This document shows positions 1-64,000 of a stretch of DNA of 64,000 bases, piece by piece. A model generated the notes under the pieces. The model ran no database searches and had not been told where the DNA came from. It saw only the letters and a list, made by a program, of their open reading frames with translations. Source of the DNA: an uncultured Saprospiraceae bacterium (lineage in GTDB: Bacteria > Bacteroidota > Bacteroidia > Chitinophagales > Saprospiraceae); contig CALLAW010000011.1 of assembly GCA_938001865.1 (NCBI GenBank), forward strand, positions 1 through 64,000, in the 5' to 3' direction. Each line of letters begins with the position of its first letter. Position 1 is the first letter of the stretch. Made by a program: the position numbers and the translations under genes.

Positions 1-91
1 TATTAAAGTGGTAAGCCGATGCTTAATAACTATTATAAGAGTTGAATTATAGATAGTTACCCAATAGGCATAGCGTGGAATGAAAGTTGCA

Positions 92-99
92 TACCTTTG
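92..99 (+). promoter_or_regulatory. Bacteroidota -7 promoter box before the CorA-like gene
   Basis: TACCTTTG matches the Bacteroidota housekeeping sigma -7 consensus TAnnTTTG. It lies 46 bases before the start of the CorA-like gene and would give a leader of about 40 bases. I see no convincing TTG at the -33 position, so this is a half-site call only. The first 90 bases of the window show no gene. Confidence 0.4.
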
Positions 100-145
100 A
101 GAGAGGAATCATTCTCATCCAAGAGGCACCCCAATGTTGTAGACT

Positions 146-1102
146 ATGATCACTTACTACATACTACAGGATAATGAATTGCAGACTACAGACGTAGCAG
201 GGCAAGCTCAGTGGATACATCTCTGTCCTCCACTCGAGCCAAATGAGTTAGAGAGCCTCTCAAAGACACAGAGTATTCCTTTGGATTTCTTCGTAGATTC
301 GCTAGATATCGACGAACGATCAAGGTACGATCGAGAAGATGAGAGCAAACTGATCTTGCTCAACACCCCAGTTCTAAACAATGAACTGAGGGACAATCAA
401 GCCATCTATATTACAGTCCCTATCGGTATCATAGTTCAAGATGAAGTCATCTATACAGTTTCACAAAATGACAATCCTATCATTGATAAATTTATTAATC
501 AGAAGGTAAGGGGATTTGATCCGATCGATCATACCAAGTTTATCCTACAGATATTCCAAGAGAGTGTTCTCTCATATCTAGATGCCCTCAAGAAACTCAA
601 TCTTAAGCGTAATCTGATAGAGCAAGAGCTCTATAACAGTAGTAGGAGTTCTGAGCTCAAGCAATTACTGAGGATTGAGAAGTCTTTGGTCTATTTTGTC
701 AATAGTCTGAGAGCTAACGACCTCTTGATGATGAAGATGAAGCGTACTGATTTCCTGAAGATCCGTGGCATAGAATATTACGAAGATCTCTTCGAAGATA
801 TTATCATTGATAATGGGCAGTCACTTGAGATGTCCAATGTCTATACTAATATCTTGAGTGGTACGATGGAGGCATATGCGTCAATCATCAGTAACAACAT
901 GAATGTCTTCATCCATCGATTGACGATCATCACAATTATCTTAATGGTGCCAACACTAGTTGCGAGTTTCTATGGGATGAATCTCGATCATTTGCCTTTT
1001 AGTAAGAGTCCTCTGACGTTTTATTTTTTGATATTATTTTCAGTCATTTTAGGAATGTTCTTGATTTGGTTTTTCCGTAGAGCACAGAAGAATATTAAAT
1101 AG
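146..1102 (+). CDS. corA: CorA-like Mg2+/divalent cation transporter
   Basis: CorA-type channel of the inner membrane that lets Mg2+ (or Co2+/Ni2+) flow into the cytoplasm as a pentamer. The length of 318 residues is normal for the family. A long soluble N-terminal domain (about 1-250) is followed by two membrane helices (about 257-275 and 291-311), and the family's signature GMN triplet sits at 277-279 at the end of the first helix, in YGMNL. The loop after GMN reads DHLPFSKS rather than the acidic MPEL found in classic CorA, so ion preference cannot be stated. The basic tail after helix 2 fits a cytoplasmic C-terminus. It appears to be a single-gene unit, with 227 bases before the next gene. 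Confidence 0.88.
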   Translation: MITYYILQDNELQTTDVAGQAQWIHLCPPLEPNELESLSKTQSIPLDFFVDSLDIDERSRYDREDESKLILLNTPVLNNELRDNQAIYITVPIGIIVQDEVIYTVSQNDNPIIDKFINQKVRGFDPIDHTKFILQIFQESVLSYLDALKKLNLKRNLIEQELYNSSRSSELKQLLRIEKSLVYFVNSLRANDLLMMKMKRTDFLKIRGIEYYEDLFEDIIIDNGQSLEMSNVYTNILSGTMEAYASIISNNMNVFIHRLTIITIILMVPTLVASFYGMNLDHLPFSKSPLTFYFLILFSVILGMFLIWFFRRAQKNIK

Positions 1103-1329
1103 GAGAGAAGGCGTTTTTTTACTCACAACTCCTACCTAAAGATAAGTGAGGAGATTCAACATTACTCAATGACAGTGCTTAGTCAATGTGGTAATCCTAA
1201 ACTCTTATATGTTCACCCCACATTTACCAAAGTGACACCATGTCAACTTTTTCAAAACATTAGATCGCATTCTATATCAATAAATCGCTAGGCAAGTCTT
1301 AACTTGGCAATCTAATCAAAATCAGAAGA

Positions 1330-2676
1330 GTGGGAATTCAACAAATTGTATTTATTCTAGTAACAGGGATAGCCTTCTTCTTTGCCGCAAAGCAATTTGC
1401 AAAGATACGGAGGACAATCAACCTAGGTAAAGCCTATGACACATCTGGTGATCTAGGGTTGCGATGGAAGGAAACATTACTTATCGCATTTGGTCAGAAG
1501 AAAATGTTTAAACGATGGATTCCGGCAATCTTACATGGGTTCATTTATGTTGCTTTTTTGTTTACTCAGATCGAGCTTATAGAGATTTTGATCGATGGCG
1601 TATTTGGTGTACATCGTTTTTTTGCAGGAGGTCTTGGAGTTTTCTATACATTGATTATCAGTACGATAGAGATACTATCATTACTCGCATTAGTCGCGAC
1701 GATCGCATTCCTCTGGAGACGTAACTTACTCAAGTTGCCAAGATTACATAAGTCAGAGATGAGTGGATGGCCTACATTAGATGCCAATATCATCTTGATC
1801 CTTGAGATCTTCTTAGTCTGTGCTATCTTCATGATGAATGGTGCAGATGTCTTACTCCAAAAGCTTGATCCGTCACACTTCCCTGATACTGGAACCTTAG
1901 CAATCAGCTCTTGGTTAGGTCCAGCCTTATTTGGAGGAATGTCACAGTCTTCATTACTCGTTGTGGAGAGAGTAGGGTGGTGGATGCATATCTTGACAGT
2001 ATTTGCATTTTTGAATTATTTACCTATCTCGAAGCACTTACATATCTTACTTTCATTCCCCAATGTCTTCTTCGCTAAGCGGTCTTCTCGTGGTGAGATG
2101 GAGAATATGACAGAGATAATGACTGAAGTCAAATCAATGATGGGATTGATACCAGAGTCTGAGGTAGATATGGACGCTGAGATACCTGAGTTTGGAGCTA
2201 AAGATGTCATGGATTTAGATTGGATCAATGTCATGAATGCGATGACTTGTACAGAATGTGGTCGTTGCACAGACGTCTGTCCAGCTAACACGACTGGCAA
2301 AAAACTCTCACCAAGGAAGGTAATGATGGATATCAGAGATAGAGCTACAGAAATCATCACCAATATAGAGTCAGGTAAAGATGAATTCAAAGTCGATGTC
2401 ACTAAGCCTTTGACCCAAGATAATTACAATGATGAGAAGTCTCTCTTTGATTATATCAGTAAGGAAGAGTTGCATGCATGTACGACTTGTAATGCCTGTG
2501 TCGAAGCATGTCCTGTCATGATCAATCCTCTTGAGCCAATCTTAGCCATGAGAAGATATGAAATATTAACCGAGTCGGCAGGTCCAAGTGATTGGATGCC
2601 AATGTTTACAAGTATAGAGAATAGTGGTAGCGTCTGGCAAGTACCAGATAGCAGAGAAGATTGGATCAATAAATAA
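1330..2676 (+). CDS. Membrane-anchored (4Fe-4S) oxidoreductase, HdrDE/GlcF-like N-terminal half
   Basis: Electron-transfer protein with a membrane N-terminal half (hydrophobic segments at roughly 3-20, 65-90, 100-130, 150-170 and 215-235, resembling the nitrate-reductase gamma/HdrE fold) and a cytoplasmic ferredoxin part. Two classic cluster motifs are present: C307-x2-C310-x2-C313-x3-C317-P and C384-x2-C387-x2-C390-x3-C394-P, each expected to bind a 4Fe-4S cluster. The start is GTG; there is no better in-frame start. In other Bacteroidota this protein is usually followed directly by a CCG-domain partner; here the partner is one gene further on, after a secreted DUF1028 protein. The two probably act together as a quinone-linked heterodisulfide-reductase-like or lactate/glycolate-oxidase-like complex, but the substrate is unknown. 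Confidence 0.85.
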   Translation: MGIQQIVFILVTGIAFFFAAKQFAKIRRTINLGKAYDTSGDLGLRWKETLLIAFGQKKMFKRWIPAILHGFIYVAFLFTQIELIEILIDGVFGVHRFFAGGLGVFYTLIISTIEILSLLALVATIAFLWRRNLLKLPRLHKSEMSGWPTLDANIILILEIFLVCAIFMMNGADVLLQKLDPSHFPDTGTLAISSWLGPALFGGMSQSSLLVVERVGWWMHILTVFAFLNYLPISKHLHILLSFPNVFFAKRSSRGEMENMTEIMTEVKSMMGLIPESEVDMDAEIPEFGAKDVMDLDWINVMNAMTCTECGRCTDVCPANTTGKKLSPRKVMMDIRDRATEIITNIESGKDEFKVDVTKPLTQDNYNDEKSLFDYISKEELHACTTCNACVEACPVMINPLEPILAMRRYEILTESAGPSDWMPMFTSIENSGSVWQVPDSREDWINK

Positions 2677-2688
2677 ACAACAACGCTT

Positions 2689-3702
2689 ATGAAAACAAGT
2701 CTCACTCTCAGTTTACTCTTAGCAGCAACGTTTCTCATTGGACAACATACATTTTCAATCGTTGCTGTTGATACTATCACGGGAGAGATTGGATCAGCAG
2801 GTGCTACTTGTCTTACCTCAGCAGATTGCAATGATTGTGGTGGTGCGGTGATTATCAATCAACTTATCCCTGGTGTAGGCGCTGTCAATGCTCAAGCTAC
2901 AGTGTGCCTCCCCAACACGAATGCCACTTTTGTTGCTGACCAATTGAGAAGTGGTCTCAGTGCTACTGATGCACTTAATCTCGTATTATCCAACGATCAA
3001 TGTCAGTTTGGCAACACTGCGGATAGACAGTACGGTATAGTCAGTTATGATGGCGACGACAATCTAGATATTGCAAGTTACACAGGTGATGGTGCCTTGT
3101 CACATGCTGGGCATCGGTCAGGTACTCTCTATAGTATACAGGGAAATATCCTCTTAGGTCCAGAGATCTTAGATTCGATGGAAGCGAGGTTTATCAGATC
3201 AGAAGGTTGGCCACTCAAAGATCGGTTAATGGAAGCAATGCAAGGAGCCAATGTAGTAGGTGCAGATAGTCGATGTGCTCCAGATGGATTGAGTTCTAAG
3301 TCTTCTTTCCTTAGAGTTGCAGCTCTTGGGGATCCAGAAGGTGAGCCATATGCAGAGGCGATTGTAGAGAGCACTGATCCAGGAGTAGATCCAATAGATT
3401 CACTCCAGACATTGGTTGATGATTTGACATTTATCATCATCAATGTTGACGATGAGACTAAGATAGATTACAATATCAGTCCTAACCCAGCGAGTGATCT
3501 ATTGACTCTCACTCAAGGTGAAAATGCGTTACTGACACATTACAGAATTACAACCATTGATGGGAGAGAGGTAGCATTTGGTAATTTTAATCTCAGAGAA
3601 ACCATCAAGGTAGAAAACTACGAAGAGGGCATCTACTTTATCCAGTTAATGGATCAAAGTACGACAGTCTTAATTACAGAAAAAGTACTAATTCAGAGAT
3701 AG
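2689..3702 (+). CDS. Secreted DUF1028 (Ntn-hydrolase-like) protein with T9SS sorting domain
   Basis: Residues 1-19 form a signal peptide, and the mature part begins with the DUF1028 signature FSIVAVDTITGEIGSAGATC, continuing with family blocks around GDGALSHAGH and the SFLRVA stretch (to about residue 240). DUF1028 has an Ntn-hydrolase-like fold; its substrate is not established. The last ~80 residues (from YNISPNPASDLL) are a type A T9SS sorting domain, which sends the protein through the outer membrane and is normally cleaved off. The gene starts 12 bases after the membrane Fe-S oxidoreductase and ends one base before the CCG-domain gene, so it looks co-transcribed with a cytoplasmic redox complex although its product is exported. 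Confidence 0.88.
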   Translation: MKTSLTLSLLLAATFLIGQHTFSIVAVDTITGEIGSAGATCLTSADCNDCGGAVIINQLIPGVGAVNAQATVCLPNTNATFVADQLRSGLSATDALNLVLSNDQCQFGNTADRQYGIVSYDGDDNLDIASYTGDGALSHAGHRSGTLYSIQGNILLGPEILDSMEARFIRSEGWPLKDRLMEAMQGANVVGADSRCAPDGLSSKSSFLRVAALGDPEGEPYAEAIVESTDPGVDPIDSLQTLVDDLTFIIINVDDETKIDYNISPNPASDLLTLTQGENALLTHYRITTIDGREVAFGNFNLRETIKVENYEEGIYFIQLMDQSTTVLITEKVLIQR

Positions 3703-3703
3703 A

Positions 3704-4480
3704 ATGAATGTAAAAACAATGGCTCAGCATGCTGCTGATGGAACAAAACCAGAAGTACTCTTCTGGGTAGGATGTGCAGGCAGCTTCGATGCAAGAGCAC
3801 AGAAAGTGACCAAAGCGTTCGCCGAGATACTCAATAAGGCAAATGTAGACTTTGCAATACTCGGTAATGAAGAGAGTTGTACAGGTGATCCTGCACGTCG
3901 GGCTGGCAATGAATTTGTCTTCCAGATGACTGCCATACAGAACGTGGAGACACTCAATGGCTACGATATCAAGCACATCGTCACAGCATGCCCACACTGC
4001 TTCAATACCTTGAAAAATGAGTACCCTGCACTAGGGGGCAACTATGAAGTAGTCCATCACACACAGTATATCAATACACTCTTCGACGAGGGTAGACTTA
4101 CTGTAGAGGGTGGAGCCTTTAAAGGCAAAAAAGTAACTTACCACGACTCATGTTATCTAGGTCGAGTTAACAATGTCTATGCTGTACCTAGAGACCTGTT
4201 AGAGAAGTTAGATATCGAGTTAGTAGAGATGAAACGATGTAAGACTAACGGATTGTGCTGTGGTGCTGGTGGTGCCCAAATGTTCAAAGAAGACGAACCC
4301 GGAGACAAAAGAATCAATACAGAACGTGTCGAAGAAGCTCTCAATACTGGTAGTGAGATCATCGCAGCTAACTGTCCATTCTGCATAACCATGCTATCGG
4401 ATGGAATCAATGAAAAAGAGAAGTCCGAATCAGTAGCAGTATACGATCTCTCAGAGCTCATCTTACAATCCATAGACTAA
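3704..4480 (+). CDS. (Fe-S)-binding protein with CCG domains (HdrB/GlcF C-terminal type)
   Basis: Cytoplasmic redox protein of 258 residues built from two cysteine-rich CCG domains, the kind that holds the catalytic or noncubane Fe-S centre in heterodisulfide reductase HdrB and in glycolate oxidase GlcF. Visible pieces are WVGCAG near residue 22, EESCTGDPARR near 60, ACPHCFN with C96 and C99, HDSCYLGR with C150, and the CCG triplet at 185-187. It most likely forms a complex with the membrane ferredoxin protein two genes upstream. The ATG lies one base after the stop of the DUF1028 gene; the stop (TAA) overlaps the start of the next gene by one base, which suggests translational coupling. Confidence 0.85.
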   Translation: MNVKTMAQHAADGTKPEVLFWVGCAGSFDARAQKVTKAFAEILNKANVDFAILGNEESCTGDPARRAGNEFVFQMTAIQNVETLNGYDIKHIVTACPHCFNTLKNEYPALGGNYEVVHHTQYINTLFDEGRLTVEGGAFKGKKVTYHDSCYLGRVNNVYAVPRDLLEKLDIELVEMKRCKTNGLCCGAGGAQMFKEDEPGDKRINTERVEEALNTGSEIIAANCPFCITMLSDGINEKEKSESVAVYDLSELILQSID

Positions 4481-4965
4481 TGTTACGAGACCTTATAGCA
4501 CTGCCAGATACAAGTAAAGTCTGGATCTATCAGGCCAATCGGCCACTCAGTTATGATGAAGTAGATATCGTACGACCAATGCTCTACCAATTTGCTCAAG
4601 AGTGGAACTCTCATGGGCAAGTGGTACAGGCATATGCTAATATCTTCCATATGCAGTTTATCGTCTTAGTTGCAGACGAGTCCAATCTTGGAGTCAGTGG
4701 ATGCTCCATAGATAGTAGTGTCCAACTCATCAGATCTATAGAGTCAACAGTGAAGATTGACTGCTTTGATAGGCATATCTATACTTACTTTGATGGTGAA
4801 GATGTCAAGCAAATCCGCCACAACGACTTCAAAGCTGCCTATGATAATGGCCAACTGACCGACCAGACACTCATCTTTGATAACTTAGTCGATACCAAAG
4901 AAAAATTTCTTACATCTTGGATAAAGCCGATTCAAGACTCTTGGCATAAGATGTTTTTGAGCTAG
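4480..4965 (+). CDS. Conserved Bacteroidota protein (often labelled ABC transporter ATPase)
   Basis: A 161-residue soluble protein conserved in Bacteroidota. I recognise the start (WIYQANRPLSYDEVD) as a family that databases often call ABC transporter ATPase, but it contains no Walker A, Walker B or signature motif, so that name is probably an error carried between genomes. The conserved blocks are the N-terminal QANRPLS segment and the ADESNLGVSGCSIDSS segment near residue 70. It overlaps the CCG-domain gene by one base and is the last gene of the group beginning at 1330. Function unknown. Confidence 0.7.
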   Translation: MLRDLIALPDTSKVWIYQANRPLSYDEVDIVRPMLYQFAQEWNSHGQVVQAYANIFHMQFIVLVADESNLGVSGCSIDSSVQLIRSIESTVKIDCFDRHIYTYFDGEDVKQIRHNDFKAAYDNGQLTDQTLIFDNLVDTKEKFLTSWIKPIQDSWHKMFLS

Positions 4966-5102
4966 GGAGTTCATAGTGGACTAGTCTATATAGAGAGAGA
5001 GATTCTAGTCAGGATATTGAGAGATGCGTATATCGATTTGGATTGCCACATGCTCGTTATTGACGAGTCAGCTGAGTACACAAGAAAAGCACTACCATGC
5101 TA

Positions 5103-6392
5103 TTAATGACTACCTCTGAAGAGTTGAAAAGTTGATCTGTAAGGTTTCCATTTCTCTTCCCAGAATGGGCTACTGTTGTGCCAAATTAGTCGGCAAGTGC
5201 CTGACACCTTTGATGCCGATTGGATCATTTTTTTGACTTGATCGTATGATTCTATTGGTGTCAACTTGAGGTAATTGGCAAGTGTGACATCCATCGCAGC
5301 GAATGGATGAATCATCAGATCTGTACTCAATTCCGCTTGGAGATCATACCAAAGAAATGGTCGACAAGTACCTGCTCTATAACCAATGTCATCTGCATAT
5401 CCCATTGTGTAATCATCTGAGATACCAGCCTTGAGAAGTAATCGATATGTCGTAGGAAGTTTCAGTCTCAAGTAATGTTGACGGCTACGCGTAGGTCGTG
5501 CATTTACCAGCGAGTAATATGTATCCACTTGTGAGGAGAGTATCTTATAGTCTGTTGATGTCTGATATCCCGGATGGATCCCAATCTTTGCGACAGTTGA
5601 GAGTTGCTTTACAGCTGTTGCGAATTGTGGATGGTGAGGATCGACGCCTTTGTCGTACTTTGTCCTTTGATTCATCAATATGAAAAATACGACTTGGCTA
5701 AAGTCGATGTATTCTTTCCACCTGTCTAGATCGTAGTCATCTTGTTGAGATCCGTTAAGAGTCTTTACTCTTTGAGAGAGTGCTGTCAGATCCAACTTAC
5801 AGAGATCTTTGATCACCCCGGCTATGGTCACCAGATTTGATTTGTTTTTGTACTTCCACATGTGATCTATGTCAAATGTGATTTCCGTAGGTTGAGAGGA
5901 TATAAGATCCAATGTAATCCCAAGATTAGTATGGACATAAGTAGCAAACCAGAGCAATACTTGATCTACGATTGGCATATGTAATACTTTGAGACTACTG
6001 AGTATAGAGTGGTTAGCGGTGAATCTATCATGGACATCAGGTCCGTAGGGGATATACTCCTCGTATCTTGATAAGATTACAAAGGCAAATGCAAAGAGAT
6101 CACTTTGCGGAGCAGAATGATGACTAGTCTGATCCTTAAGGAAGTCAATCGAGAGTTGGAGACTCTGGGTCATCTCACGATATGAGTTGGGTTTGATTCC
6201 CTGCTCTACCATGATAGGATGCAGAGGCATATCTGTATCCCCGTCATCGCTATACGTGATAGTCTTCTGACGTTGATTTTCGTGGATCTTATGGATTAAG
6301 TCTATCGATTGAACAAACTGAGAATCTAGCCATTTAATGACATAGGATACTCTATTAGATTGAGAAGGACAATATATGTATATCTTTGTAAT
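5103..6392 (-). CDS. Polysaccharide-deacetylase-like protein (DUF7033 type), probable ATT start
   Basis: Member of the Bacteroidota DUF7033/polysaccharide deacetylase family, which is found near cell-surface polysaccharide genes; the catalytic activity has not been shown for this subgroup. The NodB-like part includes TFDIDHMWKY (metal/catalytic Asp region) and a C-terminal TCRLIWHNSSPFW. The first ATG (at 6230) leaves out about 54 codons that read like the family's normal N-terminus (IYIYCPSQSNRVSYVIKW). That extension is open up to a stop at 6405-6407 and contains no ATG, GTG or TTG at a fitting place. An ATT at 6390-6392 would give a start of TKIYIYC after the initiator. I therefore extend the gene to 6392. 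The alternative is that the start codon was lost by mutation or sequencing error. Confidence 0.7.
   Translation of the reverse strand: MTKIYIYCPSQSNRVSYVIKWLDSQFVQSIDLIHKIHENQRQKTITYSDDGDTDMPLHPIMVEQGIKPNSYREMTQSLQLSIDFLKDQTSHHSAPQSDLFAFAFVILSRYEEYIPYGPDVHDRFTANHSILSSLKVLHMPIVDQVLLWFATYVHTNLGITLDLISSQPTEITFDIDHMWKYKNKSNLVTIAGVIKDLCKLDLTALSQRVKTLNGSQQDDYDLDRWKEYIDFSQVVFFILMNQRTKYDKGVDPHHPQFATAVKQLSTVAKIGIHPGYQTSTDYKILSSQVDTYYSLVNARPTRSRQHYLRLKLPTTYRLLLKAGISDDYTMGYADDIGYRAGTCRPFLWYDLQAELSTDLMIHPFAAMDVTLANYLKLTPIESYDQVKKMIQSASKVSGTCRLIWHNSSPFWEEKWKPYRSTFQLFRGSH
6360..6388 (+). promoter_or_regulatory. Bacteroidota-type promoter for the 6486 gene
   Basis: TTG at 6360-6362 (-33 element) and TATCTTTG at 6381-6388 (-7 element, consensus TAnnTTTG) are separated by 18 bases, the same spacing as in the promoter at 33103. 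Transcription would begin near 6395 and leave a leader of about 90 bases before the TTG start of the secreted protein at 6486. The promoter lies inside the extended 5' end of the oppositely oriented deacetylase-like gene, so the two transcripts would overlap at their starts. Confidence 0.65.
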
Positions 6393-6485
6393 AGTTTTGT
6401 TCGTTTATTACCTTAGTGAATGGTAAGATAGAGTGATAACTTACTGTTCTAGTACTATATTATTTATGATTGAGATAATTCACTG

Positions 6486-7286
6486 TTGAAGTTAAGATAC
6501 TGCATATTAGGTTTGTTACTACTTGGGGTGACATTTGGAGTCAATGCTCAGAGGACGCTGCAACCGAAGCTCATAGAGTTTGACACTAAAGGTATTGTGT
6601 ATAAGACTGAACGAGCATTTCAGTTTAGAGTGATGGAGAGCGGGATGTCTATAGGCTACTACCAAGGTCAGATAGTCAGCTATACCAAGACTAAATACTA
6701 CAGTTTGGATTTAGGTTATCTGAGAGATGTGAGAGAGAGACGCCAAAGCAAGAATATCAGTATTGCGACACCTACCAACTCATTTGCAATAGGAAAGATA
6801 AATAGTATCATCAATGTAAGAGGGAGTATCGGTCGCAAGATTTATCTTTCTGAGAAAGCCAAAAGACGTGGTTTGGCCGTTGGGTATACGTATGAGATTG
6901 GGCCTTCTATTGCATTGGTCAAGCCATACTACCTCGATCTATTCTACTCGAGTGGCCCTGGAGATCTGCAAGTAGAAATCGTAACTGAGAAATTTTCCGA
7001 AGAGAATGCTGAAGTCTTCTTAGATCGCAATAGAGTATTCGGAGCATCTAACTATCGCAATGGTCTAAGCGAAATATCAATCGTCCCAGGTATCCAAGCT
7101 AAGGCTGGTGCTCATTTTGCGTTGGGAGCATTCGATGAATATATGAAAACCTTAGAAGCTGGACTCATGGTAGACCTATACACTAAGAAACTCCCAATTC
7201 TCTTTGAAACGGAAGAGTATCAAAATAGACCCCTTTTCATAAGATTTTATGTCAATGCACAGTTTGGAGCAAGAAAGAATAAGTAA
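6486..7286 (+). CDS. Secreted or outer-membrane protein of unknown function
   Basis: A 266-residue protein with a clear signal peptide (about 1-21, ending GVNA-Q). The mature part is rich in alternating beta-strand patterns and aromatic residues (for example IGYYQGQIVSYTKTKYYSLDLG) and ends in a strand-like stretch (FIRFYVNAQFG), which fits a small outer-membrane barrel. I do not recognise a named family. The start is TTG; the signal peptide begins directly there with KLRYCILGLLLLG. The lipA gene follows after 43 bases, and both may be read from the promoter at 6360. Confidence 0.65.
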   Translation: MKLRYCILGLLLLGVTFGVNAQRTLQPKLIEFDTKGIVYKTERAFQFRVMESGMSIGYYQGQIVSYTKTKYYSLDLGYLRDVRERRQSKNISIATPTNSFAIGKINSIINVRGSIGRKIYLSEKAKRRGLAVGYTYEIGPSIALVKPYYLDLFYSSGPGDLQVEIVTEKFSEENAEVFLDRNRVFGASNYRNGLSEISIVPGIQAKAGAHFALGAFDEYMKTLEAGLMVDLYTKKLPILFETEEYQNRPLFIRFYVNAQFGARKNK

Positions 7287-7329
7287 TCAATCGAGTTATT
7301 AAAAACAGATACCAAAATAGACAGCTATA

Positions 7330-8232
7330 GTGTTAGAATTACCAGTAATATCAGTCGATAACGACAATAATTCCAAGAAGTCAAAGAGAAAGCCAGATTG
7401 GTTAAGAGTAAAACTTCCAATAGGTGAAAAATATAAACATGTCAGAAAACTGGTAGACGAGTACGACCTACATACGATCTGTCAGAGTGGTAATTGTCCT
7501 AACATGGGAGAGTGTTGGGGAGCGGGTACTGCTACATTTATGATACTTGGCAATGTCTGTACACGGAGCTGTAGCTTCTGTGCAGTCAAGACTGGTAGAC
7601 CACCAGAGTATGATGAAGATGAGCCAAGAAGAGTGGCAGAAGCAATAAGACTGATGGAGGTAAAGCATGCTGTCATCACATCAGTAAATAGGGATGAACT
7701 CAAGGATCGTGGAGCCGAAATCTGGTACCAAACTGTCGTCGCTGTCAAAGAAGAAAGTCCTACTACTACCATAGAAACTCTGATTCCCGATGTCAAGTCT
7801 AACTGGGATGCACTCTATCGGATGGTAGAAGGTGGCCAAGAAGTAGTCTCACATAACATAGAAACAGTAGAGAGCCTCTATCGAAGAGTAAGACCACAAG
7901 CTAAGTATGCGAGGAGTCTAGAGCAAATCAAACTGACAAAGGAAGATGGGAGAAGGACAAAAACAGGGCTAATGGTAGGTCTAGGTGAGACGCAAGATGA
8001 AGTCATCAAGACGATGAAAGATCTTGTGGATAATGGTTGTGATGTACTCACAATCGGCCAATATCTGCAACCAACTAAAATGCATATTGAGGTTGCAGAG
8101 TTTATCCATCCCGATACCTTTGCAATGTATAAGTCCGAAGGTCTCAAGATGGGATTTGACTTTGTAGAGAGTGGTCCATTGGTCAGATCAAGTTACCATG
8201 CCGAACGACATCTTGAAGGATTTGTAGAGTAA
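7330..8232 (+). CDS. lipA: Lipoyl synthase (radical SAM)
   Basis: Radical-SAM enzyme that inserts two sulfur atoms into the octanoyl group on lipoyl domains, for example of pyruvate and 2-oxoglutarate dehydrogenase. Both iron-sulfur sites are complete: the auxiliary cluster motif C51-x4-C56-x5-C62 ([12 protein letters not shown]) and the radical SAM motif C77-x3-C81-x2-C84 (CTRSCSFC). The family's C-terminal RSSYHAE follows near 285-291. At 300 residues the length is normal. It starts at GTG, giving VLELPVIS after the initiator. It may share a transcript with the secreted protein upstream; the next gene, HPPD, has its own possible -7 box 88 bases on. Confidence 0.96.
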
Positions 8233-8319
8233 ATTGTGATGTAACCATAGAAAACTCTCAGACTTATCAGAAAAGTTATTAATTTTGTTGTCAATGCAAC
8301 TAAATTAATACTATCAGAT

Positions 8320-9453
8320 ATGTCAACAACTCTCGAACTCCCCAAATTATACTCAGAAGCTAAAGACTTTATGCCTCTCAATGGTACTGATTACTTAGAA
8401 CTCTATGTCAGTAATAGTAAGCAGGCTGCACATTTCTATAAGACAGCATTTGGATTCCAATCGTATGCTTACTCCGGTCTAGAGACTGGTAATAGAGACT
8501 ACGAAAGTTATGTCGTCATTCAAGATAAAATAAAATTGGTATTGACCTCACCTCTCAAGAGTGGAACTGAGGTAGGCAAGCATATAGATAAGCATGGTGA
8601 TGGCGTCAAAGTTATAGCACTGTGGGTAGATGATGCTACTCTTGCTTATAATAATGCGATGGAGAGAGGTGCTCGATCATATCTCAAACCAATAACTGAG
8701 GAAGATGAAAATGGCAAGGTAGTGAGATCAGGTATCTATACTTATGGAGAGACGGTACACATCTTTGTCGAGCGGAAAGCATACAATGGAGTATTCCTTC
8801 CTGGTTATAAGTCTTGGGAGACGCCTCATTTCAATCCAGCACCAGTAGGGTTAAAGTTTGTAGATCATATGGTTGGTAATGTCCCGCTTGGAGAGATGAA
8901 TCAATGGGTTCAGTTCTACGAAGATGTCATGGGATTTGCGAATATCCTCTCATTTGATGATAATGATATCTCTACAGAATATACAGCTCTGATGAGTAAG
9001 GTAATGAGTAATGGCAATGGCAGAATCAAGTTTCCTATCAATGAACCAGCTGAGGGGAAGAAGAAATCACAAGTTGATGAATACTTAGACTTCTATGAAG
9101 CTGGAGGTGTCCAACATATTGCAGTTGCTACTGATGACATTATCTCTACTGTCAGACAACTCAAATCTAGGGGCATAGAGTTTCTCAGAGTTCCTGACAC
9201 GTACTATGATGCTGTCACTGATCGTGTAGGCAAGATTGACGAAGATATCGCTCCACTTAGAGAGTTAGGGATACTTGTAGACAGAGACGATGAAGGCTAT
9301 TTATTGCAGATTTTCACTAAGCCAGTCGAGCCAAGACCAACGATGTTTTTTGAAATTATTCAGAGAAAAGGTGCTCAATCATTTGGCAAGGGTAATTTCA
9401 AGGCACTCTTCGAGGCAATCGAAAGAGAACAAGAATTACGAGGTACGTTGTAA
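8320..9453 (+). CDS. hppD: 4-hydroxyphenylpyruvate dioxygenase
   Basis: Fe(II) enzyme of tyrosine breakdown that converts 4-hydroxyphenylpyruvate to homogentisate. The two-domain vicinal-oxygen-chelate fold is visible: an N-terminal domain beginning GTDYLELYVSNSKQAAHFY and a catalytic C-terminal domain with all three iron ligands in their usual contexts, VDHMVGNV (His), VQHIAVATDD (His) and MFFEIIQRKG (Glu). Its 377 residues fit the bacterial enzyme. TAATTTTG at 8280-8287 resembles a -7 promoter box about 30 bases before the ATG. No other tyrosine-pathway gene (homogentisate dioxygenase, fumarylacetoacetase) is in the window. A strong terminator follows at 9496. Confidence 0.95.
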   Translation: MSTTLELPKLYSEAKDFMPLNGTDYLELYVSNSKQAAHFYKTAFGFQSYAYSGLETGNRDYESYVVIQDKIKLVLTSPLKSGTEVGKHIDKHGDGVKVIALWVDDATLAYNNAMERGARSYLKPITEEDENGKVVRSGIYTYGETVHIFVERKAYNGVFLPGYKSWETPHFNPAPVGLKFVDHMVGNVPLGEMNQWVQFYEDVMGFANILSFDDNDISTEYTALMSKVMSNGNGRIKFPINEPAEGKKKSQVDEYLDFYEAGGVQHIAVATDDIISTVRQLKSRGIEFLRVPDTYYDAVTDRVGKIDEDIAPLRELGILVDRDDEGYLLQIFTKPVEPRPTMFFEIIQRKGAQSFGKGNFKALFEAIEREQELRGTL

Positions 9454-9495
9454 AATGCAGAACGAATCTTATTTGACATTAGATCGATAAATGAG

Positions 9496-9533
9496 TAAAG
9501 GAGTCTAGCATCATGTTAGACTCCTTTATTTTT
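9496..9533 (+). terminator. Intrinsic terminator after hppD
   Basis: Perfect 12-bp stem (TAAAGGAGTCTA paired with TAGACTCCTTTA, loop of 9 bases) followed by five T residues. It ends the hppD transcript. It lies between convergent genes, so it may also slow leftward transcripts from the large gene at 9578, though no T-run follows on that strand. Confidence 0.85.
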
Positions 9534-9577
9534 AATCATCCATTATCAAAATTCCATCAACTAATTCTTAGTGACTA

Positions 9578-12500
9578 TCAATTGATAATCACTTGGGCCA
9601 ATGTGTAATCATTGTCATGTAAGGCTTGTATGATGTAGATGCCACTCTCCCAAGTGTCGACAGCAATCGACTCAGTACTGCTTGTAGTCTCCATGTTTTT
9701 TACTCTTGATCCATCTGCAGAGTAGATATTGATTGTCCATAAATTATTCGTAGATGGTAGAGAGAGATTGAGGTAATCACTTGTAGGATTAGGGTAGACC
9801 TCAATCGATATTTCATTCAACTCAGTCTTCTCATGACTTCTCTCTATTACTTGTGTGTCTGATGCTATGGCAGTGTTTTGTGTAGTAATTATAGTGTCTT
9901 TGCAATCATACTGTGAGTAATCAACTCGTGTGATACGTGAGAGGATATCTCTTGCCATGTATACAATTGATCCAAGATCAGAGGGGCACTCAATAGCTAT
10001 CTCATGAAGGAGTTGATATTGTTTCTGATTGGGTCTAAGTGTAGATTTGTTCATCAAGTCTAGAGCTGTAGTATAGCATTTTTTCCATTTGGCTGAGATG
10101 TCAGTTTTTGCTTTTACCTCCGAGTTAAGATTGATTGCATTGAATGTGTGCATTGTTCTATACAATGATAATTGTGATTGCAATTGCTTTACTTCTGCTG
10201 AGGCACTGTTCATCACGCTTGAGTTTTGGTGACTAAGAGCTTCCTTTAGCTTCTCGTTTACTCTAGAGATCTTATCCATCGTTTCAGCATCTGTGCTTGT
10301 GACGAGAGTATTGACTGTGATGTATTTCTGCTCTGCTTTAGTTTTCATTCTCTTGAGGAATGCTTCAATGCAAGTCGAGTAACTTGAATTCGTATTGCTA
10401 GTTGCGATTAACTTAAGTAGTTGGAGATTTTCAAGATAAGTACTGCTGTTTGCATCATTATTGATGAGTGTGCAGAGATTGTCGATAAATTGCTGTTGCT
10501 CCGACACATAATCATTCCTCATCTCGATGCAATTCGTACATGGAGTATTGGGTCTATCTGATTGAGTGTCGAAGATGTCTCCATTTGCACTTACGTTACT
10601 TGGAGTATAAGGGTAACCAGTACTATTTGACTGGAACTGCATCAACGCTAATGCATCAGAGGAGAGTAGGGTAGTAATATCTGCTTCAGTCCATGCACCT
10701 TCCATCCATTGGTTAGAGTTACTCTTCTGTGTTCCGATATTAGAGCCAATGCTCATTCCTATATTACCTGAGATAAACTTGTTGCATCGGAGAGATTGAT
10801 TGTCTGACATTTCCTTTATGCTAAGACCTTCATGAAGATTTTCAAATTCATTCTGTATGAGGCTATTCGTATTACTCATGCTCATCGAGATGCCAGTATG
10901 CATAGCACTATCGGTTAATGATGATATCGTGTTGCAGCCAATAGTGTGTCCAGCTCCTCCCACAAGATGAATTCCAATGGTGTTGCTTTTATTTTCGATG
11001 CCATTTACAAGAGTGTTATCTTGAAGAGTACATGCCCTATGATTATTGATCACGATCCCTGATCTGCCAGATGAGAGAGAGATAAGATTTGCGCTTATCT
11101 CTCCGCCTATATCATTACTCAAGATGATACCAGAGCCGAAGGATTGGTCAGCGGTATTATCGATAGTAATAGTATTGTCAAAGATAATTGGATGAGTCAC
11201 TGATACAAGATCTACTCCTCTCTGTGCTGAGACTATAGAATTGTGAGAGATGTGAAGCAGTCCTGATTGGTCAAATGCTCCAAGGATCGCTTCTCTCTCT
11301 ACATCAAAGCGATTATTTGTAATATTGCCTGTACTCTGATTGAGAGTGATACCAGAGATACAATCAAACGAGTTGCCAGAAGCTACATTGAGATATGAGT
11401 GATTGATAGCTACGATGGCAGAAGAAGGGTGAGAAGAGTCTTCTTCATTATCAGCAATTCTGCTCAATCCAATATTATTAAATGAACAAGCATTCCTGAT
11501 ATCTACTCTCGCATTATCAATTGAGACAGCTGTATTGAGATTACTGAAGTGTGATCGCCTGATATAGACGAAGTTATCATTTGACTCTACTGTGATGCCA
11601 TTAGTCCCAGTCAGGTTATCATCAGATTGTGTATAGATACCTACCTCATCGAAGACTACACTCGCTTGGTGATCACATGATGAGAGATAAGCTGCAGTTA
11701 TATTATTTTCAAATTTGCTTCTGTAGACAAGAAGCTTATCTACTCCATTAGATGCCTTAATCCCTATGGTCGCATTACTGATTATTGTTCCAAATTTCAA
11801 TTGAACTTTTGTATTCTCGCTGAGTTCAATTCCTTGCCATCTCTGATCACATGCAGTCAATGTCGTGCCTGTAAATTTGATTTCAGATTCAGACTCGTCA
11901 ATAATCATCTCCGCATTCTCTGCAAAGTAAAGTATACATCCAGAGAATGAAACTTCAGTATCTAGTCTCAGGATAGAGTCTACGTAGAAGGTCTTCTGAG
12001 TAAAGTGAGGACTAACTTCTGCTGTATTGATATAATCAGATATGGATGCATCTCCGGTGAATATAATTGCGTCATCTGGTAAGTCACACGGATGAGATGG
12101 AGTTTCACAATTTACAGTTAGAGTCTGAGCTTCCGACTGTACCATCCCACAGTTGTGGACTGCAGAGAGATCGAATGTGTGTACTCCCTGAGTGATGAAG
12201 TCATACGAGATATGAGTGCCAGTCATCGAATTGTTGTCACCAAAAGTCCAGATATACTCTACGCATGGGCTAGGATCGGTCAATGTAATAAGAGCTTCAC
12301 TACAAGTAAATGCTACTGTGTAGTCAAGCGAAATGTGACTTGAGTTTTGGAGTTGGATTACTTCCTCATGAGTCTGCTCTATCGTCTTACAAGTAGACTC
12401 GTATAGAATATTTGCTGTTATTGTGCCCACATCACATGGACAAGTTTCTTGTATTTCGCAATTTACCTGGAGTGTCTGACATCCTGTAGAGAGACCGAGT

Positions 12501-14755
12501 GTCTGGTGTAACTCTTGATCCATCTGGATCATACCACCCGATGATAGCATACTTAATCCTGTTGGTAAAGAGAGAGTTACTTCAAGATCATCAATGGTAT
12601 GAGTTGCAGTATTGCATAGGGTGTAGCTAATCTCGATGCCATCAGTTGTTATTTCGCTTGAGAGTTCTGCAGTGACGTACTCTTCATTATCTAGGACATT
12701 GATTTCGATGGGTTGACAGATGATTTGATTGTCAAATGCACACTCTCGAGTCATACAGATTTCATAATTGCCAGATTGACTATAGCTATGACTTGCCTGG
12801 ATTCCCTGAGCAGAATGTCCATCACCAAAGTCCCACATACAAGAGAGGACTTGAGTGTCTGTACTTCCGTCAAATCGGATGGTACACTCCGACTCCTGGG
12901 TTGTCGTAAACGGTGCAGTACAATCTAGTTCACAATGTTTGATAGCGATATTATCGATAATCAATCTATTGCGAGAATTATCATCTACTCCCTCTATGAA
13001 GAGGTACTGACCCATCTCATCACTGTAGGTAAATGTTACAGTCGCGGTCTGTCTTGGATCATAGCTACAAAAGTCAGACGGCTTGTAGAGTATTGGCTCA
13101 TTAGGAGGGTTCGATACTTTGATCAAATCACTATTATTGCCTGGTGCATTTGATTGGTAGACGGTGTGAGATAGCCCTACTCGGAAGTAATCAAGTGGGA
13201 CTTCGATATTATTGTAAGAATACACACTGTAATCTAAGGACACTGTGTATTCTTTACCAACTTCTAAGTTGAGTGGCTTGACCATGCCGATACTCTCTCT
13301 ATTGTCATAATTGATCCCTAGCATAAACTTCCCTGACTCACTTGATGTGCAGTAGAGTGGAGAGCTTACTCTATTGTACCAGTTACATACTTTGTCCCAC
13401 TCTTGGGAGTATTGGCTATAGTGGTAGGCGTCTTGTATGTAACTGATATTGTCCTCAAGCGTTAGGGCAGATTCAAAATCTCCATTGATTGCTGAGTCAC
13501 AAGCCAATTGTGTAGATTCATCACATGAAGTAAGATTGTCTATGACATAGATGGTTTCGCAATGATCTTGTGGACACTCATCCACTGTTGTAAATAGGCA
13601 TAAAGTATGCAACCCTTGCTCAGTGATTGCTACCTCTACTGTATTGTAGTTAGAGATAGACTTACCATCAAGGTACCATGCGGCATTTATCGACCCTTCC
13701 GTTGTGTTGTGATAGCTATTCGTCTCATTGGCAATGATATTCAGTGGACCATCTAGAGTTACTACATCAGAGCTACAAGGTGTATAGCAACCATTAGAGT
13801 ATGTCAGAGAATTGTAGAATGTCTCCACATGGGCTCTCATACGATCTGTCTGTCCAGGGGTAAATTTGCTCAAGCACTCTACCTTAGAGTAACTCATATA
13901 ATTATAAGCATATGATTGAAAGTCTGATCCAAGTCCAAGGCATCCATCATCACAACACATATTGGACTGATCGACAGAAGTACATGTATGTTGCTTGAGG
14001 TGTGGTGCCGTATCACAGACCAAATCACCAGTCAGAGTACAGTCATCAGCGTCAATACAACCCCAAGCTGTACCTTCAAATGTATGATAAAGACCTAGGT
14101 AGTGACCAATCTCATGAGTGAGTACACTGGTATTGAAATAGTGATAGTCAATAACGATGCCTTCGAGGTGTTGTGGTATTGTATTGGGAAATGAAGAAAA
14201 CCCAAGTGTATTGCCACCTTGTCCTTGGATATCGTTGACTACCCAGATATTGATATAATCAGTGGGTAACCACGTAGATAGAGACTTGAGTATAGCAGTC
14301 TCTGATCCATATGTGTTGACCAATCCATTTGCAGAATATTTACCACAGTATGTAGTCAGACAATCGATTCGATTGACACCATTGACGGGTGTGTTGTCTG
14401 GAGATCTCTTTGCAGGGCAAAAATCTATATTTGCCGACGTCTCGCTATTGAAGTCTGATGTCAGTCTCTGCAATCCAGTGATGATGGCTTCATCCGTAAT
14501 GAGGCTATTCCCTTGGTACTCCATAACATGGACAATCACTGGAAGGGTGTATTGGGTAGTCCTAGTAGCTGTGTTTGATGCTGAGGAGTCAGCAATACGC
14601 TTAGAGATTATCTTTTGATTAGATAAGATTTTGTTTTTAATAACTTCATCAGTTTTGATGTTATCCATCACTTGATCAAATCCACAAGAGTGAGATTGAC
14701 TTATTAAGTGAGTTGAAGTAAGGAGGATAATTGCAAAAACTGTGGAGTATTTCAT
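9578..14755 (-). CDS. Giant secreted M43-type metalloprotease with PKD, beta-helix and T9SS domains
   Basis: A 1725-residue exported protein. In order: signal peptide (about 1-20); pappalysin-like M43 metalloprotease with the zinc motif H214-E215-x2-H218-x2-G-x2-H224 (HEIGHYLGLYH) and a YMSYS Met-turn further on; carbohydrate-binding-like region with IDNIAIKHC; two PKD-like domains (CMWDFGDGHSAQG and YIWTFGDNNSMTG) around a CARDB-like stretch; a long right-handed parallel beta-helix (about 930-1350, repeated N-x-I/F-x-N/S rungs); an alpha-helical stretch with CPSDLGSIVYMAR; and a T9SS sorting domain (IEVYPNPTSDYLNLSL) at the end. I chose the ATG at 14755, which begins the signal peptide directly, over a TTG nine bases upstream. 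It may cleave and bind polymers outside the cell. Confidence 0.9.
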   Translation of the reverse strand: MKYSTVFAIILLTSTHLISQSHSCGFDQVMDNIKTDEVIKNKILSNQKIISKRIADSSASNTATRTTQYTLPVIVHVMEYQGNSLITDEAIITGLQRLTSDFNSETSANIDFCPAKRSPDNTPVNGVNRIDCLTTYCGKYSANGLVNTYGSETAILKSLSTWLPTDYINIWVVNDIQGQGGNTLGFSSFPNTIPQHLEGIVIDYHYFNTSVLTHEIGHYLGLYHTFEGTAWGCIDADDCTLTGDLVCDTAPHLKQHTCTSVDQSNMCCDDGCLGLGSDFQSYAYNYMSYSKVECLSKFTPGQTDRMRAHVETFYNSLTYSNGCYTPCSSDVVTLDGPLNIIANETNSYHNTTEGSINAAWYLDGKSISNYNTVEVAITEQGLHTLCLFTTVDECPQDHCETIYVIDNLTSCDESTQLACDSAINGDFESALTLEDNISYIQDAYHYSQYSQEWDKVCNWYNRVSSPLYCTSSESGKFMLGINYDNRESIGMVKPLNLEVGKEYTVSLDYSVYSYNNIEVPLDYFRVGLSHTVYQSNAPGNNSDLIKVSNPPNEPILYKPSDFCSYDPRQTATVTFTYSDEMGQYLFIEGVDDNSRNRLIIDNIAIKHCELDCTAPFTTTQESECTIRFDGSTDTQVLSCMWDFGDGHSAQGIQASHSYSQSGNYEICMTRECAFDNQIICQPIEINVLDNEEYVTAELSSEITTDGIEISYTLCNTATHTIDDLEVTLSLPTGLSMLSSGGMIQMDQELHQTLGLSTGCQTLQVNCEIQETCPCDVGTITANILYESTCKTIEQTHEEVIQLQNSSHISLDYTVAFTCSEALITLTDPSPCVEYIWTFGDNNSMTGTHISYDFITQGVHTFDLSAVHNCGMVQSEAQTLTVNCETPSHPCDLPDDAIIFTGDASISDYINTAEVSPHFTQKTFYVDSILRLDTEVSFSGCILYFAENAEMIIDESESEIKFTGTTLTACDQRWQGIELSENTKVQLKFGTIISNATIGIKASNGVDKLLVYRSKFENNITAAYLSSCDHQASVVFDEVGIYTQSDDNLTGTNGITVESNDNFVYIRRSHFSNLNTAVSIDNARVDIRNACSFNNIGLSRIADNEEDSSHPSSAIVAINHSYLNVASGNSFDCISGITLNQSTGNITNNRFDVEREAILGAFDQSGLLHISHNSIVSAQRGVDLVSVTHPIIFDNTITIDNTADQSFGSGIILSNDIGGEISANLISLSSGRSGIVINNHRACTLQDNTLVNGIENKSNTIGIHLVGGAGHTIGCNTISSLTDSAMHTGISMSMSNTNSLIQNEFENLHEGLSIKEMSDNQSLRCNKFISGNIGMSIGSNIGTQKSNSNQWMEGAWTEADITTLLSSDALALMQFQSNSTGYPYTPSNVSANGDIFDTQSDRPNTPCTNCIEMRNDYVSEQQQFIDNLCTLINNDANSSTYLENLQLLKLIATSNTNSSYSTCIEAFLKRMKTKAEQKYITVNTLVTSTDAETMDKISRVNEKLKEALSHQNSSVMNSASAEVKQLQSQLSLYRTMHTFNAINLNSEVKAKTDISAKWKKCYTTALDLMNKSTLRPNQKQYQLLHEIAIECPSDLGSIVYMARDILSRITRVDYSQYDCKDTIITTQNTAIASDTQVIERSHEKTELNEISIEVYPNPTSDYLNLSLPSTNNLWTINIYSADGSRVKNMETTSSTESIAVDTWESGIYIIQALHDNDYTLAQVIIN

Positions 14756-15001
14756 AGTTCTCAAAATTTGGGTAACGGCATACCTTACCCAGACTATGAA
14801 TGATCAATAGCTCTTGGGTGGCTGCATGGGTAAGCACCTGAGATTGTCCGCTATGGAGCAACTCAGAAGCAAATCGATACAGACTAAAATAATATTGACT
14901 TGATGGTTTAGGAAGTGCTAAATCAGCTGGAAGTTGTCAACTTACTTTACATTAATAAGGTAATTGGTTGTTTATGGGTTTGCATAATTTCATTGTCATT
15001 A

Positions 15002-15009
15002 CAAATGTA
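15002..15009 (-). promoter_or_regulatory. Possible -7 box for the giant metalloprotease gene
   Basis: Read leftward the bases are TACATTTG, matching TAnnTTTG; the same octamer precedes nrdB at 42472. A TTG at 15028-15026 lies 16 bases upstream, a little close for a -33 element. If used, the leader would be about 240 bases long and would contain the GGGTAA/TTACCC stem. Confidence 0.4.
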
Positions 15010-15190
15010 AATCATCGAGGTACTGCAAGAGTTAACCATTCGATAATTGAGTGGTTAAACTCTGTTTTTGGCAGACATTTTAGATTTTTGGCAGGGTGAA
15101 AAAATACCAATATTTCACATTGAAATAGTGTCCCACTGAAAGTCAATTTGTTATAGATTGGACTATTAACAAATATTTTTTTTGAGTGAT

Positions 15191-15246
15191 ATGAGAGGGT
15201 TTAGTCGCATCTAATAGCGACCTCAAGTGATCAATAAAACTCTCAT
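15191..15246. repeat. Nested stem-loop in the intergenic region
   Basis: Outer arms ATGAGAG (15191-15197) and CTCTCAT (15240-15246), continued by a bulged GTTT/AAAA pairing, enclose an inner hairpin GTCGC / GCGAC (15204-15208 and 15217-15221) with an 8-base loop. No T-run follows on either strand, so it is not a simple terminator. It may be part of a structured RNA or of a DNA site. Confidence 0.45.
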
Positions 15247-15416
15247 GTCTAATGACATATGTCACAGATATCGCATCTCATATTGGCACTGCTGCAATCG
15301 TGTGAGATGGAGTACCTACTTCTTGTGTCTATATGTAATTGACACAAAGATGTAAGCTGGCTCAGTATTGATTCAGTGATCCATTTACCTAGAGTAAGAT
15401 GAAAAAAAAAGCTAGA

Positions 15417-16163
15417 CTAGTTAGCCTTTGCAAACTCTACTGTTGAGATAGCTTCATCTGATTCTAGGACTTTCATGATTTCTTCTGGAGTATGATCAGC
15501 AGTACGATATGTGACTAACCAACCATTAGTCTCTGCTACTTTATCAACAATCCTCAGCCCATATGATTCTCTCATCTCATTGAACCACTGTGGGACTGCT
15601 GTACCAGGCTTATGTTTGATGATGAGTTTTGACTTGTCATACTTCCCATCATGAGATACGATAGGCTCTTCTTCACCCATCATTGGTAGGGCTTCGATGA
15701 GTTCCCAACCATCTTCATTTACAATGTTTTCTAACGCATACTGGAGTGTCATGAGTTCTGCTGGTCTATCTTCTTTGCCGATTACCAGCGTCATAGAATC
15801 AGAAGCCGCATAACCGACCTTGACTAATTGAAGATCAGGGAGAAGTGACTCATAATTTGTCTGGAATGATAGAAAATCACTTGCAGTAAATAACCTGTCT
15901 AACTCAGCCATCTGATCTTTGGTGATGGATTTGCGGTAAGTACCCAATAACTTGGTAAACTTAGCACCCTTGAACTCTGCAATGCCATCATTGTGTATCG
16001 TCATGGTATATACTGGACATTTGCCAAAGCAAGCTCCTTTGGAGAGGTAATAGAGAGGCTCACCACTGAGTGATTGATTGACTGCAGATTGCTTGGTCTT
16101 ACATGCCCCCAAGAGACTTATTACCAATATGGAAAGGAATAGATGTGAGATTGAATATTTCAT
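15417..16163 (-). CDS. Lipoprotein with DUF6438 domain
   Basis: A 248-residue probable lipoprotein: KYSISHLFLSILVISLLGAC ends in the lipobox LLGAC at about residue 20, so the mature protein would be lipid-anchored. I took the inner ATG at 16163 because it starts the signal peptide; the longer frame adds 19 residues that do not look like one. Residues about 35-145 match DUF6438, recognised by GACFGKCPVYTMTIHNDG. A second small domain (about 175-248, LIIKHKPGTAVPQWFNEM onward) looks like a compact ferredoxin-like fold. Function unknown. Confidence 0.8.
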   Translation of the reverse strand: MKYSISHLFLSILVISLLGACKTKQSAVNQSLSGEPLYYLSKGACFGKCPVYTMTIHNDGIAEFKGAKFTKLLGTYRKSITKDQMAELDRLFTASDFLSFQTNYESLLPDLQLVKVGYAASDSMTLVIGKEDRPAELMTLQYALENIVNEDGWELIEALPMMGEEEPIVSHDGKYDKSKLIIKHKPGTAVPQWFNEMRESYGLRIVDKVAETNGWLVTYRTADHTPEEIMKVLESDEAISTVEFAKAN

Positions 16164-16267
16164 TGATATAGAATTATGATAAATTGAATTGCAAATATAC
16201 AATATCCTACGATCACTCAATCGAAGGACGAATCAAGATCTTGATCAAAGAGAATGAGAAAGTAACC

Positions 16268-16918
16268 CTATAGCTGATAATAAAAGAATGCAGAAGATGT
16301 GTGGAAGTCAGGTGTCGGAGTTTGGGGATCTTGATGGGTGATCCAAGTCACTCGATTAGGATTGCCGATTTCATGATAATCTGCCCTGAATACCCCAATG
16401 AAGAGTCTAGATTGCTGATCAATTAGTCCCAGAGATTTGAGATATTGAAGAGATACTTTACCAGTACAAGAGTATCCAGTACTGTCTACTGTGGAGAGGG
16501 CTGTGAGTTGCTCTCTTGGCCATTCCCATTGATAGTCGATCTCTCTGTAATGCTTCCCGTGGAATGAGAGTATCCGATTGTCATATCCAATCTCCATCCC
16601 ATAGTAGTCACTCAACAGGGTATCAGTACTTAGGAATAATTCTACTCTATCAGAACTCCCAATACCATGATGAAAGTTGTCTTGGTCTAAAGCAACGAGT
16701 GATGTGTCAACTCCATCAAATTGGAAATACAATGTATCTTGACTATGCCAAAATAAGGCTTCTGTATCTTGATATCCATCATGACTCCATGGTGCTGAGA
16801 ACTGTAATTGTGTCCGTAGCGTATGCGAATAAGGATGGTGCATATGAATACACGACATAGTTAGTAGAACTATAAAAAGTTGTAAAAAGACAGAAAAACC
16901 TCTAATAAATGTCATCAT
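16268..16918 (-). CDS. Lipoprotein with CBM9-like carbohydrate-binding fold
   Basis: A 216-residue protein with a lipoprotein signal (LFIVLLTMSC, Cys near residue 23). The rest resembles the carbohydrate-binding family-9-like/DOMON-type sandwich: LYFQFDGVDTSL, SSDRVELFLSTD and the Tyr/Trp-rich YYGMEIGYDNRILSFHGKHY and DYQWEWP stretches follow the family order, and the end (FIGVFRADYHEI, WITHQDP) also fits. It probably binds a sugar polymer at the cell surface, but the ligand is not visible from sequence. Two adjacent ATG codons start the frame; the choice does not matter for the signal peptide. Confidence 0.75.
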   Translation of the reverse strand: MMTFIRGFSVFLQLFIVLLTMSCIHMHHPYSHTLRTQLQFSAPWSHDGYQDTEALFWHSQDTLYFQFDGVDTSLVALDQDNFHHGIGSSDRVELFLSTDTLLSDYYGMEIGYDNRILSFHGKHYREIDYQWEWPREQLTALSTVDSTGYSCTGKVSLQYLKSLGLIDQQSRLFIGVFRADYHEIGNPNRVTWITHQDPQTPTPDFHTSSAFFYYQL

Positions 16919-17041
16919 AGGACTAAATAAGAGGTAAACTTAAATCATAATTGCATCAAAATCATGGAAGAATTGTATATTAAAGGCGATTTTTATATTT
17001 ATCCAAAATTTCTAATTACTCTAATTTTAAAATTAAAATAC

Positions 17042-18454
17042 ATGCAATTTAGAATTACACTACTCTTATGCTTTATGTTAATGATGAGTGGGCTCCAAGC
17101 TCAGTTAGCATCAGGAACTATCGCCCCAGATTTTACTGTAACTGATATCGATGGTGTAGAGCATCATCTTTATGATTATCTCGATGAAGGAAAAACCGTA
17201 ATACTTGATATATTTGCGACATGGTGTGGACCTTGTTGGTCTTATCATCAAGGACATACACTTGAGGATATTTATCAAGAGTTAGGTCCTAATGGCACTA
17301 ACGAATTGATGGTGCTCACAATAGAGGCAGATGGCAATACAGCTGTAGATTGTATTACAGGTGCAGATAACTGTAATACATTCGGTGATTGGACAGAAGG
17401 TGTATCATATCCGCTTATAGATGCTCCTGAGATCAGATCACTTTACTCGATAGCTTACTATCCTACGATCTATATGGTCTACCCAAATAGAGTGCTAAAT
17501 GAAGTAGCACAGCGGTCATACGATGAAATGAAAATATGGGTTAATGCAGCTGAGAAGCTTGATGGACCGCAAAACCCTTCAGTAACGAGTTTTACTGGAA
17601 TTAATGGAAGTATCTGTACACCTTCATGGGTGTTTGGACCTAGTTACACTATTAGTAATATGGGTGAAGAGACACTTACTTCATTTGATTATGAAATCAG
17701 AAATGGTAATGAAGTCATTACGAGTGATAGTTGGTCTGGATCGGCAGCTCCTTATCAGATTGCAACTCAAATACAAGTAACTCCAAGTATTGTAAGTGAA
17801 AATGTAAGTTACGATTTCTACTTTACTAACATTAATGGTGAAGCAACTGAGAAATATGAAACAACAACTTCATTAACGTTTGAAGTCGAAAACACAATCT
17901 ATGTCAATGCTTTAACTGACGAAAATGCATCTAGCCACGAAAATAGATATGAAATTAGAGATGAATTTGGCTTTGTAGTAGGAGATGGATTCCTTGGTAA
18001 TCCAAACGAACAATACAACAATAGACATGATCTACCAGCTGAAGGATGTTATGAATTTGAGCTATTTGATTTTAATAATGATGGTATCAGTGGAGAGATT
18101 GAAGTAGTAGATGTCGCGGGTAATGTCATTTATGGCAATACTGGATTCAATCCAGAGATGACGAGTAGTTTCCAAGTATCTGCAGTGACAAGTGTCGACG
18201 ACGTCATCGATACTAACACTTGGACTGTTAGTCCTAATCCTGCAAGTACACAAGTAACACTATCCATCCCACAAAATGACTCTGAAGTCCTAAGTCTCAC
18301 AGTGATAGGAATCGACGGAAGAGCCTACCCAATCCAAATGGAACTCAACAATGAGAGTGCAACACTTAATGTGACTGAACTCCCAGAAGGAATCTATACT
18401 CTAGTAGTATTAACAACTGAAGGAAGAGGAATCAAGCAATTTGTGAAAGGATAA
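17042..18454 (+). CDS. Secreted thioredoxin-like (TlpA/AhpC-TSA) protein with T9SS sorting domain
   Basis: A 470-residue exported protein. The ATG at 17042 starts a typical signal peptide (QFRITLLLCFMLMMSGLQA), so I prefer it to an ATG 78 bases upstream. The thioredoxin-like domain (about 20-170) contains the active-site motif W61-C62-G63-P64-C65, so both redox cysteines are present. A middle region with EGCYEFELFDFNNDGISG is common in T9SS cargo, and the end (VSPNPASTQVTLSI) is a type A T9SS sorting domain. It may reduce or rearrange disulfides of other surface proteins; this role is inferred. The terminator at 18483 follows. Confidence 0.88.
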   Translation: MQFRITLLLCFMLMMSGLQAQLASGTIAPDFTVTDIDGVEHHLYDYLDEGKTVILDIFATWCGPCWSYHQGHTLEDIYQELGPNGTNELMVLTIEADGNTAVDCITGADNCNTFGDWTEGVSYPLIDAPEIRSLYSIAYYPTIYMVYPNRVLNEVAQRSYDEMKIWVNAAEKLDGPQNPSVTSFTGINGSICTPSWVFGPSYTISNMGEETLTSFDYEIRNGNEVITSDSWSGSAAPYQIATQIQVTPSIVSENVSYDFYFTNINGEATEKYETTTSLTFEVENTIYVNALTDENASSHENRYEIRDEFGFVVGDGFLGNPNEQYNNRHDLPAEGCYEFELFDFNNDGISGEIEVVDVAGNVIYGNTGFNPEMTSSFQVSAVTSVDDVIDTNTWTVSPNPASTQVTLSIPQNDSEVLSLTVIGIDGRAYPIQMELNNESATLNVTELPEGIYTLVVLTTEGRGIKQFVKG

Positions 18455-18482
18455 CATCCTTCCAAATCTCACAAAATAATAG

Positions 18483-18520
18483 AAGAACTGATCATCATAG
18501 AGGTGATCAGTTCTTTTTTT
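18483..18520 (+). terminator. Intrinsic terminator after the thioredoxin-like gene
   Basis: Perfect 12-bp stem (AAGAACTGATCA paired with TGATCAGTTCTT, loop of 9 bases) followed by a run of T residues to 18520. It separates the secreted thioredoxin-like gene from the pseudouridine synthase gene. Confidence 0.9.
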
Positions 18521-18643
18521 ATTTGTACCCATCATATCTCTCAGAGTTGAGTACTTTCGTAAATTTGCTACTCTTGTAAATGGTATCTTATCTCTCGTGC
18601 TCGATCAAAAATGGGGTACACAAATAATGCTAAATAATAACAA

Positions 18644-19384
18644 TTGGACAACAGATCAAACGAAGACTCAATAAGCCTCAATAAATACATCTCTAATACT
18701 GGAATGTGCTCTCGGAGAGAAGCTGATACCCTCATCAAGGAAGGAAGAGTGACTCTCAATGGTCAACCTACTAAGCCTGGCAATCGAGTCTTTGACGGAG
18801 ATGAAGTACTCGTGGATGATAAGCCATTGATTACGACACCTGACTTATCCTATATTATACTCAACAAGCCGCCTGGAATCGTCAGTACCACAGACAGCAA
18901 TGAACCGCGTAACATCATCTCATTTGTCAATCACGATAAGCGACTCTTTACAGTAGGCCGATTAGATATGGCATCACAGGGTCTCATCATCTTGACAAAT
19001 GATGGAGATATCGTCAATAAAATCCTAAGAGCTGGCAATGCTCACGAAAAAGAATATCTCGTCAAAGTAAAGTCTCCGATTACGCCTGAGTTTGTACATA
19101 AGATGTCAAGTGGCGTCCCCATCTTGGATACAGTGACTCAGCCATGTCAAGTTACTAAGATTGACGATTATCACTTCAGGATCACTCTGATCCAAGGACT
19201 CAATAGACAGATAAGAAGGATGTGTGAATACTTAGATTATGAGATCAGCATGATCAAGCGAACGAGGATCATGCATCTCACTCTCAGTGGACTGAGGATA
19301 GGGGAGTGGAGAGAACTCTCAGACGATGAAGTAAGAGTACTCCTAGAGAAAACCGCTCACTCCTCCAAAACGAACAAATCATAA
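18644..19384 (+). CDS. rluF: 23S rRNA pseudouridine synthase, RluF type
   Basis: Enzyme that isomerises uridine to pseudouridine in 23S rRNA; closest to RluF (position 2604 in E. coli numbering), though RluB/RluE relatives look alike. An S4 RNA-binding domain (about 12-60, SLNKYISNTGMCSRREAD) precedes the RsuA-family catalytic domain, with the catalytic Asp in VGRLDMASQGLIILTNDG and the RQIRRMCEYLDY motif near the end. Its 246 residues are normal. The start is TTG; an in-frame ATG at 18611 is cut off by a stop. The TAA overlaps the ATG of the glycosyltransferase by one base, so the two are probably translated together. Confidence 0.88.
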   Translation: MDNRSNEDSISLNKYISNTGMCSRREADTLIKEGRVTLNGQPTKPGNRVFDGDEVLVDDKPLITTPDLSYIILNKPPGIVSTTDSNEPRNIISFVNHDKRLFTVGRLDMASQGLIILTNDGDIVNKILRAGNAHEKEYLVKVKSPITPEFVHKMSSGVPILDTVTQPCQVTKIDDYHFRITLIQGLNRQIRRMCEYLDYEISMIKRTRIMHLTLSGLRIGEWRELSDDEVRVLLEKTAHSSKTNKS

Positions 19385-20478
19385 TGCCTTCACTCACCCG
19401 AATCGGATTTGATGCGAAGCGTCTCTTTCACAATCGTACAGGACTAGGTAATTATAGCAGGACGCTTGTTAGGAATTTACGAAAGTACTACCCTGAATTG
19501 AGCATCTATCTCTTTACACCAACTGTATCTGACCATGATTATGCCGCAGAGTTCAGAGATGATACCCTCTATCATATCGTCACTCCATCTAAATACGCCA
19601 ATAAGAGCTATTGGCGATCACACGGAATCTGCAACCAAATCGAAGATCTAAAAATCCAAATCTATCATGGAATCAGTAATGAACTTCCGTTAAAAAAAGT
19701 CTTAGATACTCGATATGTCGTGACGATACATGATGTCATCTATAAGTCACATCCACAAGGATACACACGGATAGATACTTACCTCTATGACCAAAAGACC
19801 AAAAAAGCTATCGAAAATGCTGACAAAGTCATTGCCATTAGTCAAGAAACAAAATCAGATCTGCTGAGATATTATAGTATCGACGAGAACCAAATAGAAG
19901 TTCTCTACCAATCGTGTGGATGGTCATATGTTCCATATCGCGAGATTAACAAACAAGGATTACTCTTTGTGTCAAGCCTCACCCATCGCAAAAATCTCAT
20001 CACCTTGCTCAAGGCGTTGAATAGACTCAAACAGACCAATCCTCAAGAGCTGTTAGTAATAGGTAAAGGTAAATCCGGACTTGCAGAAGCGAATAATTAT
20101 ATCAAACAGCATGGACTGAATGATTCTGTACTATTCATAGATACTGTAGCCGATCAAGCTATCTTAGAATACTATGAAAATGCCAAGATACTTGTCTATC
20201 CTTCACTCAAAGAGGGATTTGGAATACCCGTGATAGAGGCGATATCCAGTGGAACACATGTCATCACTACAGGAGAAAGCTCTATGTCTGAAGCAGGTGG
20301 CAACTTGGCGCATTATCTGAGTGACCCTACTGATGACCAAGCCCTCGCAGACCTCATACTCAAGGTCCTCAGATTACCTCCTCTCGATATAGATGATATC
20401 AATCAACACCTAGAGCAATTCAGTAGCCATAATACTACTCACAAGCTCAATACCTTATATCATTCACTTATAAGATAG
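19384..20478 (+). CDS. Glycosyltransferase family 4 protein
   Basis: GT-B fold retaining sugar transferase of 364 residues, likely making a cell-surface glycan or glycolipid. The N-terminal half begins IGFDAKRLFHNRTGLGNYSR, the classic acceptor-binding start, and the C-terminal half shows VSSLTHRKNLITLLKAL and the nucleotide-sugar motif EGFGIPVIEAISSG. The donor and acceptor cannot be told from sequence. It shares a one-base stop/start overlap with the pseudouridine synthase gene; no other glycan genes are nearby, so its pathway remains open. Confidence 0.88.
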   Translation: MPSLTRIGFDAKRLFHNRTGLGNYSRTLVRNLRKYYPELSIYLFTPTVSDHDYAAEFRDDTLYHIVTPSKYANKSYWRSHGICNQIEDLKIQIYHGISNELPLKKVLDTRYVVTIHDVIYKSHPQGYTRIDTYLYDQKTKKAIENADKVIAISQETKSDLLRYYSIDENQIEVLYQSCGWSYVPYREINKQGLLFVSSLTHRKNLITLLKALNRLKQTNPQELLVIGKGKSGLAEANNYIKQHGLNDSVLFIDTVADQAILEYYENAKILVYPSLKEGFGIPVIEAISSGTHVITTGESSMSEAGGNLAHYLSDPTDDQALADLILKVLRLPPLDIDDINQHLEQFSSHNTTHKLNTLYHSLIR

Positions 20479-20522
20479 AGAAATTATATATTAAATAAAT
20501 ATAGATATATAAATATTTATTA

Positions 20523-20530
20523 TATATTTG
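20523..20530 (+). promoter_or_regulatory. Possible -7 box for the giant SdrD-like gene
   Basis: TATATTTG fits TAnnTTTG and lies in a very AT-rich stretch (20481-20530) between the glycosyltransferase and the giant gene. It would give a leader of about 85 bases. No -33 TTG is visible, and such AT-rich DNA can match by chance. Confidence 0.4.
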
Positions 20531-20622
20531 TCCTGAGTTCTTTTTCCGATAAGGAAGAAAGCTAAAAACCACCTGTAGAAAGAAAATAGAATTTCATCAC
20601 TAAGAATTTAAAGTCTTACACA

Positions 20623-23600
20623 ATGAAATTTGTTTTTTCTATCGTATTCTCGTTATGCATACTGTCTATTTATGGGCAGTCTGATTGCAGTATTAAAGTT
20701 GCTAATGAAATGTCAGATGACATTATCGTTAGAAGCGGTGCTCTTTATAACCATGACAATCAAGATATCGCATGGTCTCTTGATACTGAACCGGTTACTC
20801 TCACATTGGACTCTGGTGAAGAGTCTTCACTCCTTGCGATCGAAAGATTCAATGTAGATATACCTGACGGGAGTCAGTTACTTGGAGTTAGTATTTTCAT
20901 AAGAGGCAGTGCTTCGGGGGGTAATATCCGGGACCGAGTTGTAAGCATCACTACTGAGGCAGGAGACAGTGCCAATTTCGCAAACTTTGTCTCATATGGT
21001 GACAGTTGGAATGAAGAAGTGAGTACCTGGACATATGGTACATCTTACAATCTCCTGAATGGACCGATTACCATTGAAGATCTCAGATCAGATAATTATA
21101 GTATCAATCTCAAGATTGCTAATGCAGGGATTGAATCTTCCGAAGTATCTATTGAAGATGTCAGTATATTGGTGAGATATAGATTGCCATATACTGTGTG
21201 CCCTGATCATCTCTGTGTCATCTTTTACGTCCCAGATGTCAATCCTAATTCACAATATGAGTGGACAGTTCCTGATGGATTTGAACTCTTAGACAATCAA
21301 AATGGAATCGGCGTTGTTGGCATTATCGTCCAAGAAAACACAGCAAATGGATTGTATGAAATATGTGTTGATGAAGTCATCGCCAATACTGAGCTAGATC
21401 AATGTTGCCGTACATTTGCACTCGCAGATTGTCAGCCTAACAGTATAGGAGATGCAGTCTATCTCGACGAAAATCAAAACGGTGTGTTTGACAGTGATGA
21501 GGCAGGATTACCATCAGTCTCTGTCAACTTACTAGATGATGAGAATAACCTGATCACAACCACTACCACTGATGTCAATGGTAATTACCGATTTGACAAC
21601 TTGGAAGATGGATATTATCAGATTGAGATAGATTATGATGGTGCTCTCTCTCCATCATTTGAGAGTAGTTTTTCTGAGTTTGTTGGTGGGTTGAGATCTG
21701 AGATATTTTATCTTCAAGGATCACAGTTTGATGATTCACTCGATTTTGGATTCTTTGCTCAGTTTAGCATAAGTGGTCTAGTGTGGACGGATGAAAATTG
21801 TAATGGTCTTTTCGATTCGGATGAGATTCCACTTTCAGGATTACCCGTAGTCTTGTTTGATGGTGTAGATAATCTCGTCGCAACTACCTTATCTGATGCA
21901 GATGGTTATTACGAGTTTGATGGACTGATTAGTAATACTTATAGTGTCTGGTTGAGTGGTTTTGATACTGCTCTATTCGAACCAGCATTGTTAGTAGATT
22001 CTGTTGATGGTAACTCTCTCACAATCATCAATGGTGCTGTCATGACAGAGCCGTTTTTGCTCGTATCCAACACAACAAAAAATCTAGGGATAAGTGCTAT
22101 TACTGGTACGATCATAGGTGAGACATTTGTCGATGCTAATGGTGATAACGTTGATGATGGTGATGCTCCTCTAAGTGGAGTTGACGTCTTGCTCTGGTCA
22201 TGTGATGGCAAGGCTATAGGATCTACACAGACTGATGAGTCTGGTAACTATAGTTTCGACAAAGTCCCAGTAGGTGAGTACTATGTCGAATTTGGTAGCC
22301 TAGGAGACTTCAATGCTCAGGATGCTATGACGACGCTAGTAGCTGGCAACAATGATATCACAAGTGCTAACGGCCTGCATACTACTGATTGCTTTGCAGT
22401 CTCAGCTGACTTAGAGTCAAATATTTCAGCTGGCTACTTCGAGTATGCATCAATTGGAGACTTCATCTGGGAAGATACAAATGAGAATGGACTCCAAGAC
22501 CCGCAAGAGATGGGAGTCAACGGCGTCAATATTCAACTCTACACCGCCGAAGGTAACTTAGTTGCAGAAACAACATCAACATTCTTAATCAGCTCTAACA
22601 CTAATGGACACTATAAATTTGACTTACTCACTCCTGGTGAATACTATATACAGGTCGATAGCGATGAGATCGAATATTCGCCAGTGAATACTACTGATAC
22701 TAATATCAATAGCGACATTACAGGCGAGAATGGTCCAGGGACAACATCTACTGTAACACTTCTCACTGGAGAGAATAATCTGACTATAGACTTAGGGATA
22801 ATCTCCAATACTGGACAGATAAGTGGATATCTATTTGACGATGTCAGTGGCAATGGATATAGTGAAGAAGAAGACTTTGGAATCGCTAACGTCACTCTCA
22901 CAGCAATCGGAGATAATGGACTTGAGTACCTCACTCAGACTGATGAGAATGGTAATTACCTCTTCAATAATGTCGCTGATGGTGACTACACCTTGACAAT
23001 ACAAATAGATGAAAGATATAATCTTACAGATCCCAATATTGTAAATGATGAAAGCAATGATACAAATGATTCTGACTTCTTAGGATCAGGGAATCTCGCT
23101 TCTCTCTCACTTACTCTTGTAAATGGCGAATCGATTGTAAATGTAGATGCTGGTTTCTATAGATTTGGAACAATCTCTGGTCTCGTCTGGGAGGATACTA
23201 ATCAGAATGGTATCAGAGAAACTACAGAATCAGTGACAGATGCCTACACTGTCAAGTTGAGAGGAGACTTCCCCGAACAAGTATTGACATTAACTAATGG
23301 AGCATATACAGCGAGTAATCTAAGACCAGGTACATATAATATATTGGTTGAGGCAGAGATCAATGTGATATTTGCACCAGCTAAGGTTGGCAATGATAGT
23401 TCGATAGATTCGGATATTGAACTCTTGACAGATGGAGGTGGCAGCACACGTAACATCTTTATCGAATCTGGCACACAAGTGTCACATGTGGATGCAGGTC
23501 TATATCTTGACCCAAATGTGAGTTTGTCAGGTACATTGTCTGGACGTGTATTCTTAGACAACTTTGCTGACGGCACTCTAGTAGGTGATTCTGGTATTGC

Positions 23601-26600
23601 TGACATTGAAGTTGCAATCGTCAACTCAGCTGGAGAGGTGTTAAGCACAATACTTACTGATCTAGAGGGAAATTATCAATTTGATAATCTTGAATTTGGC
23701 ACTTACACAATCCAAGTCGCTACGCAAGAGTACTCAGTCAGTAATACCGATATCGGTACGAATAATTCAATCGATTCTGATTTTTCTTTCAATGGAAATA
23801 ATGCCTTTGTCATCGCTACGGTTACAAGTGTCAATTCGAGTAAGGTGTATGATCTTGGACTATACGAATTAGGATCGATTAACGGAACAGTTTGGTTTGA
23901 CAATAATGATAATGGTATTAGAGATCTTGGAGATGACGCTATCCCTGGATATGTCGTAACCCTGAATGGTGCAAATGGCATAGATGAGACATTTACAGAC
24001 GGAGACGGAGTATTTGTCTTTGCAGATCTCATACCAGGTATCTATAATGTCTCTACTACAGCAGAGGGTGATGTAGTGTTCTCTGCCACTCAAGTAGGAT
24101 CTGATACAACTATAGATAGTGATATCGCTAATATTGATGGGACGGTAGGATCAACGACGAATCTCTTCATCAATTCTGGATCGGTGCAGAACGATATCGG
24201 AATTGGACTCATGCCTGGGAGTCAATCTGTATATAGCATTACTGGTACTCTCTATAATGATGTATCAGCAGATGGTATCCAGTCAGTAGGTGACATGGGT
24301 GAGTCACAAGTAGATCTGATACTCTTTGATCAAAATGAAAACTTCGTATCCTCAACACTTACTGACAATAATGGTAATTATGCATTCAATAATCTCGCAG
24401 CTGGAGCCTATATCTTACGCATCATCTCGACACGAGAGCTTACAATTCCTAATGTAGGGACTGATGATACTATCGATTCTGATTTTGGGAACATCTCGAG
24501 TCTCTACCAAGTCTCATTTACACTAAGTGAGGCTAATCCATCGATCGACTTAGATGCAGGTCTCTATGGTCTGGGAGTCATCAGTGGCGTAGTCTGGGAA
24601 GATGAAGACGAAAATGGGATCAGAGACACTAACGAAGGATTGCTTATTGATCAAGAAGTGAGACTATTGAATAGTAATCAAGAGATTATTGCTACTACTC
24701 TCACAGATACAGAAGGCTATCTCTTTGATGGATTGCAGCCAGGTATCTATAGTGTACAATATGTGCTGAGTGGTACCTTTGCATTTACGCAAGTGAATAC
24801 CGGTCTTGATAGTACCGTTGATAGTGATATCTTGAATATTGAGAATAATACAGGACGTACCGCCAATCAATTTATCTTCTCTGATTCGGTGAATGACAAT
24901 GTGGACATTGGTCTTACGCATGAGTCAATAGATGTCGGTGCTGGGAGCATATCTGGAGTGATATTTGAAGATCGCTTTGCTAATAATATTCAAGATAGTG
25001 ATCCAGGTATCCAGTTCATCTCCGTTAACCTTGTGGACTCGGATGGAATGATTGTCGACACACAGATTACTGATACGATGGGTGCATATCTGTTCGATAA
25101 TGTACCAGTCGGGAGTTACACTGTGACCTATCTTGTCCCGGAGATCTATACACTCTCACTTGCTGGACTGTCTATTAATGAGATGATAGATGTAGACTTC
25201 ACTCAAGATGATGAGATGGCAGTAAGTGATCTGATTATACTTACCGATGAAGATGAGATTACACATATCGATAGTGGGATGTGGAGGGGAATCAGTATCG
25301 GTGGAGTCCTCTGGAATGACCTCAATGCCAATGGTGTCAGAAATCTTGACGAACCATTACTCGCAGAATATCCAGTAAGACTCTACGATGTAATGTCAGG
25401 AGATCTGATAAGTACAACAGTCAGTACAGCGATAGGATATCTCTTTGAAAATATAAGACCTGGTGGATACTATATTGGGATTCCTATCACTGACAGTCAG
25501 ACGATCACTCAGGTAAATGTAGGAAATGATGATACATCGGATAGTGAGTTCCTTAACTCAACGGGTGATGAGGCTACTACAAGTAATTTCTTCCTTGAAT
25601 CAGGTACTGATCTCGACCGTATAGATGGTGGATTAATTTTTAGTCCTGAAGCTGAGATCATAGGTACAGTGGGTGGTATTATATTCGAAGATAACACAGC
25701 CAATAGCATCCAAGATGGAGACCAAGGGGTAGAAGGTGTGCTGCTTGATCTTGTCAATGTCGTGACTGGATCAGTCGTACAAACAGTGAATAGTAGTATC
25801 ACGGGTCAATACACATTTGCCAATGTACCGGAGGGTCAATACTATATCGAGCTCCAATTGCCAGAAGATTATATCCTTGCTCAACCGGATGTTGGGTCTA
25901 ATGATGCAATCGATTCAGATTTTGCAATGGATAGCAATGGCAATATTAGCAGTGAGTTCTTTACAATAGATGCTGAGGAGTTGATTATTGATATAGACGC
26001 TGGTATGTATACATTAGGTCAGATCAGTGGTGTTGCATGGATAGATGACAATGTAGATGGGATAAGGAATCTAGATGATATGACAGTGGCTGGATTGCCT
26101 ATCCATCTGATCCAAGATGGAATGATAGTACAGACAAGTATGAGTACGATTACTGGATTTGAATTTCAAGGAATATCTCCAGGAATCTATAGTGTAGGTA
26201 TAGAGTTGAATACTCAGCTGTATGAGATCACTGAACCTCTCCAGGGCAATGACACAGCTCTTGACAGCGACATTATCAACACGAGTCAATCTCTAGTGAA
26301 TACTGGTAACCTCTTCATTCAATCTGGGTCCGAAATTGAAGATATTGGTATTGGGCTGATTTCACTTGAGGTAGAGTTGATGGATATTACTCTCAATACA
26401 GTATTTTTTGAAGACCTTGATGGAGACGGACTCAACTTTGAATCTGTCCCTTACCTTGCCGATGAGGTTACAGTCTCAGTGGTAAGCACTGCGTCTGGTA
26501 CGACTTTCTTCAATCAAACATTTACAGAAGTATCAGAGATCACAGATCTCAATATCGGATTACTCCCGGGTGATTATCAACTTGTCATTACATCGTTTGC

Positions 26601-29190
26601 TTCGTTGACTCAACAAGATATAGGGGGCAATGAAGATCGAGATTCGGATTTTAGCGAAAGCGAAAACGGAAGCTATCAAGTAGATTTCATGGTTGAGGGC
26701 ATGAATACACAATTTGACTTTACGCTTGGTGTGTACGATGCCGTTACAATTAGCGGTAGAGCATGGAATGACAACAATAGTAATGGGCTTCAAGATGAAG
26801 GAGAAGAGCAATCCTCTGATGCTGGCGTGGGAGAAGTATTGATCATACTCAACAATGGTGCTGGTGCTGCTGTGGCAACAATGACTACACTTGATGATGG
26901 CGAATATCGCTTCGATGATCTAGCACCTGGCAACTATAGGATAGGTACTCTTATTCCAGATGGATTAGAGTATACTGATAGCAACGCTGGAGTTGATAGT
27001 CTAGACTCTGATATTGTTTTATTTTCTGGAATCAATGGTAGCTCGGCATTATTCAATCTCTTGTCTGGCGAAGAGTTAACGACTCTAGATATAGGTGTCG
27101 TAGGAGAAGAGTCAGAAAGTCCAAATGCAACTCTGACAGGAACAGTTTGGGAAGATCTCAATGCGAATGGTGTCATAGACTTTAATGAGCCATTGATCAA
27201 TGATGTAGATGTCTACCTACATGATAATACAGGCAGTAGAGTAGAGCAGACTAAGACATCCAACTCACCAGATGGGATCTCAGGATTCTATTTATTTGAG
27301 TTAGCAGAATTTGGTGAGTACTTTGTAAGTTTTGATTACGATGGATTAGAGATATCTACCGAACCATTCGTCGGAGCCTCTGAGTTGTTAGATTCAGATG
27401 TCACTCACGAAATCCAAGCGGGTGCTACTGGATATATTACAGTGAACTCGGCAAAAAATTATGGCGGAGTCAACTTTGGATATTACTTCAATGGATCTAT
27501 CGGAGACTACATCTGGTATGACGAAAATCAGAATGGAATCCAAGAGAATGGTGAAAATGGCATCGGTGGCATCCAAGTAATACTCATGGATGATAATGGT
27601 AATATGATCCAATCAGCATACTCAAGTGAATCGAATAGCAATCTCGGTCGATATGCATTCGAAGAGGTCATGCCAGGTAGATATACCGTTGCTGTCAATA
27701 CGCCAGAGGACTTGACAATCACGATCGTCGGAGCTGGCAATAACGAATTGATAGATAATAATATCAATTCGAATACAGAAATGTCTTCTCCATTAAGACT
27801 GGATAGTGGCCAAGCAATTAACTCTATCGATATTGGACTATACGAGGAGGGCTCATCTCTATCTAGCGTCGTTGGTGATCAAGTATTTATTGATATTAAT
27901 GGGGATAACGTATATAACACTAATGAGCCTGGCCTCAATGATGTCAAAGTAGAACTCTTTACCGAACTTGGCGACTTAGTATCAACAACTACTACACAGA
28001 CAGTGAATGGGAAAGAAGGGAAATATGCATTCGAAGATGTGAGCTCAGGCAAATACTATATTGTATTTACACCAAGTAATCAGGATTACTATTTCGTCAA
28101 TCCAAATGAAGGAAATAGCGATGCAGATGACTCTGATGTCACAGAACAGATCAGAGCAGGTGCTACCAATATCTTTACTGTGACAAATGGGGTAGAGGAG
28201 ATAGATATCGATGCTGGGGTATACCTCTCTGCGACTATCGGCAACTATGTCTGGGAAGATACTAATCAGAACGGAATCCAAGATCCTACAGAGGGAGGAT
28301 ATGCCGGAGTCACAGTAGAACTCTACTCTGCAACGGGTAATCTGGTACAGACACAAGAGTCAGACATAAATGGATCATACCTCTTCGACGGTATCCAGCC
28401 CGGAGACTATATTGTAAGATTCGTTACAGCAGGGAGTGTTGCGATCACTGAGCAATCAGTAGGCAACGATCAGACTCGTGATAGTGATGCTAATAGTGCT
28501 GGTTTGACTGATATATTCACAATAGAGCATGGGATAAGTAATCTTCAAATCGATGCAGGAGTCCATTCTACAGTAGCATTGATTACAGGAAGAGCATGGT
28601 TAGATCACAATGAGAATGGTAGTCAAGACTTTGGAGAGGAAGGGATGGAAGGAATAGAAGTTGAGTTACTGGACGATGACGGTAATCTAGTAGATCGACT
28701 CTCAAGTGATCTTCTTGGTAATTATACATTCGCAGATCTAGATCTTGATCGTTATATCATTAGATTCGTTCAACCAGGTGGTTATGAATTTAGCGAAAGT
28801 CAATTCTTTATCAGTGACGAAGAGAACTCTGACGTAAATGAAAATGGGATGACACCTATCCTTAATCTCGCTGTAAATGCTACAAGGTATCATATCGATG
28901 CTGGGTTGATATCTACATCACTCGCAGCACAAAATTATACTGTAAAGATCTATCCTAACCCAGCTGTAAATTCAGTGCAATTGTCTATCGATGGAACAAC
29001 AACTGAAGATAAAGAGGCAATAATCACTGTATATGATCAGATGGGTCGACAGGTGATCGAAGATGTGATAGAGATGGGTGGAAATCGAACAACTCGGCTT
29101 GATATCAGTCAACTCCGTTCGGGTATCTATCAGGTCTATATCGACAGTAATGGGAGATTAGCAAGACAGTCACTCATAGTCATTGATTAA
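20623..29190 (+). CDS. Giant SdrD-like repeat adhesin with T9SS sorting domain
   Basis: A 2855-residue surface protein, the largest in the window. After a signal peptide (about 1-18) comes a non-repeated N-terminal region of ~255 residues (DNase-like sandwich start and an SdrD-preceding Ig-like part). Then I count 21 SdrD-B/Cna-B-like domains of ~105-125 residues. Each opens like GDFIWEDTNENGLQDPQE, continues with a GVxVxL strand and a YxFDxLxPGxYxV strand, and most end with a DSD-containing segment that could bind Ca2+. A type A T9SS sorting domain (YTVKIYPNPAVNSVQLSI onward) closes the protein. Such stacks form stiff stalks, probably for attachment; lack of an obvious ligand-binding head means the target is unknown. 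An FAD oxidoreductase gene follows after 27 bases. Confidence 0.92.
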   Translation: MKFVFSIVFSLCILSIYGQSDCSIKVANEMSDDIIVRSGALYNHDNQDIAWSLDTEPVTLTLDSGEESSLLAIERFNVDIPDGSQLLGVSIFIRGSASGGNIRDRVVSITTEAGDSANFANFVSYGDSWNEEVSTWTYGTSYNLLNGPITIEDLRSDNYSINLKIANAGIESSEVSIEDVSILVRYRLPYTVCPDHLCVIFYVPDVNPNSQYEWTVPDGFELLDNQNGIGVVGIIVQENTANGLYEICVDEVIANTELDQCCRTFALADCQPNSIGDAVYLDENQNGVFDSDEAGLPSVSVNLLDDENNLITTTTTDVNGNYRFDNLEDGYYQIEIDYDGALSPSFESSFSEFVGGLRSEIFYLQGSQFDDSLDFGFFAQFSISGLVWTDENCNGLFDSDEIPLSGLPVVLFDGVDNLVATTLSDADGYYEFDGLISNTYSVWLSGFDTALFEPALLVDSVDGNSLTIINGAVMTEPFLLVSNTTKNLGISAITGTIIGETFVDANGDNVDDGDAPLSGVDVLLWSCDGKAIGSTQTDESGNYSFDKVPVGEYYVEFGSLGDFNAQDAMTTLVAGNNDITSANGLHTTDCFAVSADLESNISAGYFEYASIGDFIWEDTNENGLQDPQEMGVNGVNIQLYTAEGNLVAETTSTFLISSNTNGHYKFDLLTPGEYYIQVDSDEIEYSPVNTTDTNINSDITGENGPGTTSTVTLLTGENNLTIDLGIISNTGQISGYLFDDVSGNGYSEEEDFGIANVTLTAIGDNGLEYLTQTDENGNYLFNNVADGDYTLTIQIDERYNLTDPNIVNDESNDTNDSDFLGSGNLASLSLTLVNGESIVNVDAGFYRFGTISGLVWEDTNQNGIRETTESVTDAYTVKLRGDFPEQVLTLTNGAYTASNLRPGTYNILVEAEINVIFAPAKVGNDSSIDSDIELLTDGGGSTRNIFIESGTQVSHVDAGLYLDPNVSLSGTLSGRVFLDNFADGTLVGDSGIADIEVAIVNSAGEVLSTILTDLEGNYQFDNLEFGTYTIQVATQEYSVSNTDIGTNNSIDSDFSFNGNNAFVIATVTSVNSSKVYDLGLYELGSINGTVWFDNNDNGIRDLGDDAIPGYVVTLNGANGIDETFTDGDGVFVFADLIPGIYNVSTTAEGDVVFSATQVGSDTTIDSDIANIDGTVGSTTNLFINSGSVQNDIGIGLMPGSQSVYSITGTLYNDVSADGIQSVGDMGESQVDLILFDQNENFVSSTLTDNNGNYAFNNLAAGAYILRIISTRELTIPNVGTDDTIDSDFGNISSLYQVSFTLSEANPSIDLDAGLYGLGVISGVVWEDEDENGIRDTNEGLLIDQEVRLLNSNQEIIATTLTDTEGYLFDGLQPGIYSVQYVLSGTFAFTQVNTGLDSTVDSDILNIENNTGRTANQFIFSDSVNDNVDIGLTHESIDVGAGSISGVIFEDRFANNIQDSDPGIQFISVNLVDSDGMIVDTQITDTMGAYLFDNVPVGSYTVTYLVPEIYTLSLAGLSINEMIDVDFTQDDEMAVSDLIILTDEDEITHIDSGMWRGISIGGVLWNDLNANGVRNLDEPLLAEYPVRLYDVMSGDLISTTVSTAIGYLFENIRPGGYYIGIPITDSQTITQVNVGNDDTSDSEFLNSTGDEATTSNFFLESGTDLDRIDGGLIFSPEAEIIGTVGGIIFEDNTANSIQDGDQGVEGVLLDLVNVVTGSVVQTVNSSITGQYTFANVPEGQYYIELQLPEDYILAQPDVGSNDAIDSDFAMDSNGNISSEFFTIDAEELIIDIDAGMYTLGQISGVAWIDDNVDGIRNLDDMTVAGLPIHLIQDGMIVQTSMSTITGFEFQGISPGIYSVGIELNTQLYEITEPLQGNDTALDSDIINTSQSLVNTGNLFIQSGSEIEDIGIGLISLEVELMDITLNTVFFEDLDGDGLNFESVPYLADEVTVSVVSTASGTTFFNQTFTEVSEITDLNIGLLPGDYQLVITSFASLTQQDIGGNEDRDSDFSESENGSYQVDFMVEGMNTQFDFTLGVYDAVTISGRAWNDNNSNGLQDEGEEQSSDAGVGEVLIILNNGAGAAVATMTTLDDGEYRFDDLAPGNYRIGTLIPDGLEYTDSNAGVDSLDSDIVLFSGINGSSALFNLLSGEELTTLDIGVVGEESESPNATLTGTVWEDLNANGVIDFNEPLINDVDVYLHDNTGSRVEQTKTSNSPDGISGFYLFELAEFGEYFVSFDYDGLEISTEPFVGASELLDSDVTHEIQAGATGYITVNSAKNYGGVNFGYYFNGSIGDYIWYDENQNGIQENGENGIGGIQVILMDDNGNMIQSAYSSESNSNLGRYAFEEVMPGRYTVAVNTPEDLTITIVGAGNNELIDNNINSNTEMSSPLRLDSGQAINSIDIGLYEEGSSLSSVVGDQVFIDINGDNVYNTNEPGLNDVKVELFTELGDLVSTTTTQTVNGKEGKYAFEDVSSGKYYIVFTPSNQDYYFVNPNEGNSDADDSDVTEQIRAGATNIFTVTNGVEEIDIDAGVYLSATIGNYVWEDTNQNGIQDPTEGGYAGVTVELYSATGNLVQTQESDINGSYLFDGIQPGDYIVRFVTAGSVAITEQSVGNDQTRDSDANSAGLTDIFTIEHGISNLQIDAGVHSTVALITGRAWLDHNENGSQDFGEEGMEGIEVELLDDDGNLVDRLSSDLLGNYTFADLDLDRYIIRFVQPGGYEFSESQFFISDEENSDVNENGMTPILNLAVNATRYHIDAGLISTSLAAQNYTVKIYPNPAVNSVQLSIDGTTTEDKEAIITVYDQMGRQVIEDVIEMGGNRTTRLDISQLRSGIYQVYIDSNGRLARQSLIVID
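21442..28910 (+). repeat. Array of 21 SdrD/Cna-B-like domains
   Basis: DNA encoding 21 successive domains, recognised by the recurring start (S/T)-I-(S/G)-G-x-x-(W/F)-x-D-x-N-x-(N/D)-G. Copies differ strongly at DNA level, so the array is old rather than freshly amplified. Domains 1-4 and 16-21 are closer to the standard SdrD-B form; domains 5-15 alternate between two subtypes. Confidence 0.85.
23170..26745 (+). repeat. Five tandem two-domain super-repeats
   Basis: Within the SdrD array, domains alternate between subtype B (ISGxVWEDxNxNGIR, ending with NxFIxSG) and subtype A (FxDxxAxxIQ, ending IDSDF-like). B domains start at 23170, 23875, 24577, 25294 and 26020, and the next related start is 26746, giving units of 235, 234, 239, 242 and 242 residues. 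The last A domain is the most diverged. Confidence 0.75.
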
Positions 29191-29217
29191 CAGTCGACAT
29201 TAATTGATCACAGAGAA

Positions 29218-30285
29218 TTGAAGAAAACATTTGATACAATAATCGTAGGACAAGGAATAGCTGGCACCGTGCTCAGCTATTCCTTATTGAAGGCTGGACA
29301 ATCTGTCTTAGTCATCGATACTGCCAATGACTACTCAGCAACCAAGGCAGCAGCAGGACTAATCAATCCGATTACGGGGAGATACTATACCAAGACTTGG
29401 CTGATAGAAGAGTTATTGCCAGCAGCGATCGCGACTTATCAAGAATTAGAAAGGCTATTGGATTGCAAATTGTGGTATCCAGCGGATATCTATCGAGTGC
29501 TGCATACGATCACTCAAGTAAATGATTGGGAAAGTAAAGTACATAAGATAGGATACAAAGAGTATTGTGAGTCAGTCCATACCCAAGGTGATTATGAAGG
29601 TTTCACCACAAAGGGGCAAGGGATTGCACTTATCAAACAAGGAGGTAGAGTTGCTATCAATACATTAGTGAAGAAGTATAAGCAGTATCTCATCGAGAAT
29701 AACGCTTACCGTGACGAACAATTTGATCATAAGCATTTACTTGTAAGTAAAGATAAAATCTCCTATAAAGACTTCACATCAGAGTCAATCGTATTCGCCG
29801 AAGGAGTAGGTGTCCTAGGTAATCCATACTTCAGAGAAATCCCTCTGCAGCCAGCCAAAGGAGAAGCCCTTTACCTCGATATCAATAAGATGTCCATCAA
29901 TAATCAAATCCTCAAACATCGACAATACTTAGTCCCAATCGAAGAGACTAATACGTATTGGTCTGGAGGCGGATTTCAATGGCAAACTATGGATGGAAGT
30001 CCAACTCCAAAATTCAAAGAGTCATATCGAGAAGACCTCAATAACTTCATCAAATCTGACTACCATATCGCAAAACACGTAGCAGGAATCAGACCATGTG
30101 TCAAAGATCGAAAGCCTCTCATTGGAAGACATCGAGATCACCACAACGTGTACATATTCAATGGGATGGGCACCAAAGGGACATCACTGTCGCCTTACTT
30201 TGCGGAGATGCTCTGTGGGCAAATATTGAATAACAAGCAGTTGATAGAAGAAGTTGATATCGCAAGATGCTATCCAACTGAGTGA
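29218..30285 (+). CDS. FAD-dependent oxidoreductase (DAO family)
   Basis: A 355-residue flavoprotein of the D-amino-acid oxidase/glycine oxidase (ThiO-like) group. The dinucleotide-binding start TIIVGQGIAGTVLSYSLLKA (GxGxxG) with the terminal Asp of VLVID is at about 5-37; the conserved family blocks AAAGLINPITGRY and, near the C-terminus, RPCVKDRKPLIGRH and YIFNGMGTKGTSLSP are present. The substrate is unknown. The start is TTG, four residues before the Rossmann strand. It follows the giant adhesin gene by 27 bases and may be read through from it, although no functional link is evident. Confidence 0.85.
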   Translation: MKKTFDTIIVGQGIAGTVLSYSLLKAGQSVLVIDTANDYSATKAAAGLINPITGRYYTKTWLIEELLPAAIATYQELERLLDCKLWYPADIYRVLHTITQVNDWESKVHKIGYKEYCESVHTQGDYEGFTTKGQGIALIKQGGRVAINTLVKKYKQYLIENNAYRDEQFDHKHLLVSKDKISYKDFTSESIVFAEGVGVLGNPYFREIPLQPAKGEALYLDINKMSINNQILKHRQYLVPIEETNTYWSGGGFQWQTMDGSPTPKFKESYREDLNNFIKSDYHIAKHVAGIRPCVKDRKPLIGRHRDHHNVYIFNGMGTKGTSLSPYFAEMLCGQILNNKQLIEEVDIARCYPTE

Positions 30286-30393
30286 TCTTTGTAGAGTGAG
30301 AGGGTCGATTAATCAACTAACATCTTAGAGATATCAATCTTTTTTTAATATGTGATAGAATAGTCTCATCTTTGCGACATAATCAGCTGATAC

Positions 30394-31587
30394 ATGAATC
30401 CATCAAACGAGCGATATGCGGGTAGGGGAGTCTCTTCTGGTAAGGAGGAAGTCCATGAAGCCATCAAGAATCTTGATAAAGGACTCTATCCCACAGCATT
30501 CTGCAAGATACTCCCAGACATGGTAACTGGAGATGCAGAGTACTGCAATATTATCCACGCTGATACGGCTGGTACCAAGCCAAGTCTTGCCTATCTGTAT
30601 TGGAAAGAAACAGGAGACCTCTCAGTCTGGAAAGGAATCACTCAAGATGCCTTAGTGATGAACTTTGATGATATGGCTTGTGTGGGTCTTATTACTGACT
30701 TCATCTTATCATCTACAATAGGAAGGAATAAGCATCACATCACCGGTGATGTCATAAAAGCTCTCATCAATGGATCGCAAGAGTTTATCGAACAGATGGC
30801 TCCCTATGGTATCAATATTCATCATGGAGGAGGAGAGACTGCCGATGTTGGAGATATTGTACGTACTGTTGATGCTGGATATACCATCTTTGGTCGGATG
30901 AAGAGAGCTGACCTGATCGTGAATAAAATCAGGCCAGGACAAATCATAGTAGGATTTGCTGGTTACGGACAAGCCATTTACGAGAGTGAATATAATAGTG
31001 GGATAGGGTCAAATGGACTTACTAGTGCCCGCCATGATGTCTTACACAACAGTTATGCGGTCAAATATCCTGAGTCGTTTGACGCTAATATTCCTAGTGA
31101 GTTAGTTTATTGTGGATCAAGACAATTGACAGATTCATTGACTGTAGATGGTAGAGATTATCATATAGGAAAGCTACTACTCTCTCCAACTCGGACATTT
31201 CTACCTTTGCTCCAAGCGATACTCAAAGAGCACAGATCGTCAATCAAAGGTCTGATACATAATACTGGTGGTGCTCATACTAAGGTCATCAATTTCTGTG
31301 ATGAATCTGTGCAGATAATCAAGGATAACTTACTCCCTGTGCCACCAATCTTTGGGCTGATAGCAGAGGAGTCTGGAGGTGATGAAAAGGAACTTTACAA
31401 GGTATTCAATATGGGCACCCGTCTCGAGGCTTATCTCGATACAGAGGAGGCAGCTCATGCAGTCATAGAGATCTCAAGTCAACTAGGAATTGCTGCTCAG
31501 ATTATAGGAAGGGTAGAGAGCTCTAGTCAGACACAGGTCACACTCACAACAGAAAAAGGAACTGTACTTAACTATCAAGAACATTAA
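30394..31587 (+). CDS. purM: Phosphoribosylformylglycinamidine cyclo-ligase (AIR synthase, Bacteroidota type)
   Basis: Purine biosynthesis enzyme that closes the imidazole ring of AIR with ATP. The 397-residue protein matches the long Bacteroidota form of PurM: YAGRGVSSGKEEVHEAIKNL, HADTAGTKPSLAYLYWKETG, a metal/ATP-binding stretch NFDDMACVG, the glycine-rich HHGGGETADVGD and C-terminal IHNTGGAHTKVINFC. The second half has the PurM C-domain with LLSPTRTFLPLL. CATCTTTG about 25 bases before the ATG resembles a -7 box with one mismatch. A nucleotidyltransferase gene follows with one base between them. Confidence 0.88.
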   Translation: MNPSNERYAGRGVSSGKEEVHEAIKNLDKGLYPTAFCKILPDMVTGDAEYCNIIHADTAGTKPSLAYLYWKETGDLSVWKGITQDALVMNFDDMACVGLITDFILSSTIGRNKHHITGDVIKALINGSQEFIEQMAPYGINIHHGGGETADVGDIVRTVDAGYTIFGRMKRADLIVNKIRPGQIIVGFAGYGQAIYESEYNSGIGSNGLTSARHDVLHNSYAVKYPESFDANIPSELVYCGSRQLTDSLTVDGRDYHIGKLLLSPTRTFLPLLQAILKEHRSSIKGLIHNTGGAHTKVINFCDESVQIIKDNLLPVPPIFGLIAEESGGDEKELYKVFNMGTRLEAYLDTEEAAHAVIEISSQLGIAAQIIGRVESSSQTQVTLTTEKGTVLNYQEH

Positions 31588-31588
31588 A

Positions 31589-32506
31589 ATGAAACCAACA
31601 TTACTCATCCTTGCAGCTGGTATGGGAAGTCGCTATGGCGGACTTAAGCAAATTGACAAATTTGGACCGAGTGGAGAATCAATTATTGATTATTCCATCT
31701 ATGATGCAATCAAGGCAGGCTTCAAGAAAGTTGTTTTTATTGTAAGAGAATCTTTCTTAGAGGACATCAAGGCCATCTATGAGCCAAGACTCCAAGGAAA
31801 AGCAGAACTGGTATTCGTTACTCAAGATATTAGTGACATCCCAGATGACATTGCAGTCAATCCAGAGAGAACTAAGCCATGGGGGACTGCTCATGCAGTA
31901 TTAGTAGCTAAAGATGTGATTGAAGATCCATTTGCTGTAATCAATGGCGATGACTACTACGGGCATACGGCTTTTGAAACTCTCATAGATTACTTCGATC
32001 AATGCATGGATGAAGGCATAGATGATGAGTACAGTATGATTGCATACTACTTAAGTAATACCTTATCAGATCATGGTACTGTCAATAGAGGTATTTGTCA
32101 TAAGACTGATGGCTATCTAGATAAGATCGTTGAGACACTCAAAATCTCAAAGTCATCTGATGCTGGCGACGGATCTTATGACTTGGATGGACAGCAGCAC
32201 AGCCTATCTCCAGAGACTTTGGTGTCTATGAATATGTTTGGGTTTTTTCCAGATTTCTTTGACTTAACAGAAGCCTATTTTAGAGATTTTCTCAAGAACC
32301 GTGGGATGGAATTGAAGTCAGAGTTTTTCATACCGTTTGTATTAGATCAGATGATACAGACTGGAACCAAGAAGCTAAGAGTATTAGAGTCTGACAGCCA
32401 ATGGTTTGGAGTGACTTATCAGGAAGACAAGCCTCTCGTTATGGAGAAAATCAATGCATTGATCCAAAGTAAGCAATATCCAGAATCATTATGGAATCAA
32501 GTATAG
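31589..32506 (+). CDS. Nucleotidyltransferase (NDP-sugar synthase-like)
   Basis: A 305-residue protein of the nucleotidyl-transferase superfamily that joins NTPs to sugar phosphates. The N-terminal pyrophosphorylase signature LILAAGMGSRYGGLKQ is complete, with Arg and Lys in the expected places, and the GDDYYG segment near 115 is the Asp-containing metal site. This family is common in Bacteroidota, but the sugar substrate is unknown. The start follows purM by one base and its 3' end overlaps the DUF2905 gene by 16 bases, forming a three-gene unit. Confidence 0.82.
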   Translation: MKPTLLILAAGMGSRYGGLKQIDKFGPSGESIIDYSIYDAIKAGFKKVVFIVRESFLEDIKAIYEPRLQGKAELVFVTQDISDIPDDIAVNPERTKPWGTAHAVLVAKDVIEDPFAVINGDDYYGHTAFETLIDYFDQCMDEGIDDEYSMIAYYLSNTLSDHGTVNRGICHKTDGYLDKIVETLKISKSSDAGDGSYDLDGQQHSLSPETLVSMNMFGFFPDFFDLTEAYFRDFLKNRGMELKSEFFIPFVLDQMIQTGTKKLRVLESDSQWFGVTYQEDKPLVMEKINALIQSKQYPESLWNQV

Positions 32507-32718
32507 GGAAGCTAATTATTGCTATTGGATTAGTTATAGTTTGTCTAGGTGTGGTGTTGTATTTCTTTCCCAATGCCTTTAAATGGTTTGGTAATCTTCC
32601 TGGTGATATTAAGTCTGACAATGGAAATACACGAATTTATTTTCCGATTGTATCAATGTTGTTGATCAGCGTTGTGATTAGTATAGTCAGATACTTGATG
32701 AGATATCTAGGAAGCTGA
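32491..32718 (+). CDS. DUF2905 small membrane protein
   Basis: A 75-residue inner-membrane protein with two hydrophobic helices (about 6-26 and 49-70) around the family's loop WFGNLPGDIKSDNGNTRIYFP, which identifies DUF2905. The length is typical. It overlaps the nucleotidyltransferase gene by 16 bases and ends the purM group. Function unknown. Confidence 0.88.
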   Translation: MESSIGKLIIAIGLVIVCLGVVLYFFPNAFKWFGNLPGDIKSDNGNTRIYFPIVSMLLISVVISIVRYLMRYLGS

Positions 32719-32728
32719 ACAAATAAAA

Positions 32729-32756
32729 GAAGCTGTATTGTGACCAATACAGCTTC
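32729..32756 (-). terminator. Terminator-like stem-loop facing left
   Basis: Perfect 12-bp stem (GAAGCTGTATTG paired with CAATACAGCTTC) with a 4-base loop TGAC. On the + strand no T-run follows, but read leftward it is followed by TTTTATTTG. It therefore looks like a terminator for leftward transcription although no leftward gene lies directly to its right. It could still affect the 3' end of the purM-group mRNA as a stabilising hairpin. Confidence 0.5.
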
Positions 32757-33102
32757 AAAAATAATCAAAACAATATGAAAAAACTTCTTATGCTGTTAAG
32801 ACTCTATAAGACTGACGAGGTCACAAGGAACTTTGTTAATTAACATTTCGCAGATACAGTAAGATGATATTAAGTCATTTATTGGTTGATTATATATTGC
32901 TTCCTTATTCATAATAATGAAGCTAAATCCTTTAGGCTGCAAATTAACGGTTGATCTATTCGCAGAGAGCTATTATAGCCTATAGAGTACTTTTCAGTTC
33001 TTTTTGCCTATAATTAATATTATGTTAAGTAGGCGTATGTGAGAGCCCTATTGCTTCTTCGATGGTAAACGTGTAACACAACGAACGTTTTTCTGACGCA
33101 TA

Positions 33103-33132
33103 TTTGATTAACTGATGTATCTGCTAACTTTG
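33103..33132 (+). promoter_or_regulatory. Bacteroidota promoter for a nearly leaderless mRNA
   Basis: TTTG at 33103-33106, an 18-base spacer, and TAACTTTG followed by C at 33125-33133 match the full -33/-7 consensus. The ATG of the following gene is at 33138, only five bases after the -7 box, so the expected transcription start falls on or next to the start codon. Confidence 0.7.
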
Positions 33133-33137
33133 CATTT

Positions 33138-33521
33138 ATGATAGATAAAGAGACCTTTCTTCAAATGCTGAATGAACAAAAGAATATTTTGAAGCCAAAT
33201 CAGAATGTTATTTCATTAGATACATTGAATAGAATATGCAAGAAAATGCAACATGGCTTGAAGTTCATCCCAATAAATGTTAGTTCTGACAATCTCATTG
33301 TAGAAGGACATCACAGGTATGTTGGAGCTATAATTGCTGGATATGACTTAGAGCAAGTCTCAGACTATCCAACACCAGCAGTTTTGAACGATATTGAGTG
33401 GAAAGATGTTGAATTTCTTGATATTAAATATGATACTGCTGAAAAAGTAGATAGGCTGAATAAATTAGATGCACTCTATAATAACTTGAGTATCGAGGAC
33501 ATTGAGAGCATTATAGAATAG
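33138..33521 (+). CDS. Small protein with ParB/sulfiredoxin-like EGHHRY motif
   Basis: A 127-residue soluble protein with no signal peptide. The core resembles a ParB N-terminal/sulfiredoxin-like fold: ISLDTLNRICKKMQHG, then FIPINVSSDNLIVEGHHRY followed by VGAIIAGYDL, where EGHHRY stands in for the DGHHR box that binds nucleotide in ParB relatives. The C-terminal part is acidic and helical (KVDRLNKLDALYNN). It is followed after 19 bases by a HAD-type protein, and the two probably form one transcript. A DNA- or nucleotide-related role is inferred, and a toxin/antidote pairing is possible but unproven. Confidence 0.6.
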   Translation: MIDKETFLQMLNEQKNILKPNQNVISLDTLNRICKKMQHGLKFIPINVSSDNLIVEGHHRYVGAIIAGYDLEQVSDYPTPAVLNDIEWKDVEFLDIKYDTAEKVDRLNKLDALYNNLSIEDIESIIE

Positions 33522-33540
33522 AAATAATTATCTTTGTGGT

Positions 33541-34008
33541 ATGTTAATCTTATTAGACATAGATGGCGTAATGGTTCGGGCTAAATCTTGGGAGTCCCCC
33601 CAAGCCTTAGAGGATGGATTCTATGATTTCGACCAAAGGGCGGTTGATGCCTTAAATGCCATCATAGCTGGTAGTAATGCAAAGATTATATTGACTACAT
33701 CTCACAAGTATAGTTTTAGCATAGACCAATGGATTAACATATTTAAAAATCGTGGTGTCAATGTTTCTACCATTTATAGAATAGACAAAAACGATGACCA
33801 TAAAAATAGGCGTGAAGAAATAGCTAACTGGTTCTTCACCAGCAGCGATGTACAGGATTTCGTCATATTGGATGATGACAAATCTCTTAATGGTCTATCA
33901 CCAATATTAAAAGATAGATTGATACTTACCAGTGCAATGGTAGGTTTAACTAAGAATCATGTGAATGATGCTCTTAACATCTTAGCTACCCCATTAGAAC
34001 GAGTGTAA
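33541..34008 (+). CDS. HAD-family phosphatase-like protein (HAD_SAK_2 type)
   Basis: A 155-residue protein with the haloacid-dehalogenase motif I at its very start: LLDIDGVMV, with the nucleophile and acid/base Asp pair (D-x-D). Motif II (ILTTSHK, Thr/Ser) and the motif III/IV region (Lys/Arg near 100; DFVILDDDKS near 115-120) follow in order. The overall pattern W..P..LEDGFYDFDQRAVDALN matches the HAD domain known from Swiss-army-knife RNA repair proteins, usually there as part of larger proteins; here it is alone. It may remove phosphates from nucleic acid ends or nucleotides. Located 19 bases after the ParB-like gene. Confidence 0.7.
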   Translation: MLILLDIDGVMVRAKSWESPQALEDGFYDFDQRAVDALNAIIAGSNAKIILTTSHKYSFSIDQWINIFKNRGVNVSTIYRIDKNDDHKNRREEIANWFFTSSDVQDFVILDDDKSLNGLSPILKDRLILTSAMVGLTKNHVNDALNILATPLERV

Positions 34009-34047
34009 AATTCCCATTTTACTCTGAAAGAAGTTAATTAAAACCCA

Positions 34048-34091
34048 ATCAGTTTAAGTTGGATTATGGCTTGAATCCAACTTAAACTGAT
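34048..34091 (-). terminator. Long stem-loop, probable terminator for the 34197 gene
   Basis: Perfect 18-bp stem (34048-34065 with 34074-34091) and an 8-base loop. Read leftward the hairpin is followed by TGGGTTTTAATT. It lies 106 bases after the stop of the leftward gene at 34197 and 40 bases after the end of the rightward HAD gene, so it may serve both convergent transcripts. Confidence 0.6.
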
Positions 34092-34196
34092 GTTGCTGTT
34101 TGCTATTCTAAACCCGTGACTTGCAAAGATGTTTTGAAAACATAGAGTAAAACTATGCAAGCAGTGTCTCTCTAGTTAACTTATCTACTCAGATTA

Positions 34197-34835
34197 TCAC
34201 CACGGAATTTGACTTGATCTTTTCTCTAAAGTAAATCTCCGATCACCACTATAGCTGTACCAAGTCATGGAGCCATCTGGGTTGAGTGTATAGGTATTGC
34301 CTTTGTTATCTTTATATCTATACGTATCTATTCTTTCAAAATATTTCCAATCTCCTGATCTGAAAGTTATCTTAAATCCGTTACGATCTTCTATAATGTA
34401 AAGTTCTTTTCTCAATTCTAAATTGAACCAAGTACCTTCCAACTCTAGACCTCCAGAGTGACCTGTACTCTGATGTGGTCTGCAACTTGATCTATTATTC
34501 TGTCTTCTTGATTCTATGGCTCTAGATCGAGAGATCTTACGGAAACTTATTTTTCTCCAATTTTCAGAATATCGAATCTCTATGAAGTTATCGGATTCAA
34601 CCTTTACGACATTGCCATATCTATCTCGAAATTTGTTGCGAGATGCTCTGAAAAATCGCTGCCCATCTTCATAACTGGGATATACACCATAGACAAAGAG
34701 ATCTCCTCTATCATATCTGATGCTAATTTTTTTCTGATGTTGGTCATTGACCCATGTTCCTTCGAGTGATTGGCGAGCATTGACCATGAGACTTAATGCT
34801 ACCATCATTGCCGTGATAAGAATTGACTTTTTCAT
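34197..34835 (-). CDS. Secreted protein with two related domains, function unknown
   Basis: A 212-residue protein with a signal peptide (about 1-20, ending VNARQ). The mature part contains two similar beta-rich halves, the first starting LEGTWVNDQHQKKISI and the second LEGTWFNLELRKELYI; both continue with an (R/K)-x-(R/K)-D-x-x-G-N motif (FRDRYGN and YRYKDNKGN) and close with a charged strand and K-(R/S) end. They are joined by a basic, Ser/Gln-rich linker (SRRQNNRSSC). The halves look like an internal duplication of a lipocalin-like or CBM-like unit. I do not recognise a named family. Confidence 0.65.
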   Translation of the reverse strand: MKKSILITAMMVALSLMVNARQSLEGTWVNDQHQKKISIRYDRGDLFVYGVYPSYEDGQRFFRASRNKFRDRYGNVVKVESDNFIEIRYSENWRKISFRKISRSRAIESRRQNNRSSCRPHQSTGHSGGLELEGTWFNLELRKELYIIEDRNGFKITFRSGDWKYFERIDTYRYKDNKGNTYTLNPDGSMTWYSYSGDRRFTLEKRSSQIPW

Positions 34836-34984
34836 AATTTGTTGTTTTAGATGTGATTATTGATACTCTAAATTTCGATCATATGAATGTTAATTATTCT
34901 TTTGACAACGTTAACAACCGTTTAAAAAAAAGAGAACAGTTGTATTAGTTATGTAAACATCTCAGATTGTCATATATTTCGGTT

Positions 34985-37042
34985 ATGAATTTTGTATTCC
35001 GTATCGTGCTATTGGTTTGCTGTAGTATGTGTTTGAATTTGTCAGCACAATATGAAATACCAAGCCAACTCATCAATCAGATAGAATCCTATCTAGAGGA
35101 TCAAGGAGAACAAGAAATCAATATTGATGATCTCATCAGTCTATTCAAAGGGTATACCTCCTCTCCTATTGATCTCAATAGTGCAAGTTATGAGGATTTG
35201 ATCCAATTGCAACTTCTTGATGTATTCAAGATAAATGCATTCCTTGATTATAGAAAGACTTATGGTCCTTTGCTTCGTAAGGAAGAGCTTCAAGTAATTG
35301 ATGGTTGGACTCTCTCCGATGCCAAATTCTTAGCTTCGTTAAGTACTGTCAATAATGAAGACACATATCAACTATCACCTCTCCAGATGGCAGTAGATGG
35401 AAAACACGAACTTTACCTAAAGTGGAAAAAAGTCCTCTCTCAACAGCGTGGTTATGATCCAGAGAGTACTTCTCAATATCTTGGTGACAATAATGCTCTA
35501 AGCGTCAGATATCGGTACAATTATGAAAACAAGCTCAAGTATGGAGTAATCCTAGAGAAAGATGCAGGTGAACAGTTTTTTAGGGGCAATAATAAGCAAG
35601 GATTTGACTATTTTACTGCTCATTTTTACATGAAAGACTACTCGAGATTGCTCAAAGATCTAGCGATTGGAGATTACACTATTAGCATGGGTCAAGGTCT
35701 CATCTCTCACAATGATTTCGGTGCAGGTAAGAGTGCATGGGTTACAGACATCAAGCTAGGAGGTAGACCCATCAAGGCTTATAATTCAGTAGCAGAAAAC
35801 TTCTATAATAGAGGTGTTGCGGCAAGACTACAGTTGACAGATCAGTTAGAGGTTACGCTTTTTGGGTCATATGTTGAGAAGGATGGTAATATCCAGATAG
35901 ATACGTCTGATATTAATGATCCAGATGTGAGATTTAGTTCGTTTCTGGCATCTGGGTTTCACAGGACTGAGAGTGAAATAGAAAATAAAGACGCTGTGCA
36001 AGAGACCAAATATGGTGGTATCGTGAAGTATGGTGGTAGCAATTGGTATGTCGCCGCCAATGTACAACATCAATCCTACAGTGCTCCAATAGAGTCAAGT
36101 ACACAACTTTATAATCTCTATAGATTTGCAGGAGATCGTCTCACTAACACATCGATAGATTATAGCTATAGATATCGCAATCTCAGCTTTTTTGGTGAAG
36201 TAGCACACTCATTTCCAGGAGGGATGGCACAGTTACATGGGTTACTCCTCGGTCTAGATCGACATGTCTCATTAGCCCTACTCTACCGTGATTATAGTCC
36301 GGAGTATAATGCCATCCTCCCCAACGCATTTGGCGAAAGCGCTAGTGTCAAGAACGAAAAAGGAATGTATCTAGGATTGGAAGCATCGCCAACCAATCGC
36401 TGGAAGATTAGGCTGTATGCAGATGTCTGGCAGAATCCTTGGTTAAGATTCTCAGTAGATGCCCCAGCAGTTGGACGAGAGTATCTAGCAAGAGTAGACT
36501 ACACGATCAAGAGAAAGCTCAATGTCTATCTCCAATACTTCAATGAATCAAAGTCAATCAACTTCTCTGAAAATATTGGCAAAATAGATGCCCCACAATT
36601 ACAAAATCGACAAAGAATAAGATTCCATATCAGCCAGAAACTCAACAAAACATTAGAGCTAAGGACTAGGACAGAGTTTTCTATCTTTAATCAAGCTGAA
36701 GAATCGCGGGGATTTGTGATTATGCAGGATGTAATCTACAAGCCTATTGGATTTCCATTATCATTTACTTCTAGGATAGCCCTGTTTGATACTGATGACT
36801 TTAATAGTCGAATCTATGCCTACGAGAATGATATCCTCTACGAGTTCTATATCCCTGCATACTTCTATCAGGGGATGCGATATTACATAAATCTAAGATG
36901 GAAAGCGACTCGAAATATTACAGCAGAAATGAGGTATGCACATACAAGATATACCAATAGAAATGAGATAGGAAGTGGGTTAGATCTGATCTCTGGGAAT
37001 ACCCGCAATGATATTAAAGCACAGATTCGCTTCACATTTTAG
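34985..37042 (+). CDS. Helix-hairpin-helix domain outer-membrane protein
   Basis: A 685-residue exported protein. I chose the ATG at 34985, which opens the signal peptide (NFVFRIVLLVCCSMCLNLSAQ), over a TTG 18 bases upstream. A ComEA-like helix-hairpin-helix unit follows (about 55-110: PIDLNSASYEDLIQLQLLDV, KINAFLDYRKTYGPLL). The remaining ~550 residues show the alternating pattern of an outer-membrane beta-barrel, ending in a barrel-type strand IKAQIRFTF with terminal Phe. Such HhH-barrel proteins are common in Bacteroidota and might handle DNA at the outer membrane, but this has not been shown. The gene is followed 116 bases later by a DEAD-box helicase. Confidence 0.82.
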   Translation: MNFVFRIVLLVCCSMCLNLSAQYEIPSQLINQIESYLEDQGEQEINIDDLISLFKGYTSSPIDLNSASYEDLIQLQLLDVFKINAFLDYRKTYGPLLRKEELQVIDGWTLSDAKFLASLSTVNNEDTYQLSPLQMAVDGKHELYLKWKKVLSQQRGYDPESTSQYLGDNNALSVRYRYNYENKLKYGVILEKDAGEQFFRGNNKQGFDYFTAHFYMKDYSRLLKDLAIGDYTISMGQGLISHNDFGAGKSAWVTDIKLGGRPIKAYNSVAENFYNRGVAARLQLTDQLEVTLFGSYVEKDGNIQIDTSDINDPDVRFSSFLASGFHRTESEIENKDAVQETKYGGIVKYGGSNWYVAANVQHQSYSAPIESSTQLYNLYRFAGDRLTNTSIDYSYRYRNLSFFGEVAHSFPGGMAQLHGLLLGLDRHVSLALLYRDYSPEYNAILPNAFGESASVKNEKGMYLGLEASPTNRWKIRLYADVWQNPWLRFSVDAPAVGREYLARVDYTIKRKLNVYLQYFNESKSINFSENIGKIDAPQLQNRQRIRFHISQKLNKTLELRTRTEFSIFNQAEESRGFVIMQDVIYKPIGFPLSFTSRIALFDTDDFNSRIYAYENDILYEFYIPAYFYQGMRYYINLRWKATRNITAEMRYAHTRYTNRNEIGSGLDLISGNTRNDIKAQIRFTF

Positions 37043-37116
37043 ATCTTCTCTGGTCTAGCCAAATGATGTTTATTCAGAGACTGTGAAGATAAACCTATGA
37101 CACTGAATATTTTGAA

Positions 37117-37124
37117 TACCTTTG
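37117..37124 (+). promoter_or_regulatory. -7 promoter box before the DEAD-box helicase gene
   Basis: TACCTTTG matches TAnnTTTG and would start an mRNA with a leader of about 28 bases before the TTG start at 37159. A -33 TTG at the right distance is not seen. Confidence 0.45.
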
Positions 37125-37158
37125 TGGGACATAAAGTATTTCTTAAAATTCATTTCCT

Positions 37159-38682
37159 TTGACGACATTTAAGCAACTTGGACTCTCGGAGTCGATATTA
37201 AAAGTATTGACAGAGTTAGGATTCGAGTCTCCAACAGCAATCCAAGAAGAGGCAATTCCACAATTACTCTCTGGATTCCAAGATATGATTGGACTAGCGC
37301 AGACTGGTACAGGTAAGACTGCTGCCTTTGGACTGCCTCTCCTTGACAAAATCAACCCTTCAGATCCAGCAACTCAAGGACTGATCTTAGCACCTACTCG
37401 GGAGCTTGGTAAGCAGATCGCAGAGCAACTAGCTATCTTCAGTAAGTATATGGATAAGGTCAATGTCCTTGCTGTATATGGTGGTGCACCGATCATGAAC
37501 CAAATCAAGGCACTCCGCAAGCCACAGCAGATTATCATTGCTACGCCAGGGAGATTGATAGATCTAATCAATCGTAAGGCTGTCAAGCTCGGAGAGCTTA
37601 AGTATCTTGTACTTGATGAGGCGGATGAGATGCTCAATATGGGATTCAAAGAAGACTTAGATACGATCCTTGGATACACTCCTCAGGAAAAGTTAACTTG
37701 GCTATTCTCAGCAACGATGCCGAGGCAGATCAAGTCAATCGTAGATAGATATATGGATGATCCGATCGAGGTCAAAGTCAACACTAAGAACGAAGTGAAT
37801 GCCAATATCGAACACCTCTACACAATAGTAAGTCGAGCTAACAAGACCGAAGCTCTTACTCGGTTTTTGGATATGGATGAGGGGATGCGTGGAGTTGTAT
37901 TCTGTAGGACAAGACGAGACACCCAAGACCTTGCTGAGCATCTGATGAAGCGTGGCTACCTTGCAGATGCATTGCATGGAGATCTCTCTCAAGCTCAGCG
38001 TGATAGAGTGATGGGAAGATTCAAGAAGCATGCACTCCAAGTACTTATAGCTACTGATGTCGCTGCTAGAGGAATAGATGTCAATGACTTGACACATGTC
38101 TTCCACTTTACACTTCCTGATGAGACAGCTTACTATACGCATAGAAGTGGCCGTACAGCTAGAGCAGGTAAGAAAGGTACGTCTATTTCATTTGTCAATG
38201 GACGAGAGAGTTATCGGATCAAGAGATTAGAAAGAGAGCTAAATATCGATATGGGCCAAGTCAAAGTGCCTAATACCTCTGACATCAAAACAGTAAGGAT
38301 AAAAGCTTGGACACAAAAAGTAAATGATGTTGCCACCGACGGGATAGAAGACTCTCCCCTCTCGCAGATGACCAAACAAGAATTTAGTGAACTCTCCAAG
38401 GATGACTTAATCAATAAGCTGATTGCGATCAAGCTTAAAGATCTCAACCTGGATAATGCTGGTGAGCTCAATGAATTTTCAGCATCACAGAGTGGTAGAG
38501 GTCGTGATAGAGATGATGATCGAAGATCATCTAGTGGTCGAAGGAATAAATCAAGATTTAGAGGAGGCAAACGAGGGAGTAGAGGTGGCGATAGATTTAA
38601 AGACTCTGGCTCTGGCGGAGGACGATCTAGAAGAAAACCAAAGGATAAAGCAGGAAAGAAGAAAAAGTATTTTTCTAAGTAA
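37159..38682 (+). CDS. DEAD-box RNA helicase with RGG-rich tail
   Basis: ATP-dependent RNA helicase of 507 residues, similar to cold-shock and ribosome-assembly helicases (DeaD/RhlE type). All core motifs are present: Walker A AQTGTGKT (about 47-54), PTREL, the DEAD box (DEADEML), SAT (FSATMPR), then FCRTRRDTQDLAEHL, DVAARGIDV and HRSGRTARAG. The last ~60 residues are Arg/Gly/Ser-rich with RGG repeats, typical for RNA binding. The start is TTG, followed by TTFKQLGLSE, the usual beginning of the family. A bidirectional-looking terminator follows at 38813. Confidence 0.95.
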   Translation: MTTFKQLGLSESILKVLTELGFESPTAIQEEAIPQLLSGFQDMIGLAQTGTGKTAAFGLPLLDKINPSDPATQGLILAPTRELGKQIAEQLAIFSKYMDKVNVLAVYGGAPIMNQIKALRKPQQIIIATPGRLIDLINRKAVKLGELKYLVLDEADEMLNMGFKEDLDTILGYTPQEKLTWLFSATMPRQIKSIVDRYMDDPIEVKVNTKNEVNANIEHLYTIVSRANKTEALTRFLDMDEGMRGVVFCRTRRDTQDLAEHLMKRGYLADALHGDLSQAQRDRVMGRFKKHALQVLIATDVAARGIDVNDLTHVFHFTLPDETAYYTHRSGRTARAGKKGTSISFVNGRESYRIKRLERELNIDMGQVKVPNTSDIKTVRIKAWTQKVNDVATDGIEDSPLSQMTKQEFSELSKDDLINKLIAIKLKDLNLDNAGELNEFSASQSGRGRDRDDDRRSSSGRRNKSRFRGGKRGSRGGDRFKDSGSGGGRSRRKPKDKAGKKKKYFSK

Positions 38683-38812
38683 TCATTCTTTGAAGATATC
38701 TACCCTACTCTTTTCGTAACTATCCGACATATTGGAGATACACTCTATGAGTGTGACTACCTAGAGAGAGCTCTCTAAGTTCTTGATCTCCCTACATACT
38801 CTAATTATAAAG

Positions 38813-38857
38813 AAAAAGGGGAAGAAAGCGATATGCTTTCTTCCCTTCCCCTTTTTA
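38813..38857. terminator. Terminator between convergent helicase and nrdA genes
   Basis: Left arm AAAAAGGGGAAGAAAGC pairs with GCTTTCTTCCC-TT-CCCCTTTTT; the right arm has a 5-base surplus that forms a bulge. The loop is GATAT. A-rich on the left and T-rich on the right, so it can end transcripts arriving from both sides. Confidence 0.8.
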
Positions 38858-38878
38858 CGTCGTCATCTTTATTAGACT

Positions 38879-41257
38879 TTAGCTCCCACATGAGAGACAT
38901 CCATCTTCCATTGAGCAAGTTTCTCCTTCTGCGGCTTCTAAGTCCATGACTTCTGCACCTTGAGTTTGATTATTAAATTTGTTTTGGTGCTTAGAATTCA
39001 ATGTAAACTTAATTGCTTCGGCAGCTGCAGTACTTCTCAGGTAGTACATACCAGTTTTTAACCCAGCCTTCCAAGCATAGAAGTGCATACTAGAGAGTTT
39101 TTTGAAGTTAGGATCTTTAACGAAGAGATTAAGACTCTGACTTTGACAGATATATGCTCCTCTATCAGCTGCCATGTCTATAATAACTTTTTGGCTAAGT
39201 TCCCAGACACCTTTGTAAAGTGACTTGATATCTGCTGGAATTTCTTCAATATTCTGTACGCTTCCGTTTGCGGCCATTACTCGTTCTCTCATATCATTGT
39301 TCCATAGACCAAGGCTTACGAGATCTTTGAGTAGATGCTTATTGACTACGATATACTCGCCAGAGAGTGTTCTACGTGTATAGATATTAGTAGTGTAAGG
39401 TTCAAAGCATTCATTGTTACCTAGTATCTGAGATGTAGATGCAGTTGGCATCGGAGCTAGTAATAAGCTATTCCTCATTCCATCCTTCTTGATATTTGCT
39501 TTGAGAGTCTTCCAATCCCATCTATCACTTGGCGTGACATTCCACATATCATATTGGAGGATTCCTTTACTCGCTGGACTTCCTTTGTAGCTTTCGTAAC
39601 TTCCATCTTTAGCCGCTAGAGCATTGGACTCAGTCACTGCTGCGAAGTAGATAGTCTCGAAGATATCTTTATTGAGCTGTCTAGCTTCCAGACTATCGAA
39701 TGGTTGTCTCATCAAGATAAAGGCATCTGCTAATCCTTGGACACCAATCCCTATCGGCCGATGTCTCATATTGCTATTCTTAGCCTCTATTACCGGATAG
39801 TAATTAATATCAATAACCTTATTGAGATTACGTGTAATGACTCGGGTAATCTCATAGAGCTTTTGATGGTCAAATTCTTTAGTCTCAGCGTTGACAAACT
39901 TAGGCAATGAGATAGATGCAAGATTACATACTGCAACTTCGTCTTTGGATGTATACTCCATTATCTCAGTACAGAGATTAGATGATCTGATTGTTCCAAG
40001 ATTCTTTTGATTGGATTTCTCGTTGGCTGCATCTTTGTAGAGTATATAAGGTGTCCCAGTTTCTATCTGTGACTCCAATACGGCAAACCAAAGATCTCTT
40101 GCTTTGATAGACTTCCTCCCTCTGCCTTCAGCTTCATATTTCTCATAGAGTTCTACAAATTTGTCACCATAGACATCAAAGAGACCTGGAGCTTCGTTAG
40201 GGCAAAATAGCGTCCATTGGCCATCTTCTTCTACCCTCTTCATGAAGAGATCAGGCATCCACATAGCGTAGAAGAGATCCCTAGCTCGCATTTCTTCCTT
40301 ACCATGATTCTTCTTCAAGTCTAAGAAGTCATAGATGTCAGCATGCCATGGTTCGAGATAGACCGCAAAGGCACCTTTACGCTTACCCCCTCCTTGATCG
40401 ACATATCTTGCAGTATCATTGAATACTTTGAGCATAGGTACGATACCGTTAGATGTCCCTCCTGTGCCTTTGATATATGATCCCTTAGCTCTAATATTAT
40501 GTATAGATAGTCCGATTCCACCGGCTGATTGTGAGATTTTAGCACATCTTGTCAGTGTTTCGAAGATACCAGTGATGCTATCATCAGTTGCTGAGAGCAA
40601 AAAACAAGATGACAACTGAGGCTTAGGAGTCCCTGCATTAAATAATGTTGGTGTCGCATGCACAAACCATTTCTCCGACATCAGATTATATGTTTCGATT
40701 GCTGAAGCGATATCATCGCCGTGGATACCTACGGATGCTCTCATGAGCAAATGCTGTGGTCTCTCTACAATTTTGTTATCAGCTTTGAGGAGGTATGATC
40801 TCTCTAGAGTCTTGAATCCAAAATAATCAAAGTTATAATCACGATCATAAATTATGGCAGCATCAAGGCTTTCTCCATACTTCCTAATGATAGCCATAGT
40901 TTCATCACCAATGAGTCCGGCTTTTTCTCCAGTCTTCGGATCTATATAGTTGTAGAGAATTTCCATCGAAGCTTCAAATGATTTCTCAGTTTGCTTATGG
41001 AGGTTAGATATTGCAATCCTAGCTGCTAACAACGCATAGTCAGGGTGTTGCGATGCCATAGAAGCAGCTGTCTCTGCAGCTAGATTATCCAATTGATGAG
41101 TTGTCACACCATCAAATAATCCTTCGATTACTTTCTTAGTAATAGCGATATAGTCTACGAATTCTGTGTTTAGACCATAACACAGTTTCTTAATTCTTGC
41201 AGTGATTTTGTCGAAGATCACGTCTTGGCGCTTGCCATTTCTCTTTACTACTTGCAT
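38879..41257 (-). CDS. nrdA: Ribonucleoside-diphosphate reductase, alpha subunit
   Basis: Large subunit of class I ribonucleotide reductase, which makes deoxyribonucleotides aerobically. The 792-residue protein has an ATP-cone at the N-terminus ([20 protein letters not shown]), the first active-site Cys in LSSCFLL, the catalytic N-L-C-T-E motif (NLCTEI), the second redox Cys in [11 protein letters not shown], the radical-transfer tyrosine pair in GMYYLRST, and a C-terminal thiol pair in EDGCLSCGS that is reduced by thioredoxin/glutaredoxin. It lies downstream of nrdB in the same direction with 194 bases between them, an order reverse to that in E. coli. Confidence 0.96.
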
Positions 41258-41451
41258 AATTGTTGGTAATTAATAGTTTAGTTAGAACTTTAATATGATT
41301 AAGGTTCAGGGTCTCCTATTTCTCAGATAGCATGAAGTATCTTGCTAGCAAAAAATAGTAGTTGGTTTTTTAAAAAAAAGTACGGTTTTGGGGTAGTGTA
41401 GGTTTCTTAGATTAAGCTTCTGATTATGGTTCTAGTGAATAAGACCCATTG

Positions 41452-42429
41452 TTAAAAATCAGCGTCCAGCTCGAATGTCTGTTCATCCTTACTCGTACCT
41501 ACTCCGGCTTTTCGATAATCTCCCACTCGTTTTTCAAAGAAATTAGTTTTTCCTTGAAGGGAGATAAGATCCATCCAAGGGAATGGATTCTCTACATTAT
41601 AGACTTTTGGATTACCCAAGGCGTCTAGGAGCCTATCTGCTACGAATTCGATATACTGACACATCAGTACTTCATTCATTCCAATGAGTTTTACTGGGAG
41701 TGCATCACTTACAAATTCTTTTTCAATCTCGACAGCATTTGTGATCATGTCATTTATCACTTTTTTATCGAGTTTGTTCTGTATATGACTATTGTACAGT
41801 AGGCATGCGAAATCACAGTGCATTCCTTCGTCTCTTGAGATCAGTTCATTAGAGAATGTCAATCCTGGCATCAGACCTCTCTTCTTCAACCAGAAGATAC
41901 TACAGAATGATCCAGAGAAGAATATGCCTTCAACTGCTGCAAATGCGATAAGTCTTTCTGCGAAATTTCCTTCATCAATCCATCTCAATGCCCAATCTGC
42001 TTTCTTAGCAACACAAGGCATGTTTTCAATCGCATTAAATAAGTAGTCCTTTTCTTTGGTGTCTTGGATATAAGTATCTATGAGTAGTGAGTAAGTCTCT
42101 GAGTGGATGTTTTCCATCATAATCTGGAAACCATAAAAGAACTTCGCCTCAGTATATTGGACTTCTCTTACCATGTTCTCAGCTAAGTTCTCATTGACGA
42201 TACCATCACTAGCTGCAAAAAATGCCAACACATGCTTAAGGAAATGCCTCTCATCATCACTCAACTTGTTTTCCCAGTCGACGATATCTTGGTGTAAGTC
42301 TATCTCTTCTGCAGTCCAAAACGAAGCTTCAGATTTCTTGTAAAAGTTCCAAATATCATCGTGTTCAATAGGAAAGAGTACAAAGCGATTAGGATTATCC
42401 TTAAGTAATGGTTCTATGTTTGTTGGCAT
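41452..42429 (-). CDS. nrdB: Ribonucleoside-diphosphate reductase, beta subunit
   Basis: Small subunit of class I ribonucleotide reductase, which holds the metal-radical cofactor. The 325-residue protein has the expected ligands: D75, E106 and H109 (E-x-x-H in MENIHSE), later Glu in [10 protein letters not shown] and the E-x-x-H pair in DEGMHCDF. Tyr113, four residues after H109, corresponds to the radical tyrosine, so this is a tyrosyl-radical type enzyme. It is transcribed before nrdA; 194 bases separate the genes. Upstream are a leftward -7 box, a short palindrome and two DnaA boxes. Confidence 0.96.
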
Positions 42430-42471
42430 CTGATTAATTAGTTGATCTTGTTGGTAAATTTATTGGGGTTA

Positions 42472-42479
42472 CAAATGTA
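42472..42479 (-). promoter_or_regulatory. -7 promoter box for nrdB
   Basis: Read leftward the sequence is TACATTTG, matching TAnnTTTG, and it would give a leader of about 35 bases before the nrdB ATG at 42429. A TTG-like -33 element at the usual distance is not evident. Confidence 0.5.
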
Positions 42480-42534
42480 TTACTTCATTTCATATATATT
42501 TTAATCCAATGAGTACTATTTCTATATATAAATT

Positions 42535-42548
42535 TTACACAAGTGTAA
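42535..42548. promoter_or_regulatory. Short palindrome upstream of nrdB
   Basis: TTACAC-AA-GTGTAA, a 6-bp inverted repeat with a 2-base centre, sits about 55 bases upstream of the predicted nrdB -7 box. It could be a repressor or activator site. It does not show the paired 16-bp NrdR boxes usual before nrd genes. Confidence 0.4.
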
Positions 42549-42671
42549 CTGATTCTATTTCAAAAGATATAGTGAAACATATGTAACTATATCATCATGA
42601 GTATGTCTCCGTAGCCGTTGCTCAAAGTAGAATACAAATTAAATGAATATAATTTTTAATATGTTTTTTCT

Positions 42672-42691
42672 TTATCAACAGCTGTGGATAA
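42672..42691. promoter_or_regulatory. Two convergent DnaA boxes
   Basis: TTATCAACA (42672-42680, one base away from the TTATCCACA consensus) and TGTGGATAA (42683-42691, a perfect consensus box on the opposite strand) face each other with two bases between them. DnaA is known to act on nrdAB expression in E. coli through such boxes upstream of the promoter. Here they lie about 195 bases upstream of the likely nrdB promoter and about 405 bases before the RRM gene. Confidence 0.65.
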
Positions 42692-43094
42692 CTCTCAGTG
42701 TATCTTTTTAGCACAAATGCTCTTTTGCGATTCATAGAATTCTCTAACATATTACAAATGAATACCTTATGTCATTGTGCAGTTGCTTGCCACACTTTTT
42801 TTATTGAAATTTAAATCATATTAAAATTATTGTAAATGTGTTATTTCTAGTGTTTTGAATTCACTCTGATTGAATATTTCAAAAATAATTGACGGTGTAA
42901 ATGGTATCGTTAAGTATCAACACGAAGCACAGAAATAAGATAAGGGAAGTTGTCACTCTATAAGATATTGAATTTTATCAAAATATAATATCTGATATGG
43001 AACTATTGAGGCACAATAATCGTACATTCGTATAGGAAGCGGTTGGAATCAGTTCTCCTCCTCTTCATTTTTATTATTTTTTAAATTATTTTTT

Positions 43095-43430
43095 ATGAAC
43101 ATTTTTGTAGCAAAGTTAAACTTTGACACACGAGAAGACGAATTACAAGGCGCTTTCGAAACATTCGGTGCTGTAGATTCAGTCAAAATTATTATGGACA
43201 AATTTACTGGCCGATCTAAAGGATATGGTTTTGTAGAAATGCCAAACGACGAGGAAGCATTAGCTGCAATCGAAGATCTTAACGAAGCGGAATTAGACGG
43301 TAGAACTATCGTAGTAAAGAAAGCACAACCAAGAGAGAAGAGTGATTTCAACCGAGGAGGAAACAGAGGCGGTGGATTTAACAGAGGCGGTGGAAGAGAT
43401 AACTTTGGCGGTGGAAGAGATAGATACTAG
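43095..43430 (+). CDS. Glycine-rich RRM RNA-binding protein
   Basis: A 111-residue protein with one RNA-recognition motif (about 1-78) and a Gly/Arg-rich tail. RNP2 (NIFVAKLNF) and RNP1 (KGYGFVEM) are intact, so it should bind single-stranded RNA. Proteins of this shape in Bacteroidota and cyanobacteria are often raised in the cold and act as RNA chaperones. The long region upstream may encode a regulatory leader. A strong terminator follows at 43469. Confidence 0.92.
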   Translation: MNIFVAKLNFDTREDELQGAFETFGAVDSVKIIMDKFTGRSKGYGFVEMPNDEEALAAIEDLNEAELDGRTIVVKKAQPREKSDFNRGGNRGGGFNRGGGRDNFGGGRDRY

Positions 43431-43835
43431 TCTATCACCCTACTAACCAAAGTGGTTAAAGATTACGAGCCATACTTGATTATCAAGTATGGCTTTTTTT
43501 TTATTGACTTATATTAAATTCTCCGCTTCGATTCTTTCGATATATCTGTATAGCTACATCGGTATACTCATATCACTGCTACCCTGCTTACCTGCTCCCA
43601 AATGATAGATCGTACTCCTTCTATTTTTTCCTATTTTGAAGATCATTCAGAAATCAATTACATTGTGATGGTGTTATATACGCATTACGATCATTACTAG
43701 ACTTTAGTAATCAAAGAATAAATCTGATCAAATCAATCTTAAAATATGTTCAGGGCAAACCAACATCTTAAAATTCTCTAGCAAAGCGCCGTGTATTTCT
43801 CCAGTCAGTGATTACTCGTTATATATAATACTTCA
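43431..43835. other. 405-base gene-free region after the RRM gene
   Basis: Apart from the terminator at 43469-43502 I see no gene, promoter box or repeat. Translation in all frames gives only short broken stretches. Confidence 0.5.
43469..43502 (+). terminator. Intrinsic terminator after the RRM gene
   Basis: Perfect 11-bp stem (GCCATACTTGA paired with TCAAGTATGGC, 3-base loop) followed by nine T residues; a textbook terminator 39 bases after the stop codon. Confidence 0.92.
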
Positions 43836-44855
43836 ATGCGAATAATAAAAAAAATAGGATTATTCTCTGTCATCATTCTTGTCATCATGTACATTGTCTA
43901 TCGCTTAGGTCCAGTATATCCCTATGTTGAGTTTGATGCAATCCCAGATGAGACTGAGTATCAAATAACTCATCTTGATAGTGTGATCATGCGTCGAGAA
44001 GTGCAATGCAATATCAAACCTGATAATGAATCACGGATACTCTGGTATAATGGCATCAAGAAGACTCAATATGGAATCCTGTATCTACATGGATGGTCTG
44101 CAAGCCAGGGAGAGGGCAATCCAATGCATATCCAGCTAGCACAAAGGTATGGGGCCAATCTAACTTTGGCTAGACTACCTGGTCATGGCCTTGTTGGTGA
44201 TGATGTCCTACTAAACACTACTGCTGCAGAAGTTGTCAATTACAGTAAAGAAATTATTAATATCGCTGCACAAACTTGTGAAAATCTCATTGTCCTCTCT
44301 TGCTCCACTGGGAGTACACTCTCTGCTTATCTCGCTTCAGCAGATCAAAGAATCAAGGCGCAGATCATGACCTCACCAAACTTTGGAATTTTGGACCCGA
44401 CATTTGACCTACTCGATAGACCATGGGGACTACAGATTGCTAGGTTAGCATTGCACTCCGAGTACAACATTTGGGAGCCACCGTCTCCTGAGATAAATAA
44501 GTACTGGTATACTCGATACCGAATAGAAGGACTAGTAGTATGTGATCAGATCGTTAGCAATACGATGCATGATACGGTTTTCACCAAAATAAAAATACCT
44601 ACATACATAGGCTACAATTACAAAAATGATGAAGAAAAAGACAAAATTATAGACGTGAATCTCATACAGCCTTTTGTAGAAACAATCTCGACCCCCAAAG
44701 ACTTGATCACAACAGAAGCCTTTACAGTCTGCAAGCATCATGTCATTACTAATCCTGACTACTGCACTGACTATCATGTGGTGAGAGCAAGTATAGAGCA
44801 ATTCATGGAAAACACTCTTAATATCAAACCTAAACTTAATGTAAATGTCAATTGA
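43836..44855 (+). CDS. Alpha/beta hydrolase, membrane-anchored
   Basis: A 339-residue hydrolase with an N-terminal membrane anchor or signal (about 4-22, IGLFSVIILVIMYIVYRLG). The fold is shown by the oxyanion strand ILYLHGWSAS, LARLPGHGL and the nucleophile elbow SCSTGS (Ser of S-x-S/C-x-G-type turn; here C-S-T-G, so the nucleophile would be Ser in CSTGS). A C-terminal HH region (CKHHVITNPDY) can supply the catalytic His. Substrate unknown, perhaps a lipid ester. Its stop lies inside the ribD gene (11-base overlap). Confidence 0.78.
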   Translation: MRIIKKIGLFSVIILVIMYIVYRLGPVYPYVEFDAIPDETEYQITHLDSVIMRREVQCNIKPDNESRILWYNGIKKTQYGILYLHGWSASQGEGNPMHIQLAQRYGANLTLARLPGHGLVGDDVLLNTTAAEVVNYSKEIINIAAQTCENLIVLSCSTGSTLSAYLASADQRIKAQIMTSPNFGILDPTFDLLDRPWGLQIARLALHSEYNIWEPPSPEINKYWYTRYRIEGLVVCDQIVSNTMHDTVFTKIKIPTYIGYNYKNDEEKDKIIDVNLIQPFVETISTPKDLITTEAFTVCKHHVITNPDYCTDYHVVRASIEQFMENTLNIKPKLNVNVN

Positions 44856-45867
44856 TTCTCTTCAAGTCATGGGTCGTGCTATCACATTAGCCAAGCAAGC
44901 CGGAAAAGCAGTAAAATCTAATCCTCAAGTTGGCTGTGTCATCATGAATAATGGTAGGGTAATAGGCGAAGGTTATCATCAAGTCTATGGTCAATCCCAT
45001 GCAGAGGTCAATGCTCTCAACAGTGTCACCGATAAGTCGCTTATCCCTGGTAGCACAGCATACGTCACACTCGAGCCTTGTAATCATGCCGGGAAGACTC
45101 CACCATGTAGTCAACGTATTATTGACGAAAAAATAGCACATGTCGTGATTGGATGTCTAGATCCGACTCCCCTTGTCGATGGCAAAGGTCTCCAATACCT
45201 TAAGGCAAATGGCATCAAGACGACTCTCTTAGATCTTGACGAGTGTAAAGCGCTTATCAGACCATTCGTAACCAATCAGCTTTTACAAAGACCATATATC
45301 ATCATCAAATATGCTCAATCAAAAGATGGCTATATCGGACAACTCGACAAACAAATCAATATAACAAGTATGGATACGAATGTCCTCACACATATGTGGA
45401 GAGGCGAAATAGATGGCATCTTGATAGGTAATAACACTGCATTGATAGATAATCCGAGTCTTACTACAAGACACTACCCTGGTGATAACCCGCTTAGAAT
45501 CGTTATCGATTATAGTCACAAAATTCCAAAGACGAGCAAACTCCTCAGTGATGGACTTCCGACTCTCATTATCAATGGAGATAAATCAGAGAGCTCTGAT
45601 CAGGTCAAATATCTCAAAATACCAAAGGACAAACTCTATACCGATGGGATGCGACTCCTACACCAACGAGGAATTTATAAACTGATGATCGAGGGAGGGA
45701 GTAAGACTATTCAAGGATTTGTCGATGCTAACGTATGGGACGAGGCAAGAGTCATTACAAGTAATCGCAATCTCAATGAAGGGGTCCCTGCCCCTCAGAT
45801 CAGAGGCAAACAAGTGCATACTCTTACTCTGAGCAATGATAAGATCATTACTCTACACAATGCGTAA
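44845..45867 (+). CDS. ribD: Bifunctional riboflavin deaminase/reductase RibD
   Basis: Two-step enzyme of riboflavin synthesis: pyrimidine deaminase at the N-terminus and NADPH-dependent reductase at the C-terminus. The zinc-deaminase motif is complete: HAEVNAL (His, catalytic Glu) and PCNHAGKTPPCSQ (two Cys). The reductase domain (about 145-340) begins YIIIKYAQSKDGYIG and includes MIEGGSKTIQGF near 280. At 340 residues the length is normal. The gene overlaps the hydrolase gene by 11 bases, suggesting coupling, although no metabolic link is clear. Other rib genes are not in the window. Confidence 0.93.
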   Translation: MSIDSLQVMGRAITLAKQAGKAVKSNPQVGCVIMNNGRVIGEGYHQVYGQSHAEVNALNSVTDKSLIPGSTAYVTLEPCNHAGKTPPCSQRIIDEKIAHVVIGCLDPTPLVDGKGLQYLKANGIKTTLLDLDECKALIRPFVTNQLLQRPYIIIKYAQSKDGYIGQLDKQINITSMDTNVLTHMWRGEIDGILIGNNTALIDNPSLTTRHYPGDNPLRIVIDYSHKIPKTSKLLSDGLPTLIINGDKSESSDQVKYLKIPKDKLYTDGMRLLHQRGIYKLMIEGGSKTIQGFVDANVWDEARVITSNRNLNEGVPAPQIRGKQVHTLTLSNDKIITLHNA

Positions 45868-46073
45868 CATCAATTATTGAGGAGGACATTAGAGTCAGGT
45901 GATAATTTCTTACTTACAGAGCATTGTAATCGTAATTTAGGATTTTGTAAACGCTAAGTTCAATGACACGTTAAGAAATATTTAAATCTCATAAATCAAC
46001 CATGGTATACCCTATATTAGTGTTTTATAACTAATGCATTTAGCACCTAACAAGAAGCTAAGTCTGATATCAC

Positions 46074-46631
46074 ATGAAGAAGTTACTTATCTCAATCACT
46101 CTTATCATAATGAATCTAGCCGTCAATGCACAGCAGATTCAATGGGTCACTTGGGAAGAAGCGATTGACCTCTCCAAAAATGAACAAAAAAAGATATTTG
46201 TAGATGTCTACACAGATTGGTGTGGTTACTGCAAAAAGCTTGACAATACTACCCTCTCCAATGCAAGTATCGTCGATTATGTCAATGAGACCTACTATGC
46301 AATCAAGTTTGACGCAGAAACAAAGGAAGATATCACGCTGAATGGTAAGACCTATAGGTACACTAACTCAGGTAAGCGTGGTTATCATGAATTGGCCAAA
46401 GAGATACTCAAGGGTCAGATGAGTTACCCTACACTTGTATTCTTAGATGAGAGCTTCTTGACGATTCAACCTATCAAGGGATTTCAAGACGTCAAAACAA
46501 TGAATCAAATACTCCATTACTTTGGAGAGGATCACCACAAGAGCACTCCTTGGATGAAGTTTACTCAAGTATTTAATTCTAGGATAAACAACAATGCCCT
46601 TATCCCAGTAAAGCAAGGTGCTAATAATTAG
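46074..46631 (+). CDS. Exported thioredoxin-family protein (DUF255-like)
   Basis: A 185-residue protein with a signal peptide (about 1-19, ending VNAQQ) and a thioredoxin fold whose active-site motif is D48-W49-C50-G51-Y52-C53, followed by KKLD. The cis-Pro loop is probably SYPTLVFLD. Such DWCGYCKK proteins act in the periplasm as disulfide reductases or chaperones. It stands alone, with 206 bases before it and 96 bases before the acyltransferase gene. Confidence 0.85.
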   Translation: MKKLLISITLIIMNLAVNAQQIQWVTWEEAIDLSKNEQKKIFVDVYTDWCGYCKKLDNTTLSNASIVDYVNETYYAIKFDAETKEDITLNGKTYRYTNSGKRGYHELAKEILKGQMSYPTLVFLDESFLTIQPIKGFQDVKTMNQILHYFGEDHHKSTPWMKFTQVFNSRINNNALIPVKQGANN

Positions 46632-46691
46632 ATGACACCTTTCAAAGGCATGACTTCTCATCAATAACACCATTTAACTCGGACAACTTCT

Positions 46692-46699
46692 TATCTTTG
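46692..46699 (+). promoter_or_regulatory. -7 promoter box before plsC
   Basis: TATCTTTG (identical to the box at 6381) lies 28 bases before the plsC ATG, giving a leader of about 22 bases. A matching -33 element is not seen. Confidence 0.5.
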
Positions 46700-46727
46700 A
46701 CGGATTACAATCGCTGATCTTGCTCTT

Positions 46728-47477
46728 ATGTATAAGTTATTCTCTTGGATTCCTAATTGTGTTTTTTGGTTGGTATTTGGTGCCATTTTGGTCGTTTTTC
46801 ACCCTCTTCAAGTCCTTGCAATTAGGATATCACAATCTGCCCATACGCGGGTAGTCAATGCGATGATTTGGTGTCTCAATCATGCTCTCTGGATAGTTGG
46901 CAATCACATCACTTATCACATTGATCTAGACCAGTTACCTACTGACACACCATATATCCTCGTCAGTAATCATCAAAGCATGTTTGATATCCCAGGTATT
47001 GGTTGGGCATTTCGACAGTATAATCCAAAGTTCATAGCAAAGAAATCACTCGGCAAAGGAATCCCAAGTATCTCTTATAATATCAATCATGGCGGATCTA
47101 CGACTGTCCCACTTGACAATGCCCGACTTGCAGTAGCTGCTATTGAAGAGTTTGGTAAACGGATGCATACGCATAGGCAGATGGCAGTTATCTTCCCTGA
47201 AGGTGCCCGAGCAAGGGATGGAGTACCATATCCATTCAAGACGCTTGGTCTAGCCAAACTTATGAGGGAAATGCCGACAGCGACCATCATCCCTGTTGTC
47301 TTACATAGATTTTGGAAATTTGAACAGTATCGATGCAAACCAGTACCTTTCGGGACTCAGATGGAACTCCATATGTTGACACCCGTCAATAGGAATCAAG
47401 GCAGTGATAAAGAAATCATCGCCTTAGTCGAGCAACAGATGATTGCAAAATTGAATGAACTCAATGCAACAGCATAA
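46728..47477 (+). CDS. plsC: 1-acyl-sn-glycerol-3-phosphate acyltransferase
   Basis: Membrane enzyme that adds the second fatty acid in phosphatidate synthesis. A hydrophobic N-terminal segment (about 5-32) anchors it; the catalytic N-H-x4-D box is NHQSMFD (81-87), and the substrate-binding block FPEGARARDG lies near 165. Another conserved piece is the GGSTTVPLDN stretch near 123. Length 249 fits. It has its own promoter box and is followed by the SRP RNA gene. Confidence 0.9.
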   Translation: MYKLFSWIPNCVFWLVFGAILVVFHPLQVLAIRISQSAHTRVVNAMIWCLNHALWIVGNHITYHIDLDQLPTDTPYILVSNHQSMFDIPGIGWAFRQYNPKFIAKKSLGKGIPSISYNINHGGSTTVPLDNARLAVAAIEEFGKRMHTHRQMAVIFPEGARARDGVPYPFKTLGLAKLMREMPTATIIPVVLHRFWKFEQYRCKPVPFGTQMELHMLTPVNRNQGSDKEIIALVEQQMIAKLNELNATA

Positions 47478-47571
47478 TCTGTAATCCGCTGAGATCAATT
47501 CGCTTTGCTAAAGTTCATTAACTTCTCTGACATTTATCTATAGAGAAGAACCATTAATTGAAAATATATCT

Positions 47572-47579
47572 TACTTTTG
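47572..47579 (+). promoter_or_regulatory. -7 promoter box for the SRP RNA
   Basis: TACTTTTG followed by C matches TAnnTTTGC and ends seven bases before the probable 5' end of the SRP RNA. No TTG occurs at the proper -33 distance. Confidence 0.6.
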
Positions 47580-47585
47580 CCACCT

Positions 47586-47676
47586 GAGGGCTGTACGGCC
47601 AGCTCCTACTGAATTCCCCCAGGGCAGAAATGCAGCAAGGGTAGGTGGTTGAGCGGTTTCGGTACAGTTCCTCTTT
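47586..47676 (+). ncRNA. ffs: Signal recognition particle RNA, small bacterial type
   Basis: About 90-base RNA that partners Ffh in targeting nascent membrane proteins. The ends pair: GAGG (47586-47589) with CCTC (47670-47673) and CTGTAC (47591-47596) with GTACAG (47662-47667). The apex carries the conserved Ffh-binding core GGCAGAAATGCAGCAAGG with GGCCAGCTCC on the 5' side, as in other Bacteroidota. There is no Alu domain. A run of nine T residues at 47674-47682 follows the closing stem and ends transcription. Confidence 0.93.
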
Positions 47677-47721
47677 TTTTTTGTCCATTCCCTTCCTTAT
47701 TCATAGACTAATTATAATCAG

Positions 47722-48378
47722 ATGAAATTCTTCATAGATACAGCTAATCTTGATCAGATCAAAGAGGCAAAAGACTTCGGCATACTTGATGGAGTGACGA
47801 CTAATCCCTCACTCATGGCCAAAGAAGGAATCTCAGGTGCTAAGAATATTGAGAGTCATTATAAGGCTATCTGTGAGATCGTAGATGGTGATGTCAGTGC
47901 AGAAGTCATCTCGACTGACTATCAAGGCATCATTGATGAAGGAGAATACCTCGCTACACTTGCTCCTAACATTGTCGTCAAAGTCCCGATGATAAAAGAT
48001 GGAATCAAAGCAATCAGCTACTTCACAAGTAAAGGAATCAGGACTAATTGTACGCTTGTCTTCTCATCTGGTCAAGCAATCTTAGCTGCTAAGGCAGGAG
48101 CAACTTACTTAAGTCCGTTCATCGGAAGAGTAGATGATATTACTTGGGATGGTATGGCACTTATCGCAGACATTGCGGAGATCTATGCTATCCAAGGATA
48201 TGAAACAGAAATATTAGCCGCTTCAGTGAGAAATGCTAAGCACATCGTAGATGCTGCAAGGTCTGGTGCTGATATCGTGACTTGTCCACTGAGTTCAATC
48301 CTCGGATTACTCAAGCATCCTTTGACTGAGATCGGACTAGCTAAGTTCTTAGCAGATCATGCTAAGGCAAATGGTTAA
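47722..48378 (+). CDS. Fructose-6-phosphate aldolase/transaldolase (TalC/FSA type)
   Basis: A 218-residue member of the short transaldolase family, of the pentose phosphate pathway or as fructose-6-phosphate aldolase; the two activities cannot be told apart from sequence alone. Family blocks: [32 protein letters not shown], the Schiff-base lysine region [15 protein letters not shown], and [10 protein letters not shown]. It converges with the DUF5686 gene with 47 bases between them. Confidence 0.92.
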
Positions 48379-48425
48379 CATGTCAAGCTTGGATACCAAA
48401 TAGGAAATGTAGCTGCTCTCAAATC

Positions 48426-50921
48426 TTAATACAACCACTGTGCATTGAATGGATCGTAAAGGTTGAAGCCAATGACATAGCCCCCTTTAGTCCTCCGATT
48501 AGTATCGATAGCTGACATTCTATAGACTGCCACCTGGACAGTCTCCTTGAAGAGTTTAAACTTCTTACCCAATCCGACATAGAGCTCTAGCTGTCCATAG
48601 TCTCTATCACTCAGAGCTAAAGCCCCAGCACCTCCAATAACCTCCATCTGTAATCTATTGATCAGTGGAATCTTATCAAGAATAAAGCCATCAAAGTGAT
48701 GGATAACTCCTCCTCTTGCATAAGGACTATTTGTGTTGATCGTCTGATCTAACCGCTGTAAGTTAGTGAGTGGATTAGAGAAGAAGATTAGATTCTGTCC
48801 TCTGAAATAAACATTCTCGATAAACCTTATATCTGTCTTATGGGGAAAGAGTCCACCTGTTACCCTCCAATTAGTTGTACCCAATCTTGTTGGCTTTGTG
48901 GTCTGATAGACATCGAGAGTGAGTTGACTGAAGTTTACCTCCGAGTCAAAGATCTCAGGTATCCCATGTCGATATGTCAGCTTGACTGTCGGACTGTGAT
49001 TAGAGAGTAGGAGCTTTCTTCGTCCTCTGGTGATATATCGCTGATTAAACTTATAAATCAGCTCTGCAACAACGAAAAATGAAACATAGGTATCAAAATT
49101 TAATGGTTCGCTATTTACTCCAAAGATATCATTCCATTCGGGTAGATTGAGTTCGCCGATTGACTCTTTGATGGCATACTGTGCAGAAAGATCGAGGTAA
49201 AATCCGTTAAATAATTCAAAAGCATGACCTAGTCTCAAATCTCTAACATTGATAATATTACGTGGACTGATTATTGACTCAAATGTTGCTTGTTCTGTAA
49301 TGATGTCATACATATTGCCGATGCCTCCATATACCCTAGCGAACTTACTCGGCAAGTAAGTGTAACTGACATTAAGTCTACCCTTGAGGTCATTGTTCTC
49401 AGGTCCATAATTCACAAATCCTCCAACATTGAGTTTGTTCCCTGAGAGGAATTCCTTTTCTACTCTAGCCCCAAGGTTGTACCGCAACCCACCCACAAAA
49501 TTGAGTTGAATCATGGAGATTACCGGATCGAATGCAAGAGTAAGACCTATGGCACGCTTCTTCCAACCATAGCCTCTGAAGAGGTAATCCATGACACCAT
49601 TGTCATTATAGATGGAATCCTGAATTCTGTAATACTCTACACTATGCTCATACTCGTAGATACTATCCTGCTCTACGATAAAGTCGAGTAAGCTACTATC
49701 CAATTGGGTAGATCTTAGCGATTCCCACTTTGTATAATCCCGATCTAGAGCATCTTCGGTATAGCGGACAACTTCATTCGTGAAGAAGTTTTTTTCAACT
49801 CTTGGTGATTCTGTTCTCTCACTGAAGATGAGTGTAGTCGTTACTCTATATTGTTCTTTGCCTAGCTTATACTCGTAGGTAAATGTCTGATCTTTTGGCT
49901 TGACCACGCGAGACGGAGAGAGAGCATACGTAGTGGCGACCTCTAAGTTGCTAATTCCTGATACCAGCCCATTATCTATCTTCAGGATACTTGCCAAGAG
50001 ACGGTTAGTCTTACCATCTACGACCACTTCGCCTGAGTAGGTTGCTGCCTGCTTATAGATAGGTACTACTTGGATTGTAAATATCGAATCACCAGAAGGA
50101 AGCTTGGTAATCTCACTGAGCTTAAAGTTGTAAGTCGCAAATGCTAGGTTGCTTGTGATACTAGAGATAGGTCTATCTGCGAGATTGGTATTGCTCCATA
50201 CATTATCATACTGTGAGGTGAAGATATCTTGAGGTTGGATGAAGATGTCGATAGGATTGTAAGTAATCCGAGTACTAGCTCCAGAGTAGCTCTCATCTAT
50301 ATTGAACCTCGATGAGGTTTGGAGAGCATCATTCTCTACATTGTTTAGCTCTGCTCTTACGACTTTCTTGTAATCCTTTCCGATCAGATAGTGTGTGGCT
50401 GATTCTTCATAAAATGCTCCAGGATACCATCCAGCCTTCTTCTCTGTGGTATCTTTGGGTGTTGGCTCGTAGTAGTATTCGCTGAGAGTACTTCTGTAGC
50501 AATCCACAGAGTAATTTTGTTCTCTCTGGGCCATTCTCTTTTTTTCTTGGATGACTCTACGCATGATTGACTTGCCTAGATTTTCTTTCTTTCCGCTGAT
50601 CTCCACGACATCTAGACCGATAGACGTCGGTTCTAACTTTACCTTGAGTGATCCCTTGATATCGGTGACTGCATATGCTTGGACTTCATAACCCAGTAGA
50701 CTGAAGTATAAGCTATCCTTATCGGCCTCACTGTTTATTTCAAATTTTCCTTCTTCATCAGTATAAGTCCCTGTACCTGCCTCAAAGTAGACATTGACAT
50801 ATGGAAGGTAATCCTTAGAGTCTTTATCGATGACTTGCCCTGTGATCGCCTGAGCATTACCATAAAGTGCTAGAGTTATCAAACCTACTGACATCACAGC
50901 TCTTAGTAGAATTCCATTCAT
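48426..50921 (-). CDS. DUF5686 outer-membrane protein with carboxypeptidase-like regulatory domain
   Basis: An 831-residue exported protein. After a signal peptide (about 1-24) comes a CarboxypepD_reg-like beta-sandwich (about 25-110: ITGQVIDKDSKDYLPYVNVY, GTYTDEEGKFEIN), then the large DUF5686 region, whose C-terminal half has the alternating pattern of an outer-membrane barrel and ends in FNLYDPFNAQWLY. Family members are widespread in Bacteroidota; their task is not known. It faces the crotonase gene across a 110-base region. Confidence 0.85.
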   Translation of the reverse strand: MNGILLRAVMSVGLITLALYGNAQAITGQVIDKDSKDYLPYVNVYFEAGTGTYTDEEGKFEINSEADKDSLYFSLLGYEVQAYAVTDIKGSLKVKLEPTSIGLDVVEISGKKENLGKSIMRRVIQEKKRMAQREQNYSVDCYRSTLSEYYYEPTPKDTTEKKAGWYPGAFYEESATHYLIGKDYKKVVRAELNNVENDALQTSSRFNIDESYSGASTRITYNPIDIFIQPQDIFTSQYDNVWSNTNLADRPISSITSNLAFATYNFKLSEITKLPSGDSIFTIQVVPIYKQAATYSGEVVVDGKTNRLLASILKIDNGLVSGISNLEVATTYALSPSRVVKPKDQTFTYEYKLGKEQYRVTTTLIFSERTESPRVEKNFFTNEVVRYTEDALDRDYTKWESLRSTQLDSSLLDFIVEQDSIYEYEHSVEYYRIQDSIYNDNGVMDYLFRGYGWKKRAIGLTLAFDPVISMIQLNFVGGLRYNLGARVEKEFLSGNKLNVGGFVNYGPENNDLKGRLNVSYTYLPSKFARVYGGIGNMYDIITEQATFESIISPRNIINVRDLRLGHAFELFNGFYLDLSAQYAIKESIGELNLPEWNDIFGVNSEPLNFDTYVSFFVVAELIYKFNQRYITRGRRKLLLSNHSPTVKLTYRHGIPEIFDSEVNFSQLTLDVYQTTKPTRLGTTNWRVTGGLFPHKTDIRFIENVYFRGQNLIFFSNPLTNLQRLDQTINTNSPYARGGVIHHFDGFILDKIPLINRLQMEVIGGAGALALSDRDYGQLELYVGLGKKFKLFKETVQVAVYRMSAIDTNRRTKGGYVIGFNLYDPFNAQWLY

Positions 50922-51031
50922 GTGTTTTTCAATCGATTTGATTTAAAATATCAGTACTTTTACTCCTAATGGTAAATGTAAGAGTTTGCTATACTTTACA
51001 GAAAATTTGCATCTAATAAACGTAACACTAC

Positions 51032-51862
51032 ATGTCTATATTTGATTCATTTAAGTATTTGGAGATCTCGCTTACTGACAGCATATTGACTGTTGCGATC
51101 AACCGACAAGCACAAGCCAATAGCCTTCATCTTCAAGCTTGGGAAGAGCTTCGATTAGCATTTACGCAAGTGCATCTGGAGCCAACTGTAAGGGTTGTAG
51201 TCCTCAAGGGAAATGGCAAGCACTTCTGTGCAGGGATGGACCTTGGTGTCCTCACATCGCTTAGCCAATCAGACATCGACTGTGATGGCAGACGGAGATT
51301 AGAACTTAAGGCATTCATCACACATTTACAAGAGTGTATCTCCGCTATCGCAGACTGCAAAGTACCTGTGATAGGTAGTATCCATGGTGCTTGCATCGGT
51401 GGAGGTATCAATATCGCTGCGGCATGCGATATCTCTTATTGCTTGGAGAGTGCCAGATTTAGTATCAAGGAAGTGTCATTGGGGATGGTGGCAGACCTTG
51501 GAGTCCTGCAGCGATTACCTCGATCGGTACGACCTGGATTGATGGCAGATATCGCATATACTGGCAGAGAGTTCAATGGTATCGAAGCAGCACAGATAGG
51601 TGTAGTCTCGCAAGCATATGCAGAGCAAGACTCTCTTGATGACAAAGTGATGTCAATGGCTAGTCAGATCGCAGACCAGTCTCCCCTAGTCATCCAAGGA
51701 ATAAAAGAAATGCTAAAGTACCAAGCTGATCACTCACTCAGCGATAGCCTCAATGCGATGACCCTATGGAATAGTGCCTTCCTCCTATCCAATGATATCC
51801 AAGAAGCAATGCTCTCATATGTGGAAAAAAGAAAACCAATATTTACTGACTTAAACATATGA
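51032..51862 (+). CDS. Enoyl-CoA hydratase/isomerase family (crotonase)
   Basis: A 276-residue crotonase-fold enzyme acting on acyl-CoA thioesters, probably in fatty-acid or amino-acid breakdown. The first oxyanion-hole segment is KHFCAGMDLGVL and the second IGSIHGACIGGGINIA, both typical. The second half (SIKEVSLGMVADLGVLQRLP) with Glu and Asp in the usual places resembles dienoyl-CoA isomerases, so an isomerase role is likely. No other fatty-acid oxidation gene is nearby. Confidence 0.88.
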   Translation: MSIFDSFKYLEISLTDSILTVAINRQAQANSLHLQAWEELRLAFTQVHLEPTVRVVVLKGNGKHFCAGMDLGVLTSLSQSDIDCDGRRRLELKAFITHLQECISAIADCKVPVIGSIHGACIGGGINIAAACDISYCLESARFSIKEVSLGMVADLGVLQRLPRSVRPGLMADIAYTGREFNGIEAAQIGVVSQAYAEQDSLDDKVMSMASQIADQSPLVIQGIKEMLKYQADHSLSDSLNAMTLWNSAFLLSNDIQEAMLSYVEKRKPIFTDLNI

Positions 51863-51976
51863 TAAATTAATTACATATGTTATCGTCAAATTAAAAATTT
51901 ATTTTTTGATAACCATCTGGCACCAATATTCATTTAGAATTACAACCGTTAACTATCCATATAAAATTCAAAAATT

Positions 51977-52342
51977 ATGAAGTGGACTTACATCACACTC
52001 ATCACGAGCATACTCATTACCATTGGCACAGTCCAACAATCTAATGCTCAGACTGTAGCAGGCATCCCTCTAGAAGAGATTAAGAGTGAGTACATCTTTG
52101 TCAATCCTGTAGGTAGACTCCTCAATAATCGTATCAATCTCAGCATACAGTATGGTCAAGAGATCAGAATGCAAGACATGAGAGACTCTGGACTCTTAGG
52201 TGCAGATGGGAAGCCAATTCCATTCTACTCAATCGTGCAAGGGCTGAATTATCTCTACGAATACGGATATGAGTACGAAGATGCAATCATCGATCCTACT
52301 GGTGGCTCAGCGACCTATGTCCTGAAGAGAAGCCAAGAGTAA
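51977..52342 (+). CDS. Small secreted protein of unknown function
   Basis: A 121-residue protein with a signal peptide (about 1-24, ending SNAQ). The mature part has the block SEYIFVNPVGRLLNNRINLSIQ and a C-terminal YEYGYEYEDAI stretch; no cysteine and no known domain are seen. The gene ends 32 bases from the oppositely oriented lipoprotein gene. It looks like a conserved Bacteroidota protein, but I cannot name a family. Confidence 0.6.
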   Translation: MKWTYITLITSILITIGTVQQSNAQTVAGIPLEEIKSEYIFVNPVGRLLNNRINLSIQYGQEIRMQDMRDSGLLGADGKPIPFYSIVQGLNYLYEYGYEYEDAIIDPTGGSATYVLKRSQE

Positions 52343-52374
52343 TAGATCGACATGACCTCTGGCTGCGTGAGAGT

Positions 52375-53133
52375 CTACTCAGTGACGAAATCGACCTCAC
52401 CAAATAAATTGACCCAATTGTCCTCACTCACAGCCATGAGAGAGAATTTATACATCTCATTGGGCTCTAGAGTTGGAGTAGTCAGAGTATCTGTAATATT
52501 GAAGACGACATTGCTCTCATCATAGAATGTCCAAGTCTTGTCAGTCGTATAAGTGCCTGAGATAAGGTTCCCATCAAGATCTGATACGATCTGAAAGTAA
52601 ATAACATTCTCTTCGATCAACCCATCTTCCCAAGCAAATGAAGGATTCACTCCATTGGGTTCAACAGTAATGATCTCATGATTGAGCTCTGTAGGTTTGA
52701 CATATGTCTTGAGTCTTACAGGAGTGCAGACATGAATATTACCTGGTGTCTTATAAGTTACAATCCCCATACGTTCGCCAGTAAATGGAGTGTTATTAAA
52801 TTTCCATAAATATCCATTGAAGAGTGGTTCGTCATCCAGATCTTTTGCGATATACTTTGAGTAGTCTAAGGAGTCGGCGATCTCTTTTGCTTCAAAATAG
52901 CGAAAATCAAAAGCATCTTTGATCGGATAGAAGAATACATCTGTTGGCTCACTCGCATTCCCTATCAGTCCAATCTCTCTCCCACCGGCACATGCTACTA
53001 AGTCGCCAATCGCCAACGAATCATTGAGTGTGAGATACTCTTGAAGGACATTCTCATCAAGGAGATCATCAACAGTATTACAAGAGAAGCAAATGAGGGT
53101 TACTATGATGGATAGAAACAGAATATTTTTCAT
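52375..53133 (-). CDS. Lipoprotein of unknown function (DUF4249-like context)
   Basis: A 252-residue protein, start taken at the ATG 53133, which begins the lipoprotein signal KNILFLSIIVTLICFSC (Cys near residue 18). A longer frame adds 37 residues without signal-peptide character. The mature part is acidic with Ig-like beta-strand patterns (VYFQIVSDLDGNLISGTYTT) and a C-terminal EMYKFSLMAVSEDNWVNLFGE. I could not assign a Pfam family. The divergent TonB-domain gene begins 211 bases away, across a 16-bp palindrome. Confidence 0.6.
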   Translation of the reverse strand: MKNILFLSIIVTLICFSCNTVDDLLDENVLQEYLTLNDSLAIGDLVACAGGREIGLIGNASEPTDVFFYPIKDAFDFRYFEAKEIADSLDYSKYIAKDLDDEPLFNGYLWKFNNTPFTGERMGIVTYKTPGNIHVCTPVRLKTYVKPTELNHEIITVEPNGVNPSFAWEDGLIEENVIYFQIVSDLDGNLISGTYTTDKTWTFYDESNVVFNITDTLTTPTLEPNEMYKFSLMAVSEDNWVNLFGEVDFVTE

Positions 53134-53307
53134 AATCGAGTTAACGAGAATCCATAGAGAAGAGTTGCACGTATCAAGATCAATTTTCTGAGTGATTGAG
53201 ACTTGATGAGTAGCGTCTCTCACGATGTTTTGTGATTTTTTCAAACTTTAGGAAATATTCCTTAGACATAGAGATGGTAATATTTACTAATTTTATACTC
53301 TATGATA

Positions 53308-53323
53308 ATTACAATTGTAATTC
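53308..53323. promoter_or_regulatory. Perfect 16-bp palindrome between divergent genes
   Basis: AATTACAATTGTAATT is identical to its reverse complement. It lies 22 bases before the TonB-domain gene and 175 bases before the divergent lipoprotein gene. Such short symmetric AT-rich sites are common regulator targets, but chance is possible in AT-rich DNA. Confidence 0.35.
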
Positions 53324-53344
53324 TTATCTCCAAAAATAGCTCTT

Positions 53345-54208
53345 ATGAAATTGAAACTGATCTTACTCTTAATTCTAGTGACATTGACCTCATTGTGCTT
53401 CTGCCAAATTGACTCTTATGTGGATCAAGTACCAATAGCTAAGCAGTGCAAGAATAAGGATGTTAGAGCTGCATTAGATTGTACAGAGCAACTCATTAGC
53501 GATTATTTTACACTTGATGTGGATACACTGTTGTGCAGTGACGATACAGTCAGAGTGTATCGGTCTAACTTCCTGGTAAGCACATCAGGTATAGCTCGTG
53601 ACATGAAGGAGATCAGCACTTGGGGGAGCAATGACTCCTGTGCAACGTACTTCAATGCTAGAGCCGCTGAGTTTCTCGAGAGTTATGAATGGTTACCTGC
53701 GAGATTAGATGGCAAGAATCTAGAGTTCAAGAAGCAAATAGGATTTAACTACCCTACTCAGGTGGATACTGCATATCAGGAGACTGAAGAGACACGAGTA
53801 TTCAGGATAGTTGAGCAGATGCCGAGATTTACTGGGTGTGAAGAGATGATCGGATCACCACTAGACAAAGAGACTTGTGCTCAGACTAAGATGCTGATGC
53901 ATCTCTACAGATCACTCATGTACCCACCACTAGCACGAGAGAACGGTGTGGAAGGCATGGTAGTTGTACAGTTTGTAGTAAATAAGGCAGGATTTCTAGA
54001 GGACTTTGAAGTAGTCAGATCCATTGGAGGCGGCTGTGATGAAGCTGCTGTCAACGCATTGAAGTCCATGAATGCTCTGACTTATGCTCCATTTGTACCA
54101 GGAGTCCAGCGGGACAAAGCAGTCAAGGTCTTGTATACAATGCCGATAAGATTCAAACTCGAAAGCAATACTTTCTTACCCAAAAGAAAGAAAAAAAGAA
54201 GAAAGTAG
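53345..54208 (+). CDS. TonB C-terminal domain protein
   Basis: A 287-residue exported protein with signal peptide (about 1-20). The N-terminal half is unassigned, with cysteines in AKQCKNKD, LDCTEQL and DSCATY; the C-terminal part is a TonB-type domain (about 195-278, YPPLAREN-GVEGMVVVQFVV, then VVRSIGGGCDEAAVNALK). It lacks the usual N-terminal membrane helix and Pro-rich spacer of an energy-transducing TonB, so it may use the domain for contact with cell-wall or outer-membrane proteins instead. A basic tail (KRKKKRRK) closes the protein. Confidence 0.78.
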   Translation: MKLKLILLLILVTLTSLCFCQIDSYVDQVPIAKQCKNKDVRAALDCTEQLISDYFTLDVDTLLCSDDTVRVYRSNFLVSTSGIARDMKEISTWGSNDSCATYFNARAAEFLESYEWLPARLDGKNLEFKKQIGFNYPTQVDTAYQETEETRVFRIVEQMPRFTGCEEMIGSPLDKETCAQTKMLMHLYRSLMYPPLARENGVEGMVVVQFVVNKAGFLEDFEVVRSIGGGCDEAAVNALKSMNALTYAPFVPGVQRDKAVKVLYTMPIRFKLESNTFLPKRKKKRRK

Positions 54209-54220
54209 CTTCCACAAGTG

Positions 54221-54733
54221 CTAATTATGATCTAGCTGGCCTCGCCTACCTAATTCTACGGCTCTAAGATTTTCGATTTTACCTTCGAGTACCTCAAACT
54301 TCAATAGTGTCCTAATGGAATGGAATCCAATGTGCCCACATGCTCCTGGATTCATGTGAAGTGTACCGAGTGACTTATCTCTCATCACCTTGCAGATATG
54401 AGAGTGTCCACAGATATAGAGATCAGGCTGGAGATCAGTAAGGAGCTTACGGACTCTGCCTGTGTACTTTGGTGGATAACCTCCGATATGCGTCATGAAC
54501 ACTTTAAGGCCTTGTATCTGGAACTCTAAGTTGAGCGGGATCTCAGCTCTGATGTCCTTCCCGTCGATATTACCATAGATAGTTCTCAATGGAACTCCCA
54601 ATTGTTTGACTTGATCAATGACGCCGATATCTCCTAGGTCACCACCATGCCAGACTTCATCACAGTCTTGGAGATGCGCTAGGACATCATCTGTGATGAG
54701 ACCATGTGTATCTGAGATTAGTCCAATAGTCAT
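54221..54733 (-). CDS. Metallophosphoesterase, YfcE/MJ0936 type
   Basis: A 170-residue two-metal phosphodiesterase of the calcineurin-like superfamily. All metal-binding motifs can be seen in order: SDTHG, HGGDLGD, YGNIDG, THIGGYP and CGHSHI. The size matches MJ0936/YfcE, which split model phosphodiesters; the natural substrate is unknown. Its ATG directly follows the stop of the M1 peptidase gene with no bases between. Confidence 0.9.
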   Translation of the reverse strand: MTIGLISDTHGLITDDVLAHLQDCDEVWHGGDLGDIGVIDQVKQLGVPLRTIYGNIDGKDIRAEIPLNLEFQIQGLKVFMTHIGGYPPKYTGRVRKLLTDLQPDLYICGHSHICKVMRDKSLGTLHMNPGACGHIGFHSIRTLLKFEVLEGKIENLRAVELGRRGQLDHN

Positions 54734-56587
54734 CTATTTATCAGCTTTCATTAGTGGATAAGTATTGTTTTGCAAGTTGATATCAGCCATCCTAATCGTC
54801 GGGTCTATCTGTACAGATTTGATCTTCCTTGACTTGGTAGGGAGTGTGATTTCATACGTCGGGTTCGTCCAGTTCCAATCAGGAAGGACTGTCATCAAAG
54901 AATGGACTTTCTCACCTCTCATGAGGTCTAGTGGTATGGTAAACCATTGCACAGAATCATCTTTATATGTAACCATTACATCAATCGGCATTGGCATTTG
55001 CCCTTGATTGGATAGAGTGATCAGAGATTCTTTACGTGTATCACCTTTGGATATTCCTGTCACTGCATAATCTATCGTCTTAGTCGTATTGATGAAGTAA
55101 TCATTGTACCAATCAAGGATAAAGCCTGACTCTTTCTCAGCTACTCTCAAGAAATCTGAAGGCGTAGGATGCTTAAATTTCCAATCATTGAAGTAACGCT
55201 TCAATACTCTATCAAATACTTGCTCACCTAAGATATACTCGAGTTGCTTGAGGTAGACTTGTCCTTTGACATATGAGCCTACACCATATGCGGCATTGGT
55301 CGTATAGTGATCTGCATGTGTAGTGAGTGGCTCTTCTAGTCCTGACAGTGCAAATTCTGTAAATTGAATGGTTGTATTAGCGATAGGATTAACTTGGACC
55401 TCACCTTTAAGTAGTCCGATATCCTTTAAGTGATTTTTTACTTCAGAAGTTGCAAAACTCGTAAATCCTTCATCCATCCAAGGATATTGTGCTTCATCAC
55501 TTGCAAGGATCATCTGATACCAACTATGCATCCACTCATGGATAGAGACACCTACGAGGCTTTCGAATGTTCTCTCTCCTGTAATTAGAGTTGCCATTGG
55601 ATATTCCATACCGCCATCACCTCCTTGGATAAATGCATATCTTGGGTAAGGATATTTGCCATATCTCTTATTCATGTATTGGAGTGCAGCGTCCATGCAA
55701 GCGTGGAGGTTTTCCCAGTTTTCAGCATTGGTTTCACTTTTCTGATAGACATAATCGACTTGCGTACCGTCATCCGTGTACTTGCGTAAATGTGTATATC
55801 CGGTGTCAGCGGCCCAAGCGTAATCATGGACGTTTTTTGCTTTAAACTTCCATGTCTTGTCGGCTTTAGTCTTTGTATATCCGATTGATTCTCCATTTAC
55901 GATTTGACCTACTTCTTCGGGATTGAGGAGTTTGCCTGTACCTCCGATTATATAGTCTCCCGGGAGAGTGATATTTACTGTAAAGTCTCCCCAAATACCA
56001 TAATACTCTCTACCGACATATGGATTGGGGTGCCATCCGTCTTGATCGTATTGGCTCAGTTTGGGGTACCACTGAGTCATAGAGTATTCGATGCCTTCCT
56101 TATTATCTCTTCCGCTTCTTCTGATTTGCAGAGGTATCTGAGCTTGATAATCCATGACAAACTCTACTGTCTCTCCTGGGTTGATCGCCTTGGGTAGTTT
56201 GACATCTAAGATCGTCCCATCATGGGTATAGGTAGCTGGTACGCCATTTACTGTGAGTGAGTTGACCTTCTGCCATCCATACTCCTCTGGGAGCAACTTG
56301 GAGATCCGATCACCAACTCTCTTGTCTGGATCACTGATCGTGAGTGATCTCACATCCATGAGACTCCCAGGTTGGAACGCATTGAAGTAAAGGTGATAGT
56401 AGGCCTTATGTAATGTGTCTGGAGAGTGATTAGTGTATTCTATCGTTTGCTTACCTGCGTATTGATGAGTGGTTATATCCATATCGATATCCATCGTATA
56501 GTTAGCAGATTGTTGCCAATATTGTCCAATGAGAAAGTTAGAACTTATAAGTCCTATAAGAATAAAGAGTGTCTGTCTATTTATCAT
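54734..56587 (-). CDS. M1-family metallopeptidase (aminopeptidase N-like)
   Basis: A 617-residue exported zinc peptidase. I use the ATG at 56587, whose product begins with the signal peptide INRQTLFILIGLISSNFLIG; a TTG two codons upstream is less likely. The N-terminal M1 saddle domain is followed by the exopeptidase-type motif GGMEYPMATL (GxMEN-like, here GGMEY) and the zinc site HEWMHSWYQ (H-E-x2-H) with the third ligand Glu in MDEGFTSFAT. The gene overlaps the CPBP gene by 11 bases and touches the phosphoesterase gene, so the three form a unit. Confidence 0.9.
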   Translation of the reverse strand: MINRQTLFILIGLISSNFLIGQYWQQSANYTMDIDMDITTHQYAGKQTIEYTNHSPDTLHKAYYHLYFNAFQPGSLMDVRSLTISDPDKRVGDRISKLLPEEYGWQKVNSLTVNGVPATYTHDGTILDVKLPKAINPGETVEFVMDYQAQIPLQIRRSGRDNKEGIEYSMTQWYPKLSQYDQDGWHPNPYVGREYYGIWGDFTVNITLPGDYIIGGTGKLLNPEEVGQIVNGESIGYTKTKADKTWKFKAKNVHDYAWAADTGYTHLRKYTDDGTQVDYVYQKSETNAENWENLHACMDAALQYMNKRYGKYPYPRYAFIQGGDGGMEYPMATLITGERTFESLVGVSIHEWMHSWYQMILASDEAQYPWMDEGFTSFATSEVKNHLKDIGLLKGEVQVNPIANTTIQFTEFALSGLEEPLTTHADHYTTNAAYGVGSYVKGQVYLKQLEYILGEQVFDRVLKRYFNDWKFKHPTPSDFLRVAEKESGFILDWYNDYFINTTKTIDYAVTGISKGDTRKESLITLSNQGQMPMPIDVMVTYKDDSVQWFTIPLDLMRGEKVHSLMTVLPDWNWTNPTYEITLPTKSRKIKSVQIDPTIRMADINLQNNTYPLMKADK

Positions 56588-57602
56588 CTTCAAGTAGTGT
56601 TGTGTAATCTATATTAAGTGATTCATTCAGTGACCCCTCCCCTTCTTGAGAGAGTCTAAATCGTTGACCAGAGATATTTCTGAATAAGTATCCCCAATCT
56701 TTCCATCGATATATCGAGTTGCATACCGCTATAAATATTATACCCATTACTAAGAATGCTATCGTCATCGCCAACGGGTCAAGATTATGAGTCTTATATA
56801 AGCAATCAGTCTGGATAGCGGCACCACTATATCCCATAAATACTGCTCCAAAGAAGTTGGTGCCCCAGTGGACACCGAGTGCCAATTCCATCCCATCATC
56901 TAGCAGCGTTATCAGTCCAAGTAAGAGACCAGCGCCAATATAATATGTCATCATCACTCCTAAGCCAAACTGACTCACTTCTGGGTTAGCTCCATGGATC
57001 GCAGCAAATGCCAATGAAGTAATGATCAGAGGAAATATCGGGTAATTCAGAATAGAACCGAGCCCTTGCATCAGATAACCTCTAAACATCACTTCCTCGA
57101 AGGATGTCTGGATTGGAAGTATGAAAATGCTTAACAGTACTAATGGAACAAACTTATTCAGCTCAAATCCAAATGTATAATCTTGGGGAGCCTGACTGTA
57201 GAAATAATACTCTCCGATACCAGTCAACATCAACCAAAATCCAAACCCAAATGCTACCCTTCCCCATCGGACCTTAGACCCGACGGTAATCAAAGTCTTG
57301 AAGCTACGCTTATGCAGATACTTGAATGCGAAATAAAAAAACAACATCGCAAAGACAAAAGTGCAGAGTAATAACAGAAACCCAGTATTAGACCCAATGC
57401 CAAATATGCTGAAATCTGGATTACTCATGAACTGATTTAACTCTTCGGTCCCGATACTTGAGTCATTGTCCATCACTCGATAGAGCATCAATAACATCGG
57501 TACCTGTCCTAGGAAGTATCCGCCAAATGCGATGATGGTTACAGCAATATATAGTCCTATATGCCTCCTACCATGGAAGGCTTGATGTAAGTATTTTCTC
57601 AT
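56577..57602 (-). CDS. CPBP (CAAX) intramembrane metalloprotease
   Basis: A 341-residue polytopic membrane protein of the Abi/CPBP protease group. The catalytic motifs are in order: E-E-x3-R (FEEVMFRGYLM), F-x3-H (FAAIHGANP) and H-W/N (GVHWGTNFFG). Eight or so hydrophobic segments are seen. In other bacteria the family processes prenylated or membrane-bound peptides, or gives immunity to bacteriocins; the substrate is unknown here. It is the first gene of a leftward group with the M1 peptidase and a phosphoesterase. Confidence 0.88.
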   Translation of the reverse strand: MRKYLHQAFHGRRHIGLYIAVTIIAFGGYFLGQVPMLLMLYRVMDNDSSIGTEELNQFMSNPDFSIFGIGSNTGFLLLLCTFVFAMLFFYFAFKYLHKRSFKTLITVGSKVRWGRVAFGFGFWLMLTGIGEYYFYSQAPQDYTFGFELNKFVPLVLLSIFILPIQTSFEEVMFRGYLMQGLGSILNYPIFPLIITSLAFAAIHGANPEVSQFGLGVMMTYYIGAGLLLGLITLLDDGMELALGVHWGTNFFGAVFMGYSGAAIQTDCLYKTHNLDPLAMTIAFLVMGIIFIAVCNSIYRWKDWGYLFRNISGQRFRLSQEGEGSLNESLNIDYTTLLEDDK

Positions 57603-57869
57603 TCAGGTCTCTGTGATTACAGTTAGACTGCTAATGTAAGTATTATTAAGTATAACCACTACTCGTCAATATGGAAACGTTAGTATAATATTATTTGGCC
57701 CAGACTCTTATGGCTCTCTCAACCTCCTAGTGAACGAATATGTCTCCAAAAGAACAAGTATGTTAAATATTGGAGCTCATTGAACAGAAGATTGGCTAAA
57801 AGACATCCAATGTCAGTATTGATACTTAGATGTTTTGTAACTTGCGATCAGATAATAAAAGAGAGTAAT

Positions 57870-58463
57870 ATGAAAACGAATACTTCGATGAATAACAATT
57901 GGTTATGGGTAGTAATCCTTACTGTAGGTGCTATGCTCACTCGAGTACTCCCTCACCCACCAAATGTCACACCAATGACTGCTATTTGCTTATTTTCAGG
58001 AATGGCTCTAGGATTGAGGTTATTGACATTTGTGTTACCGTTTGTTGTCCTGTATGCATCCGATTTTTTGATTAACAATACGATTGGAAGAGCATTTATC
58101 ACCGACACTAGCGAAGTTATCTGGTGGACAGACTTCATGAATTGGACCTATGGGAGTTACTTCTTGATTATTCTTATCAGTGCCTTCGTGCTCAAGCATG
58201 CTAAGACTCAGTCAGTGGTGCTCACTGCGTTAGGGTCAAGTGTCCTCTTTTTTCTATTGACTAATTTTAGTAGTTGGATTGGATATTCATTTTATCCCAA
58301 GTCATTTGCTGGATTACTCATGTGTTATGAAGCAGGTCTTCCATTCTTTAGAATATCAATTATTGGTGATATTGCATTTGCCTTGATTCTGTTTTGGTCT
58401 TACCGATGGATTACGAGTTCTCATCACACTTTATCCCTTGCACCAGTGAGAGATCAGAAGTAA
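57870..58463 (+). CDS. DUF6580 membrane protein
   Basis: A 197-residue inner-membrane protein with five or six hydrophobic segments, recognised by the family start MLTRVLPHPPNVTPMTAICLFSG and the strand-like ASDFLINN. I chose the ATG at 57870 over a TTG at 57780, since the extra 30 residues are unlike the family. The structure suggests a small transporter-like protein (ECF-type S component shape); function unknown. A dicarboxylate symporter gene follows after 30 bases. Confidence 0.8.
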   Translation: MKTNTSMNNNWLWVVILTVGAMLTRVLPHPPNVTPMTAICLFSGMALGLRLLTFVLPFVVLYASDFLINNTIGRAFITDTSEVIWWTDFMNWTYGSYFLIILISAFVLKHAKTQSVVLTALGSSVLFFLLTNFSSWIGYSFYPKSFAGLLMCYEAGLPFFRISIIGDIAFALILFWSYRWITSSHHTLSLAPVRDQK

Positions 58464-58493
58464 ACCCACAGCATTTATTAGCAAAAAAGCAAA

Positions 58494-59804
58494 ATGAAAA
58501 AATTAGAGTTACACTGGCAGATATTAATCGGAATGGTGGCTGGTGTACTCTTAGGGTACCTTTTGTCATTGACATCTACTGGTAGTCAAATAGTCATAGA
58601 TTATATTAAGCCTTTCGGCAAAATATTCATCAACCTACTGAAGTTAATCGCGATTCCATTGATAATCGCCTCTCTTATCAAAGGGATCACAGACCTCCGT
58701 GATATCTCTAAGCTATCGACGATGGGCCTTAAGACCATTGGACTCTACCTAGTCACTACCATAATCGCTATAGTGATAGGTCTCACTGTTGTAAATGTGG
58801 TAAACCCTGGAAGCAAAATATCAGCAGAAAACCGAGAGAATCTTATGGAAGATTTTGGAGGTAATGCTGCTGGCAAGATACAAGCAGCTGTCAGTGCTAA
58901 AGAAAGAGGTCCTCTCGATGCTCTCGTAGACATGGTGCCTTCTAATATCTTTGAGGCAGCCGCAGGCAATGGCAATATGCTACAAGTTATCTTCTTTGTT
59001 ATCTTTTTTGCGATAGGTCTCGTCCTAATTGACCCAAAGAAAGGTGCTCCAGTCAAGGGGTTCTTTGATGGACTCAATGAGGTTATCCTCAAGATGATTG
59101 ATCTCATCATGCTGGCAGCTCCTTATGGTGTATTTGCATTGCTAGCTGCACTTGTAGTAGAGAGTCCTGGTGCTGATGTCTTCATCAGTTTGCTTTGGTA
59201 TGCATTCTGTGTAGTCTTGGGGCTAGGGCTTATGATCTTTGGAGTCTATCCTCTTGCAGTCAGGGTGATCACAGGCAAGTCGTACAGCTATTTTTTTAGA
59301 GGTATAGCACCTGCTCAACTTTTAGCATTTAGCACGAGTAGCAGTGCAGCAACATTACCTGTCACTATGGAGCGGACTGAAGAGCATCTCGGTGTCGACG
59401 AAGAGGTCACCTCATTCGTACTGCCAATCGGTGCTACGATCAATATGGATGGTACCAGTCTCTATCAAGCTGTAGCGGCTGTATTCATCGCAGGAGCTCT
59501 AGGAGTAGACCTCACGCTTGGTGATCAGTTAACTATCGTAATGACAGCTGCTCTTGCCTCTATCGGATCTGCCGCTGTACCAGGAGCTGGTATGGTGATG
59601 CTTGTCATCGTATTGGGTGCAATCGGAGTGCCAGAGGCTGGCTTAGCACTAATATTTGCAGTGGACCGACCACTTGATATGTGTCGTACTGCAGTCAATG
59701 TAACTGGAGATGCCGCTGTTGCGATGATAGTTGCAAAGATGGAAGGAAAGCTCGGCGAGCCCAACCCAAAGCAATGGAACGACAACTATAATACCTCTAA
59801 TTAG
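58494..59804 (+). CDS. Dicarboxylate/amino acid:cation symporter (DAACS, GltP/DctA type)
   Basis: A 436-residue inner-membrane transporter that brings in C4-dicarboxylates or glutamate/aspartate with H+ or Na+. Typical blocks: IKPFGKIFINLLKLIAIPLI, the serine-rich hairpin AFSTSSSAATLP (HP1), the NMDGT motif in INMDGTSLYQ (TM7), and the HP2 segment GAAVPGAGMV-like (IGSAAVPGAGMV), then DRPLDMCRTAVNVTGDA (TM8, substrate Asp). The conserved Arg in DMCRTAVN suggests acidic substrates. It may share a transcript with the DUF6580 gene. Confidence 0.93.
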   Translation: MKKLELHWQILIGMVAGVLLGYLLSLTSTGSQIVIDYIKPFGKIFINLLKLIAIPLIIASLIKGITDLRDISKLSTMGLKTIGLYLVTTIIAIVIGLTVVNVVNPGSKISAENRENLMEDFGGNAAGKIQAAVSAKERGPLDALVDMVPSNIFEAAAGNGNMLQVIFFVIFFAIGLVLIDPKKGAPVKGFFDGLNEVILKMIDLIMLAAPYGVFALLAALVVESPGADVFISLLWYAFCVVLGLGLMIFGVYPLAVRVITGKSYSYFFRGIAPAQLLAFSTSSSAATLPVTMERTEEHLGVDEEVTSFVLPIGATINMDGTSLYQAVAAVFIAGALGVDLTLGDQLTIVMTAALASIGSAAVPGAGMVMLVIVLGAIGVPEAGLALIFAVDRPLDMCRTAVNVTGDAAVAMIVAKMEGKLGEPNPKQWNDNYNTSN

Positions 59805-59843
59805 TTTACACAGATATTATCTAATTACAAATACCTCTACACT

Positions 59844-62429
59844 ATGAGTAAATCGCATTACATCAGCACATTAAGTACATTGCTAGTGATCATTTGCATC
59901 TTTGGAGCTTGTCAGCCAAAACAATCTAGTACCACTGACAATCTGATGCCTCAACCATTTGAGACAATAGTCAAAGAGGATATGGAAGATTATCATCACA
60001 AAACAGCTCGTCAAGAGTGGTTTGACTTACTACATACTGCAGCACCACAAGATGATTGGCGCCAAATAGAGCAACAAAATAGAATCAATAATACTCAGTA
60101 CAGGTCAGAACTCAGATCACAGGTACAGACAAGAGATCAAGATGTCTCTATCGCAGAAGGAAGAATCACAGGTAAGTGGAACGAAAGAGGAAGTAACAAT
60201 CAGGCGGGCAATGTCACTATGACTGCCTACAATATTGAGACTGATCAGATCTATTGTGTGTCAGGTGGTGGATCAATATTCAGAGGGAATATTGATGGTA
60301 CTGATTGGACTCCACTCAACGAGGATATTCAATTTCACGACAGATGCCTGGTCTATCTCCCTAGTGCATCGAGATTAGTCGCGGCTATCTTCAATCAACC
60401 ACATTACTCAGATGATGAAGGGGTAACTTGGACTCCATGCAGTGGTATCGATGGCGGTACGGAGGCTGCTATCCATCGAGTGGTGCATATAGAATCTACT
60501 GATGAAATATTTATAGTCTACAAGGCGAGCCAAAACGAGCCATATAGACTCTATTACTCTGATGACGCTGGAGCATCGTATAAGAGTGTCTACAACTACA
60601 ACACAAGCAACGATTACAATATCTATATCTCACATACTCACGATACCGACCTCTTACATAGTATCGAGCAACTGACTGGGTCTACTACGCAGATCCAGCA
60701 GTGGCATCCAGAGGATAAAGTATTGAAAGTACTCAATGACAAGAGTCAGATTGGATTTGGTCCTGGAGGAAGAGCTAACCTAGTGACAACTCTGGATACA
60801 GATAATAATTCTATCGTATTTAAGGCTTATGATGATGACAACTTAGTCCACACATCTATAGATACAGGTAAGACATGGATACCAGCATCTCAGCCTATCC
60901 CTGAGACACCATGGGCAGTGACTATGTCAGTCAGCAAGCATGATCCTAATCACTTGCAAGCTGGAGGTGTGGTATCGTTCAGGTCATATGATGGTGGAGA
61001 CACATGGCATCAAGTCAATAGCTGGGAATCATACTACAACAACCCATCGAGTCGACTCCACGCGGATATTATGTACTTTGACGAGTATACTACGAGTGAT
61101 GGTCAAGACTTTGTATTGAATATGAATCACGGTGGGATGTATATCTCATATGATAATGGAATCACTTATAATAATATCGGTCAAGATGGTCTCAATGTAA
61201 GCCAATATTATAGCGTCAGGTCACTACCAGCTAATCCAACAGTCGTATTCGCAGGTGCCCAAGATCAAGGATTTCAAAGAGGAGTAATTAACTTCAATCA
61301 AGAAGGAACCTCAGACTTAGAACAGGTCATTAGCGGAGATTACGGCCATATCGTCTTTACTAACAATGGAGCTTCTCTCTGGACAGTATACCCATTTGGT
61401 TGGATCTCATACTATAGGAGTCCTGTCAATGGCGGGATAGATGCCTCTTATACGATCGAATCTAGCAACGAGACTGTGTGGATTCCGCCAATTGTAGCAG
61501 ACCCAGATCCGAATAAAAATATCGTCTACGCAGCAGGTGGAAGTGCAGATGGCGGAAGTGGATCATATATCATCAAGTTAGAAGTCATGCCTAACAATGA
61601 GATAGAAGCAACTAACCTCCCATTTGACTTTAGCTCCAGCGGTGGTACCATCGCAGCCATAGGGATAGATCACATCAATCGTGACAAATGGTATGTATCC
61701 ACGACTAATCGTAAGTATTATTATTCGTTGGACAACGGTCTTACATTTACCAAAGTGGCAATCCCTGTACCTGGGAGTCAATATCTCTATGGGGCACATA
61801 TCGTGTCATCTAAGTCACAAGACAATGTCGTCTATATGGCAGGAAGTGGATATAGTAATCCAGGTGTAGTCAAGTCTATCGATGGTGGTATCACCTACAG
61901 TAATATGAGTAATGGTCTGCCATCCACTAATGTCTTTGACTTTGTAGCCACTGACGATGATCGGTATGCTTTTGCAGCGACAGAAGCTGGACCGTATATG
62001 TATCTAGCTGACGAGAATAAGTGGTACGAGTTAGCACAGACAGCTGCCCCTCAACAGACTTACTGGAGTGTGGAGATTGTACCATTTACTGAGATAGTTA
62101 GATTTGGTACTTACGGCAGAGGGATCTGGGACTTTGAAATGACTTCTGGTCCACTCGTGTCCAACACTGAAGAGATCGAGACTAATCTAGTCCAACACCA
62201 ACTTACGATATACCCCAATCCAGCTACAACCAACATTACAGTTGCTTCGACAGATAACGTCGAATTGTCCTCGATCTCTATCTATGACCTCAATGGAAGA
62301 GTGATCAATCAACTCAGCGTCAATCGTAATCAAGTAGAGATAGACATCACCACTTATCTACCAGGTAATTATGTCGTCAAAGCCCTGGCAGGAGAACAAG
62401 AACTTACTCAACGATTCATCAAACACTAA
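59844..62429 (+). CDS. Sortilin-like Asp-box beta-propeller protein with T9SS domain
   Basis: An 861-residue exported protein. It has a lipobox-like signal end (CIFGAC, near residue 23) and also a T9SS sorting domain at the C-terminus (IYPNPATTNITVAS), an odd pairing. Between are seven Asp-box motifs of the BNR/sortilin propeller type: YSDDEGVTW, YSDDAGASY, TSIDTGKTW, RSYDGGDTW, ISYDNGITY, YSLDNGLTF and KSIDGGITY. Such propellers bind ligands or sugars at the surface; a hydrolase activity is not shown. The next gene starts 20 bases on. Confidence 0.88.
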   Translation: MSKSHYISTLSTLLVIICIFGACQPKQSSTTDNLMPQPFETIVKEDMEDYHHKTARQEWFDLLHTAAPQDDWRQIEQQNRINNTQYRSELRSQVQTRDQDVSIAEGRITGKWNERGSNNQAGNVTMTAYNIETDQIYCVSGGGSIFRGNIDGTDWTPLNEDIQFHDRCLVYLPSASRLVAAIFNQPHYSDDEGVTWTPCSGIDGGTEAAIHRVVHIESTDEIFIVYKASQNEPYRLYYSDDAGASYKSVYNYNTSNDYNIYISHTHDTDLLHSIEQLTGSTTQIQQWHPEDKVLKVLNDKSQIGFGPGGRANLVTTLDTDNNSIVFKAYDDDNLVHTSIDTGKTWIPASQPIPETPWAVTMSVSKHDPNHLQAGGVVSFRSYDGGDTWHQVNSWESYYNNPSSRLHADIMYFDEYTTSDGQDFVLNMNHGGMYISYDNGITYNNIGQDGLNVSQYYSVRSLPANPTVVFAGAQDQGFQRGVINFNQEGTSDLEQVISGDYGHIVFTNNGASLWTVYPFGWISYYRSPVNGGIDASYTIESSNETVWIPPIVADPDPNKNIVYAAGGSADGGSGSYIIKLEVMPNNEIEATNLPFDFSSSGGTIAAIGIDHINRDKWYVSTTNRKYYYSLDNGLTFTKVAIPVPGSQYLYGAHIVSSKSQDNVVYMAGSGYSNPGVVKSIDGGITYSNMSNGLPSTNVFDFVATDDDRYAFAATEAGPYMYLADENKWYELAQTAAPQQTYWSVEIVPFTEIVRFGTYGRGIWDFEMTSGPLVSNTEEIETNLVQHQLTIYPNPATTNITVASTDNVELSSISIYDLNGRVINQLSVNRNQVEIDITTYLPGNYVVKALAGEQELTQRFIKH

Positions 62430-62449
62430 ACTATAATAGTAAAGAGAAA

Positions 62450-62977
62450 ATGGCAAATATATTAGGTATAGGGTCTAGGGTCAAACACCCAGCATATGGC
62501 GATGGTGTCATCATAGGTGCAGAAGCCGTAGCTTACAAAGTATGCTTCATCACATATGGAATTAAAAATGTGGGAAAAGTCTATGACCAATGGGAAATCA
62601 TAGAAGCAATAGAGGCAGATAATGCAGTAAGTTTTAGTGAAGCAGAAAGATCATTAGTCAAGATACTCAGGACGTGGTCTGGATTCTCTGAAGAGGTCAG
62701 ATTGGCTGATAAGTGGGACAAAGGGGTCATGATACTCAAGCCTGCCGACGATACTCTCAAAGAAAAAGAAATCCCAATCGATGTATTCTTCCACAAAATC
62801 GTCATGGTGAGAGACCGGGTCAGAGTAATGGAGCAACGGATCAATAGCTCAAAACTGACAGATGAAGAAAAGGTGAATTTACAACAATATATCACTCGAA
62901 TTTATGGAAGCCTTACGACATTCAATATCCTATTTAAGTACAAAGAAGAGAGCTTTAAAGGTGATTCGAAGAGTTAG
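62450..62977 (+). CDS. Conserved protein with N-terminal Tudor/KOW-like domain
   Basis: A 175-residue soluble protein. The start (ILGIGSRVKHPAYGDGVIIG, followed by VCFITYGIKNVGKVYDQWEII) resembles the Tudor-like fold at the CarD or UvrD ends, which bind nucleic acid or RNA polymerase; the remainder is helical (VRDRVRVMEQRINSSKL). It is conserved in Bacteroidota but I know of no assigned function. It overlaps the next gene by 17 bases when that gene is read from its GTG. Confidence 0.68.
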   Translation: MANILGIGSRVKHPAYGDGVIIGAEAVAYKVCFITYGIKNVGKVYDQWEIIEAIEADNAVSFSEAERSLVKILRTWSGFSEEVRLADKWDKGVMILKPADDTLKEKEIPIDVFFHKIVMVRDRVRVMEQRINSSKLTDEEKVNLQQYITRIYGSLTTFNILFKYKEESFKGDSKS

Positions 62978-64000
62978 TTACCTTAGCATTATGCTCTATC
63001 TCACCGTGATAGGGTGTGTCAGTATCCCTACTGCATACGAAGGCTTAGCACCTGGTGCATGGAGAGGAGTACTCAAGTTAGCGGACAAGGAATCTGATGA
63101 CTCACAACTCGTAGTTACCGAGAATTATAGAGGATACACAGAGCTCCCATTTAACTTCTTCGTGACTAACACAGCGGACTCTCTCTACATTACCTACACT
63201 AATGGTCCCGAGAGAATTGATGTGGATGCGATTACCATTGGTCTAGATCGAGCTACAGCCAAAGATACAGTCGTGATCAAATTTGAAGAATATGACACAT
63301 ACTTCGATGGCATCATAGACGAAAACATCATGGAAGGATATTGGCACGTTAATTATAAGCAAGGCTATTCGATTCCTTTCATTGCATTTCATGGTCAAGA
63401 TTATCGATTCAGCACAGCCAACAATGGGAGCAAAGACTTTGGAGGTATCTGGGAGGTAACATTTGATTATGACAAACCAGATGACGCGTACCAAGCGATA
63501 GGCACTTTCGTACAAAATGGATCCGATATTACTGGAACATTTCAGACTGAGACTGGCGATTATCGTTTCCTCCAGGGAAATGTAATAAAGGACAAAATGA
63601 AACTCTCAGTATTTGACGGAAGCCACGCCTTCTACTTTGAAGCGAAGCAAGTCAATGATGGCGAAATTACTGGGATATTTAGAAGTGGGAAACACTACAG
63701 CTCCAATTGGATCGCTAAGCGTAATCCTGAAGTGAAACTTGGGAGCCCTTACGAACTTACTACTGTAACTGACAACAAAGTGGACTGGTCTGCACTTCAA
63801 TTCAAAGATGCACAGGGTAATCTCAAGTCGATCATTCCTCAATCTAATGATCAAGTAACTCTCTTCAACATCATGGGTACATGGTGCCCAAATTGCAAGG
63901 ACGAAATGCTATACCTCAAAGAGCTAAAGGAGAAGTATCCAAATCTACTCATCAAAACAGTGAGTTACGAACGTTATAAAGATGAGTCTAAAAATCTTGC
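62961..64000 (+). CDS. TlpA-like thioredoxin-fold lipoprotein, cut by the window edge
   Basis: An open frame of 346 codons running off the right end. The GTG at 62961 gives a proper lipoprotein signal (basic IRR, hydrophobic core, lipobox VIGC with Cys near residue 19); the ATG at 62991 would leave it too short. A beta-rich N-terminal part of ~260 residues (GAWRGVLKLADKESDD, WEVTFDY, TGTFQTETGDYRF) is of the kind often found before TlpA. The thioredoxin domain begins near 275 with the active-site motif W308-C309-P310-N311-C312. Probably a periplasmic disulfide reductase. The rest of the domain is outside the window. Confidence 0.82.
   Translation, partial: MIRRVSYLSIMLYLTVIGCVSIPTAYEGLAPGAWRGVLKLADKESDDSQLVVTENYRGYTELPFNFFVTNTADSLYITYTNGPERIDVDAITIGLDRATAKDTVVIKFEEYDTYFDGIIDENIMEGYWHVNYKQGYSIPFIAFHGQDYRFSTANNGSKDFGGIWEVTFDYDKPDDAYQAIGTFVQNGSDITGTFQTETGDYRFLQGNVIKDKMKLSVFDGSHAFYFEAKQVNDGEITGIFRSGKHYSSNWIAKRNPEVKLGSPYELTTVTDNKVDWSALQFKDAQGNLKSIIPQSNDQVTLFNIMGTWCPNCKDEMLYLKELKEKYPNLLIKTVSYERYKDESKNL

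Follow-up and report, generated by a model that had tools for sequence, protein, structure and literature searches.

A conserved inverted pair of predicted DnaA boxes at ribonucleotide reductase promoters of Saprospiraceae

The window, the whole 64,000-nucleotide stretch of DNA that was analyzed, is part of contig C11 of a 3.58-Mb genome in 108 contigs. It carries the two genes of a class I ribonucleotide reductase (RNR) and, in the intergenic region ahead of them, a short inverted element. The features are as follows.

38879..41257, minus strand: nrdA, the large subunit with an ATP cone, on the same strand as nrdB and downstream of it (ORF; PF02867, PF03477)
41452..42429, minus strand: nrdB, the class I RNR small subunit, presumed first controlled gene (ORF; PF00268, E 3.9e-118)
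42430..43094, no strand: intergenic region between nrdB and the RRM gene, 665 bp (sequence)
42635..42642, minus strand: promoter −7-like element TTAATTTG, 29 bp past the pair (consensus TAnnTTTG)
42672..42691, no strand: predicted proximal inverted (head-to-head) DnaA-box pair with a 2-bp core, GC (sequence; sole mismatch-free place in the genome; conservation in the family)
42672..42680, plus strand: DnaA-box variant TTATCAACA, C to A at position 6, also present in the origin cluster of the relative G088 (sequence)
42683..42691, minus strand: DnaA box TTATCCACA, perfect consensus, the upstream half as viewed from nrdB (sequence)
43095-43430, plus strand: RRM gene, divergent from nrdB (ORF)

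The site at 42672-42691 reads TTATCAACA-GC-TGTGGATAA and lies 242 bp ahead of the nrdB start, just as an earlier note on this DNA had described it, with two facing boxes, one perfect on the lower strand and the other one base off. No regulator gene adjoining nrdB was recognized by eye among the ORFs of the window. The closest named relatives of the window NrdB are titled Saprospiraceae. Among solved structures, its closest matches are R2 chains named M2 and M2 B (E 5e-151), which we take to be those of mouse and human, and structures named beta subunit start only at E 3e-35. The eukaryote-like sequence of the window NrdB fits the transfer of a eukaryotic class I RNR into Bacteroidetes that is inferred in PMC3019208. 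A second genome of the same genus (G001, contig C31, locus L107) lacks an nrdB of the window type and has, of RNR proteins, only a distantly related small subunit and a different large chain.

Within the genome itself, single boxes and the pair behave differently. The 9-mer TTATNCACA occurs three times in the window against 3.75 expected, which places single boxes at background. The genome-wide count that the earlier note had called for gave 47 copies of TTATCCACA versus 25 of the reversed control, and in the relative G088 the same count showed no excess (59 versus 65). The inverted pair TTATCNACANNTGTNGATAA, by comparison, matches without any mismatch at a single place in the 3.58 Mb, making the window site the sole mismatch-free inverted pair of its kind, and with two or fewer mismatches it has five places versus one for the reversed control. 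It is the pair, not the single box, that carries the signal, and the observation made in the window is correct and not a product of chance.

Conservation of the element was scored upstream of nrdB in related genomes as the cheapest inverted pair with a spacer of 1-3 bp, the cost being the mismatches to TTATCCACA, where T at position 3 or 5 and A at position 6 counted half. A pair at a cost of 2.5 or less was found in 46 of 47 upstreams, which amounts to all 46 scored Saprospiraceae loci because the sole miss (L033) belongs to G052, a member of another family of the order. With the same spacers, such a pair was present at none of 59 nrdB upstreams of other Bacteroidota, a set assigned from record titles, and in 3 of 1,880 dinucleotide shuffles, odds that overstate independence since the loci are related. 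At a cost of 1 or less the pair was still present in 31 of the 47 upstreams, with none in the other Bacteroidota and none in the shuffles; when spacers of 0-5 bp were allowed, 1 of the 59 other-Bacteroidota loci showed a weak pair (L180, spacer 4, cost 2.5). The 46 loci include L147, L148, and L155, titled Bacteroidota or Bacteroidia, which were counted as Saprospiraceae after their pairs had been seen and hence not blind, and L146, which qualifies through a spacer-1 pair alone, leaving 45 loci with a proximal pair at a cost of 2.5 or less. L031 and L214 (contig edges) and L034 (start not found by the pattern) were not scored, and L138 was dropped as a duplicate of L008. Absence of the pair from close relatives, which the earlier note had named as grounds for abandoning the proposal, is thus not what was found.

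The 45 proximal pairs share a well-defined anatomy. T2, A7, C8, and A9 are invariant and T1 varies once in 90 half-sites, a regularity that selection by similarity partly favors, while position 6 carries C in 59 half-sites and A in the other 31. The spacer, scanned at 2-3 bp, is 3 bp in 39 loci and 2 bp in 6, the window among the latter; the 2-bp head-to-head spacing stressed in the earlier note holds for the window's own genus and gives way mostly to 3 bp elsewhere. A distal pair, its boxes 1 bp apart, is present 44-47 bp above the proximal pair in 22 of the 45 loci. Both pairs are found in Lewinella cohaerens DSM 23179 (L153), a cultured relative. The window's own genus is without the distal pair, and none was found in the 665-bp intergenic region of the window. 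Several of the 22 two-pair loci have an extra, directly oriented box 5 bp beyond the distal pair, and a perfect IHF consensus lies between the pairs in 9 of the 22 gaps, compared with 1.2% of shuffles.

On the other side of the proximal pair lies a predicted promoter. The −7 promoter element has the consensus TAnnTTTG, and a match occurs 29-31 bp past the proximal pair in 30 of the 45 loci, compared with a mean of 3.3 and a maximum of 9 in shuffles. About 8 of the 45 loci have the element at 39-41 bp, a number within the shuffle maximum of 9; because this second distance is longer by roughly one helical turn, a bound protein would stay on the same face of the DNA, which is suggestive only. After the −7-like element, a short element, GTGAAACACTAT, recurs in the nrdB leaders of L018, L145, L150, and L152. 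A search of 10 source sequences, these four included, gave no match to a known RNA leader in Rfam.

The strict form of the pair, TTWTCCACA-N1-3-TGTGGAWAA, was then sought in 199 family genomes and is present in 91 of them, the reversed control being present in 1. Among the 75 strict pairs in the matches listed, 50 lie 114-602 bp upstream of a class Ia nrdB match. Eight of the listed pairs precede the class II gene nrdJ (G080, G104, G093, G181 twice, G122 twice, and G206), and three precede dnaB (G131 C245, G185, and G189 C54). For another six (two in G029, two in G156, and one each in G081 and G135), the stretches read show no RNR gene alongside, and the remaining eight are at G032 C30, G004 C40, G131 C430, G207, G089, G124, G189 C34, and G133. 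Neighboring nrdJ, dnaB, and corA genes were checked with Pfam in examples and otherwise assigned by motifs and reading. In G031 both pairs also precede nrdJ. In G029 (C120:3568-3652, L082) and G156 (C113:32957-33041, L293), two species of one genus, both pairs stand before a SpoIIE-type phosphatase gene; the upstream genes differ, being corA in G029 and, by reading, an RNase Y-like gene in G156, and no RNR gene is adjacent. In G029 a UMP-synthase-like gene follows.

In 35 of 47 nrdB loci, including L008 and L010 of the window's own genus, corA lies ahead of nrdB on the same strand and runs toward it, and corA or a corA-like gene also lies ahead of nrdJ in G031, G093, G122, G181, and G206. The presence of corA before both nrdB and nrdJ suggests that a single promoter, in one position, drives RNR genes of two classes. 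Twelve of the 47 loci, the window among them, have no corA in the stretch, and 11 of these 12 still have the pair, which indicates that the element follows RNR, not the position next to corA. The suggestion in the earlier note that the pair might also serve the divergent RRM gene found no support, as the RRM start lies 403 bp away and corA is found on that side in the 35 loci; the RRM gene was rejected as a conserved partner on this ground.

Class II genes and other families were examined with the same score. Of 40 class II upstreams fetched, 38 were scored (L395 and L402 were too short) and 11 have a pair at a cost of 2.5 or less, compared with 0.09% of shuffles. Seven of the 11 belong to family f20, two to f16, one to f14, and one to Saprospiraceae (G034, whose class Ia genes have pairs too). 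The remaining 27 of the 38, which include all those of f3, f5, f8, f18, f19, and f21, are without a pair. Class II loci of the window's family that were chosen regardless of the pair have it in 3 of 7 cases, and no pair lies upstream of nrdJ in G010, G024, and G029. A separate set of 15 RNR upstreams, consisting of 14 loci from outside the family and L107 of the window's own genus (L098 and L106 were skipped), contains three pairs at a cost of 2 or less (G055, G041, and G044), all with 3-bp spacers, compared with 0.07% of shuffles. The trait is thus widespread but not universal. As judged from these sequence comparisons, the conserved inverted double DnaA box is a predicted part of the RNR promoter in Saprospiraceae and, less uniformly, in related families.

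Several lines of evidence bear on whether the binding protein is DnaA. Upstream of dnaB, the family has 25 boxes in 9.45 kb, spread over 16 of 21 loci, with 1 for the reversed control, and the dnaB gene and downstream stretches have 1 box in 63.7 kb; outside the family, boxes occur upstream of dnaB in 1 of 9 loci. Tandem double boxes with 2-3 bp spacers occur at 5 of the 21 family dnaB loci, including that of the window's own genome, where the second box is weak. Apparent as a second DnaA target, dnaB has its site in the window's genome at G000:C44:27528-27536 (L226), with others at L218, L222, L242, and L247. Near dnaA, nine boxes (TTATCCACA or TTTTCCACA) were found in 8 of 30 loci of about 3 kb; the 19 kb surrounding the window genome's own dnaA contain none of five 9-mers sought there. 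Domain IV of its DnaA aligns with that in structure 1j1v and keeps the RQ and DH.TV residues, which presumably contact DNA, with a T-to-S change between them (KDHSTV versus RDHTTV in E. coli).

The relative G088, assembled as one contig of 7.5 Mb, allowed an origin to be placed. Sampled GC skew stays below zero from 6.6 Mb through 2.0 Mb and is mostly above zero between 2.4 and 6.4 Mb; in 10-kb steps it reaches its minimum at the end of the 2,340-2,350 kb bin. That minimum holds two copies of TTATCCACA and two of TTATCAACA at 2,347,678-2,347,856, within 179 bp. The presence of both 9-mers at the skew-defined origin supports the box as well as the position-6 variant seen in the window. The perfect boxes of G088 cluster only here, where there are two, and before nrdB, where there are three within 90 bp. 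The probable origin (G088:C1:2347678-2349053; L315, L413) lies, by reading, between scpA-like and heme-A-synthase-like genes, and it carries a TTGATAATCAAT element resembling one that lies between the nrdB pairs.

NrdR boxes are the usual means of bacterial RNR regulation and form paired palindromic sites upstream of several RNR classes; they differ in sequence from the Saprospiraceae pair. The NrdR profile TIGR00244 matched none of 60 genomes, the same profile having matched 9 of 14 named control genomes, and membership in an NrdR regulon was rejected since the nrdR gene is absent from all 60.

Comparison with E. coli shows both similarities and differences. According to PMC11317965, DnaA of E. 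coli favors double boxes with a spacing of 2 or 3 bp, present at 15 of 16 ChIP-seq regions, and the double-box targets include nrdA and nrdD, the sites listed there being tandem. DnaA control of RNR has been demonstrated in E. coli and suggested for B. subtilis and Caulobacter (PMC8203912). The Saprospiraceae element resembles E. coli nrdA and nrdD, as those two sources describe them, in its 9-mer, in boxes 2-3 bp apart, in preceding RNR genes, and in being found at more than one RNR class. One half-site in the window is the perfect DnaA 9-mer and the other has a single change, and all 45 proximal pairs (scanned at 2-3 bp) have boxes at this distance, with 1 bp in the distal pairs. It is unlike E. 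coli nrdA, where the boxes are tandem (TTATCCACA-aag-TTATGCACT), in that the Saprospiraceae boxes are inverted, are often doubled 44-47 bp apart, and occur in genomes without NrdR. Being inverted and not tandem, the element is a variant of the E. coli nrdA type and not a member of it. The family dnaB boxes have the same 9-mers and 2-3 bp spacers, but they are mostly tandem or single, three strict inverted pairs preceding dnaB among the matches listed.

Facing boxes are also a property of the E. coli DARS1 and DARS2 core. According to PMC8682772, DARS boxes I and II are opposed, permitting head-to-head DnaA contact, and facing boxes are likewise present in the DARS1 stretch itself, where 5 bp separate them and a third box stands in tandem at 3 bp, the labels I, II, and III being our own assignment there. 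The Saprospiraceae element differs from DARS in having spacers of 1-3 bp, a place at the promoter, and, in part of the loci, an extra box on the other side; the DARS core of three boxes with I and II opposed at the DARS1 spacing is not found. In the open-licence literature searched, we found no report of DnaA-controlled RNR in Bacteroidota.

Collectively, we consider it likely that the element is part of a DnaA-controlled RNR promoter resembling that of E. coli nrdA, with inverted boxes and not restricted to a single RNR class. A connection between DnaA and dNTP supply, which the earlier note had drawn from E. coli nrdAB, is the best reading because of the conservation of the pair, its fixed distance to the promoter-like element, and the same 9-mers at the origin and dnaB, with DnaA as the predicted binder. 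Against it stand the 31 of 90 half-sites with A at position 6, which fall outside TTWTNCACA. Weak partner boxes with A at position 6 do, however, occur at datA and nrdD of E. coli (PMC11317965). Also weighing against it are the inverted boxes where those of E. coli are tandem, the six listed strict pairs without a neighboring RNR gene, the 27 of 38 class II upstreams and the nrdJ genes of G010, G024, and G029 that lack a pair, the presence of a strict pair in only 91 of the 199 family genomes, the second −7 distance that stays within the shuffle maximum, the missing distal pair in the window's own genus, and the KDHSTV sequence of its DnaA. That the DnaA-box likeness is a chance resemblance has next to no probability left: single boxes in the window do sit at background, but conservation across the family, together with the shuffle and other-Bacteroidota controls and the strict pattern found in 91 of 199 genomes versus 1 for its reverse, has already refuted it. 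Equally negligible is the idea that the nrdB region is a replication origin. The three perfect boxes in 90 bp at the G088 nrdB are the densest group in the list of perfect boxes, but the skew there changes sign at 2.34-2.35 Mb and nrdB lies at 0.30 Mb, inside one arm; since it sits 2.05 Mb from the skew-minimum origin, it is not oriC, and the 353-kb contig of G034 shows no skew change at nrdB either.

Two other explanations deserve more weight, though both are improbable. The pair could be mainly a site for DnaA titration or nucleotide exchange, like datA or DARS, that stands beside RNR by happenstance and controls it secondarily. Facing boxes and an IHF-like site between pairs do recall DARS and datA, and four genomes keep the element where no RNR gene adjoins it in the stretches read, as both pairs in G029 and G156 and as single strict pairs in G081 and G135, which leaves room for such a role. 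A happenstance location is at odds with the 50 nrdB and 8 nrdJ targets among the 75 strict pairs listed, with the fixed distance to the −7 element, and with the retention of the pair at 11 of 12 corA-less loci, by which it tracks RNR, and we regard this explanation as unlikely. Slightly less likely still is a dedicated dimeric regulator, distinct from DnaA, that replaces NrdR on these palindromes, with the DnaA-box likeness being convergent. Near-perfect palindromes concentrated ahead of RNR genes and the loss of NrdR from 60 of 60 genomes are what such a protein would predict, but the half-sites are DnaA 9-mers, the spacer can be 1, 2, or 3 bp long, and the distal pair often has one more box, directly oriented, 5 bp above it. 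Moreover, the 9-mer is found single and in tandem upstream of dnaB and again at the G088 skew-defined origin, and no candidate gene was recognized by eye beside nrdB.

On the favored reading, in which DnaA controls the RNR promoter, the pair would be a putative DnaA-binding operator, a 20-bp site immediately ahead of the promoter that takes up two DnaA molecules in a head-to-head arrangement. Roughly half of the family would bind another pair of DnaA molecules 44-47 bp farther up, in many cases with an IHF-like site separating the two pairs. By analogy with the E. coli system, bound DnaA would contact RNA polymerase and raise RNR transcription, and high ATP-DnaA would probably repress it. The supply of dNTPs would then follow the DnaA cycle, and the DnaA operator would stand in for the missing NrdR. 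A nucleotide switch and DNA bending at the RNR promoter would be part of this control. The supply of DNA precursors is thus probably tied to replication in Saprospiraceae.

A more far-reaching scenario is tentative and, on balance, doubtful. In Saprospiraceae and related families without NrdR, RNR would be run by the initiator itself through a portable head-to-head DnaA-dimer operator, with two dimers on an IHF-bent promoter loop that is nearer to DARS and datA than to tandem nrdA and senses whether DnaA carries ATP or ADP. The promoter on the corA side would have been kept while the enzyme was switched between B12-dependent class II and eukaryote-like class Ia, and in some genomes the element would have outlived the RNR gene.

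The element offers a concrete candidate operator for matching dNTP supply to replication in bacteria that lack NrdR. It suggests that DnaA double sites may be inverted as well as tandem, and its retention while the RNR class changes provides a natural experiment. The same signature points to more DnaA targets in Bacteroidota, at dnaB and the origin. The earlier note did not anticipate the second pair, the class II RNR targets, the lack of NrdR, or the difference from the tandem boxes of E. coli. In a single case, a strict inverted pair with a 2-bp spacer (G032:C30:24852-24871, L085) stands before a glutamine-synthetase-like gene.
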